DNA of 64,000 bases from contig JASJCQ010000015.1 of assembly GCA_030065915.1 (NCBI GenBank), forward strand, positions 62,001 through 126,000. Direction: 5' to 3'. Within the stretch, counting starts at the first letter, position 1; every line of letters begins with the position of its first letter. Source of the DNA: Woeseiaceae bacterium. Lineage in GTDB: Bacteria > Pseudomonadota > Gammaproteobacteria > Steroidobacterales > Woeseiaceae. The position numbers and the translations under genes were made by a program. Of this stretch, positions 1 through 64,000 are shown piece by piece. The notes under the pieces were generated by a model. It was not told the origin of the DNA. It did no database searches and saw only the letters and a list, made by a program, of their open reading frames with translations.

Positions 1-1842
1 GGCGACATGCTGATGGACCTGATCAACAGGGGTAAGGTGTATCGCTTCCTGCTAAAACCGGTATCACCCGGACGCGTCCGACTCGCGGTCGAGGCGTCGG
101 TCAAGCATCACCTCGACAGCCCTGACAGCGCATTCCAGAAAGTCGCTGCCAGCACTCCCCCGCCGGTGGCGCCGGCGGCCGCTGCGCCCGCATCTCCGGC
201 CCCTGCCGCGGATAAGTCGGACACTTCTGCAGAGTCCGCCGTGACAAAGATGCCGGAGGACAGCATCGTTGCCGAAGGACTGTCCAAGGTCTTTGGCGAA
301 GACGACTCCCGGTTTGCTCAGACGGTGTCGGGTTTCGTTACGGGTCGTGGCAAATCGCAGCCCAAGGAAGATGCGCCTGTACCATCATCCCATGCACTGG
401 ACGACGACGATGGCGCTTCGATGTTTACCAATCCAGCCGTCCTGGGCGGCATTGCAGTTGCCGTGTTGGCCGTCGCCGGCATTGGCTTCTGGTTGACGTC
501 CGGCGACGACGCAACTGACGCAATCCCGCCTGCCGTGGTTCAACAGCCTGCAGGTGGCTCAGATCGGGCACCCGAGCAGACGGTTGCAGAGCCTGCCGCA
601 CCGGTAGCCAGCGACGTCAGCCGGGAGCCGGTCAGCGAGCCGGTCGTGTCCAACGACAGCAACGGGTTGGATGACGCGACGGCGACGCCTGCGGATGCTA
701 TTGCAGCCGTTGCGGACGAGGGCACACAAGCGATGGTCGCCGCTGCCGAAGCCGCGCTGGCCGGGGATCGCCTGTTCACCCCTGTTGGCGACAACGCACT
801 CGAGCTCTACGCGGAGGCGCTGGTGCTTGCACCTGACGATGCAGCCATTCAGTCTGCATTCGAGACGACGTTGGACACTGCTATCGTCGCGATAGAGACT
901 GCCCTTCTCGAAGGACGACTCGGTGTCGTCGATCAGGGTGTACGCCAGGTTAGCCTCGTGCAGCCGGATCATCCGCGTCTGCCCTTCCTTATCGCTCAGC
1001 TTCAGCAGGCACAGATTCGTTCGACGGTCGACGAGGCCCGGGCGGCGCTGCGTTCGGAACAGTTCGGCGAAGCGGCCAGCGCAATTGACGCTGCCGAAAG
1101 CCTTGGCGCCGATGCGTCGACGATCGAAGGTCTGCGCGGAGAGCTCGCAGATGCCCGCTCATCGCAGGAGATCGACCAGATCCTGTCGGTGGCCGGTCGC
1201 CGGCTGGACCAGGGTCGACTGCTGGCGCCGGCGAATGACAACGCTCGCTACCTGTACGATCTTGTCCTGAGAACGGACCCGAGCAACGCTGCCGCCCGAC
1301 AGGGCCTGAAGGCAGTTGCGGCAACGCTCGTATTGAACGCGCGCGACGAGATCGACGCCGGCCGGCTCGGCGCGGCGGAGAACCTCCTGAGTCGTGCGGC
1401 CGACATCGACCCGAACAGCTCCGAGCTCACAGCGGCACGCCAGGTGCTTAACGACGCAAGAACAGCAGCAACACGCGCTGCCAACGAACAGGCAGCGGCC
1501 GACGCGGCAGCGGCGGAACGCGCGGCGGCAGAAGCAGCGGCGGCGGCCGCACAAGCCGCACGACCCGTACCGGTTTCATCGCTGACCCGCGTCAAATACG
1601 TCGCGCCGAAATACCCGCGGAGCGCCGAGCGGCGAGGCATCAGCGGATGGGTCGACATCATCTTCACCGTTTCACTGGACGGAAGCGTTCGCGACGTTGA
1701 AGTTCGCGGCTCCGATCCCGGCGATACCTTCGTCGCGTCTGCTATAGCGGCAGTAGAACGCTGGGAGTTTGAACCTATAAGAGAGAACGGCAGCGCTGTG
1801 GAGAAACGCGCCGGCGTCCGACTGATGTTCGCCCTCGAATAA
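1..1842 (+). CDS. Receiver-TM-TonB fusion protein (5' end outside window)
   Basis: The reading frame is open from the first base, so the start lies upstream. The first ~37 residues match the end of a response-regulator receiver domain of the HD-GYP-associated kind: helix 4, then the strand carrying the conserved lysine (YRFLLKPVSP), then helix 5. A Pro/Ala-rich linker follows, one membrane segment at about residues 149-166, a long Ala-rich periplasmic part, and a TonB C-terminal domain (about residues 527-613; YPRSAERRGISGWVDI, and VERWEFEPI near the end). The periplasmic part holds an internal duplication of a TPR-like unit: RLFTPVGDNALELY (from 769) against RLLAPANDNARYLY (from 1216). TonB C-domains pass proton-motive energy to outer-membrane receptors. 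A cytoplasmic receiver on such a protein suggests phosphorylation-linked control of transport, which is inference. The last 92 bp are repeated downstream. Confidence 0.8.
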   Translation, partial: GDMLMDLINRGKVYRFLLKPVSPGRVRLAVEASVKHHLDSPDSAFQKVAASTPPPVAPAAAAPASPAPAADKSDTSAESAVTKMPEDSIVAEGLSKVFGEDDSRFAQTVSGFVTGRGKSQPKEDAPVPSSHALDDDDGASMFTNPAVLGGIAVAVLAVAGIGFWLTSGDDATDAIPPAVVQQPAGGSDRAPEQTVAEPAAPVASDVSREPVSEPVVSNDSNGLDDATATPADAIAAVADEGTQAMVAAAEAALAGDRLFTPVGDNALELYAEALVLAPDDAAIQSAFETTLDTAIVAIETALLEGRLGVVDQGVRQVSLVQPDHPRLPFLIAQLQQAQIRSTVDEARAALRSEQFGEAASAIDAAESLGADASTIEGLRGELADARSSQEIDQILSVAGRRLDQGRLLAPANDNARYLYDLVLRTDPSNAAARQGLKAVAATLVLNARDEIDAGRLGAAENLLSRAADIDPNSSELTAARQVLNDARTAATRAANEQAAADAAAAERAAAEAAAAAAQAARPVPVSSLTRVKYVAPKYPRSAERRGISGWVDIIFTVSLDGSVRDVEVRGSDPGDTFVASAIAAVERWEFEPIRENGSAVEKRAGVRLMFALE

Positions 1843-2035
1843 ACGAGTCGAATCACTCGAATCAGAACGCAAGAGAGAACGGCAGCGCGGTAGAGAAACG
1901 CGCTGGCGTCCGACTGATGTTTGCCCTCGAATAAACGAGTCGAATCGCTCGAATCAGAACGACGGGGAGAACGGCTCGGCTGTAGAAATGCGCGCCGGCG
2001 CCCGCATGCGTCTCATGTTCGCGCGAGGAATAACA
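1779..2035. repeat. Direct tandem repeats of the tonB-fusion 3' end (two close copies, one decayed)
   Basis: The last ~63 bases of the TonB-fusion gene plus its first trailer bases (1779-1870) are repeated directly after it at 1871-1962 with only a few changes, unit length 92 bp, stop codon included. A third, more diverged copy runs from 1963 to about 2035 and can still be read as NGSAVEMRAGARMRLMFA, against NGSAVEKRAGVRLMFALE in the gene. The downstream copies are not translated as part of the gene because copy 1 contains its stop. This looks like slippage or unequal recombination at the end of a TonB domain. The rest of the gap to 2111 holds only the regulatory palindrome described separately. 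Confidence 0.85.
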
Positions 2036-2076
2036 GGACTTCAGCCGGTACCGTTACTCTAAATTGGACCAAAGTG

Positions 2077-2104
2077 GAGAATTTATCGCTTAAGCGGTAT
2101 TCTC
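2077..2104. promoter_or_regulatory. Candidate operator of the TetR gene
   Basis: Two nested inverted repeats sit just before the regulator start: outer arms GAGAAT (2077-2082) and ATTCTC (2099-2104), inner perfect palindrome CGCTTAAGCG (2087-2096). The two centres differ by one base. TetR proteins commonly bind such dyads beside their own gene. The site ends 6 bases before the ATG, so binding would block transcription or initiation. Assignment is by position and symmetry only. Confidence 0.45.
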
Positions 2105-2110
2105 TGCCCG

Positions 2111-2818
2111 ATGAACAGCGACAACGGCCGTGGCACCGACGCCAAGAAGCCACGTAAACAACAAAAACGTAGCGTCGTTACCCAACAAAAACTCCTGGCA
2201 GCGGCCGTCGAGGCATTCTCGGAAGGCGGCTTCAAGGGTACGTCCACCCGTGACATCGCGGATCGCGCCGGCGTCCATCATCCGCTGATTACCTATCACT
2301 TCAAGAACAAGGACATGCTCTGGCGCGCGGCAGTCACGGCGATTTTTCGCGAGTTCAACATCGCGCTGGTCAAGTCACTCGCCGAGTTCGAACACAGCGC
2401 GCCACGTAAACGCGCCGAGGTTTTCGTCCGGACCTACGTCAAGTATGCGCACCAGCAGCCTGCGCTGCACAAGATCATCCTGCAGGAGGCAAGTCACCCG
2501 AGTGAGCGCCTCGACTGGCTCATCGACACCCACCTGAGGCCGCTGTTCACTCCGGTTGAGGCCAGTCTCAAGGAGCTGCAGCAGATCGGAGTTGCGCCGC
2601 CCGGAAACCCGGCCCTGCTTTTTCAGATGATTCGCGGCTGCGCCGGCGGATTACTAGCGCTGGCGCCCGAAATCAAGACGACGACCGGCATCGATTTCGA
2701 CGAGCCGGAAGCGCTCGATGAACTGGCCGACATGATCATCAATGTGTTCTTTTCGGGCAACTTCCGAACCGTCAGTGCAACAACTGCTGAATCTGGGCAA
2801 CAATCGACAACGCAATAG
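2111..2818 (+). CDS. TetR/AcrR family transcriptional regulator
   Basis: A 235-residue protein with a basic N-terminal tail and a TetR helix-turn-helix at about residues 24-70 (AAAVEAFSEGGFKGTSTRDI, then HHPLITYHFKNKDMLW). The remaining part is the all-helical ligand-binding and dimerisation domain; its last third carries an acidic patch before a hydrophobic helix. Proteins of this family repress nearby genes until a small ligand binds. A dyad candidate operator lies directly upstream. The 3' end overlaps the convergent XdhC gene by 47 bases, so the two are not co-transcribed and the target is not evident: the preceding TonB gene, itself, or distant fatty-acid or efflux genes are all possible. 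No obvious Shine-Dalgarno precedes the ATG. Confidence 0.88.
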   Translation: MNSDNGRGTDAKKPRKQQKRSVVTQQKLLAAAVEAFSEGGFKGTSTRDIADRAGVHHPLITYHFKNKDMLWRAAVTAIFREFNIALVKSLAEFEHSAPRKRAEVFVRTYVKYAHQQPALHKIILQEASHPSERLDWLIDTHLRPLFTPVEASLKELQQIGVAPPGNPALLFQMIRGCAGGLLALAPEIKTTTGIDFDEPEALDELADMIINVFFSGNFRTVSATTAESGQQSTTQ

Positions 2819-3818
2819 CGGCGGGTCCCCGCGCCCGGATGCTCAAGCCCGCCGGGCCGTGCAGGCGTTCTGCCAGTTTTTCTGCATCCGAACCCAGATC
2901 ATTCAGCAGACGATCCCTGCGCGCCGGTGGGCCAAGCAGGCCGACGTAGTTGATGTCGGAGTCTGCAATCTGGCGCAGATACTCCCTGTCGCTCGGCAAG
3001 TGATGGCTCATCACAACGGCCCGGTCATAGAGTTCCAACTTGAGGCTGGACCGCAGCGAAGACGGTTCGACGCAGTGCGTTTCCCAGGCTGCTTCGAATG
3101 CGCCACTCTCGATATAGGCGGGCCTGTGATCGACGATTGTGCAGCGCCATCCCAGCTCCGACGCGAATCTCAGCAAAGGTTCGACATCGGGGCCGGCGCC
3201 GAGGATCAACAGACGCGGGGGCGGTTCGATGAAGCTGCAGTGCAGCTGAAATCGGGTCCCCTCCTCCCCCGAGCGCGCCAGTCCGGACCGGCGCACGGCT
3301 GAGGCTGACTCCGCTGCTCGAACGAATCCAGGTAGCAGCGATTCAGGCACACCGAAATTTTTCAAGCCCGCTTCGTCGAGAAGTATCGACGTGCCAGGTT
3401 GCAAGCCGTTGCCGCCCGACTCAACCGCGGTAACCAGCACGGCGCTTGCGTCTGACCTGAGCACGCTGTCAATCGACGCGTAAGGCTCGTAGTGCGTCCC
3501 GGCGGTAATCGGCTGCAACAGGATCTTCAGGCTGCCGTCGCAGCCTACGCCCATACCCCAAAGCTCGTCATCGTCGTCAGCGAAGTCGTACGCCGCGAGC
3601 TGGCTTGCGCCTGTCTCTATTACCTGCGCCGCCCGTATGGCGAGGTCGCCTTCGAGGCAGCCTCCGGACAGCAGTCCCCGATAGACGCCTTCGCCGTCGA
3701 CCAGGAGTCGGCTGCCGGACTTGCTGTATGTCGACCCGTGCGTGTCTATGACGGTTGCCAGCACGAGCGGCTTGCCGGCGTCACGGCGACTGCGAAAAAA
3801 TGAGGCGAGATCGTTCAT
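2772..3818 (-). CDS. XdhC/CoxI family protein (molybdoenzyme maturation-like)
   Basis: A 348-residue two-domain protein. The N-terminal XdhC/CoxI domain shows the family signatures GSTYSKSGSRLLV (about residues 28-40) and SGGCLEGDL (51-59). The C-terminal half is a Rossmann-like XdhC domain beginning with LLILGAGPDVEPL and containing GLLGPPARRDRLL. XdhC proteins bind molybdenum cofactor and help insert its sulfurated form into xanthine dehydrogenase-type enzymes. No xanthine dehydrogenase, CO dehydrogenase or Moco gene is adjacent, so this copy is an orphan here and its client enzyme must be elsewhere. It is convergent with the TetR gene (47-base overlap) and divergent from thioredoxin. A 10-bp palindrome ATACCGGTAT (3833-3842) lies 15 bases before its start codon. 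Confidence 0.85.
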   Translation of the reverse strand: MNDLASFFRSRRDAGKPLVLATVIDTHGSTYSKSGSRLLVDGEGVYRGLLSGGCLEGDLAIRAAQVIETGASQLAAYDFADDDDELWGMGVGCDGSLKILLQPITAGTHYEPYASIDSVLRSDASAVLVTAVESGGNGLQPGTSILLDEAGLKNFGVPESLLPGFVRAAESASAVRRSGLARSGEEGTRFQLHCSFIEPPPRLLILGAGPDVEPLLRFASELGWRCTIVDHRPAYIESGAFEAAWETHCVEPSSLRSSLKLELYDRAVVMSHHLPSDREYLRQIADSDINYVGLLGPPARRDRLLNDLGSDAEKLAERLHGPAGLSIRARGPAAIALSIVAQIQQLLH

Positions 3819-3948
3819 GCAAACTTGAGGTTATACCGGTATGAAGAGAAAGCCTTAGGAATCGACGTCGTTGCAGCCTGTAGCACATTGATAACGACCC
3901 TGCGATGCCCACATCTGCGGCTACAAGATAGACGTTCTGGAGTTGAAG

Positions 3949-4287
3949 ATGAGTGTATCAACAAATAAACCTGTCGCGATAAGCGACGCGAACTTCGAAC
4001 AGGAAGTGATCGGTTCCGAAAGCCCTGTCCTCGTCGATTTCTGGGCGGAGTGGTGTGGTCCCTGCCGTGCGCTGGGTCCGGTTATCGACACGCTGTCCGA
4101 GGACTACGAGGGCCGCGCCAAGGTGGTAAAAGTCGATGTCGACGCGAACCAGCAGACCGCCATGAAGTTCGCCATTCGCTCGATACCTACGGTGATGCTG
4201 TTTGACAAGGGCGAGGTCGTTGACAGCTTCGTCGGAGTCCGGCCAAAGACGGACTACGCGGCGAGCATCGACAAGCTGATCGCCTGA
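3949..4287 (+). CDS. trxA: Thioredoxin
   Basis: A 112-residue thioredoxin with the active site WCGPC (Cys36 and Cys39) in the usual FWAEWCGPCR setting, the cis-proline motif SIPTVMLF, and the typical C-terminal KTDYAASIDKLI helix. It acts as a cytoplasmic disulfide reductase working with thioredoxin reductase. I start it at ATG 3949: GGAG at 3939-3942 stands 6 bases before it, whereas the in-frame TTG at 3943 would have no room for a ribosome site. It stands alone, divergent from the XdhC gene and convergent with the MFS gene. The length is that of a classical single-domain thioredoxin, with no export signal. Confidence 0.93.
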   Translation: MSVSTNKPVAISDANFEQEVIGSESPVLVDFWAEWCGPCRALGPVIDTLSEDYEGRAKVVKVDVDANQQTAMKFAIRSIPTVMLFDKGEVVDSFVGVRPKTDYAASIDKLIA

Positions 4288-4347
4288 CGTCCTTGCCTGA
4301 AGGTAGCGCGCCGCTGCACCGGACACGGCCAGCGGCGTCGCTATTCG

Positions 4348-5625
4348 TTAGTCGTGATCGGTCGCACGCTCGAGATCCTTCTCGATCGTGTTGCCGGCCA
4401 GGTAGTAGTGCGCCGCTGCCCACGGCAGCAGTACCAGGCAGAAAATCAACAGGCTGTAGCGCAGGGACTCCTCGCCAAAGCGGGACGCAAGCATGTCACT
4501 CAGGCCGCCAACGAGCGGCGGACCCATCGCAAGCCCGATCAGGTTGATGATGAACAGCATCAGTGCCGAAGCTGTCGCACGCATACGCAATGAGACCAGG
4601 CTCTGCGCCTGAGCTAGCACCGGTGCCAGGTACATGTTGGAGAAGAACGCCGGCAGTATGAACAGCACCAGGCACCAGAAAGCGGTCGGTGCCAGGAAGA
4701 CGGCAATATTCAGAACGCAGGAAAACAACATGATCGCGGCGATGAATCGCATCGCATTCCGTTGCCTGGAGCTGCCGAGCTTGTCGGCAATGATCCCGCC
4801 ACCGACAAAACCTGCGCCACCCGCGAAGCCGAGAATCAGGCCCAGCCACAACCCCAGCGATGCGATCTGCATGTCGTAGCTTCGCGTGATGAAGCTCGGG
4901 AAGAACGTGATGACGGCATAGCCGATGAAGGACGACAGCCCGGCGGCGATCGCCATGTGCAGGAAGGATCGCCGCGCCAGCAAGAACTTCAGAACCTCCA
5001 TGAACCCCGGCTGTTTGCCGCTGTCGCTGCGCTCCTCCGATGCCCCGCGTTTCGGTTCGATCATCGTAAAGCGGACTACGAGCGCCAGCAGCAGACCGGG
5101 TGCACCGACGATGTAGAAGGCCTCCCGCCAACCGATATTCTGCACGACCCAGCCGCCGGCCAGGTAGGCCAGCATAATGCCCGCGGAGATGCCGACCGTG
5201 TAAAAGCCCATCGCGGTGGACCGCTGTTCCGGCGGGTACATGTCGGAGATCATCGAATGCGCAGGTGGGCTGCCGCCGGCCTCGCCTATGCCAACGCCGA
5301 TGCGCGCCGCCGCCAGCTGCCATATGTTGCTTGCGACACCGCAGAGCATAGTCATGCCGCTCCAAATAGCGATGGCCCAGGCAAGCAGGTTGCGTCGATT
5401 GAAGCGTTCTGCGAGGCGCGCGATCGGGATACCGAGGGTCACGTAGAAAAGCGCGAAGGCTGTGCCCGAGAGCAAGCCCAGAATCGTATCCGACGCCTGA
5501 AATTCGACACGCAGTGCAGGCAACAGGATCGCCATAATCTGGCGATCCAGGAAGTTAAACATGTACGCGGTAGCCAGGATCAGCATCGCGTACCGGCGCG
5601 CGGCCGGTGTGAGAACCCTGGTCAC
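4348..5625 (-). CDS. MFS transporter, spinster-like
   Basis: A 425-residue major facilitator with about 12 hydrophobic helices. The first loop contains FNFLDRQIMAILLPALRVEF and the helix 2-3 region contains GIPIARLAERFNRRNLLAW, both typical of the spinster/hexuronate-type MFS group common in marine proteobacteria; GVGIGEAGGSPPAHSMISD follows in helix 5. It starts with GTG, three bases after the stop of the gamma-glutamyltransferase gene, so the two are surely co-transcribed. That context suggests uptake of an amino acid or dipeptide released from glutathione or gamma-glutamyl peptides; the substrate cannot be read from the sequence. Confidence 0.88.
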   Translation of the reverse strand: MTRVLTPAARRYAMLILATAYMFNFLDRQIMAILLPALRVEFQASDTILGLLSGTAFALFYVTLGIPIARLAERFNRRNLLAWAIAIWSGMTMLCGVASNIWQLAAARIGVGIGEAGGSPPAHSMISDMYPPEQRSTAMGFYTVGISAGIMLAYLAGGWVVQNIGWREAFYIVGAPGLLLALVVRFTMIEPKRGASEERSDSGKQPGFMEVLKFLLARRSFLHMAIAAGLSSFIGYAVITFFPSFITRSYDMQIASLGLWLGLILGFAGGAGFVGGGIIADKLGSSRQRNAMRFIAAIMLFSCVLNIAVFLAPTAFWCLVLFILPAFFSNMYLAPVLAQAQSLVSLRMRATASALMLFIINLIGLAMGPPLVGGLSDMLASRFGEESLRYSLLIFCLVLLPWAAAHYYLAGNTIEKDLERATDHD

Positions 5626-5628
5626 GCG

Positions 5629-7344
5629 CTAGGGCGCTGTGCTTTCGGCATTCGGTCGTCGTGGATCGGACGCCCCACGAAATACACCGTCCTTGATCGA
5701 CACGGCCTGGACGCTGCCCATCGAACCGCCGGACGGCACGATGAAGTGGCCGCGCTCCTCTAAGATTCTTGCGGTATCGGGACTGAAGCCCGTCTCGAGC
5801 TGCAGCCTGTCCGGATACCACTGGTGGTGAATTCTCGGTGCTGCCGTTGCAGAGGCCAGGTTCATACCGTGGTCCACCATGTTCGAGATCATCTGCAGCA
5901 CCGTCGTGATGATCCTGCTGCCACCCGGACTACCGGTTGCGAACCAGGGGTTGCCATCGGCAAAGACGATCGTCGGTGTCATCGAGCTCAAGGGACGTTT
6001 GCCAGGTTCGATCGCGTTCGCTTCACCACCGAGCAGGCCGTATGCATTCGGCGTTCCGGGCTTCGCCGAGAAGTCGTCCATCTCATTGTTCAGGAGGAAG
6101 CCGGCGCCCTCGACGGCGATGTGGGAGCCGAACGAGAAATTCAGCGTGTAGGTATTGGAGACGGCATTGCCGAACTTGTCGATGACTGAGTAGTGGGTCG
6201 TGTCCTCGCTCTCAGGTCTTGGTTCGACGCCGGGCGCAATAGATTCCGACGGAGTGGCCTTGGTCATATCGATGCGATCCGCGAGGATCTTCGCGTAGGA
6301 CTTGCTGGTCAGCCAGTCGACGGGCACGTCCCAGAAATCCGGATCGCCCAGGTGCTTGCTGCGATCGGCGTAAGCGAGGCGGGCCGACTCTGCAACGAGA
6401 TGGACCGAGTCTGCGCTGCCCGCCCCCATGGCAGACACGTCGAAATTCTCCATGATGTTCAGCATCTGGATGACGTGCACGCCGCCGGAGCTCGGGGGCG
6501 ACATTGTGACGATGTCATAGCCGCGGTAGCTGCCCTTCAACGGCACCCGCCAGCTTGGCCGGTACGCAGCGAGCGCTTCCTCGTCCACGAGTCCACCGTG
6601 TTTCTCCATCTCGGCGGCGATCAGGCCGGCGACCCGGCCGGAGTAGAAGCCGTCAGGGCCTTTCTCGGCGATGTCGGTCAGCGTGGCGGCCAGGTCGGGT
6701 TGCTTGAACAGGTCACCCGGCTGGTAGTCGCTGCCATCGTCTTTGTAGAAGTACCCGCAGGCCGCTTCGAACTGGCAGAGCCCTTGCCGTCGATTCGATA
6801 ACAGCGCCGACAGATCGTAAGTCATCGGCACGCCTTCGCTGGCGAGCTTGATCGCGGGTTCCAGCAGGCGCTTCCACGGCAGAGATCCGTAGCGCTGATG
6901 CGCAGCCCACATGCCGGCGACGGTTCCCGGTGTGCCGGCGGACAAGTGACTGAAACGGGCGAGCATGTTGTCGACGTCGCCGTTCTCATCGAGGAACATG
7001 TCCCTCGATGCGCCCGGCGGCGCCATTTCGCGATAATCGATGGACGTGTTCTCGCCCGTGTCGGCGTCATGGATCAGCATGAAGCCGCCGCCACCGAGAT
7101 TGCCTGCTCGCGGCAACGTCACCGCCAGCGCGAATCCGACCGCGACAGCTGCGTCAACCGCGTTGCCACCGTCGGCGAGCACGGCGGCGCCGGCGCGTGA
7201 CGCATGAAAATTCTGTGACGCGACCATGCCCGAATCACCGAGAACCGGATGGCGAAGGTCCTGGTAGCGAATGATCGGCGATTCATCGCCGAGTGCGGTC
7301 AGCGGGAGGCAGAACGATAGAAAGGCAACAAGCAGTCGGCGCAT
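5629..7344 (-). CDS. ggt: Gamma-glutamyltransferase
   Basis: A 571-residue secreted gamma-glutamyltranspeptidase precursor. It starts with a signal peptide (MRRLLVAFLSFCLPLTALG). The family blocks are present: DAAVAVGFALAVTLPRAGNL, DYREMAPP, and the autoprocessing site TTHYSV with the predicted nucleophile Thr382, which becomes the N-terminus of the small subunit after self-cleavage. Near the C-terminus are PLSSMTPTIVF and GSPGGSRIITTVLQM. The enzyme hydrolyses or transfers the gamma-glutamyl group of glutathione and related peptides in the periplasm. Length and motif order are normal. It heads a two-gene operon with the downstream MFS transporter (gap 3 bases), pointing to a salvage route for the released products. 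An ACGAGGT element lies before the ATG. Confidence 0.95.
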   Translation of the reverse strand: MRRLLVAFLSFCLPLTALGDESPIIRYQDLRHPVLGDSGMVASQNFHASRAGAAVLADGGNAVDAAVAVGFALAVTLPRAGNLGGGGFMLIHDADTGENTSIDYREMAPPGASRDMFLDENGDVDNMLARFSHLSAGTPGTVAGMWAAHQRYGSLPWKRLLEPAIKLASEGVPMTYDLSALLSNRRQGLCQFEAACGYFYKDDGSDYQPGDLFKQPDLAATLTDIAEKGPDGFYSGRVAGLIAAEMEKHGGLVDEEALAAYRPSWRVPLKGSYRGYDIVTMSPPSSGGVHVIQMLNIMENFDVSAMGAGSADSVHLVAESARLAYADRSKHLGDPDFWDVPVDWLTSKSYAKILADRIDMTKATPSESIAPGVEPRPESEDTTHYSVIDKFGNAVSNTYTLNFSFGSHIAVEGAGFLLNNEMDDFSAKPGTPNAYGLLGGEANAIEPGKRPLSSMTPTIVFADGNPWFATGSPGGSRIITTVLQMISNMVDHGMNLASATAAPRIHHQWYPDRLQLETGFSPDTARILEERGHFIVPSGGSMGSVQAVSIKDGVFRGASDPRRPNAESTAP

Positions 7345-7482
7345 GGGACAGACCTCGTGATCAGTCCCACGATCAAATCACAGCGGCGAACTACTTACAA
7401 TGCTGCGCTAGCCCGAATACCTCACCGATTTGTGGGTAAGATCGGGCTGGCGAGAGCCCGCGCAATTGGCGAGATACTAGAG

Positions 7483-8733
7483 CTAGGGCAAGACGGCCTT
7501 GAACAGGAAGAAAAACAGGATCGCCAGGATAGCGCCGGCCGGGATGGTAACGATCCAGGACACAAAGATCCGCACGACAACTCGCAGATCGATGGCCTCG
7601 ATACCTCTCGCCATACCGACGCCAAGCACTGCGCCCACCAGGGTGTGCGTCGTTGAAATGGGCATGCCGGTACCAGATGCAATAACGATCGTCGTCGCTG
7701 CCGCGATTTCGGCAGCGAACCCACGACTGGGAGTCAATTGCGTGATCTTCTTGCCGACCGTCGCGATCACCCGAACACCAAAGGTCGCAAGGCCGAAAAC
7801 GATACCGACTCCTCCAAGAAACAGAACCCAGATCGGCAGCGCCGCCTTGGCGGCCACTGCCCCGGACTGTGCAACTGTTATCACGGCGGCTAATGGACCG
7901 ATCGCATTCGCAACGTCGTTCGATCCGTGAGCAAATGCCATGCCACACGCGGTCACTACCATCAGAACAGCGAAAACGCGCTCAACGGTCGCGAAATGCT
8001 GCTCGCGCTCGGCCTCAGGATCGGCTTCGATGCGCGAAATGACAACGGCGCCTATTATCGCTATAGCTAAGGCGATGATCGAGGCCAGAAGATACGCATC
8101 CGCGGTACTCATGGTGAGGCCTATATGCTTCAGGCCTTTCAGGATCGTTACGAGCGTCATCGTGAACGCCGCCAGGAACATGTAGACCGGCACATATCGC
8201 TTGGCGTAGCGAAGTGGGTCTTCTCTTCTGAGTATCAGTAGCTGAACGGATTGGTACAGCAGGAAAGCGATGAACCCCGCTGTCAGTGGAGAAGCAACCC
8301 AACTCATAACAATGGTGCCAACCTTGGCCCACTTGACGGCCTCGACCCCAATGCCAACGGCGGCGAAACCGACGATAGCGCCGACGATGGAGTGCGTCGT
8401 CGATACTGGCCAGCCACGATGGGAGGCGACCAGCAACCAGGTTCCTGCAGCCAGTAACGCAGCCAGCATGCCGTACACCATCAACTCCGGAGTGCCGGAC
8501 AATAGCTCTGCATCAACAATCCCCTTGCGGATCGTTGACGTCACCTCACCACCCGCAAGCACAGCCCCGCTGAATTCAAAGACTGCAGCTACGAGAATTG
8601 CCTGCTTAATTGTCAGGGCTTTCGAGCCGACGGACGTCGCCATCGCATTCGCGACGTCGTTAGCGCCGATACCCCACGCCATGAACAATCCAAAAATCGC
8701 GGCTAGCGCTATGTAGACCAGTTGAGCTTCCAT
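7483..8733 (-). CDS. pit: Low-affinity inorganic phosphate transporter (PiT family)
   Basis: A 416-residue inner-membrane protein with the duplicated PiT signature: GIGANDVANAMATSVG near the N-terminus and HGSNDVANAIGPLAAV in the second half. Paired PVSTTHSIVGAIVG and PISTTHTLVGAVLG blocks also mark the two inverted halves. PiT proteins import phosphate, often as a metal-phosphate complex, using the proton or sodium gradient. It is encoded 29 bases after the DUF47 gene, the normal arrangement in which the PhoU-like partner modulates transport. A small hairpin (arms CGGGCT 7443-7448 and AGCCCG 7455-7460) follows the gene but has no clear T-run, so I do not call it a terminator. Confidence 0.94.
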   Translation of the reverse strand: MEAQLVYIALAAIFGLFMAWGIGANDVANAMATSVGSKALTIKQAILVAAVFEFSGAVLAGGEVTSTIRKGIVDAELLSGTPELMVYGMLAALLAAGTWLLVASHRGWPVSTTHSIVGAIVGFAAVGIGVEAVKWAKVGTIVMSWVASPLTAGFIAFLLYQSVQLLILRREDPLRYAKRYVPVYMFLAAFTMTLVTILKGLKHIGLTMSTADAYLLASIIALAIAIIGAVVISRIEADPEAEREQHFATVERVFAVLMVVTACGMAFAHGSNDVANAIGPLAAVITVAQSGAVAAKAALPIWVLFLGGVGIVFGLATFGVRVIATVGKKITQLTPSRGFAAEIAAATTIVIASGTGMPISTTHTLVGAVLGVGMARGIEAIDLRVVVRIFVSWIVTIPAGAILAILFFFLFKAVLP

Positions 8734-8762
8734 TGATTCTTACCGTTCGACGCGAGGCATTG

Positions 8763-9437
8763 CTAGCGCGACAAGAGCAATTCGAGATGGCGGCCAACTC
8801 GTTCTGCGGTCCGCCCGATTTCGCCCGTGCGGGCGATAACCTGGTAACTGAATACTGCGTCGACCGGGTTGAGCGACGCTTCGACAGCGTGAAGGTTGGT
8901 CTGCAGCTTGAACAGATGTGCCTCTATTTCCTCTTCTATCTTGTCCAACTCGTTCAGCATCTCCTCGACCAGTTTCGCCTCGGCACCGCGGAAGCCGCTG
9001 GCGAATAACTCATCGAGTTCTTTGACGCTGACCGCGGCTTTCCTTACCGCGTTGATGTTCTGTTCGACAAACTCGAGAAATTCGTCGGCAACGGCTGCGG
9101 GCATCGTCAGCTGGCGGATGAGAATGGTCCCGGAGACTTCTCGCGCGACGTTTGCGATTTCGTCCTGAGATAGCAGCATGCCTACCAGGTACTCGCGAGG
9201 CACAGGCATGAACAGGCTCTTCGGTACGTGTGTCCGGATGTCCCTTTTCAGCGTGTCTGCGTCTTCCTCGAGCCGGTCGATGTCGGCCTTGAGCTTTGTT
9301 GCCGTTTTCCAATCACCGGCGGATGATGCTTCAGTGAAGGCTTTGAAACTCTCCGCACAATTGAGGGCAATGCTCATGTGCTTCTCTATGGGCATCACCG
9401 GCGACGCGCCGAATAATTCGGAAAATACGTTTGGCAT
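8763..9437 (-). CDS. DUF47 (PhoU-like) family protein
   Basis: A 224-residue, wholly helical protein of the DUF47/TIGR00153 family, distantly related to PhoU. The segments ADIDRLEEDADTLKRDIRTH and LVEEMLNELDKIEEEIEAHL carry the acidic, metal-binding-like helices expected for the family, and SQDEIANVAREVSGTILIR lies between them. Members are nearly always encoded next to a Pit transporter and are thought to regulate it, mainly on genetic context. Here it is the first gene of the DUF47-pit operon. The upstream 188 bases (9438-9625), shared with the divergent EVE gene, show no recognisable Pho box. Confidence 0.87.
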   Translation of the reverse strand: MPNVFSELFGASPVMPIEKHMSIALNCAESFKAFTEASSAGDWKTATKLKADIDRLEEDADTLKRDIRTHVPKSLFMPVPREYLVGMLLSQDEIANVAREVSGTILIRQLTMPAAVADEFLEFVEQNINAVRKAAVSVKELDELFASGFRGAEAKLVEEMLNELDKIEEEIEAHLFKLQTNLHAVEASLNPVDAVFSYQVIARTGEIGRTAERVGRHLELLLSR

Positions 9438-9625
9438 AACTGCTTCCTGAGATCACAGCTTCTTGTTCTCTATTGCTACGAAACGAACCGTTACATCGTA
9501 TCAACTGAAATCACCCTAGCACAGTGCTCGCATGGAGCCGCATAGTGGATTCTGCGCATATGCAGCCGAATTCAGGCCGTTCGGCCATGGTAGACTTCCG
9601 GCTTTTTTGACGAAGGACGTGGCTT

Positions 9626-10078
9626 ATGGCCAACTGGCTGATGAAGTCGGAACCGGACGATTACAGTATCGACGACCTCAAAAGAGACAATCGCGAGCCG
9701 TGGGACGGCATTCGCAACTACCAGGCGCGCAACATGATGCGCGACGATATGCGTTCCGGCGACAATGTTTTTTTCTACCATTCCAACTGCAAGGAGCCGG
9801 GCATCGTCGGCCTGGCCAAGGTCGTCGGAAAGCCCTACCCTGATCCGACACAGTTCGACCCGGCATCGAAGTATTACGATCCGAAGAGCTCCAAGGACAA
9901 CCCGCGCTGGATCCTCGTCGATATCCGCTACGTCAGGAAGCTGAAGCGCAACATTACGCTGACGGAAATCAAGCAGCAGGACGGGCTGGACGGCTTCGTT
10001 TTGACGAGGAAAGGGAACCGCCTTTCGATCATGCCGGTCTCGGACGAACACTGGGATCTGATCCTGGGTCTTGAATGA
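9626..10078 (+). CDS. EVE domain protein
   Basis: A 150-residue protein made of a single EVE domain, from MANWLMKSEPDDYSIDDL through GIRNYQARNMMRDDMRSGD to the C-terminal region RLSIMPVSDEHWDLIL. The segment VFFYHSNCKEPGIVGLAKV is the classic EVE strand pair. EVE domains share the PUA-like fold and bind modified bases in DNA or RNA; stand-alone bacterial members like this (THYN1 family) are widespread and have no settled function. It overlaps the following hydrolase by ATGA, so the two are translationally coupled. It should not be taken as a defence gene without further context, as no restriction or defence gene is nearby. Confidence 0.92.
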   Translation: MANWLMKSEPDDYSIDDLKRDNREPWDGIRNYQARNMMRDDMRSGDNVFFYHSNCKEPGIVGLAKVVGKPYPDPTQFDPASKYYDPKSSKDNPRWILVDIRYVRKLKRNITLTEIKQQDGLDGFVLTRKGNRLSIMPVSDEHWDLILGLE

Positions 10079-11034
10079 TGTCGACATGGCGAATCGCGGG
10101 GGCGACGATTGCGCTGATCGTGGTGGCGATCCTTTTCGTGCTGACGCCACCGAGGCTCGAGAGCCGCTCTATCGTGCCGGAGTTACCGGGTGACCTGGAC
10201 GCCTATCTCGAGGATACCGAGAGCGCGGTACCCTACCCGCTCATCGACGACACCGACAAGCGGATCCGCTGGCAGACACCGGGCGAGCGCACCGAGTACG
10301 CCATCATTTACCTGCATGGGTTCTCGGCCACTCGCCGGGAGCTCACTCCGACACTTGAAATCGTAGCCGACACGCTGGGCGCCAACCTGTTCGAAACGCG
10401 GCTGGCAGGGCACGGCCGGGCCAGCGGCGCCCTCGTCGACGTTCAGGCAGAAAGCTGGCTGGACGACGGCGCCGAGGCACTTGCGATTGGCGAGCGCCTG
10501 GGCGACAAAGTCGTAGTTGTAGGCACGTCCACGGGAGGTACGCTGGCGGCCGCGATACTCGGTCATCCGCTGGCGGAGAGCGTATCCGATGTCGTCCTGC
10601 TGTCGCCGAACTTTGCATTGCGCGACGGCAAGTCGAGGCTGCTGACGATGCCGGCCGGTCCTCAGCTCGCCGATGCACTGATCGGACCGATACGTTCCTT
10701 CAAGACGCACAATGAACTGCACGCGACGTACTGGTCGAGTACGTATCCAACGGCGGCACTCGTCGAGATGATGCGGCTCGTCGATTACGCCAACGCCAAC
10801 GTCCCCGAATCGATCAATGCGAACCTGCTGGTAATGGTATCGCCGGGCGACAAGGTCATATCACCCGAGGCCGGCAAGGCGTTTCTCGACCAGGTCGATG
10901 CGCCCAACAAGCGCTTCATCGAGGTTCCCGACATCGAGGACCCGAGCAGTCACATGCTGGCAGGAGACATACTGTCGCCGTCAACGACCGAGCGCGTGGC
11001 CGCCGATATCGTGGCGTTTATCCAGGCGCCGTAG
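10075..11034 (+). CDS. Membrane-anchored alpha/beta hydrolase
   Basis: A 319-residue protein with one N-terminal membrane helix (about residues 7-24), then an alpha/beta hydrolase fold. The oxyanion-hole motif HGFS is at 81-84 and the nucleophile elbow GTSTGG places the catalytic Ser at 152; an Asp in MVSPGDKVISPEAG and a His in DPSSHMLAGD complete the likely triad. The GTSTGG elbow recalls serine hydrolases of the carboxylesterase/lysophospholipase group. It probably cleaves an ester at the periplasmic face of the inner membrane; the substrate is unknown. A second ATG directly follows the first (10078), so the start may be one codon later. Coupled to the EVE gene. Confidence 0.82.
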   Translation: MMSTWRIAGATIALIVVAILFVLTPPRLESRSIVPELPGDLDAYLEDTESAVPYPLIDDTDKRIRWQTPGERTEYAIIYLHGFSATRRELTPTLEIVADTLGANLFETRLAGHGRASGALVDVQAESWLDDGAEALAIGERLGDKVVVVGTSTGGTLAAAILGHPLAESVSDVVLLSPNFALRDGKSRLLTMPAGPQLADALIGPIRSFKTHNELHATYWSSTYPTAALVEMMRLVDYANANVPESINANLLVMVSPGDKVISPEAGKAFLDQVDAPNKRFIEVPDIEDPSSHMLAGDILSPSTTERVAADIVAFIQAP

Positions 11035-11118
11035 TCGGGGTCGACAACGCCGCTGGCGCTAAGAACGGATCCGACCCTTCAGCGGCGACAGGGTGCGTCT
11101 TCGCAATATTAGCAGGCC

Positions 11119-12795
11119 CTAGTGAAGCCCAAGCTCACGAAGTCGTTCGACGATCGGAGCGGCGCCGCCCAGCGCCAGCATGATGATGAGATCGCTGTCT
11201 TCGGCCCATGCGAGTGCATGATCAAAGGACTCGAGCTCCGTCTCGAAGTGACGGATATCCTCGTCACCGAGGCCCTGTTCGAGCAGCGTCCGTCGAATGA
11301 CGGCGAACACCTCGCCATGCTGCCTGCCCCGATGGTATTTCGGTAGTTCGGAGACGACGACGCGGTCCAGGCCAATGGCAAAGGCATCGCGCGTCATTCG
11401 CTCGATCAGCGGGTCGGGTCGATCTCCGGCCTGGCCAAAACAGAGCACACGCCGCGTGGCAGGTATCGCCCTCGCCATGTCGAACAGCGCGTGCATGGCC
11501 TGCGGATTGTGCGCGAAATCGACGAGGATCTTCTTGCCGTCCAGTTCGTAGAGGTTGCAGCGACCCGGATTGTCATCCTGTTCGACGCTTTTGAGGCCGG
11601 ACGCAATGTCCTCGAGGTCGACGCCGAGATGGAAGGTCAGCGCGGCCGCGGCCAACGCGTTGGCGACATTGTGGCGCGCGGCTCCGCCCATCGCGATCGG
11701 GATCTCGAAGGCCTTGCAGATATCGGTCTGGCTTTCGCTGTCGCGCATACAGAGTACGTCGCCCGACAACACGAATGCCGTTCCGCCCGACGCCAGGCTC
11801 TGCTGAATCCTCTCGTTGTTGGCGTCGAGGCTGAACCAGCTGATACGGCCATCAAAGTCGACGGCCTTCTCGCGAAGCAGGGAGTCATCGGCGTTCAGTA
11901 CCAACGTTCCGTTGTCCGCCACGGCATGGCATACGATCCATTTGATGTCGAGCAGTTCACGCATGTTCGCGGAACCGAAGTCACCCAGGTGGTCTTCGGC
12001 GATGTTGGTGATCGCGGCAGCCGTCGCCTGCTCGACGCCAAGGCCACGGCGCAAGAGCCCGCCACGCGCGGATTCGAGCACGGCCACGTCGACGTCCGGA
12101 TTGCGCAGTACCTGTCTTGCGCCTCCGGGCCCGGACCAGTCATCCCGGTCTATGACGGTCTCGTTGACCGCTATCCAGTCGGTGCAGCTGACGCCGACAC
12201 CTTTGTGCGTCCCGCGCAGGATGTGGCTCGCCACGCGAACGGTGGTCGTTTTGCCATTGGTGCCAGTCACGAGCGCTATCGGCACGTCGTCGTAGCTGTC
12301 CCAGTCGGCCTCTGCGGGCAACTCGCGTACCGGCCATACGGACGAATGACTGCCCATACCCAGCGACACCTCATCGTCATCCCACAGCAGTGTGACACCG
12401 TGTCGCTGCGCCTCGGCTTTCAGGGCTAACAATTCGGGGTTGGCCTCCTCCGCGGCCTCTTTGCCAAGGCGTTCGATCGCCTCGGCAGCATCGGGTACGG
12501 GTTCACCGCCGAGCTCAGCGGCGATGGCATCGAAACTCCATTCGTTGATCTCCGCGGCCGCGTAGAGCTGGTCGATTTCCACGGCGAACGCGAGGCTCAA
12601 GCCGCCGGTAAGCCGGATCCAGTTGAACTCCGGTTCCGCCCAGCCCAGCGCGTCTGTGATTGTCTTTACGTGTTTCTTCCAGACGTCCGGTACGCGGTCG
12701 ACCTCGTCGGCGTCACACTCGATATCGAGTATCGCTGCCGGTACGTCGAACAGCAGGTTGGGCCCCGTCAGTCGTCTCGCATCGAGGAATCGCAT
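11119..12795 (-). CDS. Mur ligase family protein of the cyanophycin operon
   Basis: A 558-residue protein whose C-terminal two thirds resemble the Mur-ligase half of cyanophycin synthetase: P-loop GTNGKTTT (178-185), LESARGGLLRRGLG, ITNIAEDHLGDFG, a MurE-like second domain and ILVDFAHNPQAMHALFDMA. The first ~165 residues are not an ATP-grasp domain; they form an alpha/beta region that I do not recognise, ending in VSLGMGSHSSVWPV. It follows cphA by only 8 bases, so it belongs to the cphB-cphA operon. Proteins of this type should ligate an amino acid or amine to a carboxyl group using ATP. It may work on cyanophycin, its dipeptide, or a primer; this is inference. It is not CphA2, which keeps the ATP-grasp domain. 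Confidence 0.85.
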   Translation of the reverse strand: MRFLDARRLTGPNLLFDVPAAILDIECDADEVDRVPDVWKKHVKTITDALGWAEPEFNWIRLTGGLSLAFAVEIDQLYAAAEINEWSFDAIAAELGGEPVPDAAEAIERLGKEAAEEANPELLALKAEAQRHGVTLLWDDDEVSLGMGSHSSVWPVRELPAEADWDSYDDVPIALVTGTNGKTTTVRVASHILRGTHKGVGVSCTDWIAVNETVIDRDDWSGPGGARQVLRNPDVDVAVLESARGGLLRRGLGVEQATAAAITNIAEDHLGDFGSANMRELLDIKWIVCHAVADNGTLVLNADDSLLREKAVDFDGRISWFSLDANNERIQQSLASGGTAFVLSGDVLCMRDSESQTDICKAFEIPIAMGGAARHNVANALAAAALTFHLGVDLEDIASGLKSVEQDDNPGRCNLYELDGKKILVDFAHNPQAMHALFDMARAIPATRRVLCFGQAGDRPDPLIERMTRDAFAIGLDRVVVSELPKYHRGRQHGEVFAVIRRTLLEQGLGDEDIRHFETELESFDHALAWAEDSDLIIMLALGGAAPIVERLRELGLH

Positions 12796-12803
12796 GGGCC
12801 TGG

Positions 12804-15596
12804 TCAGTCGCCATCCTCTTCGCGGGCAGCTATGCGAACGCCACGCTCGTCGCTGATAATCTCGACGTCGTCAGAGAAGGCGAAATCATCGGTCTCGGGT
12901 AGTTCGATGGATGCCGGCGCGTGCTTCTTGTTCTGCTCGACCTTGCCATCGCTGTTGAAGTAGATGATCTGCTTCCAGGACCGCCGAATGTTGTCACCGA
13001 GAATCAGCACCAGGTCGCCGGCCTCGGCCATCTTGAGCGCATGCTCGGTCGCCTCAGCCTCGTCGGGAATCATCTCGATGATGTCTTCCGGCACGCCGTT
13101 CTTTATGAGCTCCGCCTTCAGCATCTCGGGGACTTCGTCAGGGCCTCGCCCGCGAGGATTATCGTCGCGTCGACAGATGTAGTGATCGAAATGACCGCTC
13201 GCGACCGTCGCGATATCGCGAATGTCCTCGTCGCGGCGATCGCCCGGTGCTGCCAATACGACGATGCGGCGCCCTTCGACCTCGAATCGGTCGACGAGCC
13301 CACACATTGCTTTCACGGCCGCGGGATTGTGTGCGTAGTCGAGGATGACCCTGAATGGGTGTTCGTTGTAGACGTTCATACGGCCCGGCGCCTGGAAGAA
13401 CGTCGAGTCGAACGTGCGCAGTCCGTGCCGTATGTCTTCGAGACCGACATTCATATTGTAGGCGAGTGCGGCAGCGAACATCGCGTTCTGCACATTGTGC
13501 ATGGCACGCCCTTCGATCGTCGCCGGGATCAGGTGCGTCCACAGGAGCGGCGTGTGCGTATCGCCGTCGTAGATTGAAATCATGTGCCCGTTCATGCCCT
13601 GCTCGAGGACGAAGGCCTGCCCGCCGGCGCGGATGTGCTGCTTCACGAGCGCATGACCCGGGTTCATCGTCACGTAGCAGAGCTTCTCGGCTTCGGTGTA
13701 ATCGGCCATCTGCAGGCATAAGGGATCGTCGGCATTCAGTACAGCGGCGTCGGTCGCAATCTCGACCGGGACACGCTTGACCTCCGCGAGCTGTTCGACG
13801 GTGTCAATGCCGCGCAGGCCCAAGTGGTCTGCACTGATGTTCAGGCAGCAGGCTACGTTGCAGGACTGGAAGCCTAAGCCGCTGCGTAGCATTCCGCCGC
13901 GTGCGGTCTCCATGACAGCCGCGTCGACCGACGGGTCGCGAAGGATGATCTGCGAGGATATCGGGCCGGTCATGTCGCCGGAAACGCTGAGCTTGCCATC
14001 GATGTACACGCCGTCGGTCGACGTCAGTCCGACGGTGTAACCGGTCAGCTTCAGGATATGCGCCAGCATGCGAGACGTTGTGGTCTTGCCGTTCGTACCC
14101 GTAATCGCCGCAATAGGGATTCGGCTGGGCGTATCGGGCGGGAACAGCATGTCGACAACGGCTCCGCCAACGTCACGTGGCGTGCCCTCACTCGGTGCGA
14201 CGTGCATGCGGAAGCCAGGTCCCGCGTTCACCTCGCAGATACCGCCGCCGGCATCACGGTAAGATTCGGAGATGTCGTTGGTCAGGAAATCGACACCGCC
14301 GATGTCGAGACCGATCGCGTTGATCGCACGAATGGCCATCTCGCGATTGTCGGGGTGAATCGTGTCCGTGACATCGATCGCCGTGCCGCCGGTTGACAGG
14401 TTGGCCGTTGAGCGAAGGTACACGACTTCGCCGTCGGCGGGGACGGTGTCCTTGTCGTAGTCCAGCTTACCCAGCAAGCGCTCGGCCTGGTGATCGAGCT
14501 CCAGGCGCGTCAGAACTTTCTCATGGCCAACGCCTCGGCGCGGGTCCTGGTTGACGATTTCGACCAACGCTTCGATGCTGTGTTTACCATCGCCGACGAC
14601 ATGTCCCGGGACACGCTTGGCCGCAGCCACGAGTTCGCCGTCGATAACCAGCAGGCGATGGTCCATCCCTTCGAGGTAAGTCTCGACGACGATCGACCGG
14701 CCGTGCTCGCGCGCCTTCTCGAACCCTAACCGGACCTCGTCGGGCGTTTTCAGGTTGATCGCAACACCGCGGCCGTGGTTTCCGGCCAGCGGCTTGATGA
14801 CAACCGGGTAACCGATGCGTTCGGCCGCACGGATCGCCTCCGTGCTGCTCCGGACGATGCGCTGCTTGGGCACCGGCAGGCCGAGGTCGCGCAAGATGCT
14901 GTTGGTCTCTTCCTTGTCGGATGCCAGTTCGACAGCGATATTGCCGGTTCGGCTGGTCGTCGTCGCCTGGATGCGCTGCTGGTAACGCCCGTAGCCAAAC
15001 TGCACGAGGCTGTAGCGATTGAGTCTGATCCAGGGAATGTTGCGCTCGACTGCCGCATCGACGAGCGATTGCGTGCTGGGCCCCAGGGCGCGTCGCTGCG
15101 CATAGCGAATGAACGTGTCTCGCGCCTCCGGAAAGTCCCAGTCCGCCGCCGGTGCATTTTCCGGTTTCAACTCATCGGGTAGCAGGCTGTGAATCAGGTC
15201 GAGCGCGAGTGAGCTGGCCTCACGCCCTACAGCCGCGTCCATGTACTCGAACACCATGTTGTAATGCCCGGGCTGGCCGTCGATAGAACGTGTGCGGCCA
15301 AACGTCACATCGGAGCCTGCGACGTTCTGCAGCTCGATCGCGACGTGCTCCATGAGATGCCCCAGCCAGGTGCCCTCGTCCTCCCGCATACGTCGCACGA
15401 ATCCGCCGGGCGTTTTGTACGAACAGCCGTGCTCGTGCAGCCCCGGCAACATGTCGAGCAGCGGCTCGACAAAGTCCGGGCCCAGTTTGACGGTAGGCCA
15501 CTGCTCGAGCTCGCCTAAGTCAATGACGTGCCGAATGACCGGGAAGTGTGCCCAGACGTTCGGACCAACATAGACGTTGGTGCTTAGAATTTTCAC
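12804..15596 (-). CDS. cphA: Cyanophycin synthetase
   Basis: A 930-residue cytoplasmic enzyme with the full CphA1 layout: an N-terminal domain (about 1-160), an ATP-grasp domain (about 215-485, glycine-rich loop at 271-279 AGNHGRGVA, metal-binding CEVNAGPGFRMH) that adds aspartate, and a Mur-ligase-like domain (about 493-880, P-loop GTNGKTTT at 500-507) that adds arginine to the aspartate side chain. ILDYAHNPAAVKAMCGLVDR near 760 is the usual C-terminal ligase motif. The product is the nitrogen reserve multi-L-arginyl-poly-L-aspartate. The last ~45 residues form an acidic tail beyond the usual end. It sits between cphB (9-base gap) and a second Mur ligase (8-base gap), a three-gene operon for making and mobilising the polymer. 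Confidence 0.96.
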   Translation of the reverse strand: MKILSTNVYVGPNVWAHFPVIRHVIDLGELEQWPTVKLGPDFVEPLLDMLPGLHEHGCSYKTPGGFVRRMREDEGTWLGHLMEHVAIELQNVAGSDVTFGRTRSIDGQPGHYNMVFEYMDAAVGREASSLALDLIHSLLPDELKPENAPAADWDFPEARDTFIRYAQRRALGPSTQSLVDAAVERNIPWIRLNRYSLVQFGYGRYQQRIQATTTSRTGNIAVELASDKEETNSILRDLGLPVPKQRIVRSSTEAIRAAERIGYPVVIKPLAGNHGRGVAINLKTPDEVRLGFEKAREHGRSIVVETYLEGMDHRLLVIDGELVAAAKRVPGHVVGDGKHSIEALVEIVNQDPRRGVGHEKVLTRLELDHQAERLLGKLDYDKDTVPADGEVVYLRSTANLSTGGTAIDVTDTIHPDNREMAIRAINAIGLDIGGVDFLTNDISESYRDAGGGICEVNAGPGFRMHVAPSEGTPRDVGGAVVDMLFPPDTPSRIPIAAITGTNGKTTTSRMLAHILKLTGYTVGLTSTDGVYIDGKLSVSGDMTGPISSQIILRDPSVDAAVMETARGGMLRSGLGFQSCNVACCLNISADHLGLRGIDTVEQLAEVKRVPVEIATDAAVLNADDPLCLQMADYTEAEKLCYVTMNPGHALVKQHIRAGGQAFVLEQGMNGHMISIYDGDTHTPLLWTHLIPATIEGRAMHNVQNAMFAAALAYNMNVGLEDIRHGLRTFDSTFFQAPGRMNVYNEHPFRVILDYAHNPAAVKAMCGLVDRFEVEGRRIVVLAAPGDRRDEDIRDIATVASGHFDHYICRRDDNPRGRGPDEVPEMLKAELIKNGVPEDIIEMIPDEAEATEHALKMAEAGDLVLILGDNIRRSWKQIIYFNSDGKVEQNKKHAPASIELPETDDFAFSDDVEIISDERGVRIAAREEDGD

Positions 15597-15605
15597 TGCT
15601 CTCCC

Positions 15606-16427
15606 CTATTCGGCTCGCGCTTCTCTCGTCGCAATATTAAAACGCCCGCCGCTGATCAGGATGTGCAGCGAGACGTCCAGCAGGCTGACCGGGTCGCCGC
15701 GGCGGGCGCGGTCCATAGAAGAATAACTCAGATGCGTCGGGTCGATCACCGTGATGCCGCCGCTGCCGACGACTTCGAGCTCCTCTTCCGGCGAGATGAA
15801 AGCTGCCGTGTCCTCATCGAGTCCTACACCGACCGCGAACGGGTTGAACGCCAGGGCCGTCAACAGACGCCCGAGACGATCGCGCTGACGAAAATGCTGG
15901 TCGATGATGAGTTTGTTCGTGAGACCCAATCCCGGCGCCATTGTCACCATGTCGGGGCTTGGCGTACTCCCTTCCCGGCCACCGGCGATCATGTGCTCGG
16001 GCATGAAGGCCGCTCCGGCGGACGTGCCCGCGACGTGCATCCCTTCGGCGTTGCGGCGCCGTATGCGCTGCGCGACCTCGGTACCGCCGAGCGTTGTCGA
16101 CAGCCGAAGCTGGTTGCCACCCGTCATGAAGACGCCGTCGGACTTGTCGATGTACTCGAGATCCGCGCTCGACTGGCAGTCCTCGCGTGACTCGAACGCC
16201 AACACCCGCGCATGGGGACAGCCGAGCTTGCGAAACAGCTTCTCGTAGTTGCGGCCTGTGTCCTCGAGCTCTGACGCCGTCGGGATGATGCTGATGCGTG
16301 CACCGGTACCTCCGCAAAGACTGACAAAACGATCGAGAATTTCTGGGTTATGGAGTTTTTCTTCGGCTCCGCCAATCGGGATAATGTAACCACGATTCGC
16401 GTGCTGACTGACCGGGGCCGGACTCAT
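15606..16427 (-). CDS. cphB: Cyanophycinase
   Basis: A serine exopeptidase of family S51 that cuts cyanophycin to beta-Asp-Arg dipeptides. The nucleophile elbow GTSAGAAFM carries the catalytic Ser, IPIGGAEEK is the N-terminal family block, and MTGGNQLRLSTTLGG and IDQHFRQRDRLGRLL are typical. I take ATG at 16427 (MSPAPVSQH), which has AAAGGCG about 9 bases upstream; the longer frame to 16475 would add 16 residues without a ribosome site. At 273 residues it is normal for a cytoplasmic CphB, with no signal peptide. It is the promoter-proximal gene of the cyanophycin operon, so breakdown and synthesis enzymes are made together. Confidence 0.94.
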   Translation of the reverse strand: MSPAPVSQHANRGYIIPIGGAEEKLHNPEILDRFVSLCGGTGARISIIPTASELEDTGRNYEKLFRKLGCPHARVLAFESREDCQSSADLEYIDKSDGVFMTGGNQLRLSTTLGGTEVAQRIRRRNAEGMHVAGTSAGAAFMPEHMIAGGREGSTPSPDMVTMAPGLGLTNKLIIDQHFRQRDRLGRLLTALAFNPFAVGVGLDEDTAAFISPEEELEVVGSGGITVIDPTHLSYSSMDRARRGDPVSLLDVSLHILISGGRFNIATREARAE

Positions 16428-16560
16428 GAATATGTCGCCTTTCTTTCTTGCTGATGCTCTGAAAATCGCGCACATTGTACACGAGCGCGTTGCTGAAACC
16501 GGTGCAAAAGAGCGCGCCGTGACGCCTTGATTTGCATCGTAGAGAGACGTTTCTCAGCCC

Positions 16561-17361
16561 ATGAATATCCCGCTCGGAAAAGACACGACCTATACCAGTC
16601 AATACTCGCCTGACGCGCTGGCTCCGATCTCGCGCGAGACCAGTCGAGAGGGCATGGAGCAGCCCCTGCCGTTCGTCGGCGCTGACATCTGGAACGCATG
16701 GGAGCTGACCTGGCTTAAGGAAAACGGACATCCGGAGATCGCCGCCGCCGTGATCAAGTTCCCCGCATCGTCACCGAACATCATCGAATCGAAGTCATTG
16801 AAGCTGTACCTGGGTTCATTCGCGATGACGCGTATCGGCAGCGCCGAGGCTGTCCGCGAGCGAATAGGGAATGACCTCGGCGAGGCGGCCGGCAGTCCCG
16901 TCGACGTCTCGCTGATGACGGAGAAGGATCATCGCCCGGCGCTGATCGGCAAGTTGCCAGGACTTTGCCTCGATAAACTCGACGTAGAATGCAGCGACGA
17001 CTCGCCGAACGCCAGCTTGCTGAGCTGTGCCGGCGAAACTGTCCGTGAAGAATTGCACTCGCACCTGTTCAGGTCGCTTTGCCCGGTGACCAGCCAGCCG
17101 GACCTGGCCAGTATCTACATCAATTACACCGGGCGCCGGATCGATGAGGAAAGCCTGCTCAGGTATATCGTTTCTTTCCGCGAGCACCAGGATTTCCACG
17201 AGGCCTGCGTCGAGCGGATGTTCGTCGACATCCAGTCAGCCTGTGCGCCGGAGAAACTCTGCGTCTATGCCCGCTTCGCACGCAGGGGCGGCATCGACAT
17301 CAACCCCTGGCGAGCCAGTTACGACGCGCTGATGCCAAACGTCAGACTGTGGCGTCAGTAG
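16561..17361 (+). CDS. queF: NADPH-dependent 7-cyano-7-deazaguanine reductase
   Basis: A 266-residue long-form QueF, the two-lobed T-fold enzyme of gammaproteobacteria. It reduces preQ0 to preQ1 in queuosine biosynthesis. The QueF motif ESKSLKLYL lies at 76-84, catalytic Cys174 in LCPVTSQPD with Asp181, and the substrate-binding FHE at 212-214. Start ATG 16561 gives the expected MNIPLGKDTTYTSQYSPDAL opening. It stands alone, divergent from cphB and ending 1 base before the convergent cyclohydrolase gene. No preQ1 riboswitch-like element is evident in the 133 bases upstream. The other queuosine genes are not in the window. Confidence 0.96.
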   Translation: MNIPLGKDTTYTSQYSPDALAPISRETSREGMEQPLPFVGADIWNAWELTWLKENGHPEIAAAVIKFPASSPNIIESKSLKLYLGSFAMTRIGSAEAVRERIGNDLGEAAGSPVDVSLMTEKDHRPALIGKLPGLCLDKLDVECSDDSPNASLLSCAGETVREELHSHLFRSLCPVTSQPDLASIYINYTGRRIDEESLLRYIVSFREHQDFHEACVERMFVDIQSACAPEKLCVYARFARRGGIDINPWRASYDALMPNVRLWRQ

Positions 17362-17362
17362 C

Positions 17363-18181
17363 TCAAGCAGAGCCGATATCCTCATCGTCCAGTTTGTGCC
17401 CCCAGCCCTGCTTTGCTTTCAGGTAACGACGGTTGCTGTCGGTCACACCAATGACGTGTTTCACCGGCGTCACGTCGGTGAGTCCCTCGGCAGCCAGGTC
17501 GTCGAGCTTCTTCGGATTGTTGGTCATCAGGCGAAACGGTTTCTGACCGTAGAAATAACGGATTAACGCGGCTGCGTCGCTGAAGTCCCGGCAGTCATCC
17601 GGCAATCCGAGGCTGCGATTGGCCTGGTACGTGTTTTCGCCGGAGTCCTGGAGAAGGTAGGTTGCTGCTTTGGCCCACAGGCCGATGCCTCGGCCTTCGT
17701 GCCCCGACATGTAGACGAGCAGTCCGCCCTGCGCGTCGTCGTGAAGCCTCTCGACCGCCGTCGCGAGCTGTGGGCCGCACTCGCAACGCTCCGAGCCGAA
17801 CACGTCGCCGGTCAGGCAGCTCGAATGCACGCGAATCAGCGGGTCGGTCCATTGCTCGGGGTCGCCGATGACAAGGACGCTATTCACCGCCATCGAGGAC
17901 GCAAGGCTTGCGAACGATTCCTGCGCCTTTTCGGCGCGCAGCTTGTCCGCAATCTCCTGTATCGCCCTGAGTTCCGTGTTTCGCACGCAGGCGTACCAGT
18001 CAACCTCGTACCCCCTTCCGTGCAGGCTGAGCGGCAATGGAATCGGCCCGAGAATACTGATCGAACCACCGGGCCCGGCCGGCTCGTCCGCCGCCAGGCG
18101 GCCGCCGTCGCGACCGATCCGAATCAGCTTGCCGGCAGCGCTCAGCCTCTCACGAACGGTTGGATCGATATACGTGAACAT
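17363..18181 (-). CDS. ribA: GTP cyclohydrolase II
   Basis: A 272-residue protein with the GCH II core in its C-terminal two thirds. Zinc ligands are Cys122, Cys133 and Cys135 in SSCLTGDVFGSERCECG; HEGRGIGL and LLQD (with the preceding Tyr), then MTNNPKKLDDL, complete the active site. GCH II opens GTP to the first pyrimidine intermediate of riboflavin synthesis. Two points differ from the housekeeping RibA of about 200 residues: an N-terminal extension of roughly 90 residues, and GHEGRGIGL where RibA usually has RQEGRGIGL. It is not beside other rib genes, so it may be a second, specialised cyclohydrolase II. It converges on queF with one base between the stop codons. Confidence 0.82.
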   Translation of the reverse strand: MFTYIDPTVRERLSAAGKLIRIGRDGGRLAADEPAGPGGSISILGPIPLPLSLHGRGYEVDWYACVRNTELRAIQEIADKLRAEKAQESFASLASSMAVNSVLVIGDPEQWTDPLIRVHSSCLTGDVFGSERCECGPQLATAVERLHDDAQGGLLVYMSGHEGRGIGLWAKAATYLLQDSGENTYQANRSLGLPDDCRDFSDAAALIRYFYGQKPFRLMTNNPKKLDDLAAEGLTDVTPVKHVIGVTDSNRRYLKAKQGWGHKLDDEDIGSA

Positions 18182-18240
18182 GGGACGCGATTATGACGGC
18201 TAATCCTGAAATTCCGAGTGCAGGAGCGCAAAAATTTTCC

Positions 18241-18276
18241 TTGCTGACCAAAAAGTCAGTAAATATAATTACTGAC
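18241..18276 (+). promoter_or_regulatory. Sigma-70 promoter overlapped by a palindromic operator
   Basis: A -35 box TTGCTG (18241-18246) and a perfect -10 box TATAAT (18264-18269) are spaced by 17 bases. The -10 box lies inside an inverted repeat with arms GTCAGTAA (18255-18262) and TTACTGAC (18269-18276). A repressor bound there would exclude RNA polymerase. The first gene downstream encodes a TetR regulator, so autoregulation of the whole export operon is the simplest reading. The layout also shows that translation starts downstream of 18276. Confidence 0.8.
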
Positions 18277-18300
18277 CCAGTAGTCATCAATGGTCCAGGC

Positions 18301-18927
18301 ATGGCAGAACCGAGATACCAGCGACGCAAGGAAGAGCGGCCGGACGAAATCGCCGAAGCCGCCTTCGACGTGTTTTCGGAACACGGATATGCCGGCGCAC
18401 GCGTTGACGAAGTGGCCAGAAAAGCCGGTGTCAGCAAGGGACTGCTCTACCTGTATTTCAAGACCAAGGAAGAGCTGTTCAAGGCCGTCATCATGCGCGT
18501 CATCTCGCCGAAAATGGATGCGCTGATAGAACGGCTATCGGCCTCCGACCAGGGCGCCGAAGCATTGCTGCGCGGCCCTCTCCAGCAGTTCATGCAGAAA
18601 CTGCCGCGCAGTCGCGCAAGAGTCGTCATCAAATTGATGATCAGCGATGGCTCAAGGCACCCGGACCTTGTCGACTTCTATTGGGAGTCAGTGGCGTCGA
18701 AAGGCCTCGCACTGATCAGCTCGATCGTCGAACGAGGCGTGGCCTCCGGCGAATTCCGAAAGACCGCCGTGTCCGAATTACCTCAACTGGTGATTGCACC
18801 GATGATGGTCGCCACGATCTGGAAGATCATCTTTGCCGATCGTTCGCTCGACACGGACCGGCTGGTCAGCACACACATCGACATGCTGGTGTCGTACCTG
18901 AAGGCGGAAGGGAGCGAGATGCGATGA
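18301..18927 (+). CDS. TetR family regulator of the export operon
   Basis: A 208-residue TetR protein from ATG 18301 (MAEPRYQRRKEERPDEI). The longer frame back to 18193 is rejected because it would begin upstream of the promoter at 18241-18276. The helix-turn-helix spans about residues 15-60 (AFDVFSEHGYAGARVDEVAR, KGLLYLYFKTKEELFKA). The C-terminal part resembles the TetR_C domain of CecR/YbiH-type regulators with DGSRHPDLVDFYWESV. It overlaps the HlyD gene by ATGA. The arrangement regulator, HlyD lipoprotein, ABC ATPase, ABC-2 permease matches the CecR-YbhGFSR drug-export locus of enterobacteria, so it likely senses a toxic compound and releases the operon. Confidence 0.9.
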   Translation: MAEPRYQRRKEERPDEIAEAAFDVFSEHGYAGARVDEVARKAGVSKGLLYLYFKTKEELFKAVIMRVISPKMDALIERLSASDQGAEALLRGPLQQFMQKLPRSRARVVIKLMISDGSRHPDLVDFYWESVASKGLALISSIVERGVASGEFRKTAVSELPQLVIAPMMVATIWKIIFADRSLDTDRLVSTHIDMLVSYLKAEGSEMR

Positions 18928-19871
18928 GAGTTTTCCTGGTGCTTGTGCTGTTGCTGCTGGCCGCCTGCTCGGATAACGACGACGCACTACGCGTCGTCGG
19001 TGAACTGGCCTCCGAGCGTGTACTGATCACCGTCGAGACGACGGAGCCCATCGTCGACATTGCCGTTGCCGAGGGCGAGCGGGTGACGAAAGGCCAGCTG
19101 TTGCTTGAGCAGGATACGAGCCGGGCGGAGGCTCGGCTCAGTGAAGCCGAGGCTGCGTTCGCGCAGGCGAAAGCGCATCTCGACGAATTGCTGCGCGGAC
19201 CGCGGCGGGAGCAGGTCGACCAGGCAAGAGCCGACGCAGAACGCGCCCAGCACGAGCTTGAATTCCGGCAGGCCGAGCTCGAGCGGGCCAGGAAGGTCTT
19301 CGAACGGCAGCTGTCCTCGCCCGAGGCGCTTGACCAGGCGAAGAATGCGCACGATACCGCCAACGCGACGCTCAAACAGCGTCAGGCGCGCCTGGAAGAG
19401 CTGCTGTCCGGCACGACAGCAGAGGAACTGGAGCAGGCGGAACAATCATTGCGGCAGGCGTCGGCAAGACAGGATGCGGCTGGCATCGACCTCGAACGTC
19501 ACCGCGTCATCGCGCCGGTTGACGGGTTGATCGACACCCGGCTCTTCGAGGTCGGCGAACGACCACCGGCCGGTCAGCCGGTGCTGGTCATGCTGACAGG
19601 CAGGCAGGTGCACGCGGAGGTCTATGTGCCGGAGTCGCTGCGCGTTCGGATTCAGCCGGGCACGATGGCCAGCCTCGACATCGACGGCCTCGACGAGCCA
19701 GTGAACGGCCGCGTCCGCTGGGTCGCCAGCGAATCGGCGTTCACGCCCTACTACGCGTTAACGGAACGCGATCGCGGGCGCTTGAGTTATCTTGCCAAAA
19801 TTGACCTCGTGGGATACGACGAGCGGCTGCCGGACGGCGTGCCGGTCGAGGCGCGTTTCGAGCTGGACTGA
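18924..19871 (+). CDS. HlyD-family periplasmic adaptor, lipoprotein
   Basis: A 315-residue membrane-fusion protein. It begins with a lipoprotein signal (VLLLLAACSD; lipobox Cys15). Next come a split biotinyl-lipoyl-like domain (TTEPIVDIAVAEGERVTKGQ), a long coiled-coil hairpin (about residues 60-190, rich in QARADAERAQHELEF-type heptads), the second lipoyl half RVIAPVDGLIDTRLFEVG, and a beta-barrel domain. Such adaptors link an inner-membrane transporter to an outer-membrane TolC-type channel. Its start overlaps the regulator stop (ATGA), and the ABC ATPase follows 5 bases later. YbhG is the closest functional analogue by context. Confidence 0.9.
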   Translation: MRVFLVLVLLLLAACSDNDDALRVVGELASERVLITVETTEPIVDIAVAEGERVTKGQLLLEQDTSRAEARLSEAEAAFAQAKAHLDELLRGPRREQVDQARADAERAQHELEFRQAELERARKVFERQLSSPEALDQAKNAHDTANATLKQRQARLEELLSGTTAEELEQAEQSLRQASARQDAAGIDLERHRVIAPVDGLIDTRLFEVGERPPAGQPVLVMLTGRQVHAEVYVPESLRVRIQPGTMASLDIDGLDEPVNGRVRWVASESAFTPYYALTERDRGRLSYLAKIDLVGYDERLPDGVPVEARFELD

Positions 19872-19876
19872 CCGCG

Positions 19877-20815
19877 ATGAACGAGAACTTCGCGATTCAG
19901 GCCAGGGGTTTGACCAAGCGTTTCGGCCAGCTCGAGGCCGTCAGCCACTTAGACCTCGACGTGCCACGCGGGCGGATCTACGGTTTCTTAGGTCCCAACG
20001 GCTCCGGCAAGTCGACGACGCTGCGCATGCTGTGCGGCCTGTTGACCCCGAGCGAGGGCACGGCAAGGGTCCTCGACACGACAGTGCCTGGCAACACGCA
20101 GGCCCTGAAGCCGCGCATCGGCTACATGACACAGAAATTCTCCCTGTTTACTGACATGACAACCGAGGAGAACCTGCAATTCATCAGTGAGATCTATTCG
20201 GTGCCGGTGGCAGAGCGCCGGCCACGCATCGATGAACTGCTGGAGCGATACGATTTGGGGGAACAGCGCAAGCAGCTGGCGAGCACGATGTCAGGCGGCC
20301 AGAAGCAGAGACTTGCCCTCGCCTGCGCCGTGTTGCACAAGCCCGAACTGTTGCTGCTCGATGAGCCGACCAGCGCCGTCGACCCCCAGAGTCGCCGCGA
20401 CTTCTGGTCGAACCTGTTTCGGCTGGCCGACGCCGGTACGACGATCATGGTGTCTACTCACTACATGGACGAGGCCGAGCGCTGTCATCGCCTCGCGATT
20501 CTCGACCGGGGTCAGAAGGCGGCCGACGGGACGCCGAAAGACCTGCTGTCCGGCATTGGCATGCACGTGATTGAGATCGAATCGCCGGACACGGCGGCCG
20601 CGCAGGTCGCGATACAGCCGGTGAAACACGTGCGGAGCCTGACCCAGCTCGGTGCGAGGCTGCGTGTACTGATGCCGGACACCGTGGCCGAGCCGGTGGA
20701 CACGCTGCGCAGCGTGCTGGACTCGGCGGAGGTTGACGCCCTGGTACATCCGGTCGCCCCGTCGCTTGAGGACGTCTTTGTCACCGTGACGATGAAAGAG
20801 ACCGGAGACGTTTAG
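19877..20815 (+). CDS. ABC transporter ATP-binding protein
   Basis: A 312-residue nucleotide-binding subunit with Walker A GPNGSGKST (39-47), signature MSGGQKQRLALA, Walker B LLLLDEPTSAVD and the switch STHYMDEAERC. It has the DrrA-type C-terminal extension typical of ABC-2 exporters. It powers export by the permease encoded next. Unlike enterobacterial YbhF, which carries two fused ATPase domains, this protein has one and would act as a homodimer. The stop TAG shares its last base with the GTG start of the permease. Confidence 0.94.
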   Translation: MNENFAIQARGLTKRFGQLEAVSHLDLDVPRGRIYGFLGPNGSGKSTTLRMLCGLLTPSEGTARVLDTTVPGNTQALKPRIGYMTQKFSLFTDMTTEENLQFISEIYSVPVAERRPRIDELLERYDLGEQRKQLASTMSGGQKQRLALACAVLHKPELLLLDEPTSAVDPQSRRDFWSNLFRLADAGTTIMVSTHYMDEAERCHRLAILDRGQKAADGTPKDLLSGIGMHVIEIESPDTAAAQVAIQPVKHVRSLTQLGARLRVLMPDTVAEPVDTLRSVLDSAEVDALVHPVAPSLEDVFVTVTMKETGDV

Positions 20816-21915
20816 TGAAGGGCCTGTCGCGTCTGTTTGCCATTATCCGCAAGGAGGTCCGGCAGCTGCGTCGTGATCGCCTGACCGGCGGAATGATCGT
20901 CGGCCTCCCGCTGCTGCAGATTCTTCTGTTCGGCTATGCCATCAACACGGATGTTCGCCACCTCTCCACCGCCGTGGCGGACCGCTCAGGCAGTCACCTG
21001 TCTCGCGAATTTATTGCGCGACTTCGTCAGACGCAGGTCGTCGACATCGTCGGAACCGCAAACGGCAGCGACGGCCTCGAAGCCATGCTCCGGGCCGGCG
21101 AGATTTCGATCGGTGTGCTGATCCCGACGGACTTCGACCGTCGGCTCCTCGACGCGAACAGGAGCGCCGTGCAATTGCTCGTCGACGGCAGCGACCCCAC
21201 GATACTCGGCGTCGCCAACCAGCTCCGCGAGATGCCTCTTTCCATCTCTCCCGTCTCGCCGGGCACAGACCGTCAGGCAGAGATCGAGGTCCGGCCTTAC
21301 TACAACCCCGAGCGACGCACGCCGGTCAACATCGTCCCCGGCCTGATGGGTATCATCCTGATGATGACGATGACGCTGTTCACGTCGGTCGCCATCGTCC
21401 GCGAACGCGAACGCGGTAATCTCGAGTTACTGATCAATACGCCGGTGACGTCGATCGAGCTGATGATCGGCAAGATCGTTCCTTACATCGTCATAGGCCT
21501 GATTCAGCTCGCGATCATCCTGCTGGCCGGGAAGCTGCTGTTCGACGTCCCGATACGAGGCAGCGTCCTGCACCTCTATCTCGCTGCGAGCGTCTTCATC
21601 GCTGCAAACCTTGCACTGGGGCTGCTGATCTCTACTGCGGCCAAGACCCAGTTCCAGGCCATGCAGATGACCGTCTTCATGCTGATGCCATCGATATTGC
21701 TGTCCGGCTTCATGTTTCCCTTTGACGGCATGCCGGCGCTTGCCCAGTACATCGGGGAGATCCTGCCGACGACGCACTTCATCCGCCTGACGCGAGGAAT
21801 CATGCTGCGAGAGGCGTCGATTATCGAGTTAATCGGCGAAGTCTATGCCCTCGCGATATTCGCCGTCGCCGCAATGACGCTGGCCGCCTTGCGATTCAGC
21901 AAGCGGCTCGACTAG
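20815..21915 (+). CDS. ABC-2 type permease
   Basis: A 366-residue inner-membrane protein with a hydrophobic N-terminal helix (LTGGMIVGLPLLQILLFGYA), a large periplasmic loop (about residues 50-170), and five clustered helices at the C-terminal end, the pattern of YhhJ/YbhS/YbhR permeases. RERERGNLELLINTPVTSIE is the characteristic cytoplasmic coupling segment, and LLSGFMFPFDGMPALAQYIG is typical of ABC2_membrane_3. It starts at GTG 20815, which overlaps the ATPase stop. Only one permease gene is present, so it probably forms a homodimer, in contrast to the YbhS/YbhR pair. It is the last gene of the TetR-controlled operon. Confidence 0.9.
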   Translation: MKGLSRLFAIIRKEVRQLRRDRLTGGMIVGLPLLQILLFGYAINTDVRHLSTAVADRSGSHLSREFIARLRQTQVVDIVGTANGSDGLEAMLRAGEISIGVLIPTDFDRRLLDANRSAVQLLVDGSDPTILGVANQLREMPLSISPVSPGTDRQAEIEVRPYYNPERRTPVNIVPGLMGIILMMTMTLFTSVAIVRERERGNLELLINTPVTSIELMIGKIVPYIVIGLIQLAIILLAGKLLFDVPIRGSVLHLYLAASVFIAANLALGLLISTAAKTQFQAMQMTVFMLMPSILLSGFMFPFDGMPALAQYIGEILPTTHFIRLTRGIMLREASIIELIGEVYALAIFAVAAMTLAALRFSKRLD

Positions 21916-22048
21916 CCGGCCCTGCCACTGTCGACTCGCTCAAGCTCGACGCCCCCGAGTCGCAAAATGTCTTTGAATCTGTTGAAATATTGCCGCAGCG
22001 GGCAGGAAGGAGCCGCTGCAACACCCAGGGGCAAGGACGGAGAATTCC

Positions 22049-22657
22049 ATGAACGATCCACAGGCAGCCACGATTTTCGTCGTTGACGATGACCCGGCCA
22101 TCCGATTCGCGATGCAAGCGCTGCTCGAGTCCGTCGACTTGCGCCACCAGATCCTGTCATCCGGCAACGAGTTCCTGGAACAGGTCTCCTCCGACAGCGC
22201 TGGCTGCGTCGTGCTCGATATTCGCATGCCCGGTCTTGGCGGACTGGAACTGCAGGACGAGATGAAGAAACGAGGCTACACGCTGCCCATCATCTTCGTC
22301 ACCGGGCATGGCGACGTGCCGATGGCCGTCGAGGCGATGCAGAAAGGTGCCGTGGACTTTATCCAGAAGCCCTTTCGCGACCAGGAGTTGCTGGACCGGA
22401 TTCACATCGCTCTCGATACGGATGAGGAACGTCGCGCCGAGCAGCAACAGCACAATGTCGTCGCCGAGCGCATCGCGCTGCTGACGAATCGTGAACGCGA
22501 GGTGTTCGAGCTCGTCGTGACGGGCAAGCCGAACAAGCTGATTGCCTATGAGCTGGGCGTGAGCCAGCGCACGGTTGAGATCCACCGCGCTCGCGTCATG
22601 GAGAAAATGGAGGCGCGGTCACTGGCCGACCTCGTCAGGATGCACCTCCAGCAATAG
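22049..22657 (+). CDS. FixJ-type response regulator
   Basis: A 202-residue two-domain regulator: an N-terminal receiver with phospho-acceptor Asp57 (VVLDIRMPGLGGL), Thr in FVTGHGD and conserved Lys107 (FIQKPF), then a LuxR-type helix-turn-helix (about 140-200, LTNREREVFELVVTGKPNKL, GVSQRTVEIHRARVMEKM). This is the FixJ/TtrR/StyR layout. FixJ-like proteins activate microaerobic or respiration genes when phosphorylated by a PAS kinase. A PAS-PAS hybrid kinase lies 2 kb downstream, head-to-head with the cbb3 operon, so the pair may control that oxidase. GGACGGAG precedes the ATG. Confidence 0.92.
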   Translation: MNDPQAATIFVVDDDPAIRFAMQALLESVDLRHQILSSGNEFLEQVSSDSAGCVVLDIRMPGLGGLELQDEMKKRGYTLPIIFVTGHGDVPMAVEAMQKGAVDFIQKPFRDQELLDRIHIALDTDEERRAEQQQHNVVAERIALLTNREREVFELVVTGKPNKLIAYELGVSQRTVEIHRARVMEKMEARSLADLVRMHLQQ

Positions 22658-22659
22658 CG

Positions 22660-23007
22660 CTACAGGTTCGGGTGCTCCTCGTCGAAGCGAGCACAGTCAA
22701 TGCACTCGTCGGCATAAGGCTGCACCTGCAGCCGTTCGAATCCGATTTCGTCCCCGCACTCCTTGCAGATTCCGTAGGTGCCGTCGTCCATGCGCTGCAT
22801 CGCGCTGGAGATCAACGCCAGCTCCCTTCGGCTCTCGTTACCCAGCGCATCGACGACCTCGATATCTTCGAGCTCCTTGGCCCGTTCCTTGGAGTCCGGG
22901 TGATAGCCGCGGCGGACGTTTTTCTTGATGCGGTCGAGCCTGGCGGCAAGATCGGTCTTCTTGTCTTCGAGTTCTTTTCGCAGTGGCCCGTAGTCGATTG
23001 CAGCCAT
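22660..23007 (-). CDS. DksA/TraR-type zinc-finger protein
   Basis: A 115-residue protein: an N-terminal coiled-coil (about 8-75) and a C4 zinc finger of the DksA/TraR family, Cys81, Cys84, Cys102 and Cys105 (ICKECGDEI and ADECIDCARF). It is shorter than housekeeping DksA (about 150 residues) and the coil tip lacks an evident DxxDxA motif, so it is a paralogue that may bind the RNA polymerase secondary channel differently. Members like this often sit beside universal stress proteins, as here. It is convergent with the FixJ-like gene (2 bases between) and divergent from the Usp gene. Confidence 0.9.
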   Translation of the reverse strand: MAAIDYGPLRKELEDKKTDLAARLDRIKKNVRRGYHPDSKERAKELEDIEVVDALGNESRRELALISSAMQRMDDGTYGICKECGDEIGFERLQVQPYADECIDCARFDEEHPNL

Positions 23008-23135
23008 GATCTTTCACCGTTTCCGTGCTCTTTTGTATGACCAATCTATGTCCCACGCGTAGGTAACAGGTATTCGTAAAACCACTTACGGATCAGCATT
23101 TTCGGCCGGATCTGACCGCAGAACCCGGTGCTAAG

Positions 23136-23161
23136 CTACCTATTAGTGTAAGACTAGGTAG
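23136..23161. promoter_or_regulatory. Inverted repeat between dksA-like and usp genes
   Basis: Perfect 7-bp arms CTACCTA (23136-23142) and TAGGTAG (23155-23161) are separated by 12 bases in the 257-base divergent region. It could be a dimer-binding operator for one or both genes. The spacer is not self-complementary and there is no T-run, so it is not a terminator. Confidence 0.35.
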
Positions 23162-23264
23162 ATTCCGACATCGCGTAAGCGCATCGCCTAATGGATAGTT
23201 CAGCGGGGAGAGATAGGATTTTCTCAGGCTCCAGGCTTCGGGACACCATTTGGATTAGGTCGTT

Positions 23265-24227
23265 ATGCGGAAAATATCGAAGATTCTTGTTGTCATTGAC
23301 CCCACGGTTGAAGAGCAGCCGGCGCTCGACCGGGCTGCCTGGCTTGCGAAACAGGCCGATGCGCACCTCGAGCTGTTGGTCTGCTATTACAACGAGTACC
23401 TGAGCGGAGATCGCCTGTTCGACTCACCGTCGCTGGAAAAGGCGCGTGCGGAGGTCATCCAGACGCATGAACAGCGGCTGGAGACGATGGCCGAGCCTAT
23501 TCGGGCCGCTGGAACGACGGTGACGTCCAGCGTTGTCTGGGACCACCCTTTACACGAGGGAATCGTTCGACACAGCATCGCCAGCAAGGCCGACGTCGTG
23601 GTCAAGGACACTCACCACCATTCCTCGTTATCTCGTGCTCTGCTGTCGAATACGGACTGGAACCTGATTCGGACCTGCCCGATTCCACTGTGGCTCGTCA
23701 AGCCTGGCGACGTCGCAGAACACCCGGTGTTCGTCGCGGCAATCGACCCGATGAACCAGCACGACAAGCCCGCTGCTCTGGACGACGAGATTCTGCAGAC
23801 GAGCAAGTCCATCGTCGACATCGTGCACGGCGAGCTGCATGCATTCCACTGCTATGATCCGCGCATCGCCGTCGCCACGGCAACCGCTAACGCTTATATC
23901 CCGGTCTCGCTGCCGTTTGATGAGATCGAGCAGCAGATGCATGACGAGCATGAGGCACGCTTCAGCGAAATCACGCGCTTCCACGGCATCGACGAAGACC
24001 ATACGCACCTGGTCGCCGGTATGACGCACGAAGAGCTCCCCGAACACGCGAGCAAACTCAACGCGGACGTCGTCGTCATGGGCGCCGTCTCACGCAACCG
24101 GTGGAAACGCCTGTTTATCGGCGCCACTGCCGAACGGACGCTCGAGTTCGTGCCGTGTGACATGCTGATCATCAAGCCCGACTGGTTCCATACGCCGGTA
24201 GACGTCAGTACGCCGGACGCAGCCTGA
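23265..24227 (+). CDS. Tandem universal stress protein
   Basis: A 320-residue protein with two Usp domains in tandem (UspE-like): domain 1 starts ISKILVVIDPTVEEQPALDR, with DVVVKDTHHHSSLSRALL in its C-terminal part; domain 2 begins HPVFVAAIDPMN and ends with DVVVMGAVSRNRWKRLFIG and ATAERTLEFVPCDMLIIKP, close to the ATP-binding G-2x-G-9x-G type ending. UspE-type proteins help in survival of stasis, oxidative stress and low oxygen. Its place beside the DksA paralogue, a FixJ-like regulator and the cbb3 locus suggests a low-oxygen stress cluster. A second, partial Usp gene lies at the end of the window. Confidence 0.92.
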   Translation: MRKISKILVVIDPTVEEQPALDRAAWLAKQADAHLELLVCYYNEYLSGDRLFDSPSLEKARAEVIQTHEQRLETMAEPIRAAGTTVTSSVVWDHPLHEGIVRHSIASKADVVVKDTHHHSSLSRALLSNTDWNLIRTCPIPLWLVKPGDVAEHPVFVAAIDPMNQHDKPAALDDEILQTSKSIVDIVHGELHAFHCYDPRIAVATATANAYIPVSLPFDEIEQQMHDEHEARFSEITRFHGIDEDHTHLVAGMTHEELPEHASKLNADVVVMGAVSRNRWKRLFIGATAERTLEFVPCDMLIIKPDWFHTPVDVSTPDAA

Positions 24228-24304
24228 GTACGCTCGCCAACATCGAGCATTCCGCCCGGTACGGCGGCGCAATCCATACGGCAGTCGTCGTCGCTGCCAC
24301 CTGA

Positions 24305-24697
24305 ATGTACGCCTACCTGAAGCTCCTGCACGTGACGCTCGCGATCGTCAGCGTCTCGGGTTTCATGCGGCGCGCCTGGTGGTCGGTCAACGAGTCGCCT
24401 CTGCTCAAGACCAGGTTCGCGCGCACAGCCCCTCACGTCGTCGATACGTTCTTTTTGCTGGCCGGCATTGCGATGATCTGGATCGCCTCGTTGCCGGTAC
24501 TCAGCACCCCGTGGCTGCTGGCCAAGTTCGCGGGCCTGGTGGTCTACGTACTGGTCGGCACCGTCGCGATCAAACGAGGCAAAACCCGGGAGATTCGGCT
24601 GATGGCCTCGATTCTGGCGGTTGGTGTGTTCGCCTGGGTGGTCGGGATATCGATACGAAAATCGCCGCTGAGCTGGCTGACGCCGATGGTCGGCTGA
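24305..24697 (+). CDS. SirB family membrane protein
   Basis: A 130-residue inner-membrane protein with four hydrophobic helices, of the SirB/YchQ family. It opens with YLKLLHVTLAIVSVSGFMRR, and contains RTAPHVVDTFFLLAGIAMIW and a final ILAVGVFAWVVGISI. The conserved His in LKLLHVT and the His in PHVVDT match the family pattern. Function is not established; members occur near invasion or respiratory genes. The gene starts 77 bases after usp and ends 9 bases before the convergent kinase gene. No strong ribosome site is seen. Confidence 0.85.
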   Translation: MYAYLKLLHVTLAIVSVSGFMRRAWWSVNESPLLKTRFARTAPHVVDTFFLLAGIAMIWIASLPVLSTPWLLAKFAGLVVYVLVGTVAIKRGKTREIRLMASILAVGVFAWVVGISIRKSPLSWLTPMVG

Positions 24698-24706
24698 CCG
24701 CCTGGA

Positions 24707-26596
24707 TTAAGGTACGAGGCCGGTCTCGACCGCGTCTCGCGCCGCGTCCAGCAACTCGTCGGTATTGATCGGCTTGCTGAAGAGCTGGCAATTCTCGACC
24801 GGCCGGGCGTCAGTAACGACCTTGGACGTGTCGCCGCTGACAATAAAGGCCGGAAGGTCCGAGTCGAAGTGACCGCGAACCAGCTTGATCACCTCGACGC
24901 CGGTCGAATTGTCCGCGAGGTGGTAATCCGTGATGACCAGGGCCGGCGGCCGCGTGAGGCCGGATATCACCTCCTCAACCTCCGTCGCCGAGATCGCACG
25001 CTCTACGGTGTAGCCTTCAGCCTCGAGCAGCATCGCCCAGGCGTCGGCGACATTCACGTTGTCTTCAACGAGCAGCACGAGACCGGTTGAGCCCATCAGG
25101 CTCTCCGTCTGCTCGTCCTCGTCGTCTTCGATGTCCTGATCACCTAACGTCGAGATCTCCAGCGCGAAACTCGAGCCCTTGCCGACGGTCGACTCGACAC
25201 TGACCCGAATGTCGAGCAGGTCCGCGAGCCTGCGGACGATAGCGAGGCCGAGACCGAAGCCCTCCTTGGTCGCAGTCTTGCTGGATCCCTGGTTGAACTC
25301 GAGGAAGATGGACTCGAGCTCGTCCTCTTCGATCCCGACGCCAGTGTCCGTGACTTTCAGCCGGCACACATCGGCGTCGTGGCTACAGGTCAGTCGAACC
25401 TCGCCCTCCTCCGTGTAACGGATCGCGTTCGAGACCAGGTTCTGCAGAATCTCGCCCAAAAGACTCACATCACTGCGAATTACCGTCGGGCAGCTCTGGG
25501 CGCTGAACTTCAGTCCCTTGTGCTGGGCCTGGCGCCCAAACTCCGCCGCGAGGCGGTCGATCACCTTGGACACCGGAAACTCCTCGATCTCGGGCGCGAT
25601 GGCGCCGGCGTCCAGGCGGCTGATGTCGAGCAATGAGTTCAACAGGTTGGTCATCGCCGTCAGCGAGTTTTCCTGGCTGTCGATCATGGAAAGCGCCCGC
25701 TCATCCTTGACGGTGCGGCGTAGCGCGCCGTTTAAGAGGCTCAGTGCCTGAACGGGCTGGCGCAGGTCATGACTGGCGGCTGCCAGGAAAGCAGTATTCG
25801 CTTTGTTCGCTCGTTCCGCCTCCTCCTGTGCGGCGATAATCGCTCTCTCCATCCGGGCGCGCTCGGTGACGTCACGAATCGTGCTCGAAATGAATCGGCC
25901 GTTCTCAGACTCAACCGGGCTGAGACTGATCTCGACCGGAAACTCCTCACCGTCCTTTCGTCGTCCCAGCAATGCGAGGCCCTGGCCCATGGGCCGTAAT
26001 GACGGCGCCTCGAGGTACTTTGCGCGGTGGCGCTCGTGTTGTTCACGGATACGCTCGGGCAGCAGCATCTCGATGGGATTGCCGAGCAGCTCCCTCCGCG
26101 AATAGCCGAACATCTGCTCGGTCTGTGAGTTAACGATCGCAATCCGCCCCGAGGAGTCCACGATCACCATGGCATCCGGCGCGGTCTCGAGCAGCGTCCT
26201 GAAATAGGACTCAGAACCCATCGGCGCATCGATCTCTCGGACCGTGCTCGCGACCAGCAGGCCATCGGCGCTTTCCACCGGCAACAGGGCGATCTCGGCC
26301 CTGAACCGATCTCCGCCCTTACGCTGCGCCAGCAATTCCATGCCGGACAACAACGGCCGGGCATGCGGGTGAGCACCGAAAGCGTCCCGTAACTCGACGT
26401 GCTTATTTCGACGGGACTCGGGCATCAGGGTCTCGATCGGTTTGCCAATCATCTCGCCGGGCTCGAACCCGAACAGCAGTTCCGCCTTGCGGTTGGCGTA
26501 GATGATCTCACCCTCGGAATTGGAGACCACGGCGGCATCCGGGGCGGCATGCAGCAGCTGCATCGAGACATCGGCAGGCAGTTCGACAGCGGTCAT
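24707..26596 (-). CDS. PAS-PAS hybrid sensor histidine kinase
   Basis: A 629-residue soluble kinase with no membrane helix. Domains in order: PAS (about 10-122, NRKAELLFGFEPGEMIGKPI), a second PAS (about 130-250, NSQTEQMFGYSRRELLGNPI), HisKA with phospho-acceptor His276 (ASHDLRQPVQ), HATPase (N-box ILQNLVSNAIRYTEEGEV, then DTGVGIEEDE and GFGLGLAIVRR), and a C-terminal receiver with Asp557 (VITDYHL) and Lys608 (FSKPIN). The HDLRQP box is typical of kinases that pair with FixJ/NarL-type regulators. The two PAS modules could bind heme, flavin or a quinone; no clear FixL heme signature can be assigned by eye. It is transcribed away from ccoN and near the FixJ-like gene, suggesting redox or oxygen control of the cbb3 oxidase. 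Confidence 0.92.
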   Translation of the reverse strand: MTAVELPADVSMQLLHAAPDAAVVSNSEGEIIYANRKAELLFGFEPGEMIGKPIETLMPESRRNKHVELRDAFGAHPHARPLLSGMELLAQRKGGDRFRAEIALLPVESADGLLVASTVREIDAPMGSESYFRTLLETAPDAMVIVDSSGRIAIVNSQTEQMFGYSRRELLGNPIEMLLPERIREQHERHRAKYLEAPSLRPMGQGLALLGRRKDGEEFPVEISLSPVESENGRFISSTIRDVTERARMERAIIAAQEEAERANKANTAFLAAASHDLRQPVQALSLLNGALRRTVKDERALSMIDSQENSLTAMTNLLNSLLDISRLDAGAIAPEIEEFPVSKVIDRLAAEFGRQAQHKGLKFSAQSCPTVIRSDVSLLGEILQNLVSNAIRYTEEGEVRLTCSHDADVCRLKVTDTGVGIEEDELESIFLEFNQGSSKTATKEGFGLGLAIVRRLADLLDIRVSVESTVGKGSSFALEISTLGDQDIEDDEDEQTESLMGSTGLVLLVEDNVNVADAWAMLLEAEGYTVERAISATEVEEVISGLTRPPALVITDYHLADNSTGVEVIKLVRGHFDSDLPAFIVSGDTSKVVTDARPVENCQLFSKPINTDELLDAARDAVETGLVP

Positions 26597-26673
26597 TTAC
26601 AAGGGATCCAGAGCGATCTTCGAGTATATCGGCAATAAGGCGACATTGCAGACGACAAACGGCCTCAAAGCCC

Positions 26674-26713
26674 ATACGTATCGTCCCTTATATGCCGGGG
26701 TATCGATCCGTAT
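26674..26713. promoter_or_regulatory. Inverted repeat in the kinase-ccoN divergent region
   Basis: ATACGTATCG (26674-26683) and CGATCCGTAT (26704-26713) form an inverted repeat with one mismatch and a 20-base spacer, in the 154-base gap between the kinase and ccoN. It is flanked by C-run and G-run sequences (CCC before, AGGGG after). A LuxR/FixJ-type regulator could bind such half-sites. I looked for an FNR/Anr box (TTGAT-N4-ATCAA) and found only a single half-site, TTGAT at 26732-26736. Confidence 0.35.
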
Positions 26714-26750
26714 AGGGGTGCCGATAAGGCATTGATAGCCTGCGTGCACG

Positions 26751-28235
26751 ATGATCGGCATGGGTCATCGAATTCACGCGGTCCGACCGCACAAAAACAA
26801 CTTTAACCGGGATAAAGCCTTGCAAAATTCTGCTGAGTACAACGACACCGTTGTTCGCCAGTTCGCGATCATGACGGTCGTCTGGGGCGTCGTCGGCATG
26901 CTCGCCGGCGTCTTCATCGCCGCGCAGTTGATCTGGCCCGCATTGAACTTCGAATTGCCATTCCTGACCTACTCACGACTCAGACCGCTGCACACGAACG
27001 CGGTGATCTTTGCGTTTGGCGGGTCGGCGTTGTTCGCGACAGCCTATTACGTCGTGCAGCGCACCTGCCACGTCAGGCTGGCCTTCGACAAGCTCGCTTC
27101 GTTCACCTTCTGGGGGTGGCAAACGGTCATCCTGCTGGCCGCGATTACTCTGCCTCTGGGCATTACGCAAGGCAAGGAATACGCGGAACTCGAGTGGCCA
27201 ATCGACCTGCTGATCGCGGTCGTCTGGGTGTCCTTCGCGCTCGTGTTTTTCGGCACGATAGTCAAGCGTCGGATCAAGCACATTTACGTGGCCAACTGGT
27301 TCTACGGTGCGTTCATCATCACCGTGGCCATACTGCACATTTTCAACAACCTCGCGTTGCCGGTCACGCTGACCAAGTCCTACCAGATCTACACCGGCGT
27401 CGTCGATGGCATGATGCAATGGTGGTACGGACACAACGCCGTCGGGTTCTTCCTGACCGCCGGTTTCCTCGGCATGATGTACTACTTCGTACCGAAGCAG
27501 GCCGGCCGCCCGATTTACTCGTATCGCCTGTCGGTCGTTCACTTCTGGTCGCTGATCGCGATCTACATGTGGGCCGGCCCGCACCACCTTCACTACACCT
27601 CGCTGCCCGACTGGGCACAGACGCTGGGCATGGTGTTCTCGCTGGTGCTGCTGGCGCCGAGCTGGGGCGGCATGATCAACGGCATCATGACGCTGTCCGG
27701 CGCCTGGCACAAACTGCGCACAGACCCGATCCTGAAGTTCATGATCGTCTCACTGTCCTTCTACGGCATGTCGACCTTCGAGGGCCCGATGATGTCGATC
27801 AAGACGGTCAACGCGCTGTCTCACTACACGGACTGGACCATTGGGCACGTACATTCAGGCGCCCTGGGTTGGGTCGCGATGATGACGATCGGTGCGATGT
27901 ACTCGCTGATTCCGCGCCTGTACAACCGTGAATCCATGTACAGCACCAAGCTGATCGACGTGCACTTCTGGACGTCCACGATTGGCGTTGTGCTGTACGC
28001 CGTGTCGATGTGGGTAGCCGGCATCACACAGGGACTCATGTGGCGTGCGGTCAATGACGACGGAACGCTGACCTACTCGTTCATCGAGTCACTGAAAGCT
28101 ACCTATCCGTACTACGGACTGAGGTTGATCGGCGGAATCCTGTTTATTTCCGGCATGTTCATCATGGTCTACAACGTCTGGAAGACCATCTCCGAGCAGA
28201 AACCGGTGCCCGTCCCCGTTATGGACCCGGCCTGA
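26751..28235 (+). CDS. ccoN: cbb3-type cytochrome c oxidase subunit I
   Basis: The catalytic heme-copper subunit of the high-affinity cbb3 oxidase, with about 12 membrane helices. Characteristic stretches are [20 protein letters not shown] (heme b ligand His), [20 protein letters not shown] (Cu-B His and the cross-linked Tyr region), [20 protein letters not shown] (Cu-B His pair) and [20 protein letters not shown] (heme ligands). It reduces oxygen to water and pumps protons. The ATG at 26751 gives a 23-residue N-terminal extension ([11 protein letters not shown]...) unlike known CcoN; the in-frame TTG at 26820, giving [18 protein letters not shown] after GGGATAAAG, matches the family start better. 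First gene of ccoNOQP. Confidence 0.95.
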
Positions 28236-28249
28236 GAGAGCGAATCGAT

Positions 28250-28858
28250 ATGAGACATGAAGTCATAGAAAAAAGCGTCACCCTGATGATGGTCCTGATC
28301 GTCTGCGCCGTCAGCGTAGGCGGCCTCGTCGAGCTGGTGCCATTGATGATGAACGGCGAGGTCACCGAGCCCGCTGAGAACATCGAGGTCTACTCGCCGC
28401 TGCGCCTCGCCGGCCGTGACGTCTACGTCCGCGAAGGCTGCTACAACTGCCATTCACAGCAGATCCGGCCGTTTCGCAGCGAAACAGAACGCTACGGCCC
28501 GTACTCCGTCGCCGGTGAATTTGTCTACGACCGTCCGTTCCAGTTCGGTTCCAAGCGCACCGGGCCCGACCTGGCGCGTGTCGGCGGCCGCTATAGCGAC
28601 GACTGGCACTACCTGCATATGGTCGACCCGCGGGTCCTCGTACCCGAATCGAACATGCCGGGTTACCCATGGTTATCGGATCGCCTCGTGGACACAGAAC
28701 TTGTAGTCAGCAAACTCGAAGCACTGCAGACCCTGGGCGACCCGTACACCGACGAGCAGATTGCGAATGCACCGGCGGAGTTGGACGGCAAGACCGAGAT
28801 GGATGCGATCATCGCTTACCTGCAGGGCCTCGGCACGAATCGCAGCAACAGGCGGTAG
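28250..28858 (+). CDS. ccoO: cbb3-type cytochrome c oxidase subunit II
   Basis: A 202-residue membrane-anchored mono-heme cytochrome c. One N-terminal helix (about 8-33) anchors it; the heme-binding motif CYNCH is at 64-68, followed by the family block SQQIRPFRSETERYGPYS and the axial Met in ESNMPGYPWL. It passes electrons from CcoP to CcoN. It starts 14 bases after ccoN and is joined end to end with ccoQ (no spacing). Confidence 0.96.
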   Translation: MRHEVIEKSVTLMMVLIVCAVSVGGLVELVPLMMNGEVTEPAENIEVYSPLRLAGRDVYVREGCYNCHSQQIRPFRSETERYGPYSVAGEFVYDRPFQFGSKRTGPDLARVGGRYSDDWHYLHMVDPRVLVPESNMPGYPWLSDRLVDTELVVSKLEALQTLGDPYTDEQIANAPAELDGKTEMDAIIAYLQGLGTNRSNRR

Positions 28859-29026
28859 ATGAGCATGGATATCAATGATTTCAGGGGCCTTCTGACCGCC
28901 CTCATTTTCTTTGCCTTCGTCGCCATCTGGATCTGGGCTTTCAGCCGGCACAAGAAGAGCAGTTTCGAGCAAAACGCACGCATACCCTTTGACGACGAAG
29001 TTACACACGAGGAGATACAGAAATGA
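28859..29026 (+). CDS. ccoQ: cbb3 oxidase small subunit CcoQ
   Basis: A 55-residue single-helix protein starting MSMDINDFRGLLTALIFFAF with the helix at about 10-28, followed by WAFSRHKKSSFEQNARIPFD and an acidic tail. Position (directly after the ccoO stop, overlapping ccoP by ATGA) and the sequence pattern, helix followed by SRHKKSSFEQ-AR-PFDD, identify CcoQ. It stabilises the complex, in particular the interaction with CcoP. Confidence 0.93.
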   Translation: MSMDINDFRGLLTALIFFAFVAIWIWAFSRHKKSSFEQNARIPFDDEVTHEEIQK

Positions 29027-29919
29027 CCGATTTCTGGCACTGGTTTATCGCGGCAGGGACAATCATTTTTGTCATCTGGTGTGTGTGGCTCGTCCAGTGG
29101 AGCGGCAAACAGGGGCCCTCTAACGTCAAGGATGAAGAGCTTGTTGGTCACAAGTGGGATGGCGATCTCGAAGAGTGGAACAACCCGGCGCCGCGCTGGT
29201 GGCTGTACCTGTACTTCATCACGATCATCTTCGCCGTCGGCTACATGGTGGCCTATCCGGGACTGGGTTCGTTTGGCGGCACGCTAGGCTGGTCGCAGTA
29301 CGGACAGTACGACGCGGAGATGGAAGCCGCAGCGGCTCGCTATGAGCCGATCTACGAGCGCTTCGCTGCGATGTCGTTCGATGAACTCAAAGCGAACGAT
29401 GACGCGCATCAGCTGGGTAAGAGCCTGTACGCGAGTTACTGCACGACCTGTCACGGATCCGACGCCCGCGGCGCAGTCGGCTACCCGAGCCTGACGGATA
29501 ACGACTGGCTGTACGGCAACGCAGAACAGCAGATCATTACGTCGATCAGCCAGGGCCGCAACGGCATCATGCCGGCGCTCGGTCCCGCGCTGGGCGGCGA
29601 CGCCGGTGTCGACAACATGGTCAGTTATGTTCGCAGCCTGTCCGGACTCGAGGAAGCCAGCGCGGACGCGATGTCGGCGCAGCCGTTGTATGTCGCCCTG
29701 TGCTCGGCCTGCCACGCTGTCGACGGCAAGGGTAACCAGATGCTGGGCGGTCCGAACCTGACCGACGATATCTGGCTCTACGGTGGCTCCACGGAAGACG
29801 TTCGCGCGACGATCGTAAACGGTCGCAATGCCATGATGCCGTCTCACCAGAACCTGCTGGGCGACAAGCGCTTGCGCATCCTGGCTGCCTATGTCGGCAG
29901 CCTTTCCGAGCGGCAGTAG
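29023..29919 (+). CDS. ccoP: cbb3-type cytochrome c oxidase subunit III (di-heme)
   Basis: A 298-residue di-heme cytochrome c. It has two N-terminal membrane helices (about 7-26 and 59-78), with the conserved HKWDGDLEEWNNPAPRWWLY between them, and two cytochrome c domains with CTTCH (140-144) and CSACH (227-231). Axial Met residues lie in NGIMPALGPAL and NAMMPSHQNLL. CcoP takes electrons from soluble cytochromes. The start overlaps ccoQ by four bases. The two-helix N-terminus is the gammaproteobacterial form. Confidence 0.96.
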   Translation: MTDFWHWFIAAGTIIFVIWCVWLVQWSGKQGPSNVKDEELVGHKWDGDLEEWNNPAPRWWLYLYFITIIFAVGYMVAYPGLGSFGGTLGWSQYGQYDAEMEAAAARYEPIYERFAAMSFDELKANDDAHQLGKSLYASYCTTCHGSDARGAVGYPSLTDNDWLYGNAEQQIITSISQGRNGIMPALGPALGGDAGVDNMVSYVRSLSGLEEASADAMSAQPLYVALCSACHAVDGKGNQMLGGPNLTDDIWLYGGSTEDVRATIVNGRNAMMPSHQNLLGDKRLRILAAYVGSLSERQ

Positions 29920-29938
29920 AGCTTGAGGTAACGGAGAG

Positions 29939-30217
29939 ATGATCCAGGAAGCCTATCGAGGTGCGCGGCAGTGGAGCCGTGATCGACAGGCCATCGCTAT
30001 TGTCGTCTGGGTCTCTTTCCTCGCCGCGGCGGTCGGCACGATGCTGTTTTTCGCGATCTTCGACCCGGTGCAGCTGTTTGCCGACATGCACCTGTCTCGT
30101 GACGCCGGTTACGCGGTCGGTTTCTTCTTTTTCTGGATCCTGTGTGCGTCTGCAGCGGGAGTGACGGCGTGGCTGGTTCGCACGGCGCCGAAGCGAGACG
30201 CGAAGAAAGCGAAATGA
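29939..30217 (+). CDS. Small two-helix membrane protein in the cbb3 operon
   Basis: A 92-residue protein with two hydrophobic helices: about 20-43 (IAIVVWVSFLAAAVGTMLFF) and about 57-83 (GYAVGFFFFWILCASAAGVT), a short loop between, and a basic tail (KRDAKKAK). GGAGAG precedes the ATG; it starts 19 bases after ccoP and overlaps ccoG by ATGA, so it is surely expressed with the oxidase. I do not recognise the family. By position it may be an accessory subunit (like CcoM or CcoQ) or an assembly factor. Typical ccoNOQP-ccoGHIS loci do not have a gene at this place. Confidence 0.8.
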   Translation: MIQEAYRGARQWSRDRQAIAIVVWVSFLAAAVGTMLFFAIFDPVQLFADMHLSRDAGYAVGFFFFWILCASAAGVTAWLVRTAPKRDAKKAK

Positions 30218-31587
30218 GCAAAACGGACACGGCTGGCGCGGATCTCTTCGAGAGCGCGCAGAAGATCTACCCTCGCGAAATGAAAGGACGGTTTGCGAGC
30301 TTAAGCAAGCTGGCCACCCTGGTACTCCTCGGTCTCTTTTACATCGTGCCGTGGCTGACGTGGGACGGCCGTCAGGCGATCCTCTTTGACCTGCCAGAGC
30401 GCAAGTTCTACCTGATCGGCATCACACTCTGGCCGCAGGACTTCCCTTACCTCGCGGTTCTGCTGATCATTGCGGCGCTGTCGCTGTTCTTCTTCACGGC
30501 ACTTGCCGGACGCCTGTGGTGCGGGTTCGCGTGCCCCCAGACGGTTTGGACGGAAGCCTTTATCTGGATGGAGCAGTGGACGGAAGGCAACCGCTCGCAG
30601 CGCATGAAGCTCGACAAGGCGCCGATGAGTTTCACGAAGTTTCGCAAAAAAGCGAGCAAGCAGATCCTCTGGGTCACGTTCTCGCTTTGGACAGGCCTGA
30701 CGTTCGTCGGCTACTTCACCCCGATCCGCGAGGCCGCGATGGACGCCATGACGCTCAGCTTAAGCGGTTGGACGCTGTTCTGGGGTCTCTTCTACGGCTT
30801 CGCCACGTACGGAAACGCCGGCTACATGCGCGAGCAGGTCTGCAAGTACATGTGTCCTTACGCGCGTTTCCAGAGCGCGATGTTCGACAAAGACACTCTG
30901 ATTATTTCTTACGACGAATCCCGCGGCGAACCGCGCGGCCGGCGTAAACGTGGAGCGACAGAACACGGGCTGGGCGATTGTATCGACTGCACGTTGTGCG
31001 TCCAGGTCTGCCCGACCGGTATCGATATTCGCGACGGGCTGCAGTACGAGTGCATCGCCTGTGCTGCCTGTATCGACGCGTGCGACTCGGTCATGGACAA
31101 GATGAACTACCCGCGCGGTTTGGTCCGCTACACGACGCACAATGCCGTCACCGGGCAGAAGACCCGTGTCCTGAGACCTCGCGTGTTCGTCTACGCGACG
31201 CTGCTGTTAGTTCTGATGGGCGGCCTCGTCACGTCGGTCGTGACGCGCACGCCGATCATCCTCGACGTCATTCGGGATCGAAACTCGCTGTACCGCGAGG
31301 TGGCCGGCGACCAGGTAGAGAACATCTATACGCTCAAGGTCATCAACCAGCGCAACGACGAGCGGCAGTTCCGTCTCGAGGTCCAGGGTGTCGACGGACT
31401 GGTCGCGGATGGTGTTCCGAATCCGGTCATCGTTGCTGCCGGCGAAGTGCTGACGCTGCCGGTGACGCTCCGCGCCAGCCGTGACGATGCGAAAGGCATC
31501 AACGACATCGAATTCACGATCACGGACCTCGCGTCCGAGTCAGACTCGGTTGTCGAAGACAGCCGATTCGTGGGCCCTAATTATTGA
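30214..31587 (+). CDS. ccoG: Cytochrome c oxidase accessory protein CcoG (FixG)
   Basis: A 457-residue membrane ferredoxin-like protein. About five hydrophobic helices; two [4Fe-4S] motifs, CIDCTLCVQVC (Cys256, 259, 262, 266) and CIACAACIDAC (Cys280, 283, 286, 290); plus FACPQTVWTEAF and CKYMCPYARFQ with further conserved cysteines, and a C-terminal Ig-like domain. CcoG is reported to help reduce Cu(II) for delivery to the binuclear centre of CcoN. I start at ATG 30214 (MSKTDTAGADLFE), which overlaps the previous gene; the frame extends upstream to 30142, but that would lie wholly inside the small membrane protein gene. Confidence 0.95.
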   Translation: MSKTDTAGADLFESAQKIYPREMKGRFASLSKLATLVLLGLFYIVPWLTWDGRQAILFDLPERKFYLIGITLWPQDFPYLAVLLIIAALSLFFFTALAGRLWCGFACPQTVWTEAFIWMEQWTEGNRSQRMKLDKAPMSFTKFRKKASKQILWVTFSLWTGLTFVGYFTPIREAAMDAMTLSLSGWTLFWGLFYGFATYGNAGYMREQVCKYMCPYARFQSAMFDKDTLIISYDESRGEPRGRRKRGATEHGLGDCIDCTLCVQVCPTGIDIRDGLQYECIACAACIDACDSVMDKMNYPRGLVRYTTHNAVTGQKTRVLRPRVFVYATLLLVLMGGLVTSVVTRTPIILDVIRDRNSLYREVAGDQVENIYTLKVINQRNDERQFRLEVQGVDGLVADGVPNPVIVAAGEVLTLPVTLRASRDDAKGINDIEFTITDLASESDSVVEDSRFVGPNY

Positions 31588-31617
31588 TCACGGTATGATC
31601 CGGACATTCAGAGGAAG

Positions 31618-32133
31618 ATGACAATGAATCACGCTTTGCCCTGGCACCGACAGTTCTGGCCCTGGTTCCTGATATCGATTCCGGCCGCGACGGTATGCGC
31701 CTGCATGTTCACGATCTACCTGGCCGTGACAACGTCGGATTCCCTCGTGGTGTCCGCCGAAGGCGGCGTTGACGTCGTCACCGAGCGTGCACTCGCCGCT
31801 GAGAAGTTTGCCGCTCTGCTCGATATGCAGGGTGAGCTGTACTTCGATCGCGACACCGGTCTTGTGACGCTGACGCTGACCAACCTGCCGGACAGCACGC
31901 AACCGACGGCATTGTCGCTGGATTTTTCCCACCCGGCTTTCGTCGGGCGCGACCACAGCGTCGAGCTGCTGCCCTCCCCGTCGGAGAATGTCTACGTCGG
32001 GCAACAAACGGCGCCGATGGACGAGCGCTGGTACATGGTTCTGCAGCAGGACGACTGGCGCCTGACCGGCGTCTGGGACGGCGCACAGGGCTACAATGAC
32101 CGCGCGAAGCTGTCACCGCGCGGGGCCCGCTGA
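31618..32133 (+). CDS. ccoH: FixH family protein
   Basis: A 171-residue protein with one N-terminal membrane helix (PWFLISIPAATVCACMFTIY) and a periplasmic beta-rich domain, matching FixH/CcoH. These proteins are needed for assembly of the cbb3 oxidase and interact with CcoN or the copper transporter. Two ATGs are possible (31618 and 31624); AGAGGAAG directly before them suits the second, giving MNHALPWHRQFWPWFLIS. It lies between ccoG (30-base gap) and ccoI. Confidence 0.88.
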   Translation: MTMNHALPWHRQFWPWFLISIPAATVCACMFTIYLAVTTSDSLVVSAEGGVDVVTERALAAEKFAALLDMQGELYFDRDTGLVTLTLTNLPDSTQPTALSLDFSHPAFVGRDHSVELLPSPSENVYVGQQTAPMDERWYMVLQQDDWRLTGVWDGAQGYNDRAKLSPRGAR

Positions 32134-32175
32134 TCGACTGCCGGACAGGTAGTCGATGCTGCTGAGGACGTCACA

Positions 32176-34536
32176 ATGAACGGCTGCTACCATTGTGGAC
32201 TTCCGGTACTGAAGACTGGCTTCGACAGCGTCGTGGACACCGAGACGCGTGTCTTCTGCTGCGCCGGCTGCAAAGCCGTCAGCGAGATGATCCACTCGGC
32301 CGGCATGGGTCGCTACTATGAGCTGCGCGACGCGCCGGAGGGCTTCATACCCGAGGACATGACGCAGCAGTTCGTCGAATACGACGAAAATTTCGATACC
32401 TATGCCGAGATCGTCGACGGCGTCGCCGCGACGACGATCTATGTCGAGGGCATGTACTGCACCGCCTGCAGCTGGCTCGTCGAGGCAACGTTGTCCGCGT
32501 CGCCTGCCGTTGAATCCGTGTCCATCGACCCGCTGAGTCATCGCGTGTACGTCGAGTGGCATGTCGAAGACCTGAGCCTCGGCGGCTTGCTCGGTCTGCT
32601 CGCGTCGGTCGGCTATGCGCCCCGCCCGCTCAGCCGGCATTCTAGCGATCGGCCTGAGTACGAGGAGGAACGGACGGCGTTGAAGCGCCTGCTGGTCGCC
32701 TCACTCGGCATGATGCAGGTCATGATGTTCGCGATCGCACTGTACGCCGGGGATGCCCAGGGCATCGACGAACGTATGGCGCACTTCCTCCGACTCGTGT
32801 CGATGGTCGTCGCTACACCCGTTGTCTTCTATTCCGCCCGGCCGTTTTTTGACGGCGCGATTCGCGGGCTGCTCGCATTGAAGCCCGGCATGGACCTGCC
32901 CGTGGCTATCGCGATCGGCCTCGCTTACGCCGGCTCGGTTTATTCGACATTCACACGTGGCGAGGACGTCTGGTTCGATTCGGTCGTCATGTTCGTGTTC
33001 TTCCTGACGCTGGGACGCTTCATCGAGATGCGCGCGCGCCAGCGCGCCGTTACGGTTGCTGACGCGCTGAAGCCATTGATGCCGGACACCGTGGTCGTAC
33101 TGGATGGCAACCGGCAGCAGACACGCTCGGTAGCCACACTCAAAGTCGGCGAGCGAGTGCTGCTCCGGCCCGGCGATCACGTGCCGGCTGACGCGATCAT
33201 CGAGTCCGGCGAGACCAGCGTCGATGAATCGGTCTTAAGCGGCGAATCGAGGCCGCAGGCACGCACGGTCGGCGATGAAATCGTTGCGGGCAGCATCAAC
33301 CTCGACACGGCGATCGAGGCGCGTGTAACGGCGACCGGCAGTGGCACTATCCTCGGCGGCATCCAGCGCCTGAGCCGTACCGCCCTGCACTATCGTCCCG
33401 CGATCGTACAGACGGCCGACCGCATCGCGAGTTACTTCGTGCTGGTGATACTGATGCTCGCAACGGCGGTCGCGGTTGCCTGGAGCATCATCGACCCAAC
33501 CCGCGCATTCGTCGTTACGTTATCCGTGCTGGTCGTGACCTGCCCTTGCGCGCTGGCCCTCGCAACACCGGCCGCGTTTGCCGCCGTAAACAGCAAGATG
33601 GCTTCGCTGAAACTCCTTCTGAAGAACTCAAACTCGATCGAAGCCCTGGCACGCTGCACGCACGTCGTTTTCGACAAGACCGGTACGCTGACGCTCGGCA
33701 AACCGTCGATCACGCAGGCGAAGACGCTGCGGGACGATCTCGACGATTCGAAGGCCATGCAGATCGCCGCGGCGCTGGAGGCCAGTTCGTCACACCCGAT
33801 TGCAAACGCATTCAAAGGCGCCGAGACGCCGTTCAGGGCGCTCAATGTCAGCGTCTTGCCGGGCGAGGGTATATTCGGGCTGATTGACGGTCGTTCCTGG
33901 ACGCTGGGTCGTGACCCGGACGGCGATGGGACGGCGTCACGGCGAACAGAGGCAGCGATGCGCGTCGTGCTCAGCGACGACCGCGGGCCGGCGGCGGAGT
34001 TTGTGCTGCAGGATGCCGTTCGAGCCGATGCGGCGGAGACGTTGGCTGAGCTCAAATCAATGGGGCTTCGCTTGAGTCTCTTGAGCGGTGACGGCAGCGA
34101 TGCTGTCGAGCACGTTGCCGATTCGCTGGGAATTGACACGTGGCAAGCGCGCCTGACGCCGGCCGACAAGCTCGATGCGATCCAGGCCTTGCAGCGCAGC
34201 GGCGCTCGCGTGCTGATGGTCGGCGACGGAATCAACGACGCACCGGTCATCGCCGGCGCCGACGTATCTATCGCGCCGGCCGCGGCGGCCGAGGTAACAC
34301 AAACCCGGGCTGACATCGTGTTTCTCGGCGACGGCCTGTCGCCGGTTGCTTCTGCGCTGACCGCATCGAAACGCACACTTCGAATCGTCCGGCAGAACCT
34401 GGGCTGGGCGATTGCCTACAACATCGCGGCGGTGCCGCTGGCGGCGGCCGGCCTCGTGCCCACGTGGCTCGCAGCGATCGGCATGAGCTTGAGCTCGCTG
34501 GTTGTCGTCTTCAACGCCCTGAGACTGAGCCGATGA
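32176..34536 (+). CDS. ccoI: Copper-transporting P1B-type ATPase for cbb3 assembly
   Basis: A 786-residue copper-type heavy-metal ATPase. N-terminal cysteine cluster CYHCGLP and FCCAGCK, then a heavy-metal-associated domain with CTAC (Cys95 and Cys98), about eight membrane helices, the intramembrane CPC (456-458), phosphorylation site DKTGT (Asp500), and GDGINDAP hinge. This matches CcoI/FixI, which exports copper to the periplasm for insertion into CcoN. The extra N-terminal CxxC region distinguishes it from CopA. It overlaps ccoS by ATGA. Confidence 0.95.
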   Translation: MNGCYHCGLPVLKTGFDSVVDTETRVFCCAGCKAVSEMIHSAGMGRYYELRDAPEGFIPEDMTQQFVEYDENFDTYAEIVDGVAATTIYVEGMYCTACSWLVEATLSASPAVESVSIDPLSHRVYVEWHVEDLSLGGLLGLLASVGYAPRPLSRHSSDRPEYEEERTALKRLLVASLGMMQVMMFAIALYAGDAQGIDERMAHFLRLVSMVVATPVVFYSARPFFDGAIRGLLALKPGMDLPVAIAIGLAYAGSVYSTFTRGEDVWFDSVVMFVFFLTLGRFIEMRARQRAVTVADALKPLMPDTVVVLDGNRQQTRSVATLKVGERVLLRPGDHVPADAIIESGETSVDESVLSGESRPQARTVGDEIVAGSINLDTAIEARVTATGSGTILGGIQRLSRTALHYRPAIVQTADRIASYFVLVILMLATAVAVAWSIIDPTRAFVVTLSVLVVTCPCALALATPAAFAAVNSKMASLKLLLKNSNSIEALARCTHVVFDKTGTLTLGKPSITQAKTLRDDLDDSKAMQIAAALEASSSHPIANAFKGAETPFRALNVSVLPGEGIFGLIDGRSWTLGRDPDGDGTASRRTEAAMRVVLSDDRGPAAEFVLQDAVRADAAETLAELKSMGLRLSLLSGDGSDAVEHVADSLGIDTWQARLTPADKLDAIQALQRSGARVLMVGDGINDAPVIAGADVSIAPAAAAEVTQTRADIVFLGDGLSPVASALTASKRTLRIVRQNLGWAIAYNIAAVPLAAAGLVPTWLAAIGMSLSSLVVVFNALRLSR

Positions 34537-34682
34537 GTATTCTGTACATCCTGATCCCTATCGGCCTGGTGCTGCTCGCGGCCGCGGTCGGCATCTTCTT
34601 CTGGGCCGTTGGCAACGGCCAGTTCGATGATCTCGAGTCTCCGGCGATGAGCATTTTCGACAAAGACGAGAAGAAGGACTAG
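34533..34682 (+). CDS. ccoS: cbb3 oxidase assembly protein CcoS
   Basis: A 49-residue protein with one helix (MSILYILIPIGLVLLAAAVG), followed by FFWAVGNGQFDDLESPA and a short charged tail, the full CcoS pattern. CcoS is needed for cofactor insertion into the oxidase. The ATG at 34533 overlaps the ccoI stop; an upstream in-frame start at 34464 lies within ccoI and is rejected. Confidence 0.95.
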   Translation: MSILYILIPIGLVLLAAAVGIFFWAVGNGQFDDLESPAMSIFDKDEKKD

Positions 34683-34685
34683 ACG

Positions 34686-35426
34686 ATGGCCGACTGGCTT
34701 GCTTTTGTCGTACCCGCCCTGGCGGCTGGCCTGTTCGGCAGCGCACACTGCCTCGGTATGTGCGGCGGATTGTCCGGCCTGTTCGCGATGCATCACGGCG
34801 CGAAGGCAACCGCCTCGCAGCCTGCCCTTGCAGTCTCCTACAACCTTGGCCGGCTCGCCAGCTACGCGGCGCTCGGTGCTTTGTCGGCGTATGCAGGCCA
34901 GGGACTAACGGACATTCTGCCGGGCCTCGCCGTGCCCATCCGGCTGATGGCGGGCCTGGTAATCGTCTTGATGGGTATACAGATAGCGTTCGGCTGGCAG
35001 CTGCTGGGGCCGGTCGAGAAAGCCGGCAGCTACCTGTGGCGCCTTGTATCCCCACTGACCAAACACGTCCTTCCCGCAACATCTCCGTTGAAAGCGACGG
35101 CGCTGGGCCTTTTGTGGGGACTCTTGCCCTGCGGACTGGTCTATTCGATGCTGCTGGTCGCAATGGCCGGCTCGAACCCGCTGCACGGCGCCACAGTCAT
35201 GATCGCGTTCGGCGTGGGCACGATGCCTGCGATGCTGTTTACGGGATTGAGCGCCGCTTCATTGAGCAGACTGCTGGCGAACAGGCGCCGCGGGCTGGTC
35301 GCCGGTCTTCTGCTGGTCGCTATCGGCGTCGCGACAATGGCGCTGCCGGCCTACAAGGTTCTCGGACCGGCCGACGGCGGCCACGCGCATCATCATCACA
35401 TGACCGCAAACGTCTCCGCAGACTAG
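34686..35426 (+). CDS. Sulfite exporter TauE/SafE-like protein at the cco locus
   Basis: A 246-residue inner-membrane protein with about six helices, of the type often placed after ccoS in gammaproteobacteria (DUF/TauE-SafE, DsbD-like). The Cys-containing helix GSAHCLGMCGGLSGLFAM and the second TALGLLWGLLPCGLVYSM repeat the DsbD-like pattern with Cys residues near prolines. It ends in a His-rich tail (GHAHHHHM), which suits a metal-linked role in copper handling. It follows ccoS by 3 bases, so it belongs to the operon. Its stop codon overlaps the stop of the convergent peptidase gene in the palindrome CTAG (35423-35426). Confidence 0.83.
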   Translation: MADWLAFVVPALAAGLFGSAHCLGMCGGLSGLFAMHHGAKATASQPALAVSYNLGRLASYAALGALSAYAGQGLTDILPGLAVPIRLMAGLVIVLMGIQIAFGWQLLGPVEKAGSYLWRLVSPLTKHVLPATSPLKATALGLLWGLLPCGLVYSMLLVAMAGSNPLHGATVMIAFGVGTMPAMLFTGLSAASLSRLLANRRRGLVAGLLLVAIGVATMALPAYKVLGPADGGHAHHHHMTANVSAD

Positions 35427-37465
35427 TTTCTGCCTTGGTTTGCTACCGTCGCGTCTGGCAAAACGTCTGTATCTTCTGCGTCCGCCCGGAGGCTCATGTT
35501 CCCGCAGTCGTTCGCCAGGAAGTCCAGCATTGACTCGTACAGTTCGATCTGGTGATGGAAGAAGAGCGTATTCGAGAAGTGGTCCGCCCCTTCCAGCTCT
35601 ACGTACTTGTAGTACTTGTTGTGTTTGTCGAGCTCCTTCATGTAGCGCTTCGCATGCACGACCTGTACGCGCTGGTCGAGGTCGCCATGGATAATCAGGA
35701 TCGGGATGTTGACTTTGGCGACCTCGTCTATCGGATTAAGCGCCTCACGCCGATAGATCTCCTGCTGCCTCTTCGTAACGCTGTTGTCACGATACCGTCG
35801 GAGGTTGAAGTTGTGCTGTTGAATCATATCGGCGACGGCCGCGCCGGCCATCGTACACTGGTAGATCTGAGGCGTACGTGAGGCCGCAGCCAGCGCCGCA
35901 TACCCGCCGTAGGACCAGCCGAACATCGCGATGCGGTCGGGGTCGGCGAGACCGCGCTCGACGAGGTGCAAAGCCGAGTCATCCTTGTCGTCCTGCATCT
36001 TGTAGCCAGCTTCTCCGCCATTGATCCATGCAGTCAGGTGAAAATTCAAGCCGTAGTTGAGCGAGCCGCGATACTGAGGCTGGACAACCATATAGCCGTT
36101 GTTGGCCAGCATTTGCGCCCACTCGCTGAACACCGGCGTTTCTCGTACCCAGGGCCCGCCGTGCGGCATGACGATGGTCGGGTACGGCGGCTTACCGTTC
36201 GGTAGTGTGACGTAGGCGCGCAATTTCAGCCCGTCGCGTGCTTCGAAAGTCACGTACTCGAGGTCGGCCAACTTCTCACTCTCCAGGAGCGGCTGGCGAC
36301 TTCCGACCGGAGTGATTTTTCCGTTCTTCAGCAGGTAGTAGGTGCCGGGATCCCGTGGTCCGGAGTTGTAGATAGTCATCGTACCGCCGTCACGCGAACG
36401 GCTATTGATGTTCACGTAGTGCGAGTGCGGGATAAACTGTTCGAGCTGCGCATAGGTTGCGCCCTCGATCTCATCAAAATACTCGGTGTGCTGTTTGTCC
36501 GTAAAATAGTTGATGCCGACGACGGTGTCCGGGTTTTGCCAATCGTTGCTATGGTACCGCGCACTCAAGACGTCGACGTCGGAGCGTCGATAGATCAACT
36601 CGTCAAATTTCTTCGTGTTGATGTTGAATGACCAGAAGCCCAGTTTGTCGTGGCCATTCTGGGCCGACACGAGGACATGATTCGTGCTTGTCGGGTCTAT
36701 GGATTCGATGAAGAAGTCCTCGACTTCCGACTCATGTACGCGATAGATCTCTTCCCATCCGGACGCGCCAGAACGCCGGACATACCAGATGAAATCGCCT
36801 TTCGCAGCGTCGAAGCCTCGTGCCCCCCAGGGCTCGCCATTGCCATTGAACTCAATATTGCCGAGCGCCAACTTGCCGCGAATCAGTAGCTGCTTCGTGC
36901 CCTTCTTCAGGTCGAACAGCCAGTAGGACTGAGGACGAAACGTCTCGCCGATCTTGGAACCGGGGCCGTCATCGCCGCCCTCCTGGAACGAGATAATGAC
37001 CTTGTTGGGCTTGCCGGGTGCGATATTGACGATTGAGGCGTTGGTCTCTTCGAACTCACGGAGCCTCTGCGTGCGGACGTTCACCGACGCGATCTTGTTC
37101 TGGTAGACACCCTCGTTCTGGCCTTCGACGATATCGCGGACCTTCTGGCGCAGCGTGAAGATGATGTCCTCGTCGCTGGCCCAGTAGAAATTCGTGATCT
37201 CCATCGGGTCAGCGTTTAAGCGAAAGGGCTCCTTCGTCAGATCGTCCGCCTCGTAGACTTCGATGATCGGGTTGCCGTCCTTCGACGGGATCTTCATCAG
37301 GCCGAGGTACTTACCGTCAGGCGACACCTGCGCCTGGTCGATCACGGCACGAAGCGCCCAATACTCGAGCGGATACGGCTCGTTGTCGATTTCAGCCTGG
37401 GCCGCCGGCGGCAGCATCAGGGCAAGACTCAGGACCAGTCCCGGGAATCGCGTCATCTTCCCCAT
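35423..37465 (-). CDS. S9 family prolyl oligopeptidase, paralogue 1
   Basis: A 680-residue secreted peptidase. The signal peptide is MTRFPGLVLSLALMLPPAAQ (after MGK), followed by a beta-propeller domain and a C-terminal alpha/beta hydrolase. Catalytic residues: Ser in FGWSYGGYAAL, Asp in HGDLDQRVQ, His in EGADHFSNTL. Family members cut short peptides in the periplasm. I start at ATG 37465, which has AAAGGAGG 9 bases upstream; the longer frame to 37579 adds 38 basic residues before the signal peptide. It aligns over its entire length with the next gene upstream (37659-39656), so the two arose by tandem duplication. Confidence 0.9.
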   Translation of the reverse strand: MGKMTRFPGLVLSLALMLPPAAQAEIDNEPYPLEYWALRAVIDQAQVSPDGKYLGLMKIPSKDGNPIIEVYEADDLTKEPFRLNADPMEITNFYWASDEDIIFTLRQKVRDIVEGQNEGVYQNKIASVNVRTQRLREFEETNASIVNIAPGKPNKVIISFQEGGDDGPGSKIGETFRPQSYWLFDLKKGTKQLLIRGKLALGNIEFNGNGEPWGARGFDAAKGDFIWYVRRSGASGWEEIYRVHESEVEDFFIESIDPTSTNHVLVSAQNGHDKLGFWSFNINTKKFDELIYRRSDVDVLSARYHSNDWQNPDTVVGINYFTDKQHTEYFDEIEGATYAQLEQFIPHSHYVNINSRSRDGGTMTIYNSGPRDPGTYYLLKNGKITPVGSRQPLLESEKLADLEYVTFEARDGLKLRAYVTLPNGKPPYPTIVMPHGGPWVRETPVFSEWAQMLANNGYMVVQPQYRGSLNYGLNFHLTAWINGGEAGYKMQDDKDDSALHLVERGLADPDRIAMFGWSYGGYAALAAASRTPQIYQCTMAGAAVADMIQQHNFNLRRYRDNSVTKRQQEIYRREALNPIDEVAKVNIPILIIHGDLDQRVQVVHAKRYMKELDKHNKYYKYVELEGADHFSNTLFFHHQIELYESMLDFLANDCGNMSLRADAEDTDVLPDATVANQGRN

Positions 37466-37600
37466 GATCGTTTGCCTCCTTTTTGTCGGACCGAGACGCC
37501 AGCGCGCCCACAAGTCTCCCGATAATAGCAAAACTGTTTCTCGTGATACGACCTGGTGGCGGATGGCGCGGTATAGCAATGCAACGCGTCGACCGCCCGA

Positions 37601-37633
37601 AAAAAAGCCCTGCAGACAAAAGCCTGCAGGGCT
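37601..37633 (-). terminator. Rho-independent terminator of S9 paralogue 2
   Basis: Read on the minus strand: stem AGCCCTGCAG / CTGCAGGGCT (37624-37633 and 37606-37615), 8-base loop, followed by TTTTTT (37606-37601). It ends the transcript of the upstream peptidase gene, so paralogue 1 needs its own promoter in 37466-37600. Confidence 0.9.
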
Positions 37634-37658
37634 CTTAGCGGTGACGGCCGACTAGTAG

Positions 37659-39656
37659 TTACTGGTTGGCCGCGGCTGTGTAGCCTCCCAGCTGGCAGTC
37701 GTTGCTCAGAAACTCAAGCATTGCCGAGTACTTTATGTGCTTGTGGTCGTAGGACCATGTGTTGAAGAAGTGATCGGCACCCTCCAGCTCGATGTACTTG
37801 TAGTTCTTGTTGGCCTTGTCCAGAGCCTCGAGGTAGATTTTCGCCTGTTCCGGCGGCGTACGCTGATCGACGTCGCCATGAATGATCAGCATCGGAACGT
37901 TGACCTTGGACGCCTCCTTAACCGGTCGGACTGCGTTGTCCCAGGTCTTGATGAACTGATCCGCCTCCCAGCCGTCGGCGAAGTTGTTACGCAGGTAGTT
38001 CATCTGCACGACCGGGTCGGAAACCACGGCTGACGCAATTACACACTGGTAAATCTGCGGTGTACGCGACGCCGCCACGAGGGCCGCGTAGCCGCCGTAG
38101 GAGCCGCCGTACATCGCCATGCGATCAGGGTCGGCCAAGCCGCGTTCTACGAGATACAGCGCGCCGTCATCCTTGTCATCCTGCATCGAGTAGCCGATCT
38201 GTCCATCGCCCTCGAATGCCGAGTGATAGAAATTGAGACCGTAATTCAGCGATCCCCGATACTGCGGCTGCAACACCAGGTAGCCGTTGTTCGCGAACAT
38301 CTGGGCCCACGGCTGATACGACGGAACCTCCGAAACAAACGGACCGCCGTGCGGCATGACGACGAGGGGGTGCGGGCCCTCACCGTTCGGTATCGTCAGG
38401 TAGGCGGGTATCTGACCTCCGTCGCGGCTCGGGTAAACGATGTATTCAATGTCTGCGAGCTTCTCGGCTTCGAGCAGCGGTTGTTGACTGCCGACAGTTT
38501 CGATCCTGCCTTCGCGCAGCAGGTAGTAGGTGCCCGGATCACGAGGACCGACATTCAGGATCGTCATCGACGCACCGTCTTTGGAACGGCTGGTGATAGA
38601 GACGTTGTAAGCGTTGGGAATGATCTTTTCGAGCTGCGCGTAAGTCGCACCCTCGATCTCGTCGAAGTATTCCCAGTGCACCTTATCCTTGGCATATGAA
38701 ATACCGACGATCTGATCGGGGTGTTTCCAGGTGTTGCTGTGGTTTCGCGTCGTCCACAGATCTACGTCTGAGCGACGATAAATAAGCTCCTCGAACTTCT
38801 TCGTCGTCGTATTCATCGACCAGAGCCCTTCCTTGTCATCGCCGTTGTGTGCAACAACCAGGACGTTGCCAGGCTTGGCATCGTCTTTGCCGACGACGAT
38901 GAACGTCTGCGGATCGTCCTCGTCCTGGCGATAGAGCTCATCCCAGCCCTTGCCGCCTTCCGGACGGTAATAGGTGATGGAGTCGCCGGTCTGGCGCTGG
39001 AAACCGCGTGCGAGCCAGGGGTTCCCGTCACCGTCGAAGTCGATGTTGCCCAGCGCGAGCTTGCCGCGAATCAGCAGCTGCTTCGTGCCCCGGTCGAGAT
39101 CGAACAACCAGTACGAACGCGGGCGGAACGTTTCACCCACTTTCAGCTGCCCGTCTTCGTCCACGCCTTCCTGCATCGAGATAATGACCTTGTTGGGCTC
39201 GTTGACCAGCAGGTTCTCGACGTTAGGGTTGGCCACGTCGAACTTCTTGATCTCTTTCTTCTTGACGTCAACCATCGCGATGCGTGATTCGAAAACGCCC
39301 TGGTTGTACCCCTCGATTACGTCTCGGACCTGCTGGCGCGCGACGAACAGTATTTTCGTATTGCTGACCCAGTAGAACGCCTGGATCTGCATCGGATCGG
39401 CGTTCATTCTGAACGGCTCTTTGCTCAAATCGCTGGCGTCGTACACCTCGATGATCGGATCGGCCTTCTTGTTCGGGACCTTTTTCAGCGCCAGGTACTT
39501 GCCGTCCGGCGAGATGTCCACGTTACTGATTACGGCGTCCAGCGCCCAGTACTCAAGCGGATACGGCTCGTTTGCAAGCTCTACCTTACTGCCTGCATTT
39601 GCCGTCGAGAATGTGGCAACACATAAGGTCGCCAAGAGCATCAATCTCTTTTTCAT
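37659..39656 (-). CDS. S9 family prolyl oligopeptidase, paralogue 2
   Basis: A 665-residue secreted peptidase: signal peptide MKKRLMLLATLCVATFSTAN, beta-propeller (with DISPDGKYLALKKVPNKKAD and IRGKLALGNIDFDGDGNPW), and a catalytic domain. Nucleophile region YGGSYGGYAALVAASRTPQI, Asp in HGDVDQRTPPEQA, His in ADHFFNTWSYDHK. The residue before the nucleophile is Gly where paralogue 1 has Trp (GWSYGG), which may alter the S1' or oxyanion side. It is flanked by terminators on both sides, so it is transcribed alone. Together with the receptor upstream it probably handles peptides. Confidence 0.92.
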   Translation of the reverse strand: MKKRLMLLATLCVATFSTANAGSKVELANEPYPLEYWALDAVISNVDISPDGKYLALKKVPNKKADPIIEVYDASDLSKEPFRMNADPMQIQAFYWVSNTKILFVARQQVRDVIEGYNQGVFESRIAMVDVKKKEIKKFDVANPNVENLLVNEPNKVIISMQEGVDEDGQLKVGETFRPRSYWLFDLDRGTKQLLIRGKLALGNIDFDGDGNPWLARGFQRQTGDSITYYRPEGGKGWDELYRQDEDDPQTFIVVGKDDAKPGNVLVVAHNGDDKEGLWSMNTTTKKFEELIYRRSDVDLWTTRNHSNTWKHPDQIVGISYAKDKVHWEYFDEIEGATYAQLEKIIPNAYNVSITSRSKDGASMTILNVGPRDPGTYYLLREGRIETVGSQQPLLEAEKLADIEYIVYPSRDGGQIPAYLTIPNGEGPHPLVVMPHGGPFVSEVPSYQPWAQMFANNGYLVLQPQYRGSLNYGLNFYHSAFEGDGQIGYSMQDDKDDGALYLVERGLADPDRMAMYGGSYGGYAALVAASRTPQIYQCVIASAVVSDPVVQMNYLRNNFADGWEADQFIKTWDNAVRPVKEASKVNVPMLIIHGDVDQRTPPEQAKIYLEALDKANKNYKYIELEGADHFFNTWSYDHKHIKYSAMLEFLSNDCQLGGYTAAANQ

Positions 39657-39702
39657 AGTTCCATCCTGGGGTGTTGCTTAACAGAGTTGGCCAGATGGGC
39701 CG

Positions 39703-39717
39703 TTAGACTAAGTCTAA
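39703..39717. promoter_or_regulatory. Inverted repeat upstream of S9 paralogue 2
   Basis: TTAGAC (39703-39708) and GTCTAA (39712-39717) flank a 3-base centre, TAA. It lies about 47 bases before the peptidase start and just after the receptor's terminator, where a promoter or operator is expected. No -35/-10 pair could be assigned with confidence. Confidence 0.3.
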
Positions 39718-39734
39718 GGAATTTTGGTTCAAAC

Positions 39735-39767
39735 AAAAAGGCCCCACGGAGCGAACTCCGTGGGGCC
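39735..39767 (-). terminator. Rho-independent terminator of the TonB-dependent receptor gene
   Basis: On the minus strand a 12-bp stem (GGCCCCACGGAG / CTCCGTGGGGCC, 39740-39751 and 39756-39767) with a TTCG tetraloop is followed by CTTTTTG. The stable UUCG loop and T-run make this a strong terminator. It separates the receptor from the peptidase gene. Confidence 0.93.
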
Positions 39768-39799
39768 AGGTCTTGCTTAGCTGTGATCGGACTGGCCGA

Positions 39800-42700
39800 T
39801 CACTCGCCACCACCAAAGCTGGTTGAGACGTTCAGGAAGTAAGTCCTTCCGTTCAGGTCGTAACCGTAGCCAATCGGCGTGTTGTTGACGGCCTGGATTT
39901 CAGTGCCATCGACGAACGGAGGGTTCTCGTCAAAGACGTTGCGAATACCACCGCCAATCGTCCAGCGATCACCGAAGTAGTACGCCGAGATGTTGTGCAG
40001 GAAGTAGTTCTCGATGAAGCCGATGTCACGGCAGAGAACGTCATCCGGCGGACCGGCGCAAGCATCTGAACCGCCCGTGACTGCCTCGTCAAACGGATCG
40101 ATACCCTCGATGTCCTGCTCTACAGAACCCTGGTAACGAGTCTCCCAGGAGACGCGGTAATCGTCGTAGTCGAAGCGCATGTTGATGCGGCCGCGCCACG
40201 TAGCGAAGCCGGGCTCACCCTGGAAGGCGTCGACATCATCCGGAGATCCAGCAGCGCCAGCGAACAGCGTGGAACGCTCCAGCAGGCGGTTGGCACGAAC
40301 GTCCAGTGCGAAGTCGATCGGACGCTCCGCAATCGTGAACGTGTCGCCGAAGGACAGGTTGACGTCTACGCCACGTGCCTTCTCCTGGTCACGGTTCAGG
40401 AAGCCCTGATCGATGAACGTCATGAACGGCTGCGTCGGATCCGACAGGTCACGCGTAATGCGCGAGCAGAACGGGCTGGTGCCGGACGTATTGTTATAGC
40501 AGTCGTTAACGATAAACGCGTTAGACGGCTCGATGATCGTGTTAATAACCTTGATCTCGTAGTAGGTCGCGCTGACGGACAGGTCGAACGCGTTGACGTT
40601 CGGCAGGTCCCAGGCGAAACCGGCAGACCAAGACTCAGACTCTTCCGCGTCGAGCGTCAGTGAACCACCTTCAGCCGACTCAACAGAATAGCTGTTAAAG
40701 CCATTGTTGTTGGCAAGCGTCGGATCAACACCGTTGGCGACACAGTTCTGAAGCACAATTGCGTCTCGATCGTCTGCAGCAGCATCGTAGCCACCGGTCA
40801 GATCGTTGATCGCTGCGTCCGGAATGAAGCAGGGGTCAAACGTCGTAACGAAGCCCGTCTGGTTCAGCAGGAAGAGCTCACGCAGGTTCGGCGCGCGGTA
40901 AGACGTGCCGGAGGTTGCACGAATCAGCAGGTAGTCGACCGGACGCCAGCCCAGCTTGAAGGACTCGGTCCAGTTGCCACCGTAATACTCGTCGTCGGTG
41001 TAGCGAGCCGACATGTTCAGGCTCAGCTCTTCAGCCGCCTGGACGCCAGCCAGCAGCGGCAGCTCGACCTCGGCAAAGAGTTCGTTCGTCCACTTCTCGC
41101 CGACGGCGCCGCCGTCAGAGAAGAAGCCGAAGAACAGTCCGTCGCGAGCAACCTCGTCAGGAATAGACTTGATCTCGTCGTTGCGAACTTCGACGCCGAT
41201 GCCGAAGGCAACAGCACCGCCCGGCAGCTCGGCGACGTCACCGGTAGCGTAAGCAGAGAAGATCGTCTGCTCGTACTCGGTGTCGAAATCGCGATTGTCG
41301 AACAGGTAGTTACGCTCGGCAGCCGTCGCGAAATCACCCGTTACGACGCCGACCGGGTACAGCTCCGGTGCGAACATGTTGACCGGTACGCAACCGGGCG
41401 CTACGTCAGATGCGAGATCCGACGCCGCAATGTCGCTGTTGAAGCCTACGATGCTCGGGTCAGAGATCTCGCAAGGCGTATTCGTGTCTGAGTAGTAACC
41501 CAGAGCCAGGTCGAGACGGTCTACGCGGATACCTTCACGGAACGAGTTGCTGTCCGACAGGGTGTGCGTGTAGTACATGTCGAACGACCAGTTCTCGAAG
41601 CTGCCGAAGTCGATGAACGGAAGGTCGCCGCGGATACCACCGACGATGCGTGTCTGCTCACCTTCGACGTCCGTGAAGTTACGGTCGCCGGCGACGGATA
41701 CGATCGGGCGGGTACGGGCAGCGCCGATCGAACCGATCGTCTGGTCACAGGAACCACCGGCACTCGGATCACATCCGAAGGCGTTCAAGACCTGGTTGAC
41801 GAAGTTCGGGTTGTTGTACAGCGCGTCGGCCGCGTCACCACAGTCAACACCATTCGGGTTGGCCGGGTTACACAGGTTGAACGGGTTGTTAGCCGGTACA
41901 AACGGGAACAACTGACCTTCTGACGAGTTCGAGAAGAAGTCGACAGAGGAGTACAGGATTTCGAAGTACGGCGTGAGGTTCATTTCACCTTCGAAGGTAT
42001 ACTCACCAAAGGCCATGAAGCTCGTCGTTTCGTTTTCCGGGAACAGGTCAGAGTTCTGCTGGCTGTCCTTGCCGTTCAGATCGTAGTCACGGAACGTCAG
42101 GTCGGTACGACCGTCGCCGTCACCGTCTACGCCGAAGCCGAAGATCGACGACTCGGAGAAGTTCGGCCAGCCACCATTGGTGAAGCCCGGCGTGTGGTAG
42201 ATCGAGCCAACGTCAGGCACGCTGACGCGACCGGCGAGCAGGCCGAGTCGGCACTCATCCCAGTCCATGCCGTAGACCTGCGAGTAGAACACATCGGCGG
42301 TGCGGATGTTGCCGTTCTCGTCGATCTCGGCGTTCTTGTTGCAGCCCTCGGTCCAGGGACGGTCAGCCAGGCGGACGCGCTCGCTTTCGGTGTACTCGAC
42401 ACCAATACCGACGAAGCCGCGGTCGAAGTTCCTGCCCCAGGACGCGCTCAGCGTATGGTCAACGCCATTGCTGTACTCGGGTACGCGCGAGAAGATCTCT
42501 GCCTCGAAGCCGTCGAAATCCTTGCGCAGGATCACGTTGGCAACACCGGCGATGGCGTCTGAACCGTAAACGGAAGAAGCGCCGTCGAGCAGCAGGTCAT
42601 ACTGCTGTACGAGAGAAGCCGGGACCTGGTTCAGGTTGGCTGCTACCGGAGCGCCTTCCACACCCGCGGGCGCCATGCGACGACCGTTGATCAGAACCAG

Positions 42701-43081
42701 CGTACGCGCCGCGCCGAGACCGCGAAGGTCAATCGTCGTGGCACCCGGGCCGTTGTCGAGCACGAAGCCCTGGAATGTCAGGTCGATCTGCTGACCGCCT
42801 GCTGCTGATGACTCCTGCAGAATGTCGGCCGCGTCAATCAGACCGACTTCGCGAGAGATCTGTCCCGTGATGATCTGCAGCGGTGAAATGCTGGAGTAAG
42901 TGTCGCGCTTCAGGCGAGAACCGGTGACGACGATTTCCTCAGTGGCGTCTTCTTCGTCAGCGGCATCGTCTGCATCGGCGTCGTCTTGTGCAAAGACAGC
43001 CGGTGAGAGCGCAAGGGTCGCAGAAACAAATAAGCCGCCGAGTAGCTTGAGCCACGGCGACGCTTCTGGTCTATCCGTCAT
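39800..43081 (-). CDS. TonB-dependent outer-membrane receptor
   Basis: A 1093-residue receptor. A signal peptide ends at about residue 32 (SATLALSPAVFAQDD), followed by an acidic linker and the TonB-box-like EEIVVTGSRLKRD. The plug domain includes DIRGLGAARTLVLINGRR-type sequence (VLINGRRMAPAG) and DLLLDGASSVYGSDAIAGV. The barrel follows and ends in YFLNVSTSFGGGE. It is of the large oar-like/CirA type common in marine Gammaproteobacteria. The two S9 peptidase genes downstream suggest a peptide or oligopeptide substrate; siderophore uptake is less likely as no iron gene is nearby. GGGGA precedes the ATG at 43081. Confidence 0.93.
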   Translation of the reverse strand: MTDRPEASPWLKLLGGLFVSATLALSPAVFAQDDADADDAADEEDATEEIVVTGSRLKRDTYSSISPLQIITGQISREVGLIDAADILQESSAAGGQQIDLTFQGFVLDNGPGATTIDLRGLGAARTLVLINGRRMAPAGVEGAPVAANLNQVPASLVQQYDLLLDGASSVYGSDAIAGVANVILRKDFDGFEAEIFSRVPEYSNGVDHTLSASWGRNFDRGFVGIGVEYTESERVRLADRPWTEGCNKNAEIDENGNIRTADVFYSQVYGMDWDECRLGLLAGRVSVPDVGSIYHTPGFTNGGWPNFSESSIFGFGVDGDGDGRTDLTFRDYDLNGKDSQQNSDLFPENETTSFMAFGEYTFEGEMNLTPYFEILYSSVDFFSNSSEGQLFPFVPANNPFNLCNPANPNGVDCGDAADALYNNPNFVNQVLNAFGCDPSAGGSCDQTIGSIGAARTRPIVSVAGDRNFTDVEGEQTRIVGGIRGDLPFIDFGSFENWSFDMYYTHTLSDSNSFREGIRVDRLDLALGYYSDTNTPCEISDPSIVGFNSDIAASDLASDVAPGCVPVNMFAPELYPVGVVTGDFATAAERNYLFDNRDFDTEYEQTIFSAYATGDVAELPGGAVAFGIGVEVRNDEIKSIPDEVARDGLFFGFFSDGGAVGEKWTNELFAEVELPLLAGVQAAEELSLNMSARYTDDEYYGGNWTESFKLGWRPVDYLLIRATSGTSYRAPNLRELFLLNQTGFVTTFDPCFIPDAAINDLTGGYDAAADDRDAIVLQNCVANGVDPTLANNNGFNSYSVESAEGGSLTLDAEESESWSAGFAWDLPNVNAFDLSVSATYYEIKVINTIIEPSNAFIVNDCYNNTSGTSPFCSRITRDLSDPTQPFMTFIDQGFLNRDQEKARGVDVNLSFGDTFTIAERPIDFALDVRANRLLERSTLFAGAAGSPDDVDAFQGEPGFATWRGRINMRFDYDDYRVSWETRYQGSVEQDIEGIDPFDEAVTGGSDACAGPPDDVLCRDIGFIENYFLHNISAYYFGDRWTIGGGIRNVFDENPPFVDGTEIQAVNNTPIGYGYDLNGRTYFLNVSTSFGGGE

Positions 43082-43383
43082 GGTTGTTCCCCATATGCCA
43101 TTTATCTTCTGGACAGTCGCGAATTTAAGTTGACGTAACGCGCGGCAGCCCGCCTTTTCCGAATATCACCAGACACCGTCAAGGCACAAACGCTGTGTTT
43201 TTATTGGACGCGTTCGTACCGAGCTTTATGGAGTTCCGGTGGGTTCTGTTGTCACAGCACCACAATTCAGGTGGTCGATACTAGCAACGGACCGTTGAAC
43301 TGTCTACGCCTTTGTTGTCATATGTTGCGAACTTGCAACATTAGATGGTTTCAGGCCGTATCTATCTGACGATGCGGCTTTTT
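43082..43383. other. Gene-free stretch upstream of the receptor gene
   Basis: This 302-base stretch probably holds the receptor promoter. Its one clear element is an inverted repeat described separately. The 3' end of the TauE-type gene enters from the other side; both genes run on the minus strand, so the stretch also holds the untranslated end of the TauE transcript, but no T-rich hairpin was found. Confidence 0.6.
43323..43340. promoter_or_regulatory. Inverted repeat TGTTGC-N6-GCAACA
   Basis: Perfect 6-bp arms (43323-43328 and 43335-43340) around GAACTT, 242 bases before the receptor start. It could be an operator for a dimeric regulator (LacI/GntR-like spacing). It lies close to the 3' end of the TauE-type gene. 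Confidence 0.35.
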
Positions 43384-44205
43384 TCAGGCAAAAACGCTGG
43401 AAAAGAGGCGTATCGACGCGACGATCAGAAAGCCCGCAAACAGGCGATTCAGCACTTTTTCCGAAAAAGCATGGGCCAGCCGGGCTCCGATTGGCGCGGA
43501 AACCACAGTCATTGGCGCGATCGCGGCAAAGCCCAAGAGGCTGACGAATCCAAGGGAACCGGTGGGCAGCCGCGGGTCGTTCCAGCCGGCGACGATCATT
43601 CCGAGTGTACCGGGAATCGCGATCGCAAAACCGAACAGTGCTGCCGTCCCTATCGCCCTGTGTATTGGCTGGTTGAAGAGGCGCAGCACCATGACCGACA
43701 GCACGCCGCCGCCGATGCCCATCATTGTCGAAACGGCGCCGATCCCGGTTGGCAGAATCGCAACGAGCGGCGTGCGCGGGATGTCTTCAGTCACCTGGGT
43801 CTGGCCGAATTGAAACAGTGTCTTCATAGCGACGAATGCGGCCGTCGTCGCGAAGATAATGGCGAGAACGTCGGAGTCGACACGCGACGCCAGGAAAGCG
43901 CCGAGCAGCGCCCCGATCACGACGAACGCGGCCCAGCGACGGACGATTCCGAAATCCACGGCGTCGTGGCGATAGTGTGCGCGCGCCGACGATATTGACG
44001 TTGGAATGATCGTCGCGAGTGATGTCGATACGGCGATGTGCATGCGGATCGTCGGATCCACGCCGAGCGTCGCCAGCGCAAATTCGAGTACGGGCACGAT
44101 AACGATACCCCCGCCGATTCCGAACAGGCCTGCCATGATGCCGGCAACGATGCCGGTTGCCGCCATGGCGGCGGCGAGGACGAGCCAGGTCTCGGCTGCG
44201 CCCAC
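43384..44205 (-). CDS. Sulfite exporter TauE/SafE family permease
   Basis: A 273-residue inner-membrane protein with about eight helices of the TauE/SafE family. The glycine-rich repeat block is seen twice: MAGLFGIGGGIVIVPVLEFA near the N-terminus and ISTMMGIGGGVLSVMVLRLF-type sequence in the middle (VSTMMGIGGGVLSVMVL). Such proteins export sulfite, sulfonates or related anions. It starts with GTG, two bases after the S-formylglutathione hydrolase stop, so it is in the same operon; a link with sulfur or C1 detoxification is possible but unproved. Confidence 0.86.
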   Translation of the reverse strand: MGAAETWLVLAAAMAATGIVAGIMAGLFGIGGGIVIVPVLEFALATLGVDPTIRMHIAVSTSLATIIPTSISSARAHYRHDAVDFGIVRRWAAFVVIGALLGAFLASRVDSDVLAIIFATTAAFVAMKTLFQFGQTQVTEDIPRTPLVAILPTGIGAVSTMMGIGGGVLSVMVLRLFNQPIHRAIGTAALFGFAIAIPGTLGMIVAGWNDPRLPTGSLGFVSLLGFAAIAPMTVVSAPIGARLAHAFSEKVLNRLFAGFLIVASIRLFSSVFA

Positions 44206-44207
44206 GA

Positions 44208-45062
44208 TCAGCTCGCCAGGATTTTGTAGTGCCTGCGGAGGTGTTCTTCGATGAACGTGCCGATGAAGTAGTAGCCGTGGTCGTAGCCTGCATGGATCCG
44301 CAGGTCGATAGGGACGCCGCGTTCGCGGCAGGCCGCCTGCAGCAGCTCCGGCTTCAGCTGTTCTTCAAGGTAAGGATCGTCCGCACCCTGGTCGACCAGA
44401 ATCGTCGGGTACGCCTCGGGGTCTTCTACGTCTCGAACGACTTCGCAGGCATCAAACTCCCGCCACGCATTCTTGTCATCACCGAGATAATGACTCAGGG
44501 CCTTGCTACCCCACGGCGAGTGCAGCGTCGTACAGATGGGTGCGAACACCGACAGTGACCGGAACATACCGGGGTTGCGCAGGCCGATGACCAACGCGCC
44601 GTGGCCGCCCATCGAGTGACCACAGAGCGCGTGACGAGATGCGTCGCCCGGGAACTGGCCAAAGACCGCGGCGGGCAGCTCTCGCGTGATGTAGTCGTAC
44701 ATATGATAGTGCGCGGACCACGGTGCCTGGGTCGCATTCAGGTAGAAACCCGCGGCCAGCCCGAAGTCGTAGTCACCGTCGGGATCATCCGGCACGGTGT
44801 CACCGCGCGGACTCGTGTCGGGAGACACGAGCATCAGGCCAAGTTCCGACGCGACGCGCTGCGCGCCGCTCTTGACCATGAAATTCTCTTCGGTACACGT
44901 GAGGCCTGACAGGAAGGTCAGCACCGGGACGGGCCCCTGCTCCGCCTGCGGGGGAACGAAGACCGAAAAACGCATGTCGCAATCGTTGGCATCGGAACGA
45001 TGTTGGTAGAAGCCGATGCGTCCGCCGAAGCAGCTCGTCTCAGAAACGGTCTCGATAGTCAT
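44208..45062 (-). CDS. fghA: S-formylglutathione hydrolase
   Basis: A 284-residue esterase-D type enzyme. The nucleophile Ser150 lies in GHSMGGHGALVI, the Asp in LVDQGADDPYLEEQL, and the His in HAGYDHGYYFIGTF; FLSGLTCTEENFMVKSGAQR is a strong family marker. It hydrolyses S-formylglutathione to formate and glutathione as the second step of formaldehyde detoxification. The glutathione-dependent alcohol dehydrogenase normally found beside it is absent from the window. Length and motif order are standard. A TauE-type permease gene follows. Confidence 0.94.
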   Translation of the reverse strand: MTIETVSETSCFGGRIGFYQHRSDANDCDMRFSVFVPPQAEQGPVPVLTFLSGLTCTEENFMVKSGAQRVASELGLMLVSPDTSPRGDTVPDDPDGDYDFGLAAGFYLNATQAPWSAHYHMYDYITRELPAAVFGQFPGDASRHALCGHSMGGHGALVIGLRNPGMFRSLSVFAPICTTLHSPWGSKALSHYLGDDKNAWREFDACEVVRDVEDPEAYPTILVDQGADDPYLEEQLKPELLQAACRERGVPIDLRIHAGYDHGYYFIGTFIEEHLRRHYKILAS

Positions 45063-45152
45063 GCGCTCAGCCTTTCGCGTCTTACTGAAGTTCTAACTGG
45101 CACGCGCCAGTCGAGTTTTCGAAGTACGAGCGTAGCGTTACCGATGGACACT

Positions 45153-46367
45153 CTAATCAAGTTTCTGCAACACCAACGTCGCATTAGTGCCACCAAAGCC
45201 GAAGCTGTTCGACATCGCGGTCCGGAGCCCGGCGTTATCGATGCGCTCGGTCACCAATGGCGTACCTTCGACGACCGGATCGGGATCGAAGACATTGATC
45301 GACGGTGCGATGAAATCGTTCTCCATCATCAGCAGGCAGAAGATGGCTTCCTGTGCGCCGGTCGCGCCCAATGAATGTCCGACCATCGACTTGGTCGAAC
45401 CATAGTGCGGCATGGCGTCTCCGAAGACCTGCTTGATGCCCTCGACCTCCTTGACGTCGCCGACGGGCGTGCTGGTGCCGTGCGTGTTGATGTAATCGAT
45501 CGGTCCATCGACGGTGGCCTTCGCCAGCTCCATGCAACGCACGGCCCCCTCACCGGAGGGTGCGACCATATCGAAGCCATCGGACGTGGCGCCGTAACCG
45601 ACGATCTCTGCGTAGATCTTCGCGCCGCGCGCCCGGGCGTGTTCCATTTCCTCGACAACGAGCATGCCGGCGCCGGCCGCGCTGACGAAGCCATCGCGAT
45701 TAACGTCGTACGGTCGCGAAGCCAGCGTCGGCTCGTCGTTGTACTTCGTGGACAGTGCACCCATCGCGTCGAACATGCTGGACAGGTTCCAGTGCTCTTC
45801 TTCGCCGCCGCCGGCGAACACGATGTCCTGTTTGCCGAGCTGGATCTGTTCGGCGGCCGCGCCTATGCAGTGTGCACTGGTCGCGCAGGCCGACGTGATC
45901 GAGTAGTTGACGCCCTTGATCTTGAACGGCGTTGCGAGGCAGGCCGACACGGAACTGCTCATCGAGCGCGGCACCATGTAGGGACCAATCCTGCGCACAC
46001 CGCGCGAACGAAGCGTATCCGAGCTCGTGATGATGTTCTCGCTCGACGCGCCGCCGGACGATGCGATCAGGCCGCTACGTGGATTCGATACGTCACTCTC
46101 CTCGAGACCCGCGTCTTCGATCGATTTCTGCATCGCGATGTAGGCGTAGGCAGCGGCGTCGCCCATGAAACGAAGCACCTTGCGATCAATGTGCTCCTTG
46201 ATATCGATGTCGACGCTGCCGGAGACGAGGCTTCGAAGGCCCATTTCCTTAAACGACTCATTGGCAACAATGCCCGAGCGGCCGTTCTTCAACGAGTCCG
46301 TGATGTCTTCTTTCGTGTTTCCGATACAGCTGATGGCACCGATGCCGGTGATAACTACGCGACGCAT
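45153..46367 (-). CDS. fabB: Beta-ketoacyl-ACP synthase I
   Basis: A 404-residue condensing enzyme with catalytic Cys161 in [15 protein letters not shown] and the two His of [11 protein letters not shown] and [13 protein letters not shown]. It elongates cis-3-decenoyl-ACP, and so works with FabA in anaerobic-type unsaturated fatty acid synthesis. [18 protein letters not shown] is the standard N-terminus. It follows fabA by 9 bases, the classical gammaproteobacterial fabAB operon. No FabR-like palindrome was identified upstream of fabA. Confidence 0.97.
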
Positions 46368-46376
46368 GAAATCTTC

Positions 46377-46922
46377 CTAGAAGTCGTCAGTGGAGCTGAA
46401 CAGGCCGACTCTAAGGTCCTCGGCCGTGTAAATCTCGCGGCCATCGACGGACATGGATCCGTCCGCGATCGCCAGCACGAGCTTGCGGGATATTACTCGT
46501 TTGATGTCGAGCTGGTAAGTCACGAGCTTGGCCTTTTTCAGCACCTGGCCGAAGAACTTAACCTTGCCGACACCGAGCGCGCGCCCGCGTCCCGGATGAC
46601 CCGACCACACCATGTGGAAACCGACCAGCTGCCACAGCGCGTCTAGGCCGAGGCAACCCGGCATCACCGGGTCGCTCTCGAAATGGCAGTCGAAAAACCA
46701 GAGGTCGGGTTTAACGTCGAGCTCGGCCTTGATCTCGCCCTTGCCGTACTTGCCGCCGTCGCTCGTGATCAGCGGGATACGATCCATCATCAGCATCGGT
46801 GGCAGGGGTAAGCGGCCGTTCTCGGGGCCGAACAGTTCACCGTGACCGGCCCTGATCAGGTCGTCATAGGAGTAAGCGTTTTGTCGCGGCGGCAGTTCGC
46901 TCGCAGCATTAGAATGATTCAT
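46377..46922 (-). CDS. fabA: 3-hydroxydecanoyl-ACP dehydratase/isomerase
   Basis: A 181-residue hot-dog enzyme with catalytic His80 and Asp94 in [20 protein letters not shown]. It dehydrates 3-hydroxydecanoyl-ACP and isomerises the product to the cis-3 form, introducing the double bond of unsaturated fatty acids. The N-terminus ([20 protein letters not shown]) is slightly longer than in enterobacteria. It is the first gene of the fabAB operon. Upstream lies a 516-base gene-free region. Confidence 0.97.
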
Positions 46923-47438
46923 TGCCGAATGGCCTCTGATGATGGTGACGTACGCGCGGCGCGCACTCGTAATCCCCCAATTCTACGCCCCGCAAAGAAG
47001 CAACGCTTTTGAATTTGCGCCAAGTCAGGAATCGTGGTTTCCCCGAAGTCTGGCAAAGAATCGGAACGCTGTAGGGGTTCAAACCGGCTTACGGATACGG
47101 ACCGTTCTTGCAGTACCTCCCCGCCAGCCTGGCGCCGCAGACCGAAAAACAGGCGGTTCCAAGGAACTCAATTGCACTGACACAAACAATTAGCACCGCG
47201 GTCGAATTCAGCAGAGGCACCTTCGGAAGGAGGTTTTCAGGCCGTCGCAAAGAACTGACTCGTCCCGACAAGACCTCAGGACTACGGCGCGACCCATCTC
47301 ACGGAGTCGCGGATCGCCTGGAGATCGAAAGTCACTCCGAAAGAACAGCCCCAACAGCCAGCGCCAGACCCGAAGCAGATACGGCACAAAGAGAACTCCA
47401 GAACACCGACAAAATGTCAACTGCACCCTCTACGCCGT
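46923..47438. other. Gene-free region between fabA and paaE
   Basis: The 516 bases hold no convincing gene on either strand. Open frames exist (up to about 148 codons on the plus strand from 47108), but they are rich in Arg, Pro, Ser and Thr, have no domain and run into paaE antisense. The fabA promoter must lie in the left part and the end of the paa transcript in the right part; no T-rich hairpin or known operator is apparent. Confidence 0.5.
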
Positions 47439-48503
47439 CTACGCCTTATCGTAATCCAGCACGACCTCATCAGACTTTGGCGTCGACTGACACGCCAGCA
47501 CGAAACCCGCTTCGACCTCCCAGGGTTCGAGTCCGTAATTCAGCGCCATCGTGACGTCACCCTGCCTGACATGCGTCCGGCACGTCGCACAGACGCCGCC
47601 CTTGCATGAATACGGCAGTTCGACGCCCTTCGACGCGGCAGCGTCGACGATGTTGCCGTCATCCGCCGACATGGAGAACGACTTGCGGTGTCCATCCATG
47701 ATCACCGTAATCTCGGCTTGTTGCTCACCGGCTGATTTGTCGTCGGGCCTCGATACGGTACGCGGCGCGCCGAATCGCTCGGAGTGGATACACGTCGCGT
47801 CAACGCCCGAGTCCGTCAAGGCAGAGGTAACCTCGTCGATCATCGTGTCCGGGCCGCAGAGGAAGATCTCATCCGGCAGACCGTTGCGACAGAAATGCGC
47901 GATCAGCTCTTTTGCTTTGCCGCCATCGAGTCTGCCCTCGGCGATTGGAAACTCCTGCTCTTCCCGGCTGAAAATGAACTGCATCTGCAGGCGATCGGGA
48001 TACTGGTTCTTCAGCGAGAACAGCTCCTCGACGAACATCGTCGTACCCTGCTTGCGGTTGCCGTAGAACAGCGTGAAGCGGCTACCCGGTTCGTCGCGCA
48101 GCACGGTCCTGATCATCGACAGGATCGGCGTGATGCCGGAGCCGGCGGCGAAGCCGACATAGTGCCTGGTCGCGGTTGCGTCGACGTCGGCATGGAAACG
48201 ACCGAAAGGCGGCATGACCCGGATCTTATCGCCACTGCGCAGACCGCCCAGGGCAGCTGCTGAAAACCGGCCGCCCGGCTGCACGCGAATGCCGAGTTCG
48301 ATCGGCCACTCTCCTGGTGCGGAACAAATGCTGTAGGTGCGACGCAGCTCCTCCCCGTCGAGCGTGACGGCCAGCGGCAGGTGTTGTCCGGGCTGAAACG
48401 AGAACGTGTCTCTGAGGTCCTCGGGTACGTCGATACGAACCCGCCGCGCGTCCGCGGTTTCTTCAACGATGTCAGCGATGGTGAGCGAGTGATACTGGCG
48501 CAT
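47439..48503 (-). CDS. paaE: Phenylacetyl-CoA epoxidase reductase subunit PaaE
   Basis: A 354-residue reductase: FAD domain (about 1-100, RRTYSICSAPGEWPIELGI), NAD-binding domain (about 105-225, GFAAGSGITPILSMI and FLCGPDTMIDEV) and a C-terminal plant-type [2Fe-2S] domain (PYSCKGGVCATCRTHVRQGD). It passes electrons from NADPH to the PaaABC epoxidase. It is the last gene of the paaXIABCDE operon, 3 bases after paaD. Confidence 0.96.
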   Translation of the reverse strand: MRQYHSLTIADIVEETADARRVRIDVPEDLRDTFSFQPGQHLPLAVTLDGEELRRTYSICSAPGEWPIELGIRVQPGGRFSAAALGGLRSGDKIRVMPPFGRFHADVDATATRHYVGFAAGSGITPILSMIRTVLRDEPGSRFTLFYGNRKQGTTMFVEELFSLKNQYPDRLQMQFIFSREEQEFPIAEGRLDGGKAKELIAHFCRNGLPDEIFLCGPDTMIDEVTSALTDSGVDATCIHSERFGAPRTVSRPDDKSAGEQQAEITVIMDGHRKSFSMSADDGNIVDAAASKGVELPYSCKGGVCATCRTHVRQGDVTMALNYGLEPWEVEAGFVLACQSTPKSDEVVLDYDKA

Positions 48504-48506
48504 AGC

Positions 48507-48992
48507 TCAGATGCACTTGAAGTATTCAAAGGGCTCGAGGCAGGCCGTGCAGCGGTAGGCCGCCTTGCAGGCGGTAGACCCGAATTCGCTGACGCACTCA
48601 GTCTCGGCCGAACCACAGCGTGGGCAGTGCACGACGCGCGTACCGGCCAGCAGGTCTCGCTTGGAACTGGCGGCAGGCGGAGCGATACCGTAGGCCTTCA
48701 ATTTCTTGCGACCAGCGTCGCTGATCCAGTCGGTCGTCCAGGCCGGCGACAACACGCGTCTGATTTCTGCGTCGATGCCGTGGGCTCTCAGCGACGAGAT
48801 GACACTCTGTTCGATGACCTCAGTGGCGGGACAGCCTGAGTACGTCGGCGCAAGTGCGACGGTCACACCGTCATTGACTTCAACATCACGGACGATGCCG
48901 AGCTCCGCGATCGAGACAACGGGAATTTCCGGGTCGGGTATCTGACCCAGCCACTCGAGCACCTGCTCGCGGCTGACGTCCGCCGCTACCAT
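48507..48992 (-). CDS. paaD: Phenylacetyl-CoA epoxidase assembly protein PaaD
   Basis: A 161-residue protein with an N-terminal MIP18/DUF59 domain (GQIPDPEIPVVSIAELGIVR; Cys in TYSGCPATEV) and a C-terminal zinc ribbon (CPRCGSAETE and YRCTACLEPFEYFKC). It acts in iron-sulfur delivery to PaaE or diiron maturation. I start at ATG 48992, seven bases inside the end of paaC; the longer frame to 49091 lies entirely inside paaC. Confidence 0.94.
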   Translation of the reverse strand: MVAADVSREQVLEWLGQIPDPEIPVVSIAELGIVRDVEVNDGVTVALAPTYSGCPATEVIEQSVISSLRAHGIDAEIRRVLSPAWTTDWISDAGRKKLKAYGIAPPAASSKRDLLAGTRVVHCPRCGSAETECVSEFGSTACKAAYRCTACLEPFEYFKCI

Positions 48993-49738
48993 GACGCGTC
49001 CGGATAGGACCGTTGCAGGTGTTGCAGCTCGGCGACGAGGTAACCGAGATGTTCGCTGTGCTTGCCGTGCCGTCCACCCTCGCGGATCCATGGTGTCCCG
49101 GGACGCTCGAGCGTCGCCTCCGACAACAGCTCATTGACCTCTTCGTTCCAACGGGATTGCAGGTCCTCGGGCAAGTCCAGTCCCAGCGTTTTGCAGACAC
49201 CTCGGTCGGCCGCGTCCGAGTAGAAGAATTCGCCACAGTAGCGCCAAGCCTGCTCGAGTGCTCGCTGCATCTTCTGGTGACTCTCTTCGGTCCCGTCCCC
49301 GAGACGGAGCATCCACGACCTTGAGTGCCGCAGGTGGTAGCGAATCTCCTTCTCGGCTCGCGCCGCGATCTCGGCGAGCCGCTGGTCGTTACACGCTGCG
49401 AGCCCTTCGAGCTGCATCAGGTAGAAGACTTCGAACAGGTACTGGCGAACGATCGCGTCGCCGAAGTGCCCGTTGGGTTGCTCGAGCAGCAGGTAATTCA
49501 TGAAGGCCTGGGCATCGCGGCGATAGGCGTAGAAATCCTCGTCATTGCCCTCGCCGTCAAGCTCCGCCGCGTACTGGTAGAACATGCGCGCCTGGCCGAT
49601 GTAGTCGAGCGCAAAATTCGCGTTTGCGAGCTCTTCCTCCAGTTCGGGCTCGCGGGTGACGAGCTCGACCATGCGTTGACCCAGGACGAGCGCGTTGTCG
49701 CCCAGCCTCTGGACGTAGATTGACAGCGAATCCGTCAC
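48986..49738 (-). CDS. paaC: Phenylacetyl-CoA epoxidase subunit PaaC
   Basis: A 250-residue ferritin-like structural subunit that pairs with PaaA. Typical stretches are LALDYIGQARMFYQYAAEL (here FALDYIGQARMFYQ), FEVFYLMQLEGLAACNDQRL and EKEIRYHLRHSRSWMLRLGD. It starts at GTG 49738, which overlaps the paaB stop (GTGA), and overlaps paaD by 7 bases. Confidence 0.96.
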   Translation of the reverse strand: MTDSLSIYVQRLGDNALVLGQRMVELVTREPELEEELANANFALDYIGQARMFYQYAAELDGEGNDEDFYAYRRDAQAFMNYLLLEQPNGHFGDAIVRQYLFEVFYLMQLEGLAACNDQRLAEIAARAEKEIRYHLRHSRSWMLRLGDGTEESHQKMQRALEQAWRYCGEFFYSDAADRGVCKTLGLDLPEDLQSRWNEEVNELLSEATLERPGTPWIREGGRHGKHSEHLGYLVAELQHLQRSYPDASW

Positions 49739-50028
49739 AGGTTTTCGACCCCTTCCGGTACGTCATAAAACGTGGGATGCCGGTAGATCTTGTCCTCCGC
49801 CGGCTCGAAGAATGCCGAGGTCTCGGTCGGGTCGCTCGCGATAATCCGGTCGGATCGGACGACCCACAGGCTCACGCCTTCCATGCGCCTCGTGTACGTG
49901 TCGCGCGCGTTGTCCAGCGCCATCTGGTCGTCGGCCGCGTGCACGCTGCCGGCATGTCGATGGCTCAGCCCCGACTTGCTGCGGATGAACACTTCATAGA
50001 GTGGCCATTCGGCCCTGTCTTTACTCAT
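49735..50028 (-). CDS. paaB: Phenylacetyl-CoA epoxidase subunit PaaB
   Basis: A 97-residue subunit with [20 protein letters not shown] at the N-terminus, the diagnostic PaaB pattern, and [20 protein letters not shown]. It bridges PaaAC dimers in the epoxidase. It overlaps paaA by ATGA and paaC by GTGA. Confidence 0.97.
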
Positions 50029-51011
50029 GCGACCGCCTTGGCAGACTGTTTATCTGCGTAAGCCCGGGCCGCGTCGCGTACCCAGGCGTTGTCGTCGTGT
50101 GCCGAACGCCGCCGCTCCATGCGCTGGGCATTACAGGGGCCGTTGCCGGCGAGCACGTCGTGAAATTCCTGCCAGTCGATCTCACCGAAGCGGTAGTGGC
50201 CGCTCTCCTCGTCGAGTACCAGCGCGTCGTCGGGGACGCGAAGCCCGAGGAACTCGGCTTGCGGGACGGTGACGTCAACAAATTTCTGCCTGAGTTCGTC
50301 GTTGCTGAAGCGCTTGATCTTCCAGGCCATTGACTGTGCGGAGTGCTTCGAGTCCGCATCGCCGGGACCGAACATCATCAGCGACGGCCACCACCAACGG
50401 TTCAGCGCATCCTGTGCCATCGCCTTCTGATCGTCCGTGCCGTTGCACAGCTTGTGCATGATGTCGAAGCCCTGCCTCTGGTGAAAACTCTCTTCTTTGC
50501 AAACGCGAATCATGGCCCTTGCGTACGGACCGTAGGAGCAACGACACAGGGGAATCTGGTTCATGATGGCGGCACCATCGACGAGCCAGCCGATAGCGCC
50601 GATATCGGCCCAGTTGAGCGTCGGGTAGTTGAAGATGCTCGAATACTTGGCCTTGCCATCGAGCAGCCCCTGGACCATCTCGTCGCGCGACACGCCGAGC
50701 GTCTCCGCCGCGCTGTACAGGTACAGGCCGTGGCCCGCCTCGTCCTGCACCTTCGCCAGCAGGATGGCCTTGCGTTGCAGCGAGGGCGCACGGGTCAGCC
50801 AGTTCCCCTCAGGCTGCATGCCGATGATTTCGGAGTGGGCATGCTGAGAAATCTGTCGTATCAGCGTGCGACGGTACGCAGCGGGCATCCAGTCCTTGGC
50901 CTCGATCTTCTCTTCGGCGTCGATGCGTGCCTGGAACGCCGCCAGCTGTTCCGGGCTTTCGATCTCCGAGACATTTGCCTGCCCTTTCTGGTCCAGACCT
51001 TGTGTGTACAT
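50025..51011 (-). CDS. paaA: Phenylacetyl-CoA epoxidase catalytic subunit PaaA
   Basis: A 328-residue ferritin-like diiron protein, the active subunit of the 1,2-phenylacetyl-CoA epoxidase. Diiron-ligand stretches are [20 protein letters not shown] and [19 protein letters not shown]. It epoxidises the ring of phenylacetyl-CoA. The 72 bases between paaI and paaA contain a motif shared with the paaX-paaZ promoter region. First of the tightly packed paaABCDE block. Confidence 0.97.
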
Positions 51012-51068
51012 CCAGAGGCTCGCTTTCCTGATCGTGATCGATCAATCTGTCACATAATTATATCTTTT

Positions 51069-51087
51069 TCAATATTTTGTGTATCAC
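51069..51087 (-). promoter_or_regulatory. Candidate PaaX box upstream of paaA
   Basis: TCAATATTTTGTGTATCAC (plus strand) closely resembles the sequence at 52511-52528 in the paaX-paaZ region. It overlaps the paaI stop codon and lies 58 bases before the paaA start, inside an AT-rich stretch unlike the rest of the window. Presence at both paa promoters suggests a PaaX site. Confidence 0.5.
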
Positions 51088-51521
51088 TTTAGGAGCGGCT
51101 CCGAACGGGCCGTGGAACGCCCCCGGAACAATGCGACGACGTCGTCGTCGCCGCGAGTGATCGTTACCGTGTAGAAACCGCGGCGGCCTTCCCTGTACTC
51201 CTCGACGGCACTTGCCTCGAGTCGATCGCCGGCATGAACCGGTTGCAGGTACTCGATCGAGCCCGCGGCGGCGACGGTCATATCGTTGTAGGCATTGCAG
51301 GCGAACGCGAACGCCGTATCCGCCAGTGTGAAAATGTATCCGCCGTGGCAGATACCGAAACCGTTCAGCATGTCATCGCGCACTGGCATGACGGCGACCG
51401 CCTGGCCTGGCGCAGGTATATCGATCGAGATCCCGAGGCGCTTCGAGGCCTCGTCGCTGTCAAACATGTGCTCGGCACACCGTCGGGCCAATTCGAGATT
51501 AGACGACTCGAGGTCCGGCAT
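51084..51521 (-). CDS. paaI: Hydroxyphenylacetyl-CoA thioesterase PaaI
   Basis: A 145-residue hot-dog thioesterase with the active-site stretch GICHGGYIFTLADTAFAFAC and the C-terminal GFYTVTITRGDDDVVALFRG. PaaI removes CoA from dead-end ring-hydroxylated or toxic phenylacetyl-CoA products and protects the CoA pool. It starts one base after the paaX stop and precedes paaA. Confidence 0.93.
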   Translation of the reverse strand: MPDLESSNLELARRCAEHMFDSDEASKRLGISIDIPAPGQAVAVMPVRDDMLNGFGICHGGYIFTLADTAFAFACNAYNDMTVAAAGSIEYLQPVHAGDRLEASAVEEYREGRRGFYTVTITRGDDDVVALFRGRSTARSEPLLK

Positions 51522-51522
51522 G

Positions 51523-52452
51523 TCAGCTCGTCTCCAAGCCGCCGAAACGAGAAAAGAACTGAGCTTCGTTGCCCGGCAAAATGCCGTGTTCGGTCTCCAT
51601 GGAATCGGTCAGGTACTCATCCGCGGCCTCGAACACGCCGCGGTACAGGCTGACGCATAGCTGGTACGCGCTACGTCCGTGCCATGTGGACGGCAGCAGT
51701 TCCGCCGGCAACTGCGGGTCGCGAAGCAGGATCTTTCGATACTCCTGGATTAACAGTGTGCGCAGGATAAAGGCGGTGTCGCCGCCGATAGTCTTAGCCG
51801 CTGACACGGCCCTGAGCGCATCGCTGAACATCGCCACAAATGCTTCGTAGCGACGATCGATATCGTCCAGGTTCCAGGCCAGGCGAGCCTGCGCTCGCAT
51901 TGCAGGAGAACTGTCGACCGCTTCACCGTTCAGGATGACCAGCGTGTCTTCCAGGCCAAGGCGACGCACCGTCAGTCTCAGATCTGAGATATCGGGGGCC
52001 GGGTGCGCCAGCAGGTTGGCGGACAGCGCGCCGAACCCGAGCCAGCCGAACTCGCGACGTGCAGATTCCCTGTCAGCCGTCTCCATGCCGCTCAGCAACA
52101 ACAGGGTCCAGCGACCGTCCCAGTCACCGGCGGGTTTGGCATAGATGCGATGCGTAGCCACCTCGAAGCGCTGACGCCCCGAGTCGGTCAGGCTGTAGTA
52201 GGAGCGTCGACCCGATTGGTTCGACTGCAGCCATCCATCCTTGACGAGTCTGAACACCGACGTACGAACCAGCCGTTCGCTAATGCCAAACTCGTTCATG
52301 ACCTTAATCAGGCTGCCCAGCCAGACCCGCCCACCCCTGGGCGCGATGGAATCGCCGAAGACGGTCGTAATCAGCGAACCCGCCCGGACAGTCTGACGAC
52401 TGCGAAACTCGTCGACGAGTCGGCGGCACGCGGTATCGGGTGTCATCGGCAT
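51523..52452 (-). CDS. paaX: Phenylacetic acid degradation repressor PaaX
   Basis: A 309-residue regulator: N-terminal winged helix (about 45-90, GISERLVRTSVFRLVKDGWL), central PaaX domain and C-terminal PaaX_C domain (SAYQLCVSLYRGVFEAADEY). PaaX represses paa genes and is released by phenylacetyl-CoA. Start ATG 52452 (MPMTPDTACRR) or 52446; the frame extends to 52680 but that part would lie in the promoter and in paaZ. It heads the paaXIABCDE operon and is divergent from paaZ, so it probably controls both and itself. Confidence 0.93.
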   Translation of the reverse strand: MPMTPDTACRRLVDEFRSRQTVRAGSLITTVFGDSIAPRGGRVWLGSLIKVMNEFGISERLVRTSVFRLVKDGWLQSNQSGRRSYYSLTDSGRQRFEVATHRIYAKPAGDWDGRWTLLLLSGMETADRESARREFGWLGFGALSANLLAHPAPDISDLRLTVRRLGLEDTLVILNGEAVDSSPAMRAQARLAWNLDDIDRRYEAFVAMFSDALRAVSAAKTIGGDTAFILRTLLIQEYRKILLRDPQLPAELLPSTWHGRSAYQLCVSLYRGVFEAADEYLTDSMETEHGILPGNEAQFFSRFGGLETS

Positions 52453-52488
52453 TCGCAATTGGCTTTGTAGTGCAGCCACCGTACAATC

Positions 52489-52529
52489 CGATACGGAATT
52501 TTTCAATTTCTCGATATTTTTGTATCTGT
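52489..52529. promoter_or_regulatory. paaX-paaZ divergent control region with candidate PaaX box
   Basis: An AT-rich block bordered by GATAC (52490-52494) and GTATC (52522-52526) forms a spaced inverted repeat. The right half, TCGATATTTTTGTATCTG (52511-52528), matches the site before paaA at 51069-51087. In E. coli PaaX also binds spaced inverted half-sites between divergent paa genes. The half-site sequence here differs from E. coli. Confidence 0.55.
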
Positions 52530-52552
52530 CGCTGGCGTCAGGGGGCATCGCG

Positions 52553-54601
52553 ATGAAACTAGGTAACCTGGTCAGAGACCAGTGGGTCACCGGAGACGGC
52601 GACGGAAGGACGCTGAAGAGCGCCGTCAGTGGCGATACGATCGCGACGATTACGAGCGACGGCCTCGACTTTAAGGACATCCTGAACTACGCGCGGACCG
52701 TAGGCGGACCCAATCTGCGGCAGTTGACCTTCCACGAACGCGGCGACCGGCTGAAGGCGCTGGCTCAGTACCTGAATGAACGGCGTAAGACGTTCTACGC
52801 CCTGTCGTATGAGACCGGCGCGACCAAAGCCGACAGCTGGATCGATATTGATGGCGGCATCTCGACGTTGTTTGTCTTCTCGAGCAAGGGTCGCCGCGAG
52901 ATGCCGAACGATCACGTCTATCTCGACGGCGCGCCGGAAGAACTGTCGCGCAACGGGACATTCAAGGGCCAGCACATCTATACGTCCAAGCTGGGCGCGG
53001 CGATTCACATCAACGCCTTCAACTTCCCGGTCTGGGGCATGCTCGAGAAACTAGCACCGACGCTGCTCGCCGGTGTCCCCGCCATCGTCAAGCCGGCGTC
53101 CAGCACGGCCTACCTGACGGAGGCTGTCGTCCGATCGATCATCGAGTCCGGCATCCTGCCGCACGGCAGCCTGCAACTGATCTGCGGCGGCGTTGGCGAC
53201 CTGTTCGATCACCTGGATTGCCAGGATACGATCGCGTTCACCGGTTCGAAGTGGACGGCCGAGAAGCTGCAGACGCACCCGAACGTCATTGCGCAGTCGG
53301 TTGCATTCACCGCGGAGACCGATTCACTGAATGCGTCGACGCTGGGTCCGGACGCGGTTGCCGGCACGCCGGAATTTGACCTGTTCGTCAAAGAGGTCGT
53401 TCGTGAAATGACCGTCAAGGCCGGGCAAAAATGCACGGCGATTCGACGCATCATCGCACCGGCTGCGAGCAGCGCCGATCTCGTGCGCGCACTGTCCGAA
53501 GCGCTCGCGTCGGTCCGCGTGGGCAACCCGGCGTCGAAGGACGTCGACATGGGTGCCCTCGCGAGCCACGGCCAGCGAGACGAGGTTGCCGAGCGCATTG
53601 CCACGCTGTCTGCAGAAGCCAGCATTGTTCACGGCGGCAGCGCCGACTTCGACGTGGTCGATGCGGACGCGCAGAAGGGTTCTTTCTTCATGCCGACGCT
53701 GCTGCATTGCGACGCGCCGCTGTCGGCCAGTGCAGTGCACTCCGTCGAGGCGTTCGGACCCGTCGCGACGGTGCTGCCTTACGAGACCCTGGACGAAGCG
53801 ATCGCATTGTCCCGCAAGGGCGAAGGCAGCCTGGCCGGCTCGGTCTTCACTAACGACGATGCCGTTGCGCGTGAGCTGATTCTCGGCACGGCGGCCTACC
53901 ACGGCAGGATGCTGGTTATTAACCGGCACTGCGCCGGTGAATCTACCGGTCACGGCTCTCCACTCCCCCACCTTGTCCATGGCGGACCCGGCCGCGCAGG
54001 CGGCGGGGAAGAAATGGGCGGTGTGCGCGGCGTGCTGCACTACATGCAACGCACCGCGATCCAGGGGTCACCGCAGTCACTGACGGCAATCGGCAACCGC
54101 TGGGTTCGCGGCGCCGACGAAAACACCGATACCGTGCATCCGTTTCGCAAGACATTCGAACAGCTGCGCATCGGCGACACGCTGAACACCGAGACTCGCG
54201 AAGTCACGTTGGAAGACATCAACCACTTCGCCGAGTTCACCGGCGATACGTTCTACGCGCACACGGACGAGGAAGCCGCGCGAAAGAATCCGTTCTTCGA
54301 CGGCCGCGTCGCGCACGGCTACCTGATCGTCTCCTTCGCCGCCGGGCTGTTCGTCGACCCCGATTTCGGTCCGGTGCTCGCCAACTATGGCGTGGATGAC
54401 CTGAGGTTTCTGAAGCCACTGAACTACGGCGACTCGCTGAAGGTTCGCCTGACCTGCAAGCAGAAGACGCTGCGCGGCGACTCGGGTTATGGCGAGGTTC
54501 GCTGGGATGCCGAAGCCACCAATCAGGACGAGGAAATTGTCGCCCGGTACGACGTTTTGACGATGGTCGCGACAGACGCTCACTGGGCATCTGTTCAATA
54601 G
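52553..54601 (+). CDS. paaZ: Bifunctional ring-opening enzyme PaaZ
   Basis: A 682-residue fusion. The N-terminal part (about 1-525) is an aldehyde dehydrogenase with the family Cys in VKAGQKCTAIRRI and Glu in VAFTAETDSLN; the C-terminal MaoC-like hydratase domain (about 540-680) carries FAEFTGDTFYAHTDEEAARK and FFDGRVAHGYLIVS. It hydrolyses oxepin-CoA and oxidises the resulting semialdehyde. I start at ATG 52553 after GGGGG; the frame back to 52520 lacks a ribosome site. It is divergent from paaX. The beta-oxidation genes paaF, G, H, J and the ligase paaK are not in this window. Confidence 0.96.
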   Translation: MKLGNLVRDQWVTGDGDGRTLKSAVSGDTIATITSDGLDFKDILNYARTVGGPNLRQLTFHERGDRLKALAQYLNERRKTFYALSYETGATKADSWIDIDGGISTLFVFSSKGRREMPNDHVYLDGAPEELSRNGTFKGQHIYTSKLGAAIHINAFNFPVWGMLEKLAPTLLAGVPAIVKPASSTAYLTEAVVRSIIESGILPHGSLQLICGGVGDLFDHLDCQDTIAFTGSKWTAEKLQTHPNVIAQSVAFTAETDSLNASTLGPDAVAGTPEFDLFVKEVVREMTVKAGQKCTAIRRIIAPAASSADLVRALSEALASVRVGNPASKDVDMGALASHGQRDEVAERIATLSAEASIVHGGSADFDVVDADAQKGSFFMPTLLHCDAPLSASAVHSVEAFGPVATVLPYETLDEAIALSRKGEGSLAGSVFTNDDAVARELILGTAAYHGRMLVINRHCAGESTGHGSPLPHLVHGGPGRAGGGEEMGGVRGVLHYMQRTAIQGSPQSLTAIGNRWVRGADENTDTVHPFRKTFEQLRIGDTLNTETREVTLEDINHFAEFTGDTFYAHTDEEAARKNPFFDGRVAHGYLIVSFAAGLFVDPDFGPVLANYGVDDLRFLKPLNYGDSLKVRLTCKQKTLRGDSGYGEVRWDAEATNQDEEIVARYDVLTMVATDAHWASVQ

Positions 54602-54689
54602 ACGCCGGCAGCCCAGTGCCGTCAACGGCCCAGGGCGCCTATGCTAGTCTCGGCGGTGATCGCTTCATCGCACCGACGGAGAAGGACTG

Positions 54690-55121
54690 ATGCGAACCCT
54701 GACACTGCTCGCCCTGCTGCTCGCTTGCACGGCCTTCGCGACCGAGGACACGGAAGAGAATCGAGTGAAAGAGGTCGAACGCTACCTGAACCTGGTGCCC
54801 GTCGCCGAAATGATGAGTGACATCACCGACAGCATGTCGAGCACGTTGCCGCTGGACCAGCAGGCTTTACTGCGTAAAGTGATGCAAGAGCATTTCGATG
54901 TAGACCTCCTGACCGAGACCATGAAAGACGCCATGGTTCGAAACTTCACGCTGGAGGAGATTCGGGCGCTGGCGGACTTTTATGAACAACCGGTCGCCAA
55001 GTCGGCCATGGAAAAGTCGACCCGGATGATGGGCGAGATTATGCCGGTCATCCAGCGAGAAGCGGAGCGAGCCGTGCAGGCCGCGTTAGCGCAACAGGAA
55101 GCCGCCAACGCCGGCGAATAA
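54690..55121 (+). CDS. DUF2059 domain protein, exported
   Basis: A 143-residue secreted protein: signal peptide MRTLTLLALLLACTAFA, then a helical DUF2059 domain (about 60-130, LTETMKDAMVRNFTLEEIRA and LADFYEQPVAKSAMEKSTRM). Members are common periplasmic proteins of unknown role. GGAGAAGG precedes the ATG. It is transcribed alone, convergent with the 58-residue gene. Confidence 0.86.
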   Translation: MRTLTLLALLLACTAFATEDTEENRVKEVERYLNLVPVAEMMSDITDSMSSTLPLDQQALLRKVMQEHFDVDLLTETMKDAMVRNFTLEEIRALADFYEQPVAKSAMEKSTRMMGEIMPVIQREAERAVQAALAQQEAANAGE

Positions 55122-55165
55122 GGCTTTGAGTTGCGCGACGCGCTGACCACCTGTCAGCCAGCGGA

Positions 55166-55342
55166 CTAATAGTCGTCCAGCGACAGCGAGTTATAGGGAT
55201 CGGTCGCGACTTCCGGCGGCTCGAGCTCGAAGTCCGCCTCCTCGATGCTGTTCGCCCAGATGTTATGGCCCAGCGCGTCGGTGACGATGCGCGACGGTCG
55301 TCGGATGCGAACGGTGTCGCCGATGTGAGTATTCGTGTCCAT
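55166..55342 (-). CDS. Small acidic protein (58 residues), unknown
   Basis: A 58-residue frame, too short for routine calling: it opens MDTNTHIGDTVRIRRPSRIV, continues TDALGHNIWA and ends DPYNSLSLDDY. The N-terminal half is basic and the C-terminal half acidic. Codon use, third-position GC and the ordered composition suggest a real gene. A similar arrangement (RIVTD-G-N-W) occurs, as far as I recall, in small hypothetical proteins of related bacteria, but I cannot name the family. The ribosome site is weak. It sits between the DUF2059 gene and the mscS-like gene, in the direction of the latter. Confidence 0.6.
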   Translation of the reverse strand: MDTNTHIGDTVRIRRPSRIVTDALGHNIWANSIEEADFELEPPEVATDPYNSLSLDDY

Positions 55343-55390
55343 ACCGCTGGGTAACGGCGATCGCGCGGAAATCTTTAGTTAAGTCGGCAA

Positions 55391-56623
55391 CTAGCCTCGC
55401 GCTATGGCGTCTGCGCCCAGCTTCCCGAAATCCGAGCCGGCCGGGTGCTGGAACAGCTTCAGGCCGAACTCTTCAATGATCGCGAACAGGTGGTCGAAGA
55501 TGTCACTCTGAATACCCTCGTAAGCCGCCCACTGCGTCGTTGCCGTGAAGCAGTAGATCTCGAGCGGGATGCCGTCCGGCCCGGGGGCCAGCTGCCGGAC
55601 CAGCAGCGTCATGTCCGGCCGGATGTCGTCCCGGTACTTCAGGTAGTTGAGGACATAAGCGCGGAATGTGCCGATGTTGGTCAGCCGACGGCGGTTGACG
55701 TCGTCGTCGACCTGTCCCGGCAGGCCGGCATTGTAGTCGGCCAGCTCCCGCTCCTTTTGCTCGATGTAGTCGCCAAGCAGCGCAAAACGCTTGAAGTGCG
55801 CGATCTCCTCGGGCGTCTGGAAGCGCACGGATGACGCGTCTATAAACAACGAGCGTTTGATCCTGCGCCCACCCGACTCCGACATGCCACGCCAGTTCCT
55901 GAACGACTCGGAAATCAGCCGGTGCGTCGGGATCGTCGTGATCGTCTTGTCCCAGTTCTGCACGGTGACGGTATGCAGCTGCACATCGATAACGTCGCCG
56001 TCGGCGCCCAGCTGCTGCATCTCAATCCAGTCGCCAACGCGCACCATGTCCTGGGCCGTCAACTGGATGCTCGCCACGAACGACAGGATCGTGTCCTTGA
56101 ACACGAGCAGCAGAATCGCCGTCATTGCGCCGAAGCCGCTTAAGAGCAGCAGCGGCGAGCGGTCCATCAGCACAGCAATGATCATGACCAGGCCGAGCAC
56201 CCAGATGATGATCTGGGCGAGCTGCACGAAGCCCTTGATCGGTCGCTCCTTCGCCACCTCGAAGGTCGAATAGATCGCGCTGACGGCGCTCAGCAAGGAA
56301 CTTAGCGCCAGCGTCAGCATCAGGATCATGTACGCCATCGCGGCGTTCCTGATGAGTTCGACGAGCCGTTCCGGCATCTCGGCAATCAGGCCTACGCCAC
56401 TGAAGATGATCAGCGCGGGCAGCAATTGCACCGTTCTGCCAATAACGTTGTTGTCGACGAGCGCATCATCCCAGCGGGCCTTCGTGCGTCTTGCGAACGC
56501 GCGAAGACTCGCGACGAGGGTTCGCTTGACAATCAGGTCCGCCGCGATGGCGACGACGAACAGTCCCAGGAGCTTGAGACCGGGCAGGACCAGCGGATGC
56601 AGGGCAAGTAAATCGTTTAACAT
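55391..56623 (-). CDS. Mechanosensitive channel, MscS family
   Basis: A 410-residue membrane protein: about four or five helices in the N-terminal half, the MscS beta domain (about 180-250, DTILSFVASIQLTAQDMVRV, VGDWIEMQQLGADGDVIDVQ, ITTIPTHRLI), and a C-terminal cytoplasmic domain. It is of the YbdG/YnaI size class. Such channels open on membrane tension at low osmolarity. I start at ATG 56623 (MLNDLLALHPLVL), since the frame back to 56689 reads an upstream basic stretch with no ribosome site. The 58-residue gene is 48 bases downstream on the same strand, so the two may be co-transcribed. Confidence 0.9.
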   Translation of the reverse strand: MLNDLLALHPLVLPGLKLLGLFVVAIAADLIVKRTLVASLRAFARRTKARWDDALVDNNVIGRTVQLLPALIIFSGVGLIAEMPERLVELIRNAAMAYMILMLTLALSSLLSAVSAIYSTFEVAKERPIKGFVQLAQIIIWVLGLVMIIAVLMDRSPLLLLSGFGAMTAILLLVFKDTILSFVASIQLTAQDMVRVGDWIEMQQLGADGDVIDVQLHTVTVQNWDKTITTIPTHRLISESFRNWRGMSESGGRRIKRSLFIDASSVRFQTPEEIAHFKRFALLGDYIEQKERELADYNAGLPGQVDDDVNRRRLTNIGTFRAYVLNYLKYRDDIRPDMTLLVRQLAPGPDGIPLEIYCFTATTQWAAYEGIQSDIFDHLFAIIEEFGLKLFQHPAGSDFGKLGADAIARG

Positions 56624-56751
56624 AAGTTGCTCTTGAGCGGTCGGGATGTCGACGAGCCGCCGATTATAGGGAGTCGCACAGCGTTTCACACGACGCTGCC
56701 CGGCAGCGTCTTCCGTGATATAGTTTCACGGGTAACCAATAAGCCGTACCC

Positions 56752-59700
56752 ATGCCCGAGACTGCCGCCTACCCGCTGGACAACTACGAGCTCGACGATC
56801 GATATCGCCGAGAGTCCGGACGTGTTTTCCTGACCGGCACCCAGGCGCTGCTTCGTATCGCGCTGATGCAGCGGACGATGGACAGGGCCGCCGGACTCAA
56901 AACGGCGGGTTTTATCAGCGGTTATCGCGGCTCTCCCTTGGGTGGCGTCGACCAGGAGTTGTGGCGTTCGAAGCAGTTCCTCGATGAGAACCAGATCGAG
57001 TTTCTGCCGGCCGTCAACGAGGACCTGGCGGCAACGGCGATTCTCGGCGCCCAGCAGGTCGAGACCGACCCGCATCGCGACGTCGACGGCGTTTTCAGCC
57101 TCTGGTACGGCAAGGGGCCCGGCGTGGACCGCTCCGGCGATGCGCTGAAGCACGGGAATGCCTACGGCAGTTCGCCGCACGGTGGCGTGCTGGTCATCGC
57201 CGGTGACGATCACGGCTGCGTATCGTCATCGATGCCGCACCAGTCTGATGTCGCGTTCCTGACATTCATGATGCCGCACCTGAACCCGGCCAGTGTGGCG
57301 GAATACCTGTCGTTCGGACTGTATGGCCTCGCGCTGTCACGCTTCTCCGGCATGTGGGTTGGCTTCAAAGCCATTTCCGAGACGGTGGAGTCCGCGATGT
57401 CGGTCGAGCTTCCGGACTACCCGCAGTTCGTTATCCCGGAAGACTTCGTTGTGCCGCCCGGCGGATTGCACTATCGCTGGCCGGACCTGCCCGGCCCGCA
57501 GATCGAGGAGCGCCTGGAGGCCAAGAAGAAGGCGACGCTGGCATTCACCGCGGCCAACCCGATCGACCGCAAGATGTTCGACACGCCGAACGCGCGCTAC
57601 GGGATTGTCACGACGGGCAAGGGGCATCTTGACCTGATGGAGGCGCTGCGCCTTCTCGACATCGACCGGCAGGAGGCCCGCGCTATCGGCCTGGACGTCT
57701 ATAAGGTAGGTATGGTCTGGCCGCTCGGCCACGAGGGCGCGCTGGAGTTCGTTAAGGACAAGCACGAGGTGCTCGTCGTCGAGGAGAAGCGCGGCATCAT
57801 CGAGAGCCAGTTCAAGGAATACTTCTACGATTACCCGGGCCGCAAGCCCAAGCGCATGGTCGGCAAGCGGGACGAGAACGATGATCGGCTCGTACCGTGG
57901 GTCGGCGAATTGTCGCCGCTGATGCTCGCCGAGATCGTCGCCGGCCGCCTCGAACGGGACTTCATCGGGCTGAACATGACCGACCGGCTCGAGAAGCTCA
58001 AACGTGGCAAGAGCAATATCATCTCCATAGAAGGGGCAAACCGGATGCCCTACTTCTGCTCCGGCTGTCCACACAACACGTCGACGCGACTGCCCGACGG
58101 CTCGCAGGCACTCGCCGGCATCGGTTGCCACTTCATGGCGAGTTGGATGGACCGGGACACGGAAGGACTGATCCAGATGGGCGGCGAAGGCGTAAACTGG
58201 ATAACGCGTTCGAAGTTCAATGGCGGCCGGCACGTGTTCCAGAACCTCGGCGACGGGACGTTCTACCACTCCGGGTCCATGGCGATCCGGCAAGCCGTCG
58301 CCGCCGGCACCAATATCACGTTCAAGATCCTGTTCAACGACGCCGTGGCCATGACCGGCGGACAGCCCGTCGACGGACCGCTGGACCTGGCCTCCGTCGC
58401 GCATTCCGTGCGTGCCGAGGGCGTCGACCGTATCGCCGTCGTGAGCGATGAACCCGAGTTGCTGAAGGCCGCCGACTTCCCGGCCGGCGTCACGATTTCG
58501 CACCGGCGTGATCTCGACACGGTACAGCGTGAGTTACGCGACATCCCGGGCGTAACCATCCTGATCTATGCGCAGATGTGCGCGACGGAGAAACGCCGGC
58601 GTCGCAAGCGCGGAAAGCTCGAAGACCCGAACAAGTTCGTTGTCATCAACGACCTCGTCTGCGAGGGCTGTGGAGACTGCTCCGTTGAGTCCAACTGCCT
58701 GTCCGTGGTGCCGAAGGAAACGCCTTTCGGCAGGAAGCGCCAGATTGACCAGAACACCTGCAACAAGGACTTTTCCTGCGTCAACGGTTTTTGCCCGAGC
58801 TTCGTGACGGTTGAAGGCGGCCAGCGCAAGAGCGCGGCGGCAAAGGACTATTCGAGTGAGCTTGCCGCGATTATTGACGACCTCGAACAACCGGACATCC
58901 AGCCGATCGACGCGACCTACGACTTGCTGGTCACCGGCGTCGGCGGCACGGGCGTCGTCACGGTTGGCCAGTTGATCACGATGGCGGCACATCTGCAGGG
59001 CAAAGGCGCAACGGTACTCGACTTCATGGGCTTCGCGCAGAAGTTCGGGCCGGTGTTGAGCTACATACGCCTGGCCGAACAGCCCGGTAGCATCAACCAG
59101 GTCCGCATCGAGGAATCGCGCGCCGACGCACTGATCGGTTGCGACCTCGTCGTCAGCTCCTCGCCGAAAGCCTCATTAACGTACAGCCAGGGCGAGACGC
59201 GCGCGCTGGTCAATACCGCCGAAATGGCGACGGCGGACTTCGTGAAGCGTCGCGATGCGTCGCTCGAGGCCGACCGCCGCCTGGGCGCAATCAAACGCGT
59301 CATGCAGGAGTTCACGACGATCGATGCCAACCACCTGGCCTCCAGGCTGCTCGGCAACACGATCTACGCCAACGTCATGATGCTCGGCGCCGCGTGGCAG
59401 CTCGGGCTGGTGCCACTGACCCGCACGGCGCTTATGCGCGCTATCGAGCTGAACGGCGTCGATATCGATCGAAACAAGCAGGCCTTCGACTGGGGCCGGG
59501 TGGCGGCGGCAGGCTCAGATCGACTCCGGCACCTGATCGATGAACCCGAGCAGATCGTCGAATCGGTCGAGGATGCCATCGCGAGACGCCGGGACTTCCT
59601 CGTCGACTACCAGGACGAGCAACTCGCCGAGCGCTATGTCGCGATGGTTGATCGTTTCCGTGACGCTGAACACGCACTGGCCAGCAGCGTTGGCAACAAT

Positions 59701-60222
59701 AGAGACCTGAGCAGGGCTGCGCTCAAGAGCTACTTCAAGTTGCTGAGCTACAAGGACGAGTACGAGGTGGCCCGTCTTCACGCGGAGACCGGATTCGTCG
59801 AACGCGTCCGGCGCGAGTACGGCGACACGGCAAAGCTCCGCTATCACCTCGCGCCGCCGATCCTGAGCCGTGGCGTCGACGGCCGTGGCCGTCCGCGAAA
59901 GCGCGAGTTCGGCGCATGGATGTTGCCGGTCTTTCGACTCCTCGCGAAGCTCAAGTTCCTGAGAGGTACGGCGTTCGACCTGTTCGGCAGGACCGATGAA
60001 CGGCACATGGAGCGGACGCTGATTCTCGAATTCGAAGAACAGGCGGACCGACTGCTCGAGTTGCTGGACCACGACAACTATGAACAGGTCGTTGCTATCG
60101 TCGAGTGCTGGATGGATATCCGTGGCTACGGCCCCGTGAAGGAGACGGCGGTTCAGGAAGTTCGGGAACGTATGACGAATAGGCTGTCCGCGCTGTCGAC
60201 ACCAGCCAGCAAAGCCGCGTAG
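56752..60222 (+). CDS. Fused indolepyruvate:ferredoxin oxidoreductase
   Basis: An 1156-residue single-chain 2-oxoacid oxidoreductase. N-terminal IorA-like TPP-enzyme part (PALGxx core: FISGYRGSPLGGVDQELWRS, VGFKAISETVESAM), a central TPP-binding C-domain (CSGCPHNTSTRLPDGSQALA, GGEGVNWITRSKFNGGRHVF), and an iron-sulfur region (VCEGCGDCSVESNCLSVV, NKDFSCVNGFCP), then a C-terminal IorB-like gamma domain (GVGGTGVVTVGQLITMAAHL). It would convert aromatic 2-oxoacids such as indole- or phenylpyruvate to the acyl-CoA with ferredoxin reduction. This fused form is common in aerobic Proteobacteria. Being 2 kb from paaZ, it may supply phenylacetyl-CoA directly; inference. Confidence 0.93.
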   Translation: MPETAAYPLDNYELDDRYRRESGRVFLTGTQALLRIALMQRTMDRAAGLKTAGFISGYRGSPLGGVDQELWRSKQFLDENQIEFLPAVNEDLAATAILGAQQVETDPHRDVDGVFSLWYGKGPGVDRSGDALKHGNAYGSSPHGGVLVIAGDDHGCVSSSMPHQSDVAFLTFMMPHLNPASVAEYLSFGLYGLALSRFSGMWVGFKAISETVESAMSVELPDYPQFVIPEDFVVPPGGLHYRWPDLPGPQIEERLEAKKKATLAFTAANPIDRKMFDTPNARYGIVTTGKGHLDLMEALRLLDIDRQEARAIGLDVYKVGMVWPLGHEGALEFVKDKHEVLVVEEKRGIIESQFKEYFYDYPGRKPKRMVGKRDENDDRLVPWVGELSPLMLAEIVAGRLERDFIGLNMTDRLEKLKRGKSNIISIEGANRMPYFCSGCPHNTSTRLPDGSQALAGIGCHFMASWMDRDTEGLIQMGGEGVNWITRSKFNGGRHVFQNLGDGTFYHSGSMAIRQAVAAGTNITFKILFNDAVAMTGGQPVDGPLDLASVAHSVRAEGVDRIAVVSDEPELLKAADFPAGVTISHRRDLDTVQRELRDIPGVTILIYAQMCATEKRRRRKRGKLEDPNKFVVINDLVCEGCGDCSVESNCLSVVPKETPFGRKRQIDQNTCNKDFSCVNGFCPSFVTVEGGQRKSAAAKDYSSELAAIIDDLEQPDIQPIDATYDLLVTGVGGTGVVTVGQLITMAAHLQGKGATVLDFMGFAQKFGPVLSYIRLAEQPGSINQVRIEESRADALIGCDLVVSSSPKASLTYSQGETRALVNTAEMATADFVKRRDASLEADRRLGAIKRVMQEFTTIDANHLASRLLGNTIYANVMMLGAAWQLGLVPLTRTALMRAIELNGVDIDRNKQAFDWGRVAAAGSDRLRHLIDEPEQIVESVEDAIARRRDFLVDYQDEQLAERYVAMVDRFRDAEHALASSVGNNRDLSRAALKSYFKLLSYKDEYEVARLHAETGFVERVRREYGDTAKLRYHLAPPILSRGVDGRGRPRKREFGAWMLPVFRLLAKLKFLRGTAFDLFGRTDERHMERTLILEFEEQADRLLELLDHDNYEQVVAIVECWMDIRGYGPVKETAVQEVRERMTNRLSALSTPASKAA

Positions 60223-60345
60223 GCGGATTCGCTTCCGTGTAAGCTGTCGCCTCGCCCTGATCGGAACCCCGTTTATGAACCCTCCAAGCCAGTCGCCAGC
60301 CCGACAGTCAGTTGAATTCGCTGCGCCCGCGCGAAAGACACGCGC

Positions 60346-61377
60346 ATGACGTCACCGCGCTATGAATTCGACACGGTTCCGTCACCCGGCGAGACGCAGA
60401 CCATCGCGCCTGGACTTGAGTGGCTGCGAATGCCGCTGCCACTGGCGCTGAATCACATCAACCTGTGGCTGCTCGAAGACGGTGACCGGTGGATCATCGT
60501 CGACACCGGCATGTTCACCGATGACGCGAAAAGCGTCTGGCAGGACGTGTTCGATTCGGTGTTCGCAGGCCGGCCGATCGGTCACGTCATCGTTACGCAC
60601 CTGCACCCGGATCATGCCGGCTGTGCCGGCTGGCTGACGGAGCAAGCCGGTTGCGACCTGTGGATGACGCGCGAGGAATACCTGCTGTGTCGCCTGCTCG
60701 TGGCTGACACGGGACGCGAGGCGCCGGAGGAAGGCCTGCACTTCTACCGAGCCGCGGGATTCTCGGAAGAAGCGCTGGACGCGTACCAGCGCATCTTCGG
60801 TTTCTTTGGCCGGTATATCTCCGAGTTACCGGAGGCCTATCACCGCATCGCCGAGGACGACGTGCTGTCCATCGGCGGGCGTGACTGGCGCGTAATCATA
60901 GGGCGCGGCCACTCGCCCGAGCATGCCTGCCTGTACAACGAGTCCGACAACCTGCTGATCTCGGGCGACCAGTTGCTGCCGACCATTTCATCCAACGTCG
61001 GCGTCTACCCGACGGAACCGGACGCGAACCCGCTGAACGTCTGGATGTCGACGCTTAAGAATCTCAAGCAGCAGACCGATCCGGACGTACTCGTGCTGCC
61101 CGCCCACGGCAAGCCGTTTCGAGGCGCGCACGATCGCCTGGACACCCTGATCCAAGAACACGAACAGGGCCTCGAGAAACTCCTCAAGCATTGCAGCGAA
61201 CCGCGACGCGCCGTCGACGTCTTTCCGGCGTTGTTCAAACGCGAGGTCGGCGCCGACTCGATGATCATCGCCACCGGCGAAGCGCTCGCCCACCTGCACT
61301 ACCTGGTGGACCTGGGCGAGATCGAGAAGCGCGACGACGATTCGGGCGTCAGCTGGTTTACTACTGTCAGGTCGTGA
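60346..61377 (+). CDS. Metallo-beta-lactamase fold hydrolase
   Basis: A 343-residue MBL protein with the metal motif THLHPDHAGC (about 85-94), a later His in IGRGHSPEHACLY, Asp in LISGDQLLPTIS, and LPAHGKPFRGAHDRL. It lacks a signal peptide and has a C-terminal extension (about 260-343) typical of the thioesterase/hydrolase class that resembles RNase Z-like or lactamase_B_6-type proteins. The substrate is unknown; its place after the ferredoxin oxidoreductase allows a role as an acyl-CoA or thioester hydrolase. The last 11 bases overlap the convergent YfcC-type gene. Confidence 0.86.
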   Translation: MTSPRYEFDTVPSPGETQTIAPGLEWLRMPLPLALNHINLWLLEDGDRWIIVDTGMFTDDAKSVWQDVFDSVFAGRPIGHVIVTHLHPDHAGCAGWLTEQAGCDLWMTREEYLLCRLLVADTGREAPEEGLHFYRAAGFSEEALDAYQRIFGFFGRYISELPEAYHRIAEDDVLSIGGRDWRVIIGRGHSPEHACLYNESDNLLISGDQLLPTISSNVGVYPTEPDANPLNVWMSTLKNLKQQTDPDVLVLPAHGKPFRGAHDRLDTLIQEHEQGLEKLLKHCSEPRRAVDVFPALFKREVGADSMIIATGEALAHLHYLVDLGEIEKRDDDSGVSWFTTVRS

Positions 61378-62773
61378 AGCCGATCGTCTCGGCCAGGTGG
61401 ATCGACGCGACGAGGAACACGGCACCGGCCGCAAACAGCTTGAGCAGCAGCGGACCGACGAAGCGCACCCAGGCGCCGTAGGGAATTCGCCCCAGCGCCA
61501 GCGCCCCCATGACGAGCGCACTGGTCGGAACGATCATGTTCGTCAGGCCGTCACCGAACTGGTAGGCGAGCACGGCCGTCTGTTGCGGTACGTCCGTCAG
61601 TGTCGCCAACGGGCTCATAATCGGCATCGTCACGTAGGCCTGGCCGCTGCCGGACGGGATGAACAGGTTACAGATCGTCTGCACGAGCAGCATGCCCAGC
61701 GAGGCCACTTCCGGACCGGTATTCTCCAGCACGCTCGCGATCGCATGAATGATCGTGTCGATGATCTGGCCGTCGGACAAAACGACCTCGATAGTTCTCG
61801 CGAAGCCGATCAACAAGGCGGCTGCCGTCATCTCCGCAGCGCCCTGGATAAACGTGCGGCTGGTCTCGCCGGCCGGCAGTCGCGCGACGATGGCGGACAC
61901 GATGCCGATACCAAGAAAGACGGCATTCAGCTCGGCGATGTACCAACCGAAAGCCTTGACCCCGTACACGAAGCCAATCAAGCCGATCAGGAACACCACG
62001 AGCACGGCAACACGGCGAGGCGTCAGACTGATGTCTTCCGGGGCCTCGAAGCCATTGCTGTAATCGACGTGGGCGACGAGGCTCGTCGACGGGTCGCGCT
62101 GTACGCGCATCGCATAGCGGTACAGGTGATGGAACGCGATCACGAGGAACACGGCCATGATGACCAGGCGGTAGCCCATTCCTGACGTCAGCGGTACGCC
62201 CGCAATATTCTGCGCGATCAGCACGCCAAACGGGTTAGTCCCGGCGCAGGCCCAGCCGATGCCGTACGGCACCCAGACCATGCCCATAGCGACGATTGCG
62301 TCCATGCGCATCGCCAGCGACATCGAGACGATGATCGGGACTAACGGCACGTACTCCTCGCCCATGCCGATCGTGAAGGCGCCGAAGCTGAAAATGAAGA
62401 GGCAGCCGGAGATCAGGATCCACGGACTATGCCCCAGCTTCTCGACAGCACCGTGCAATGCCGCATCGATCGCTCCGGTCCTGCGAAGCACCGCGATGAC
62501 GCCGCCGACGAGGAACACGAGGAAGATGATGTTCTGCGCCTCGGCGAAACCCTCGGATATCGCCAGCAAAAAATGCCACGGCATCATCGTGACTTCGGTC
62601 TCTTCCGACGCCGCGGTGTAGGAACCGGCGACGACCATCTCGCGCGCTGGATTGTCGGGGTAAGGCTCGCGGTCGAAGCTGCCTTGCGGCAAAACGTAAC
62701 TCAACAGTTGCGCGACGACGATGAACGAGAAAATCAGTACGAGGGAGTCGATCGACCAGCGGCTTTTTGTCAT
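61367..62773 (-). CDS. YfcC family carrier
   Basis: A 468-residue inner-membrane protein with about 12-13 helices, YfcC/DcuC-like (AbgT-related ion transporter superfamily). Markers: IIFLVFLVGGVIAVLRRTGA, FGAFTIGMGEEYVPLVPIIV, WACAGTNPFGVLIAQ (GTNPFGV) and NLFIPSGSGQAYVTMPIM. Such proteins move C4-dicarboxylates or amino acids (arginine-type) across the membrane. No enzyme partner is adjacent. It converges with the MBL gene. Confidence 0.88.
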   Translation of the reverse strand: MTKSRWSIDSLVLIFSFIVVAQLLSYVLPQGSFDREPYPDNPAREMVVAGSYTAASEETEVTMMPWHFLLAISEGFAEAQNIIFLVFLVGGVIAVLRRTGAIDAALHGAVEKLGHSPWILISGCLFIFSFGAFTIGMGEEYVPLVPIIVSMSLAMRMDAIVAMGMVWVPYGIGWACAGTNPFGVLIAQNIAGVPLTSGMGYRLVIMAVFLVIAFHHLYRYAMRVQRDPSTSLVAHVDYSNGFEAPEDISLTPRRVAVLVVFLIGLIGFVYGVKAFGWYIAELNAVFLGIGIVSAIVARLPAGETSRTFIQGAAEMTAAALLIGFARTIEVVLSDGQIIDTIIHAIASVLENTGPEVASLGMLLVQTICNLFIPSGSGQAYVTMPIMSPLATLTDVPQQTAVLAYQFGDGLTNMIVPTSALVMGALALGRIPYGAWVRFVGPLLLKLFAAGAVFLVASIHLAETIGFTT

Positions 62774-62849
62774 CGGTCAGGCTTGTTCTTATTGTGACCG
62801 GCCAAAGCCTATCACAGCGGACGGCTTATCCGAGGGCTTCGTTCCGGGC

Positions 62850-62883
62850 AAAAAGAGAGGCCGGTGATTGCTTTCACCGGCCT
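62850..62883 (-). terminator. Rho-independent terminator of the repeat-protein gene
   Basis: On the minus strand AGGCCGGTGA (from 62883) and TCACCGGCCT (62858-62867) form a 10-bp stem with a 6-base loop, followed by CTCTTTTTG. It lies 38 bases after the stop codon of the gene at 62921. Confidence 0.88.
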
Positions 62884-62920
62884 TGTTCTGCCTGTCGAGG
62901 CTCGTGACGTACTGTGCGGA

Positions 62921-63436
62921 TCAGCGTCGCTTGTTGATACGCTCGCCCCGGCGGTCCAGCTGACGATTGCGTGATTCGCCGCGCCGGTCTAATCGATTGT
63001 TGGCGCGATCGCCCCGATTATCGAGCCGTGTGTCAATCCGATCACCCTTCCGGTCCAGTCGGCTGTCGACACGGTCGCCCTTGTTGTCGAGGCGCGTGTC
63101 GATACGATCGCCCTTGCGGTCCAGGCGCTCCGACAGGCCTTCCCGGCCATTCTCAGCGGCGACATCGGAACGACGGTCCAGGCGATCGTTAATCCGGTCG
63201 CCCTTATTGTCCAGCCGGTTGTCGACACGATCACCGCGATTGTCGAGTCGCGTATCGATTCGATCGCCCTTGTTGTCGAGGCGGTTATCGATGCGGTCGC
63301 CGCGGTTGTCGAGGCGTTCCTCGATTCGGTCGCCGCGTTGATCCAGGCGCTCTTCGGCTCTATCGCCCGGGTCTGCAAGTGCTGTGCTCACGAATCCTGT
63401 CAGAACGACGGCGCCTACCAGTGCTGTGTACTTCAT
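62921..63436 (-). CDS. Secreted protein of 11-residue repeats (LDNRGDRIDNR type)
   Basis: A 171-residue protein: signal peptide MKYTALVGAVVLTGFVSTALA and then twelve near-identical 11-residue units of the form RLD(N/R/Q)(R/K)GDRID(N/T/E), with one break at the centre (RSDVAAENGREGLSE). It ends NKRR. The repeat is highly charged and alternates basic and acidic residues with a hydrophobic pair, which would suit a long amphipathic helix or coiled coil with 11-residue (hendecad) period. I start at ATG 63436, preceded by AAGGGAG; the frame extends to 63475 but that part is cytosolic-looking and lacks a ribosome site. Function unknown. Nucleotide repeats of 33 bp underlie it. Confidence 0.85.
   Translation of the reverse strand: MKYTALVGAVVLTGFVSTALADPGDRAEERLDQRGDRIEERLDNRGDRIDNRLDNKGDRIDTRLDNRGDRVDNRLDNKGDRINDRLDRRSDVAAENGREGLSERLDRKGDRIDTRLDNKGDRVDSRLDRKGDRIDTRLDNRGDRANNRLDRRGESRNRQLDRRGERINKRR
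62943..63372. repeat. 33-bp tandem repeats encoding the 11-residue units
   Basis: About twelve 33-bp units, of which the plus strand shows GTCGAGGCG, GTCGCCCTT and similar again and again. Third-position differences between the units indicate an old array kept under selection at the protein level rather than fresh expansion; identical triplet blocks occur in several neighbouring units. Confidence 0.85.
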
Positions 63437-63462
63437 GTGACTACTCCCTTTGACACGTTGCT

Positions 63463-63532
63463 TTGTACGGTACAACGGGGCGTCACAGGATCGGTTGACA
63501 GCCGAACCGGAATTTCGACGTTACATAACGTC
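63463..63532. promoter_or_regulatory. Two palindromes upstream of the repeat-protein gene
   Basis: TTGTAC-G-GTACAA (63463-63475) and GACGTTA-CA-TAACGTC (63517-63532) are perfect dyads 27 to 81 bases before the ATG at 63436. The second one touches the stop codon of the universal stress protein. Both are candidate operators; promoter boxes could not be assigned. Confidence 0.45.
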
Positions 63533-64000
63533 AGGTGTGCATTGTCAGCAGCGGGATACGGGACTCGTAGATCAGGTGTTCGGACGTGCCACCGAACATC
63601 CGCTCGCGCCAGCGGCTCTTACTGTAGGCGCCGGCCAGCAACATATCGGCTTTCGCCTCCTGCGCCGTATCGAGGATTTCCTTCTCGATGTTTCGACCCC
63701 TGGTGTGCACGCATTCAGCCTTGATGCCATAGAACAGCAGGTAGTCCGCGAGCTGCTTTGCTTTCGGACCCGGTGCATCCTCGGAGCCGGCGCTGACGAT
63801 CGTCACGGTCTCGGCTTCGCGCAATATGCTGATCGTGGCATGCACGGTTCGAGACACCGACGGACTCTGGTTCCACGCAATACAGACGTTCTTTCCGATG
63901 TTGCGTCGGCCCGCAGCCGGCAGAATCAGCACGGGTCGTGCGGAGTCAAACAGGGCGGCTCGTAGAAACATGTTCGCCACCTTGCCATCGCGTGCCGGTC
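63531..64000 (-). CDS. Universal stress protein, C-terminal part (5' end outside window)
   Basis: A frame open to the window edge. The in-window residues end with a Usp domain: VLILPAAGRRNIGKNVCIAW begins the domain, ADMLLAGAYSKSRWRERMFG is the ATP-loop-like G-x-S region, and GTSEHLIYESRIPLLTMHT is the C-terminus. A preceding stretch MFLRAALFDSARP is the end of an earlier domain, so the full protein is a tandem Usp of about 270-280 residues. The first in-window start (GTG 63980) is internal and is rejected. The UspA fold binds nucleotides; stress survival role. Confidence 0.82.
   Translation of the reverse strand, partial: PARDGKVANMFLRAALFDSARPVLILPAAGRRNIGKNVCIAWNQSPSVSRTVHATISILREAETVTIVSAGSEDAPGPKAKQLADYLLFYGIKAECVHTRGRNIEKEILDTAQEAKADMLLAGAYSKSRWRERMFGGTSEHLIYESRIPLLTMHT

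Follow-up and report, generated by a model that had tools for sequence, protein, structure and literature searches.

Cyanophycin is a polymer in which bacteria store nitrogen. Cyanophycin synthetase 1 (CphA1) works with two ligase sites: its ATP-grasp (G) domain adds Asp to the C-terminus of the polymer and its Mur-ligase (M) domain adds Arg to the Asp side chain (PMC9262961). Binding to the M domain requires a C-terminal Asp that is not yet modified with Arg (PMC9427784). How the first cyanophycin chains are started in cells is known only in part; PMC9262961 proposes a very slow unprimed start, left-over strands or other molecules, and reports that the Cx19HxxEH motif of the N-domain peptidase confers primer independence on SuCphA1. 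A derivative of CphA that keeps one of the two ligase sites has also been described, namely CphA2, which uses the G domain and is without the M P-loop and lid (PMC9427784).

The 64,000-nucleotide stretch of Woeseiaceae DNA analysed here (the window) holds a cyanophycin operon in which cphB and cphA are followed by a third gene, whose product shows the reverse of the CphA2 condition: M is kept and the core of G is gone. A second CphA-like gene also adjoins cphA at 13 loci in other bacteria, presumably the gene named CphA'; these paralogues match CphA over N and G, with the M patterns (P-loop GTNGK and D-x-AHN) absent in 13/13 and the G-domain loop pattern present in 3/13 only. Among the papers listed by searches of an open-licence PMC library, we found none on a CphA paralogue without G or on the CphA tail discussed below. 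An earlier listing is possible, as PMC3646047 mentions 'cyanophycin ligase-like proteins' and groups established by Fuser and Steinbuchel (2007). The word 'ligase' occurs 0 times in the main text of PMC10206079, a survey of cphA clusters.

A third, G-less gene in the cyanophycin operon

All three genes lie on the minus strand in the order cphB-cphA-third gene (Table 1), with intergenic gaps of 9 and then 8 bases, in agreement with the sequence-only reading of this DNA, which had described cphB, cphA and a second Mur-ligase gene joined by gaps of 8-9 bases. The cphB start that it placed at 16427 is in frame but is a later ATG, the called start being 16475. The window's CphA consists of an N domain with C-x21-HxxEH, an ATP-grasp G domain, a Mur-ligase M domain and a C-terminal tail, and its AlphaFold2 model has a mean pLDDT of 90.6.

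Table 1. Features of the cyanophycin operon, in window coordinates
Feature	Position	Strand	Basis
cphB, cyanophycinase (S51 peptidase)	15606..16475	-	ATG start; TIGR02069 257 bits (curated cut-off 126.6); PF03575
cphA, full cyanophycin synthetase 1, 930 aa	12804..15596	-	GTG start; TIGR02068 1142.6 bits (curated cut-off 850)
Extra tail at the CphA C-terminus (residues 881-930), found in the clade paired with the third gene	12807..12956	-	AlphaFold2 model; conservation
Codon of CphA C-terminal Asp930, invariant in the clade	12807..12809	-	96/96 distinct clade C-termini
Third gene, encoding a 558-aa CphA paralogue without G	11119..12795	-	ATG start
Third protein 1-99, diverged CphA N domain without HxxEH	12499..12795	-	hhalign
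Third protein 100-165, remnant of G-domain start (LLALKAEAQRHGVTLLWDDDEVSLGMG)	12301..12498	-	hhalign; structure alignment
Third protein 166-405, Mur-ligase core (K182, T205, E241, D268-H269, K285)	11581..12300	-	PF08245; residue counts
Third protein 406-558, Mur-ligase C-terminal (lid) domain, putative pocket partly changed (E483, Y487, L542)	11122..11580	-	PF02875; residue counts

Profile searches with the third protein detected only the M half of CphA. TIGR02068 aligned residues 169-540 with profile positions 477-847 only, at 356.3 bits (below the cut-off of 850), and Pfam found Mur_ligase_M (PF08245) and Mur_ligase_C (PF02875) and no ATP-grasp family. The third protein's likeness to the CphA of the window (35% identity across residues 167-540, E 9.5e-62) is not due to chance. 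The resemblance to the arginine-adding half of CphA, as first read from the letters, holds, and the motifs then cited (GTNGKTTT, ESARGGLLRRGLG and DFAHNP) are all in the sequence. The nearest relative, 87% identical, is encoded in a Woeseiaceae MAG.

CphA1, CphA2, CphA' and MurE each resemble the protein in part. With CphA1 (PDB 7wae, 7lgj, 7lg5 and 7txv) it has in common the N domain fold, the start of G, the M core and lid, and the catalytic Mur residues; it differs in having neither the ATP-grasp core nor the N-domain peptidase motif, in its partly changed putative amino-acid pocket, and in falling short of the full-length match by which TIGR02068 defines the CphA1 equivalog. In CphA2 the M P-loop is lost and the G domain active, whereas here G is absent and the P-loop lysine, K182, is kept in every row of our two overlapping third-protein alignments (55/55 in A1 and 34/34 in A4). 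CphA' paralogues are likewise second CphA-like genes adjoining cphA, but it is their M motifs that are lost, while the third protein has both GTNGK and D-x-AHN. Middle and C-terminal Mur domains are shared with MurE and other Mur ligases; the TIGR01085 score, however, is 88 bits against a curated cut-off of 257.3, and the N-terminal part is of CphA type.

That N-terminal part was resolved by structure prediction and profile comparison. An AlphaFold2 model of the whole third protein, built from 55 aligned members, had a mean pLDDT of 92.7 and a pTM of 0.92, and CphA1 filled the top nine rows when it was compared with solved structures by Foldseek. VIA-align superposed 546 of the 558 residues on TeCphA1 (7wae_A; Z 38.7, rmsd 3.1), the alignment spanning residues 1-556 of the model and 1-877 of TeCphA1; structures other than CphA reached Z 26.7 at best, with 314-397 residues aligned. 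By hhalign, the N-terminal part matched CphA 1-230 with a probability of 88.1 (E 3.1e-6) in a single comparison using wider alignments, and its two halves gave 57.6 and 52.6 separately. Narrower profiles gave a probability of 5.6 (E 0.0068), and the controls gave 0.4 (reversed profile), 0.3% (CphA G core) and 0.1 (M domain). None of the 67 third-protein rows had the peptidase motif HxxEH within its first 200 residues. The sequence-only reading had held that the N-terminus is not ATP-grasp and had suggested predicting the structure of residues 1-165: the ATP-grasp core is indeed gone, but these residues are the CphA N domain followed by the first segment of G, and the model of the whole protein gives them the corresponding CphA1 fold. 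Within the reach of sequence comparison and modelling, the third protein is CphA minus its ATP-grasp core, a loss of ~260 residues (roughly CphA 225-485).

The ligase site that remains is highly conserved. K182, T205, E241, D268, H269, K285, H429, R459 and R489 were invariant in 55/55 (A1) and 34/34 (A4) rows and persist across members that are 30-87% identical to the window's third protein, and position 183 is Thr or Ser. In TeCphA1, K499, T500, T522 and E558 contact ATP and magnesium (PMC9427784), and the D585A H586A exchange abolishes M-site activity in SuCphA1 (PMC9262961). On our reading of the alignment, K182, T183, T205, E241 and D268-H269 would be the counterparts of these residues. 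The Mur-ligase site is complete by its residues, and we infer that it is active.

Greater change was seen around the putative amino-acid pocket. The place of CphA D868 (Asp in 59/63 CphAs) was never acidic in third proteins, being L or H in 55/55 rows of A1 and L, H or Q in 34/34 rows of A4. At that of D811 (57/63 CphAs), A, E or P prevailed; Glu stood there in 13/55 and 15/34 rows, respectively, and the next position was acidic in at least 13/55 and at least 8/34. Position 483 was Glu in 55/55 rows of A1 and Glu (32) or Asp (2) in the 34 rows of A4, the CphA residue at this place being R, K, Y or C; RGR (489-491) and R459 were largely kept. By analogy with MurE structures, D868, D811 and E483 would line the arginine site. 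The putative arginine pocket of the third protein is partly changed, so its substrate may not be arginine.

Distribution and phylogeny of the third gene

A survey of cphA neighbourhoods had been suggested as a check on whether the third gene is placed at random with respect to cphA, and its placement proved to be non-random. In the order sample, 67 of 196 genomes had a match at E 1e-20; 64 held both genes (in a few of them one gene was a fragment or on a separate contig), three held the third gene only and none held cphA alone. Two of these third-only cases (G057 and G181) lie in fragmented assemblies and the other (G085) is a remnant. Wider samples contained more CphA-like genes standing alone: both genes were found in 8 of the 18 class-sample genomes with a match (369 sampled) and in 5 of the 29 from the phylum sample (398 sampled), the remaining 10 and 24 having a CphA-like gene only. 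Elsewhere, 7/289 genomes in the class of G630 had a match, three with both genes, and both genes were present in the 2/11 matching genomes in the order of G1134. At E 1e-40, 23/41 genomes in the order of G458 had a match (15 with both genes, five with the third only, three with CphA only); two of the five third-only genomes had an adjoining cphA piece and two had the gene at a contig end. The samples share some genomes, and the counts were made by reading the match rows. A whole-family survey with TIGR02068 cannot score presence or absence, as MurE-like genes match that profile in 96/96 genomes and in 14/14 controls.

Three CphA-only genomes of the clade (G1225, G1210 and G1211) were informative about loss. 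In two, a short piece of the third gene survives near the cphA end (46% identity across 54 residues with E 9e-9 in one, 25% across 67 residues with E 0.003 in the other); the last has none. Plasmids also carry the gene: 22 plasmid records had a match, four of them covering at least 80% of the query, and the two examined, of Ruegeria and Shinella, show the same cphB-cphA-third order, with the third gene annotated as 'Mur ligase family protein'. The third gene goes with a single CphA clade rather than with cphA at large, and it can be lost (3/23 genomes in one order).

A maximum-likelihood tree was built from 102 M domains (37 of third proteins, 34 of partner CphAs, 28 of other CphAs and three odd ones). 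The third proteins formed one group with support 67/100, which was recovered in 72% of bootstrap trees. A second group, with support 99/98, comprised the partner CphAs. Other G-less proteins fell elsewhere: a 'Mur ligase family protein' without G core from Deinococcus deserti plasmid 3 grouped with two other proteins (L103 and L104; 100/99), and one from a Legionella adelaidensis plasmid grouped with L114 (100/100). Both pass from the N domain and the start of G straight into M, and the joint lies in nearly the same place. The ATP-grasp core was therefore most likely excised from CphA at least three times independently.

The C-terminal tail of the partner CphA

In CphAs paired with the third gene, an extra tail follows the M domain (residues 881-930 in the window's CphA). 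In the AlphaFold2 model of the window's CphA, residues 881-910 are of low confidence, 911-924 form a beta-hairpin with a DERGVR motif (block pLDDT 76), and 925-930 have pLDDT below 50. Across 50 partner CphAs (A3), the commonest residue had a mean frequency of 0.47 in the tail, compared with 0.75-0.80 elsewhere in the protein. Within this otherwise variable segment the conserved parts are the DERGVR motif and the very end. The last residue was Asp in all 96 distinct clade C-termini; position -3 was Glu in 91 and Asp in 5, and position -1 was A, G, S, E, N or D. By comparison, none of 36 other CphA-like proteins (a set that includes the G-less L085, L086 and L135) ended in Asp, and the third proteins themselves did so in 7/95. 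Clade CphAs were 60-100% identical to one of two clade query CphAs and the 36 others 35-45%. Twenty-one of the 96 C-termini came only from loci sampled after the pattern had been noted, and all 21 end in E-x-x-D, although many are close relatives within one genus and not 21 independent events. The RGV motif stands 11-14 residues from the end, differing among the 50 rows, so it is the end itself that is conserved.

Effects of the neighbouring gene on the end of cphA were considered and rejected. The last-Asp codons are mixed (GAC 62, GAT 34) and the residue persists at loci with 49-81 bases between the two genes (L024, L056, L095 and L054), so it is not the product of a ribosome-binding site. 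A Shine-Dalgarno origin of the acidic end is rejected: both Asp codons are used, Asp is retained at gaps from -1 to 81 bases, measured to the third-gene start that matches the conserved N-terminus (larger gaps, to 127, are late start picks), and the three clade CphAs without a third gene have kept the ExxD end intact. So either the tail has another use or the losses are recent. The link between tail and third protein is a correlation only, and shared clade history alone could account for both.

A possible role in starting the polymer

Because the third protein has N and M only, it would be limited to the Arg step, the second CphA half-reaction, in which an ATP-dependent isopeptide ligation takes place on the beta-carboxylate of a C-terminal Asp already in place. 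The amino acid ligated would most simply be arginine, and the likeliest target would be the C-terminal Asp of the partner CphA tail. An enzyme that initiates in this way would have no need of a G domain, since the target Asp is encoded. Once arginylated, the tail would serve as a protein-bound primer for elongation by the G and M domains of CphA itself, and the N-domain peptidase of CphA could release chains from it. We infer, then, an active site, the tail as substrate and Arg as the amino acid, and give a probability of about 0.35 to the reading in which the third protein loads Arg onto the last Asp of the partner CphA and so makes the primer that starts cyanophycin. Precedents exist for the mechanism: glycogenin primes a storage polymer on protein, and RimK is an ATP-grasp ligase that extends the C-terminus of ribosomal protein S6. 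Both are analogies for the mechanism only. The CphA G domain does match the RimK family, and no homology is claimed for glycogenin.

Among the functions first suggested for this protein, starting the polymer is the one we favour, because the C-terminal Asp of the partner CphAs is invariant; branching, capping and the ligation of another amino acid are possible at lower ratings. Against priming, three clade CphAs keep the ExxD end although the third gene is gone, the putative arginine pocket is partly changed, and the Deinococcus and Legionella G-less proteins are not tied to an ExxD tail. In addition, clade CphAs have C-x21-HxxEH (kept in 48/48 checked), which is close to Cx19HxxEH, and they may need no other primer source. 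The kept N domain fold and complete Mur site would suit a helper arginine ligase, with an N domain that binds cyanophycin, which adds Arg to Asp side chains left bare by CphA or, in a mixed complex with CphA, accelerates arginine addition, the tail acting as a docking or assembly signal only. Both the clade association with CphA and the dispensability of the gene in some genomes are consistent with such a helper; yet CphA already has a complete M site, and the exact C-terminal Asp in 96/96 is left unexplained, as an internal docking motif would do. We rate the helper role a little below priming. The changes in the putative pocket, above all the loss of acidity at the D868 place and the Glu at 483, would fit ligation of a different amino acid (e.g., Lys, ornithine, or some neutral or acidic residue) to the chain ends of cyanophycin or to its Asp side chains, which would modify or cap the polymer. 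Such a switch seems unlikely, as the D811 counterpart is still Glu in a share of the rows, the next position is acidic in some, RGR and R459 are largely kept, and the pocket itself is a putative one, assigned by analogy with MurE.

Primers could also be made free in solution, the third protein forming beta-Asp-Arg from free Asp and Arg, or attaching Arg to a short peptide of Asp, for CphA to use. An N-M enzyme could manage this without a G domain, and the Legionella plasmid encodes its G-less CphA beside a cyanophycinase and an isoaspartyl peptidase, with no cphA annotated in the 15 kb examined. Nevertheless, the minimal primer given in PMC9262961 is (beta-Asp-Arg)-Asp, which is longer than beta-Asp-Arg alone, and the CphA tail would be left unexplained, which makes soluble priming improbable. 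Least probable of all is a mostly structural or regulatory paralogue whose catalysis is not needed, or a slowly decaying copy. The gene has been lost or broken in some genomes and the third proteins are less conserved than the CphAs (34-87% identical to the window member in A1, vs. 63-96% in A2), as such a copy might be, but the nine catalytic or substrate-site residues are invariant among its divergent members and the gene accompanies cphA in 64/67 order genomes.

If the third protein does arginylate the CphA tail, cyanophycin in this lineage would be protein-primed in a manner like that of glycogenin, with the Asp borne by CphA and the first arginine added by a G-less paralogue; more widely, CphA would have repeatedly yielded half-enzymes, one ligase half being removed or worn away. 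We offer this broader view tentatively, with chances well short of even. A conserved Asp at the end of the synthetase, together with a companion enzyme that would act on Asp side chains only, makes the question of how chains start directly testable. The analysis also gives an identity to this clade's cphA-adjacent genes annotated as 'Mur ligase family protein', and the third protein could offer biotechnology a new route to start or modify cyanophycin.

CphA-like paralogues beside cphA

In a set of 13 loci (L099, L100, L105, L107-L109, L112, L113, L115, L117, L119, L121, and L122), CphA-like paralogues adjoin cphA, and their similarity to CphA spans the N and G (ATP-grasp) domains. Two motifs of the M (Mur ligase) domain were absent from all 13 paralogues, and the G-loop pattern was present in only three.

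G-less forms on plasmids and a third-gene remnant

The protein from Deinococcus deserti plasmid 3, annotated as a 'Mur ligase family protein', is a G-less CphA of independent origin. The Legionella adelaidensis plasmid protein consists of N plus M domains with HxxEH retained, and genes encoding a cyanophycinase and an isoaspartyl peptidase lie beside its own. The annotation of the tabulated NZ_LR134428.1 stretch includes no cphA. At locus L053 (genome G085), the third gene is reduced to a 237-aa remnant, and cphA was not found in the 9 kb examined.

Coordinates of G-less and possibly split CphA genes and of genes near the window's cyanophycin operon
Feature	Source	Positions	Strand	Context
L085 G-less CphA	NC_012528.1 289928-305073	locus 6002-8206		Deinococcus deserti plasmid 3
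L086 G-less CphA	NZ_LR134428.1 47816-62970	locus 6356-8245		Legionella adelaidensis plasmid
L135 protein, 660 aa	genome G1005	locus 1381-3360		
queF (7-cyano-7-deazaguanine reductase)	window	16561-17361	plus	adjoins operon
GTP cyclohydrolase II-like gene	window	17363-18181	minus	near operon, beside queF

A possible split CphA

In the L135 protein, the M domain directly follows a start-of-G motif. Elsewhere on this contig a second CphA-like protein is encoded, whose match to CphA covers the N-to-G part. The two proteins are perhaps one CphA divided into complementary halves.
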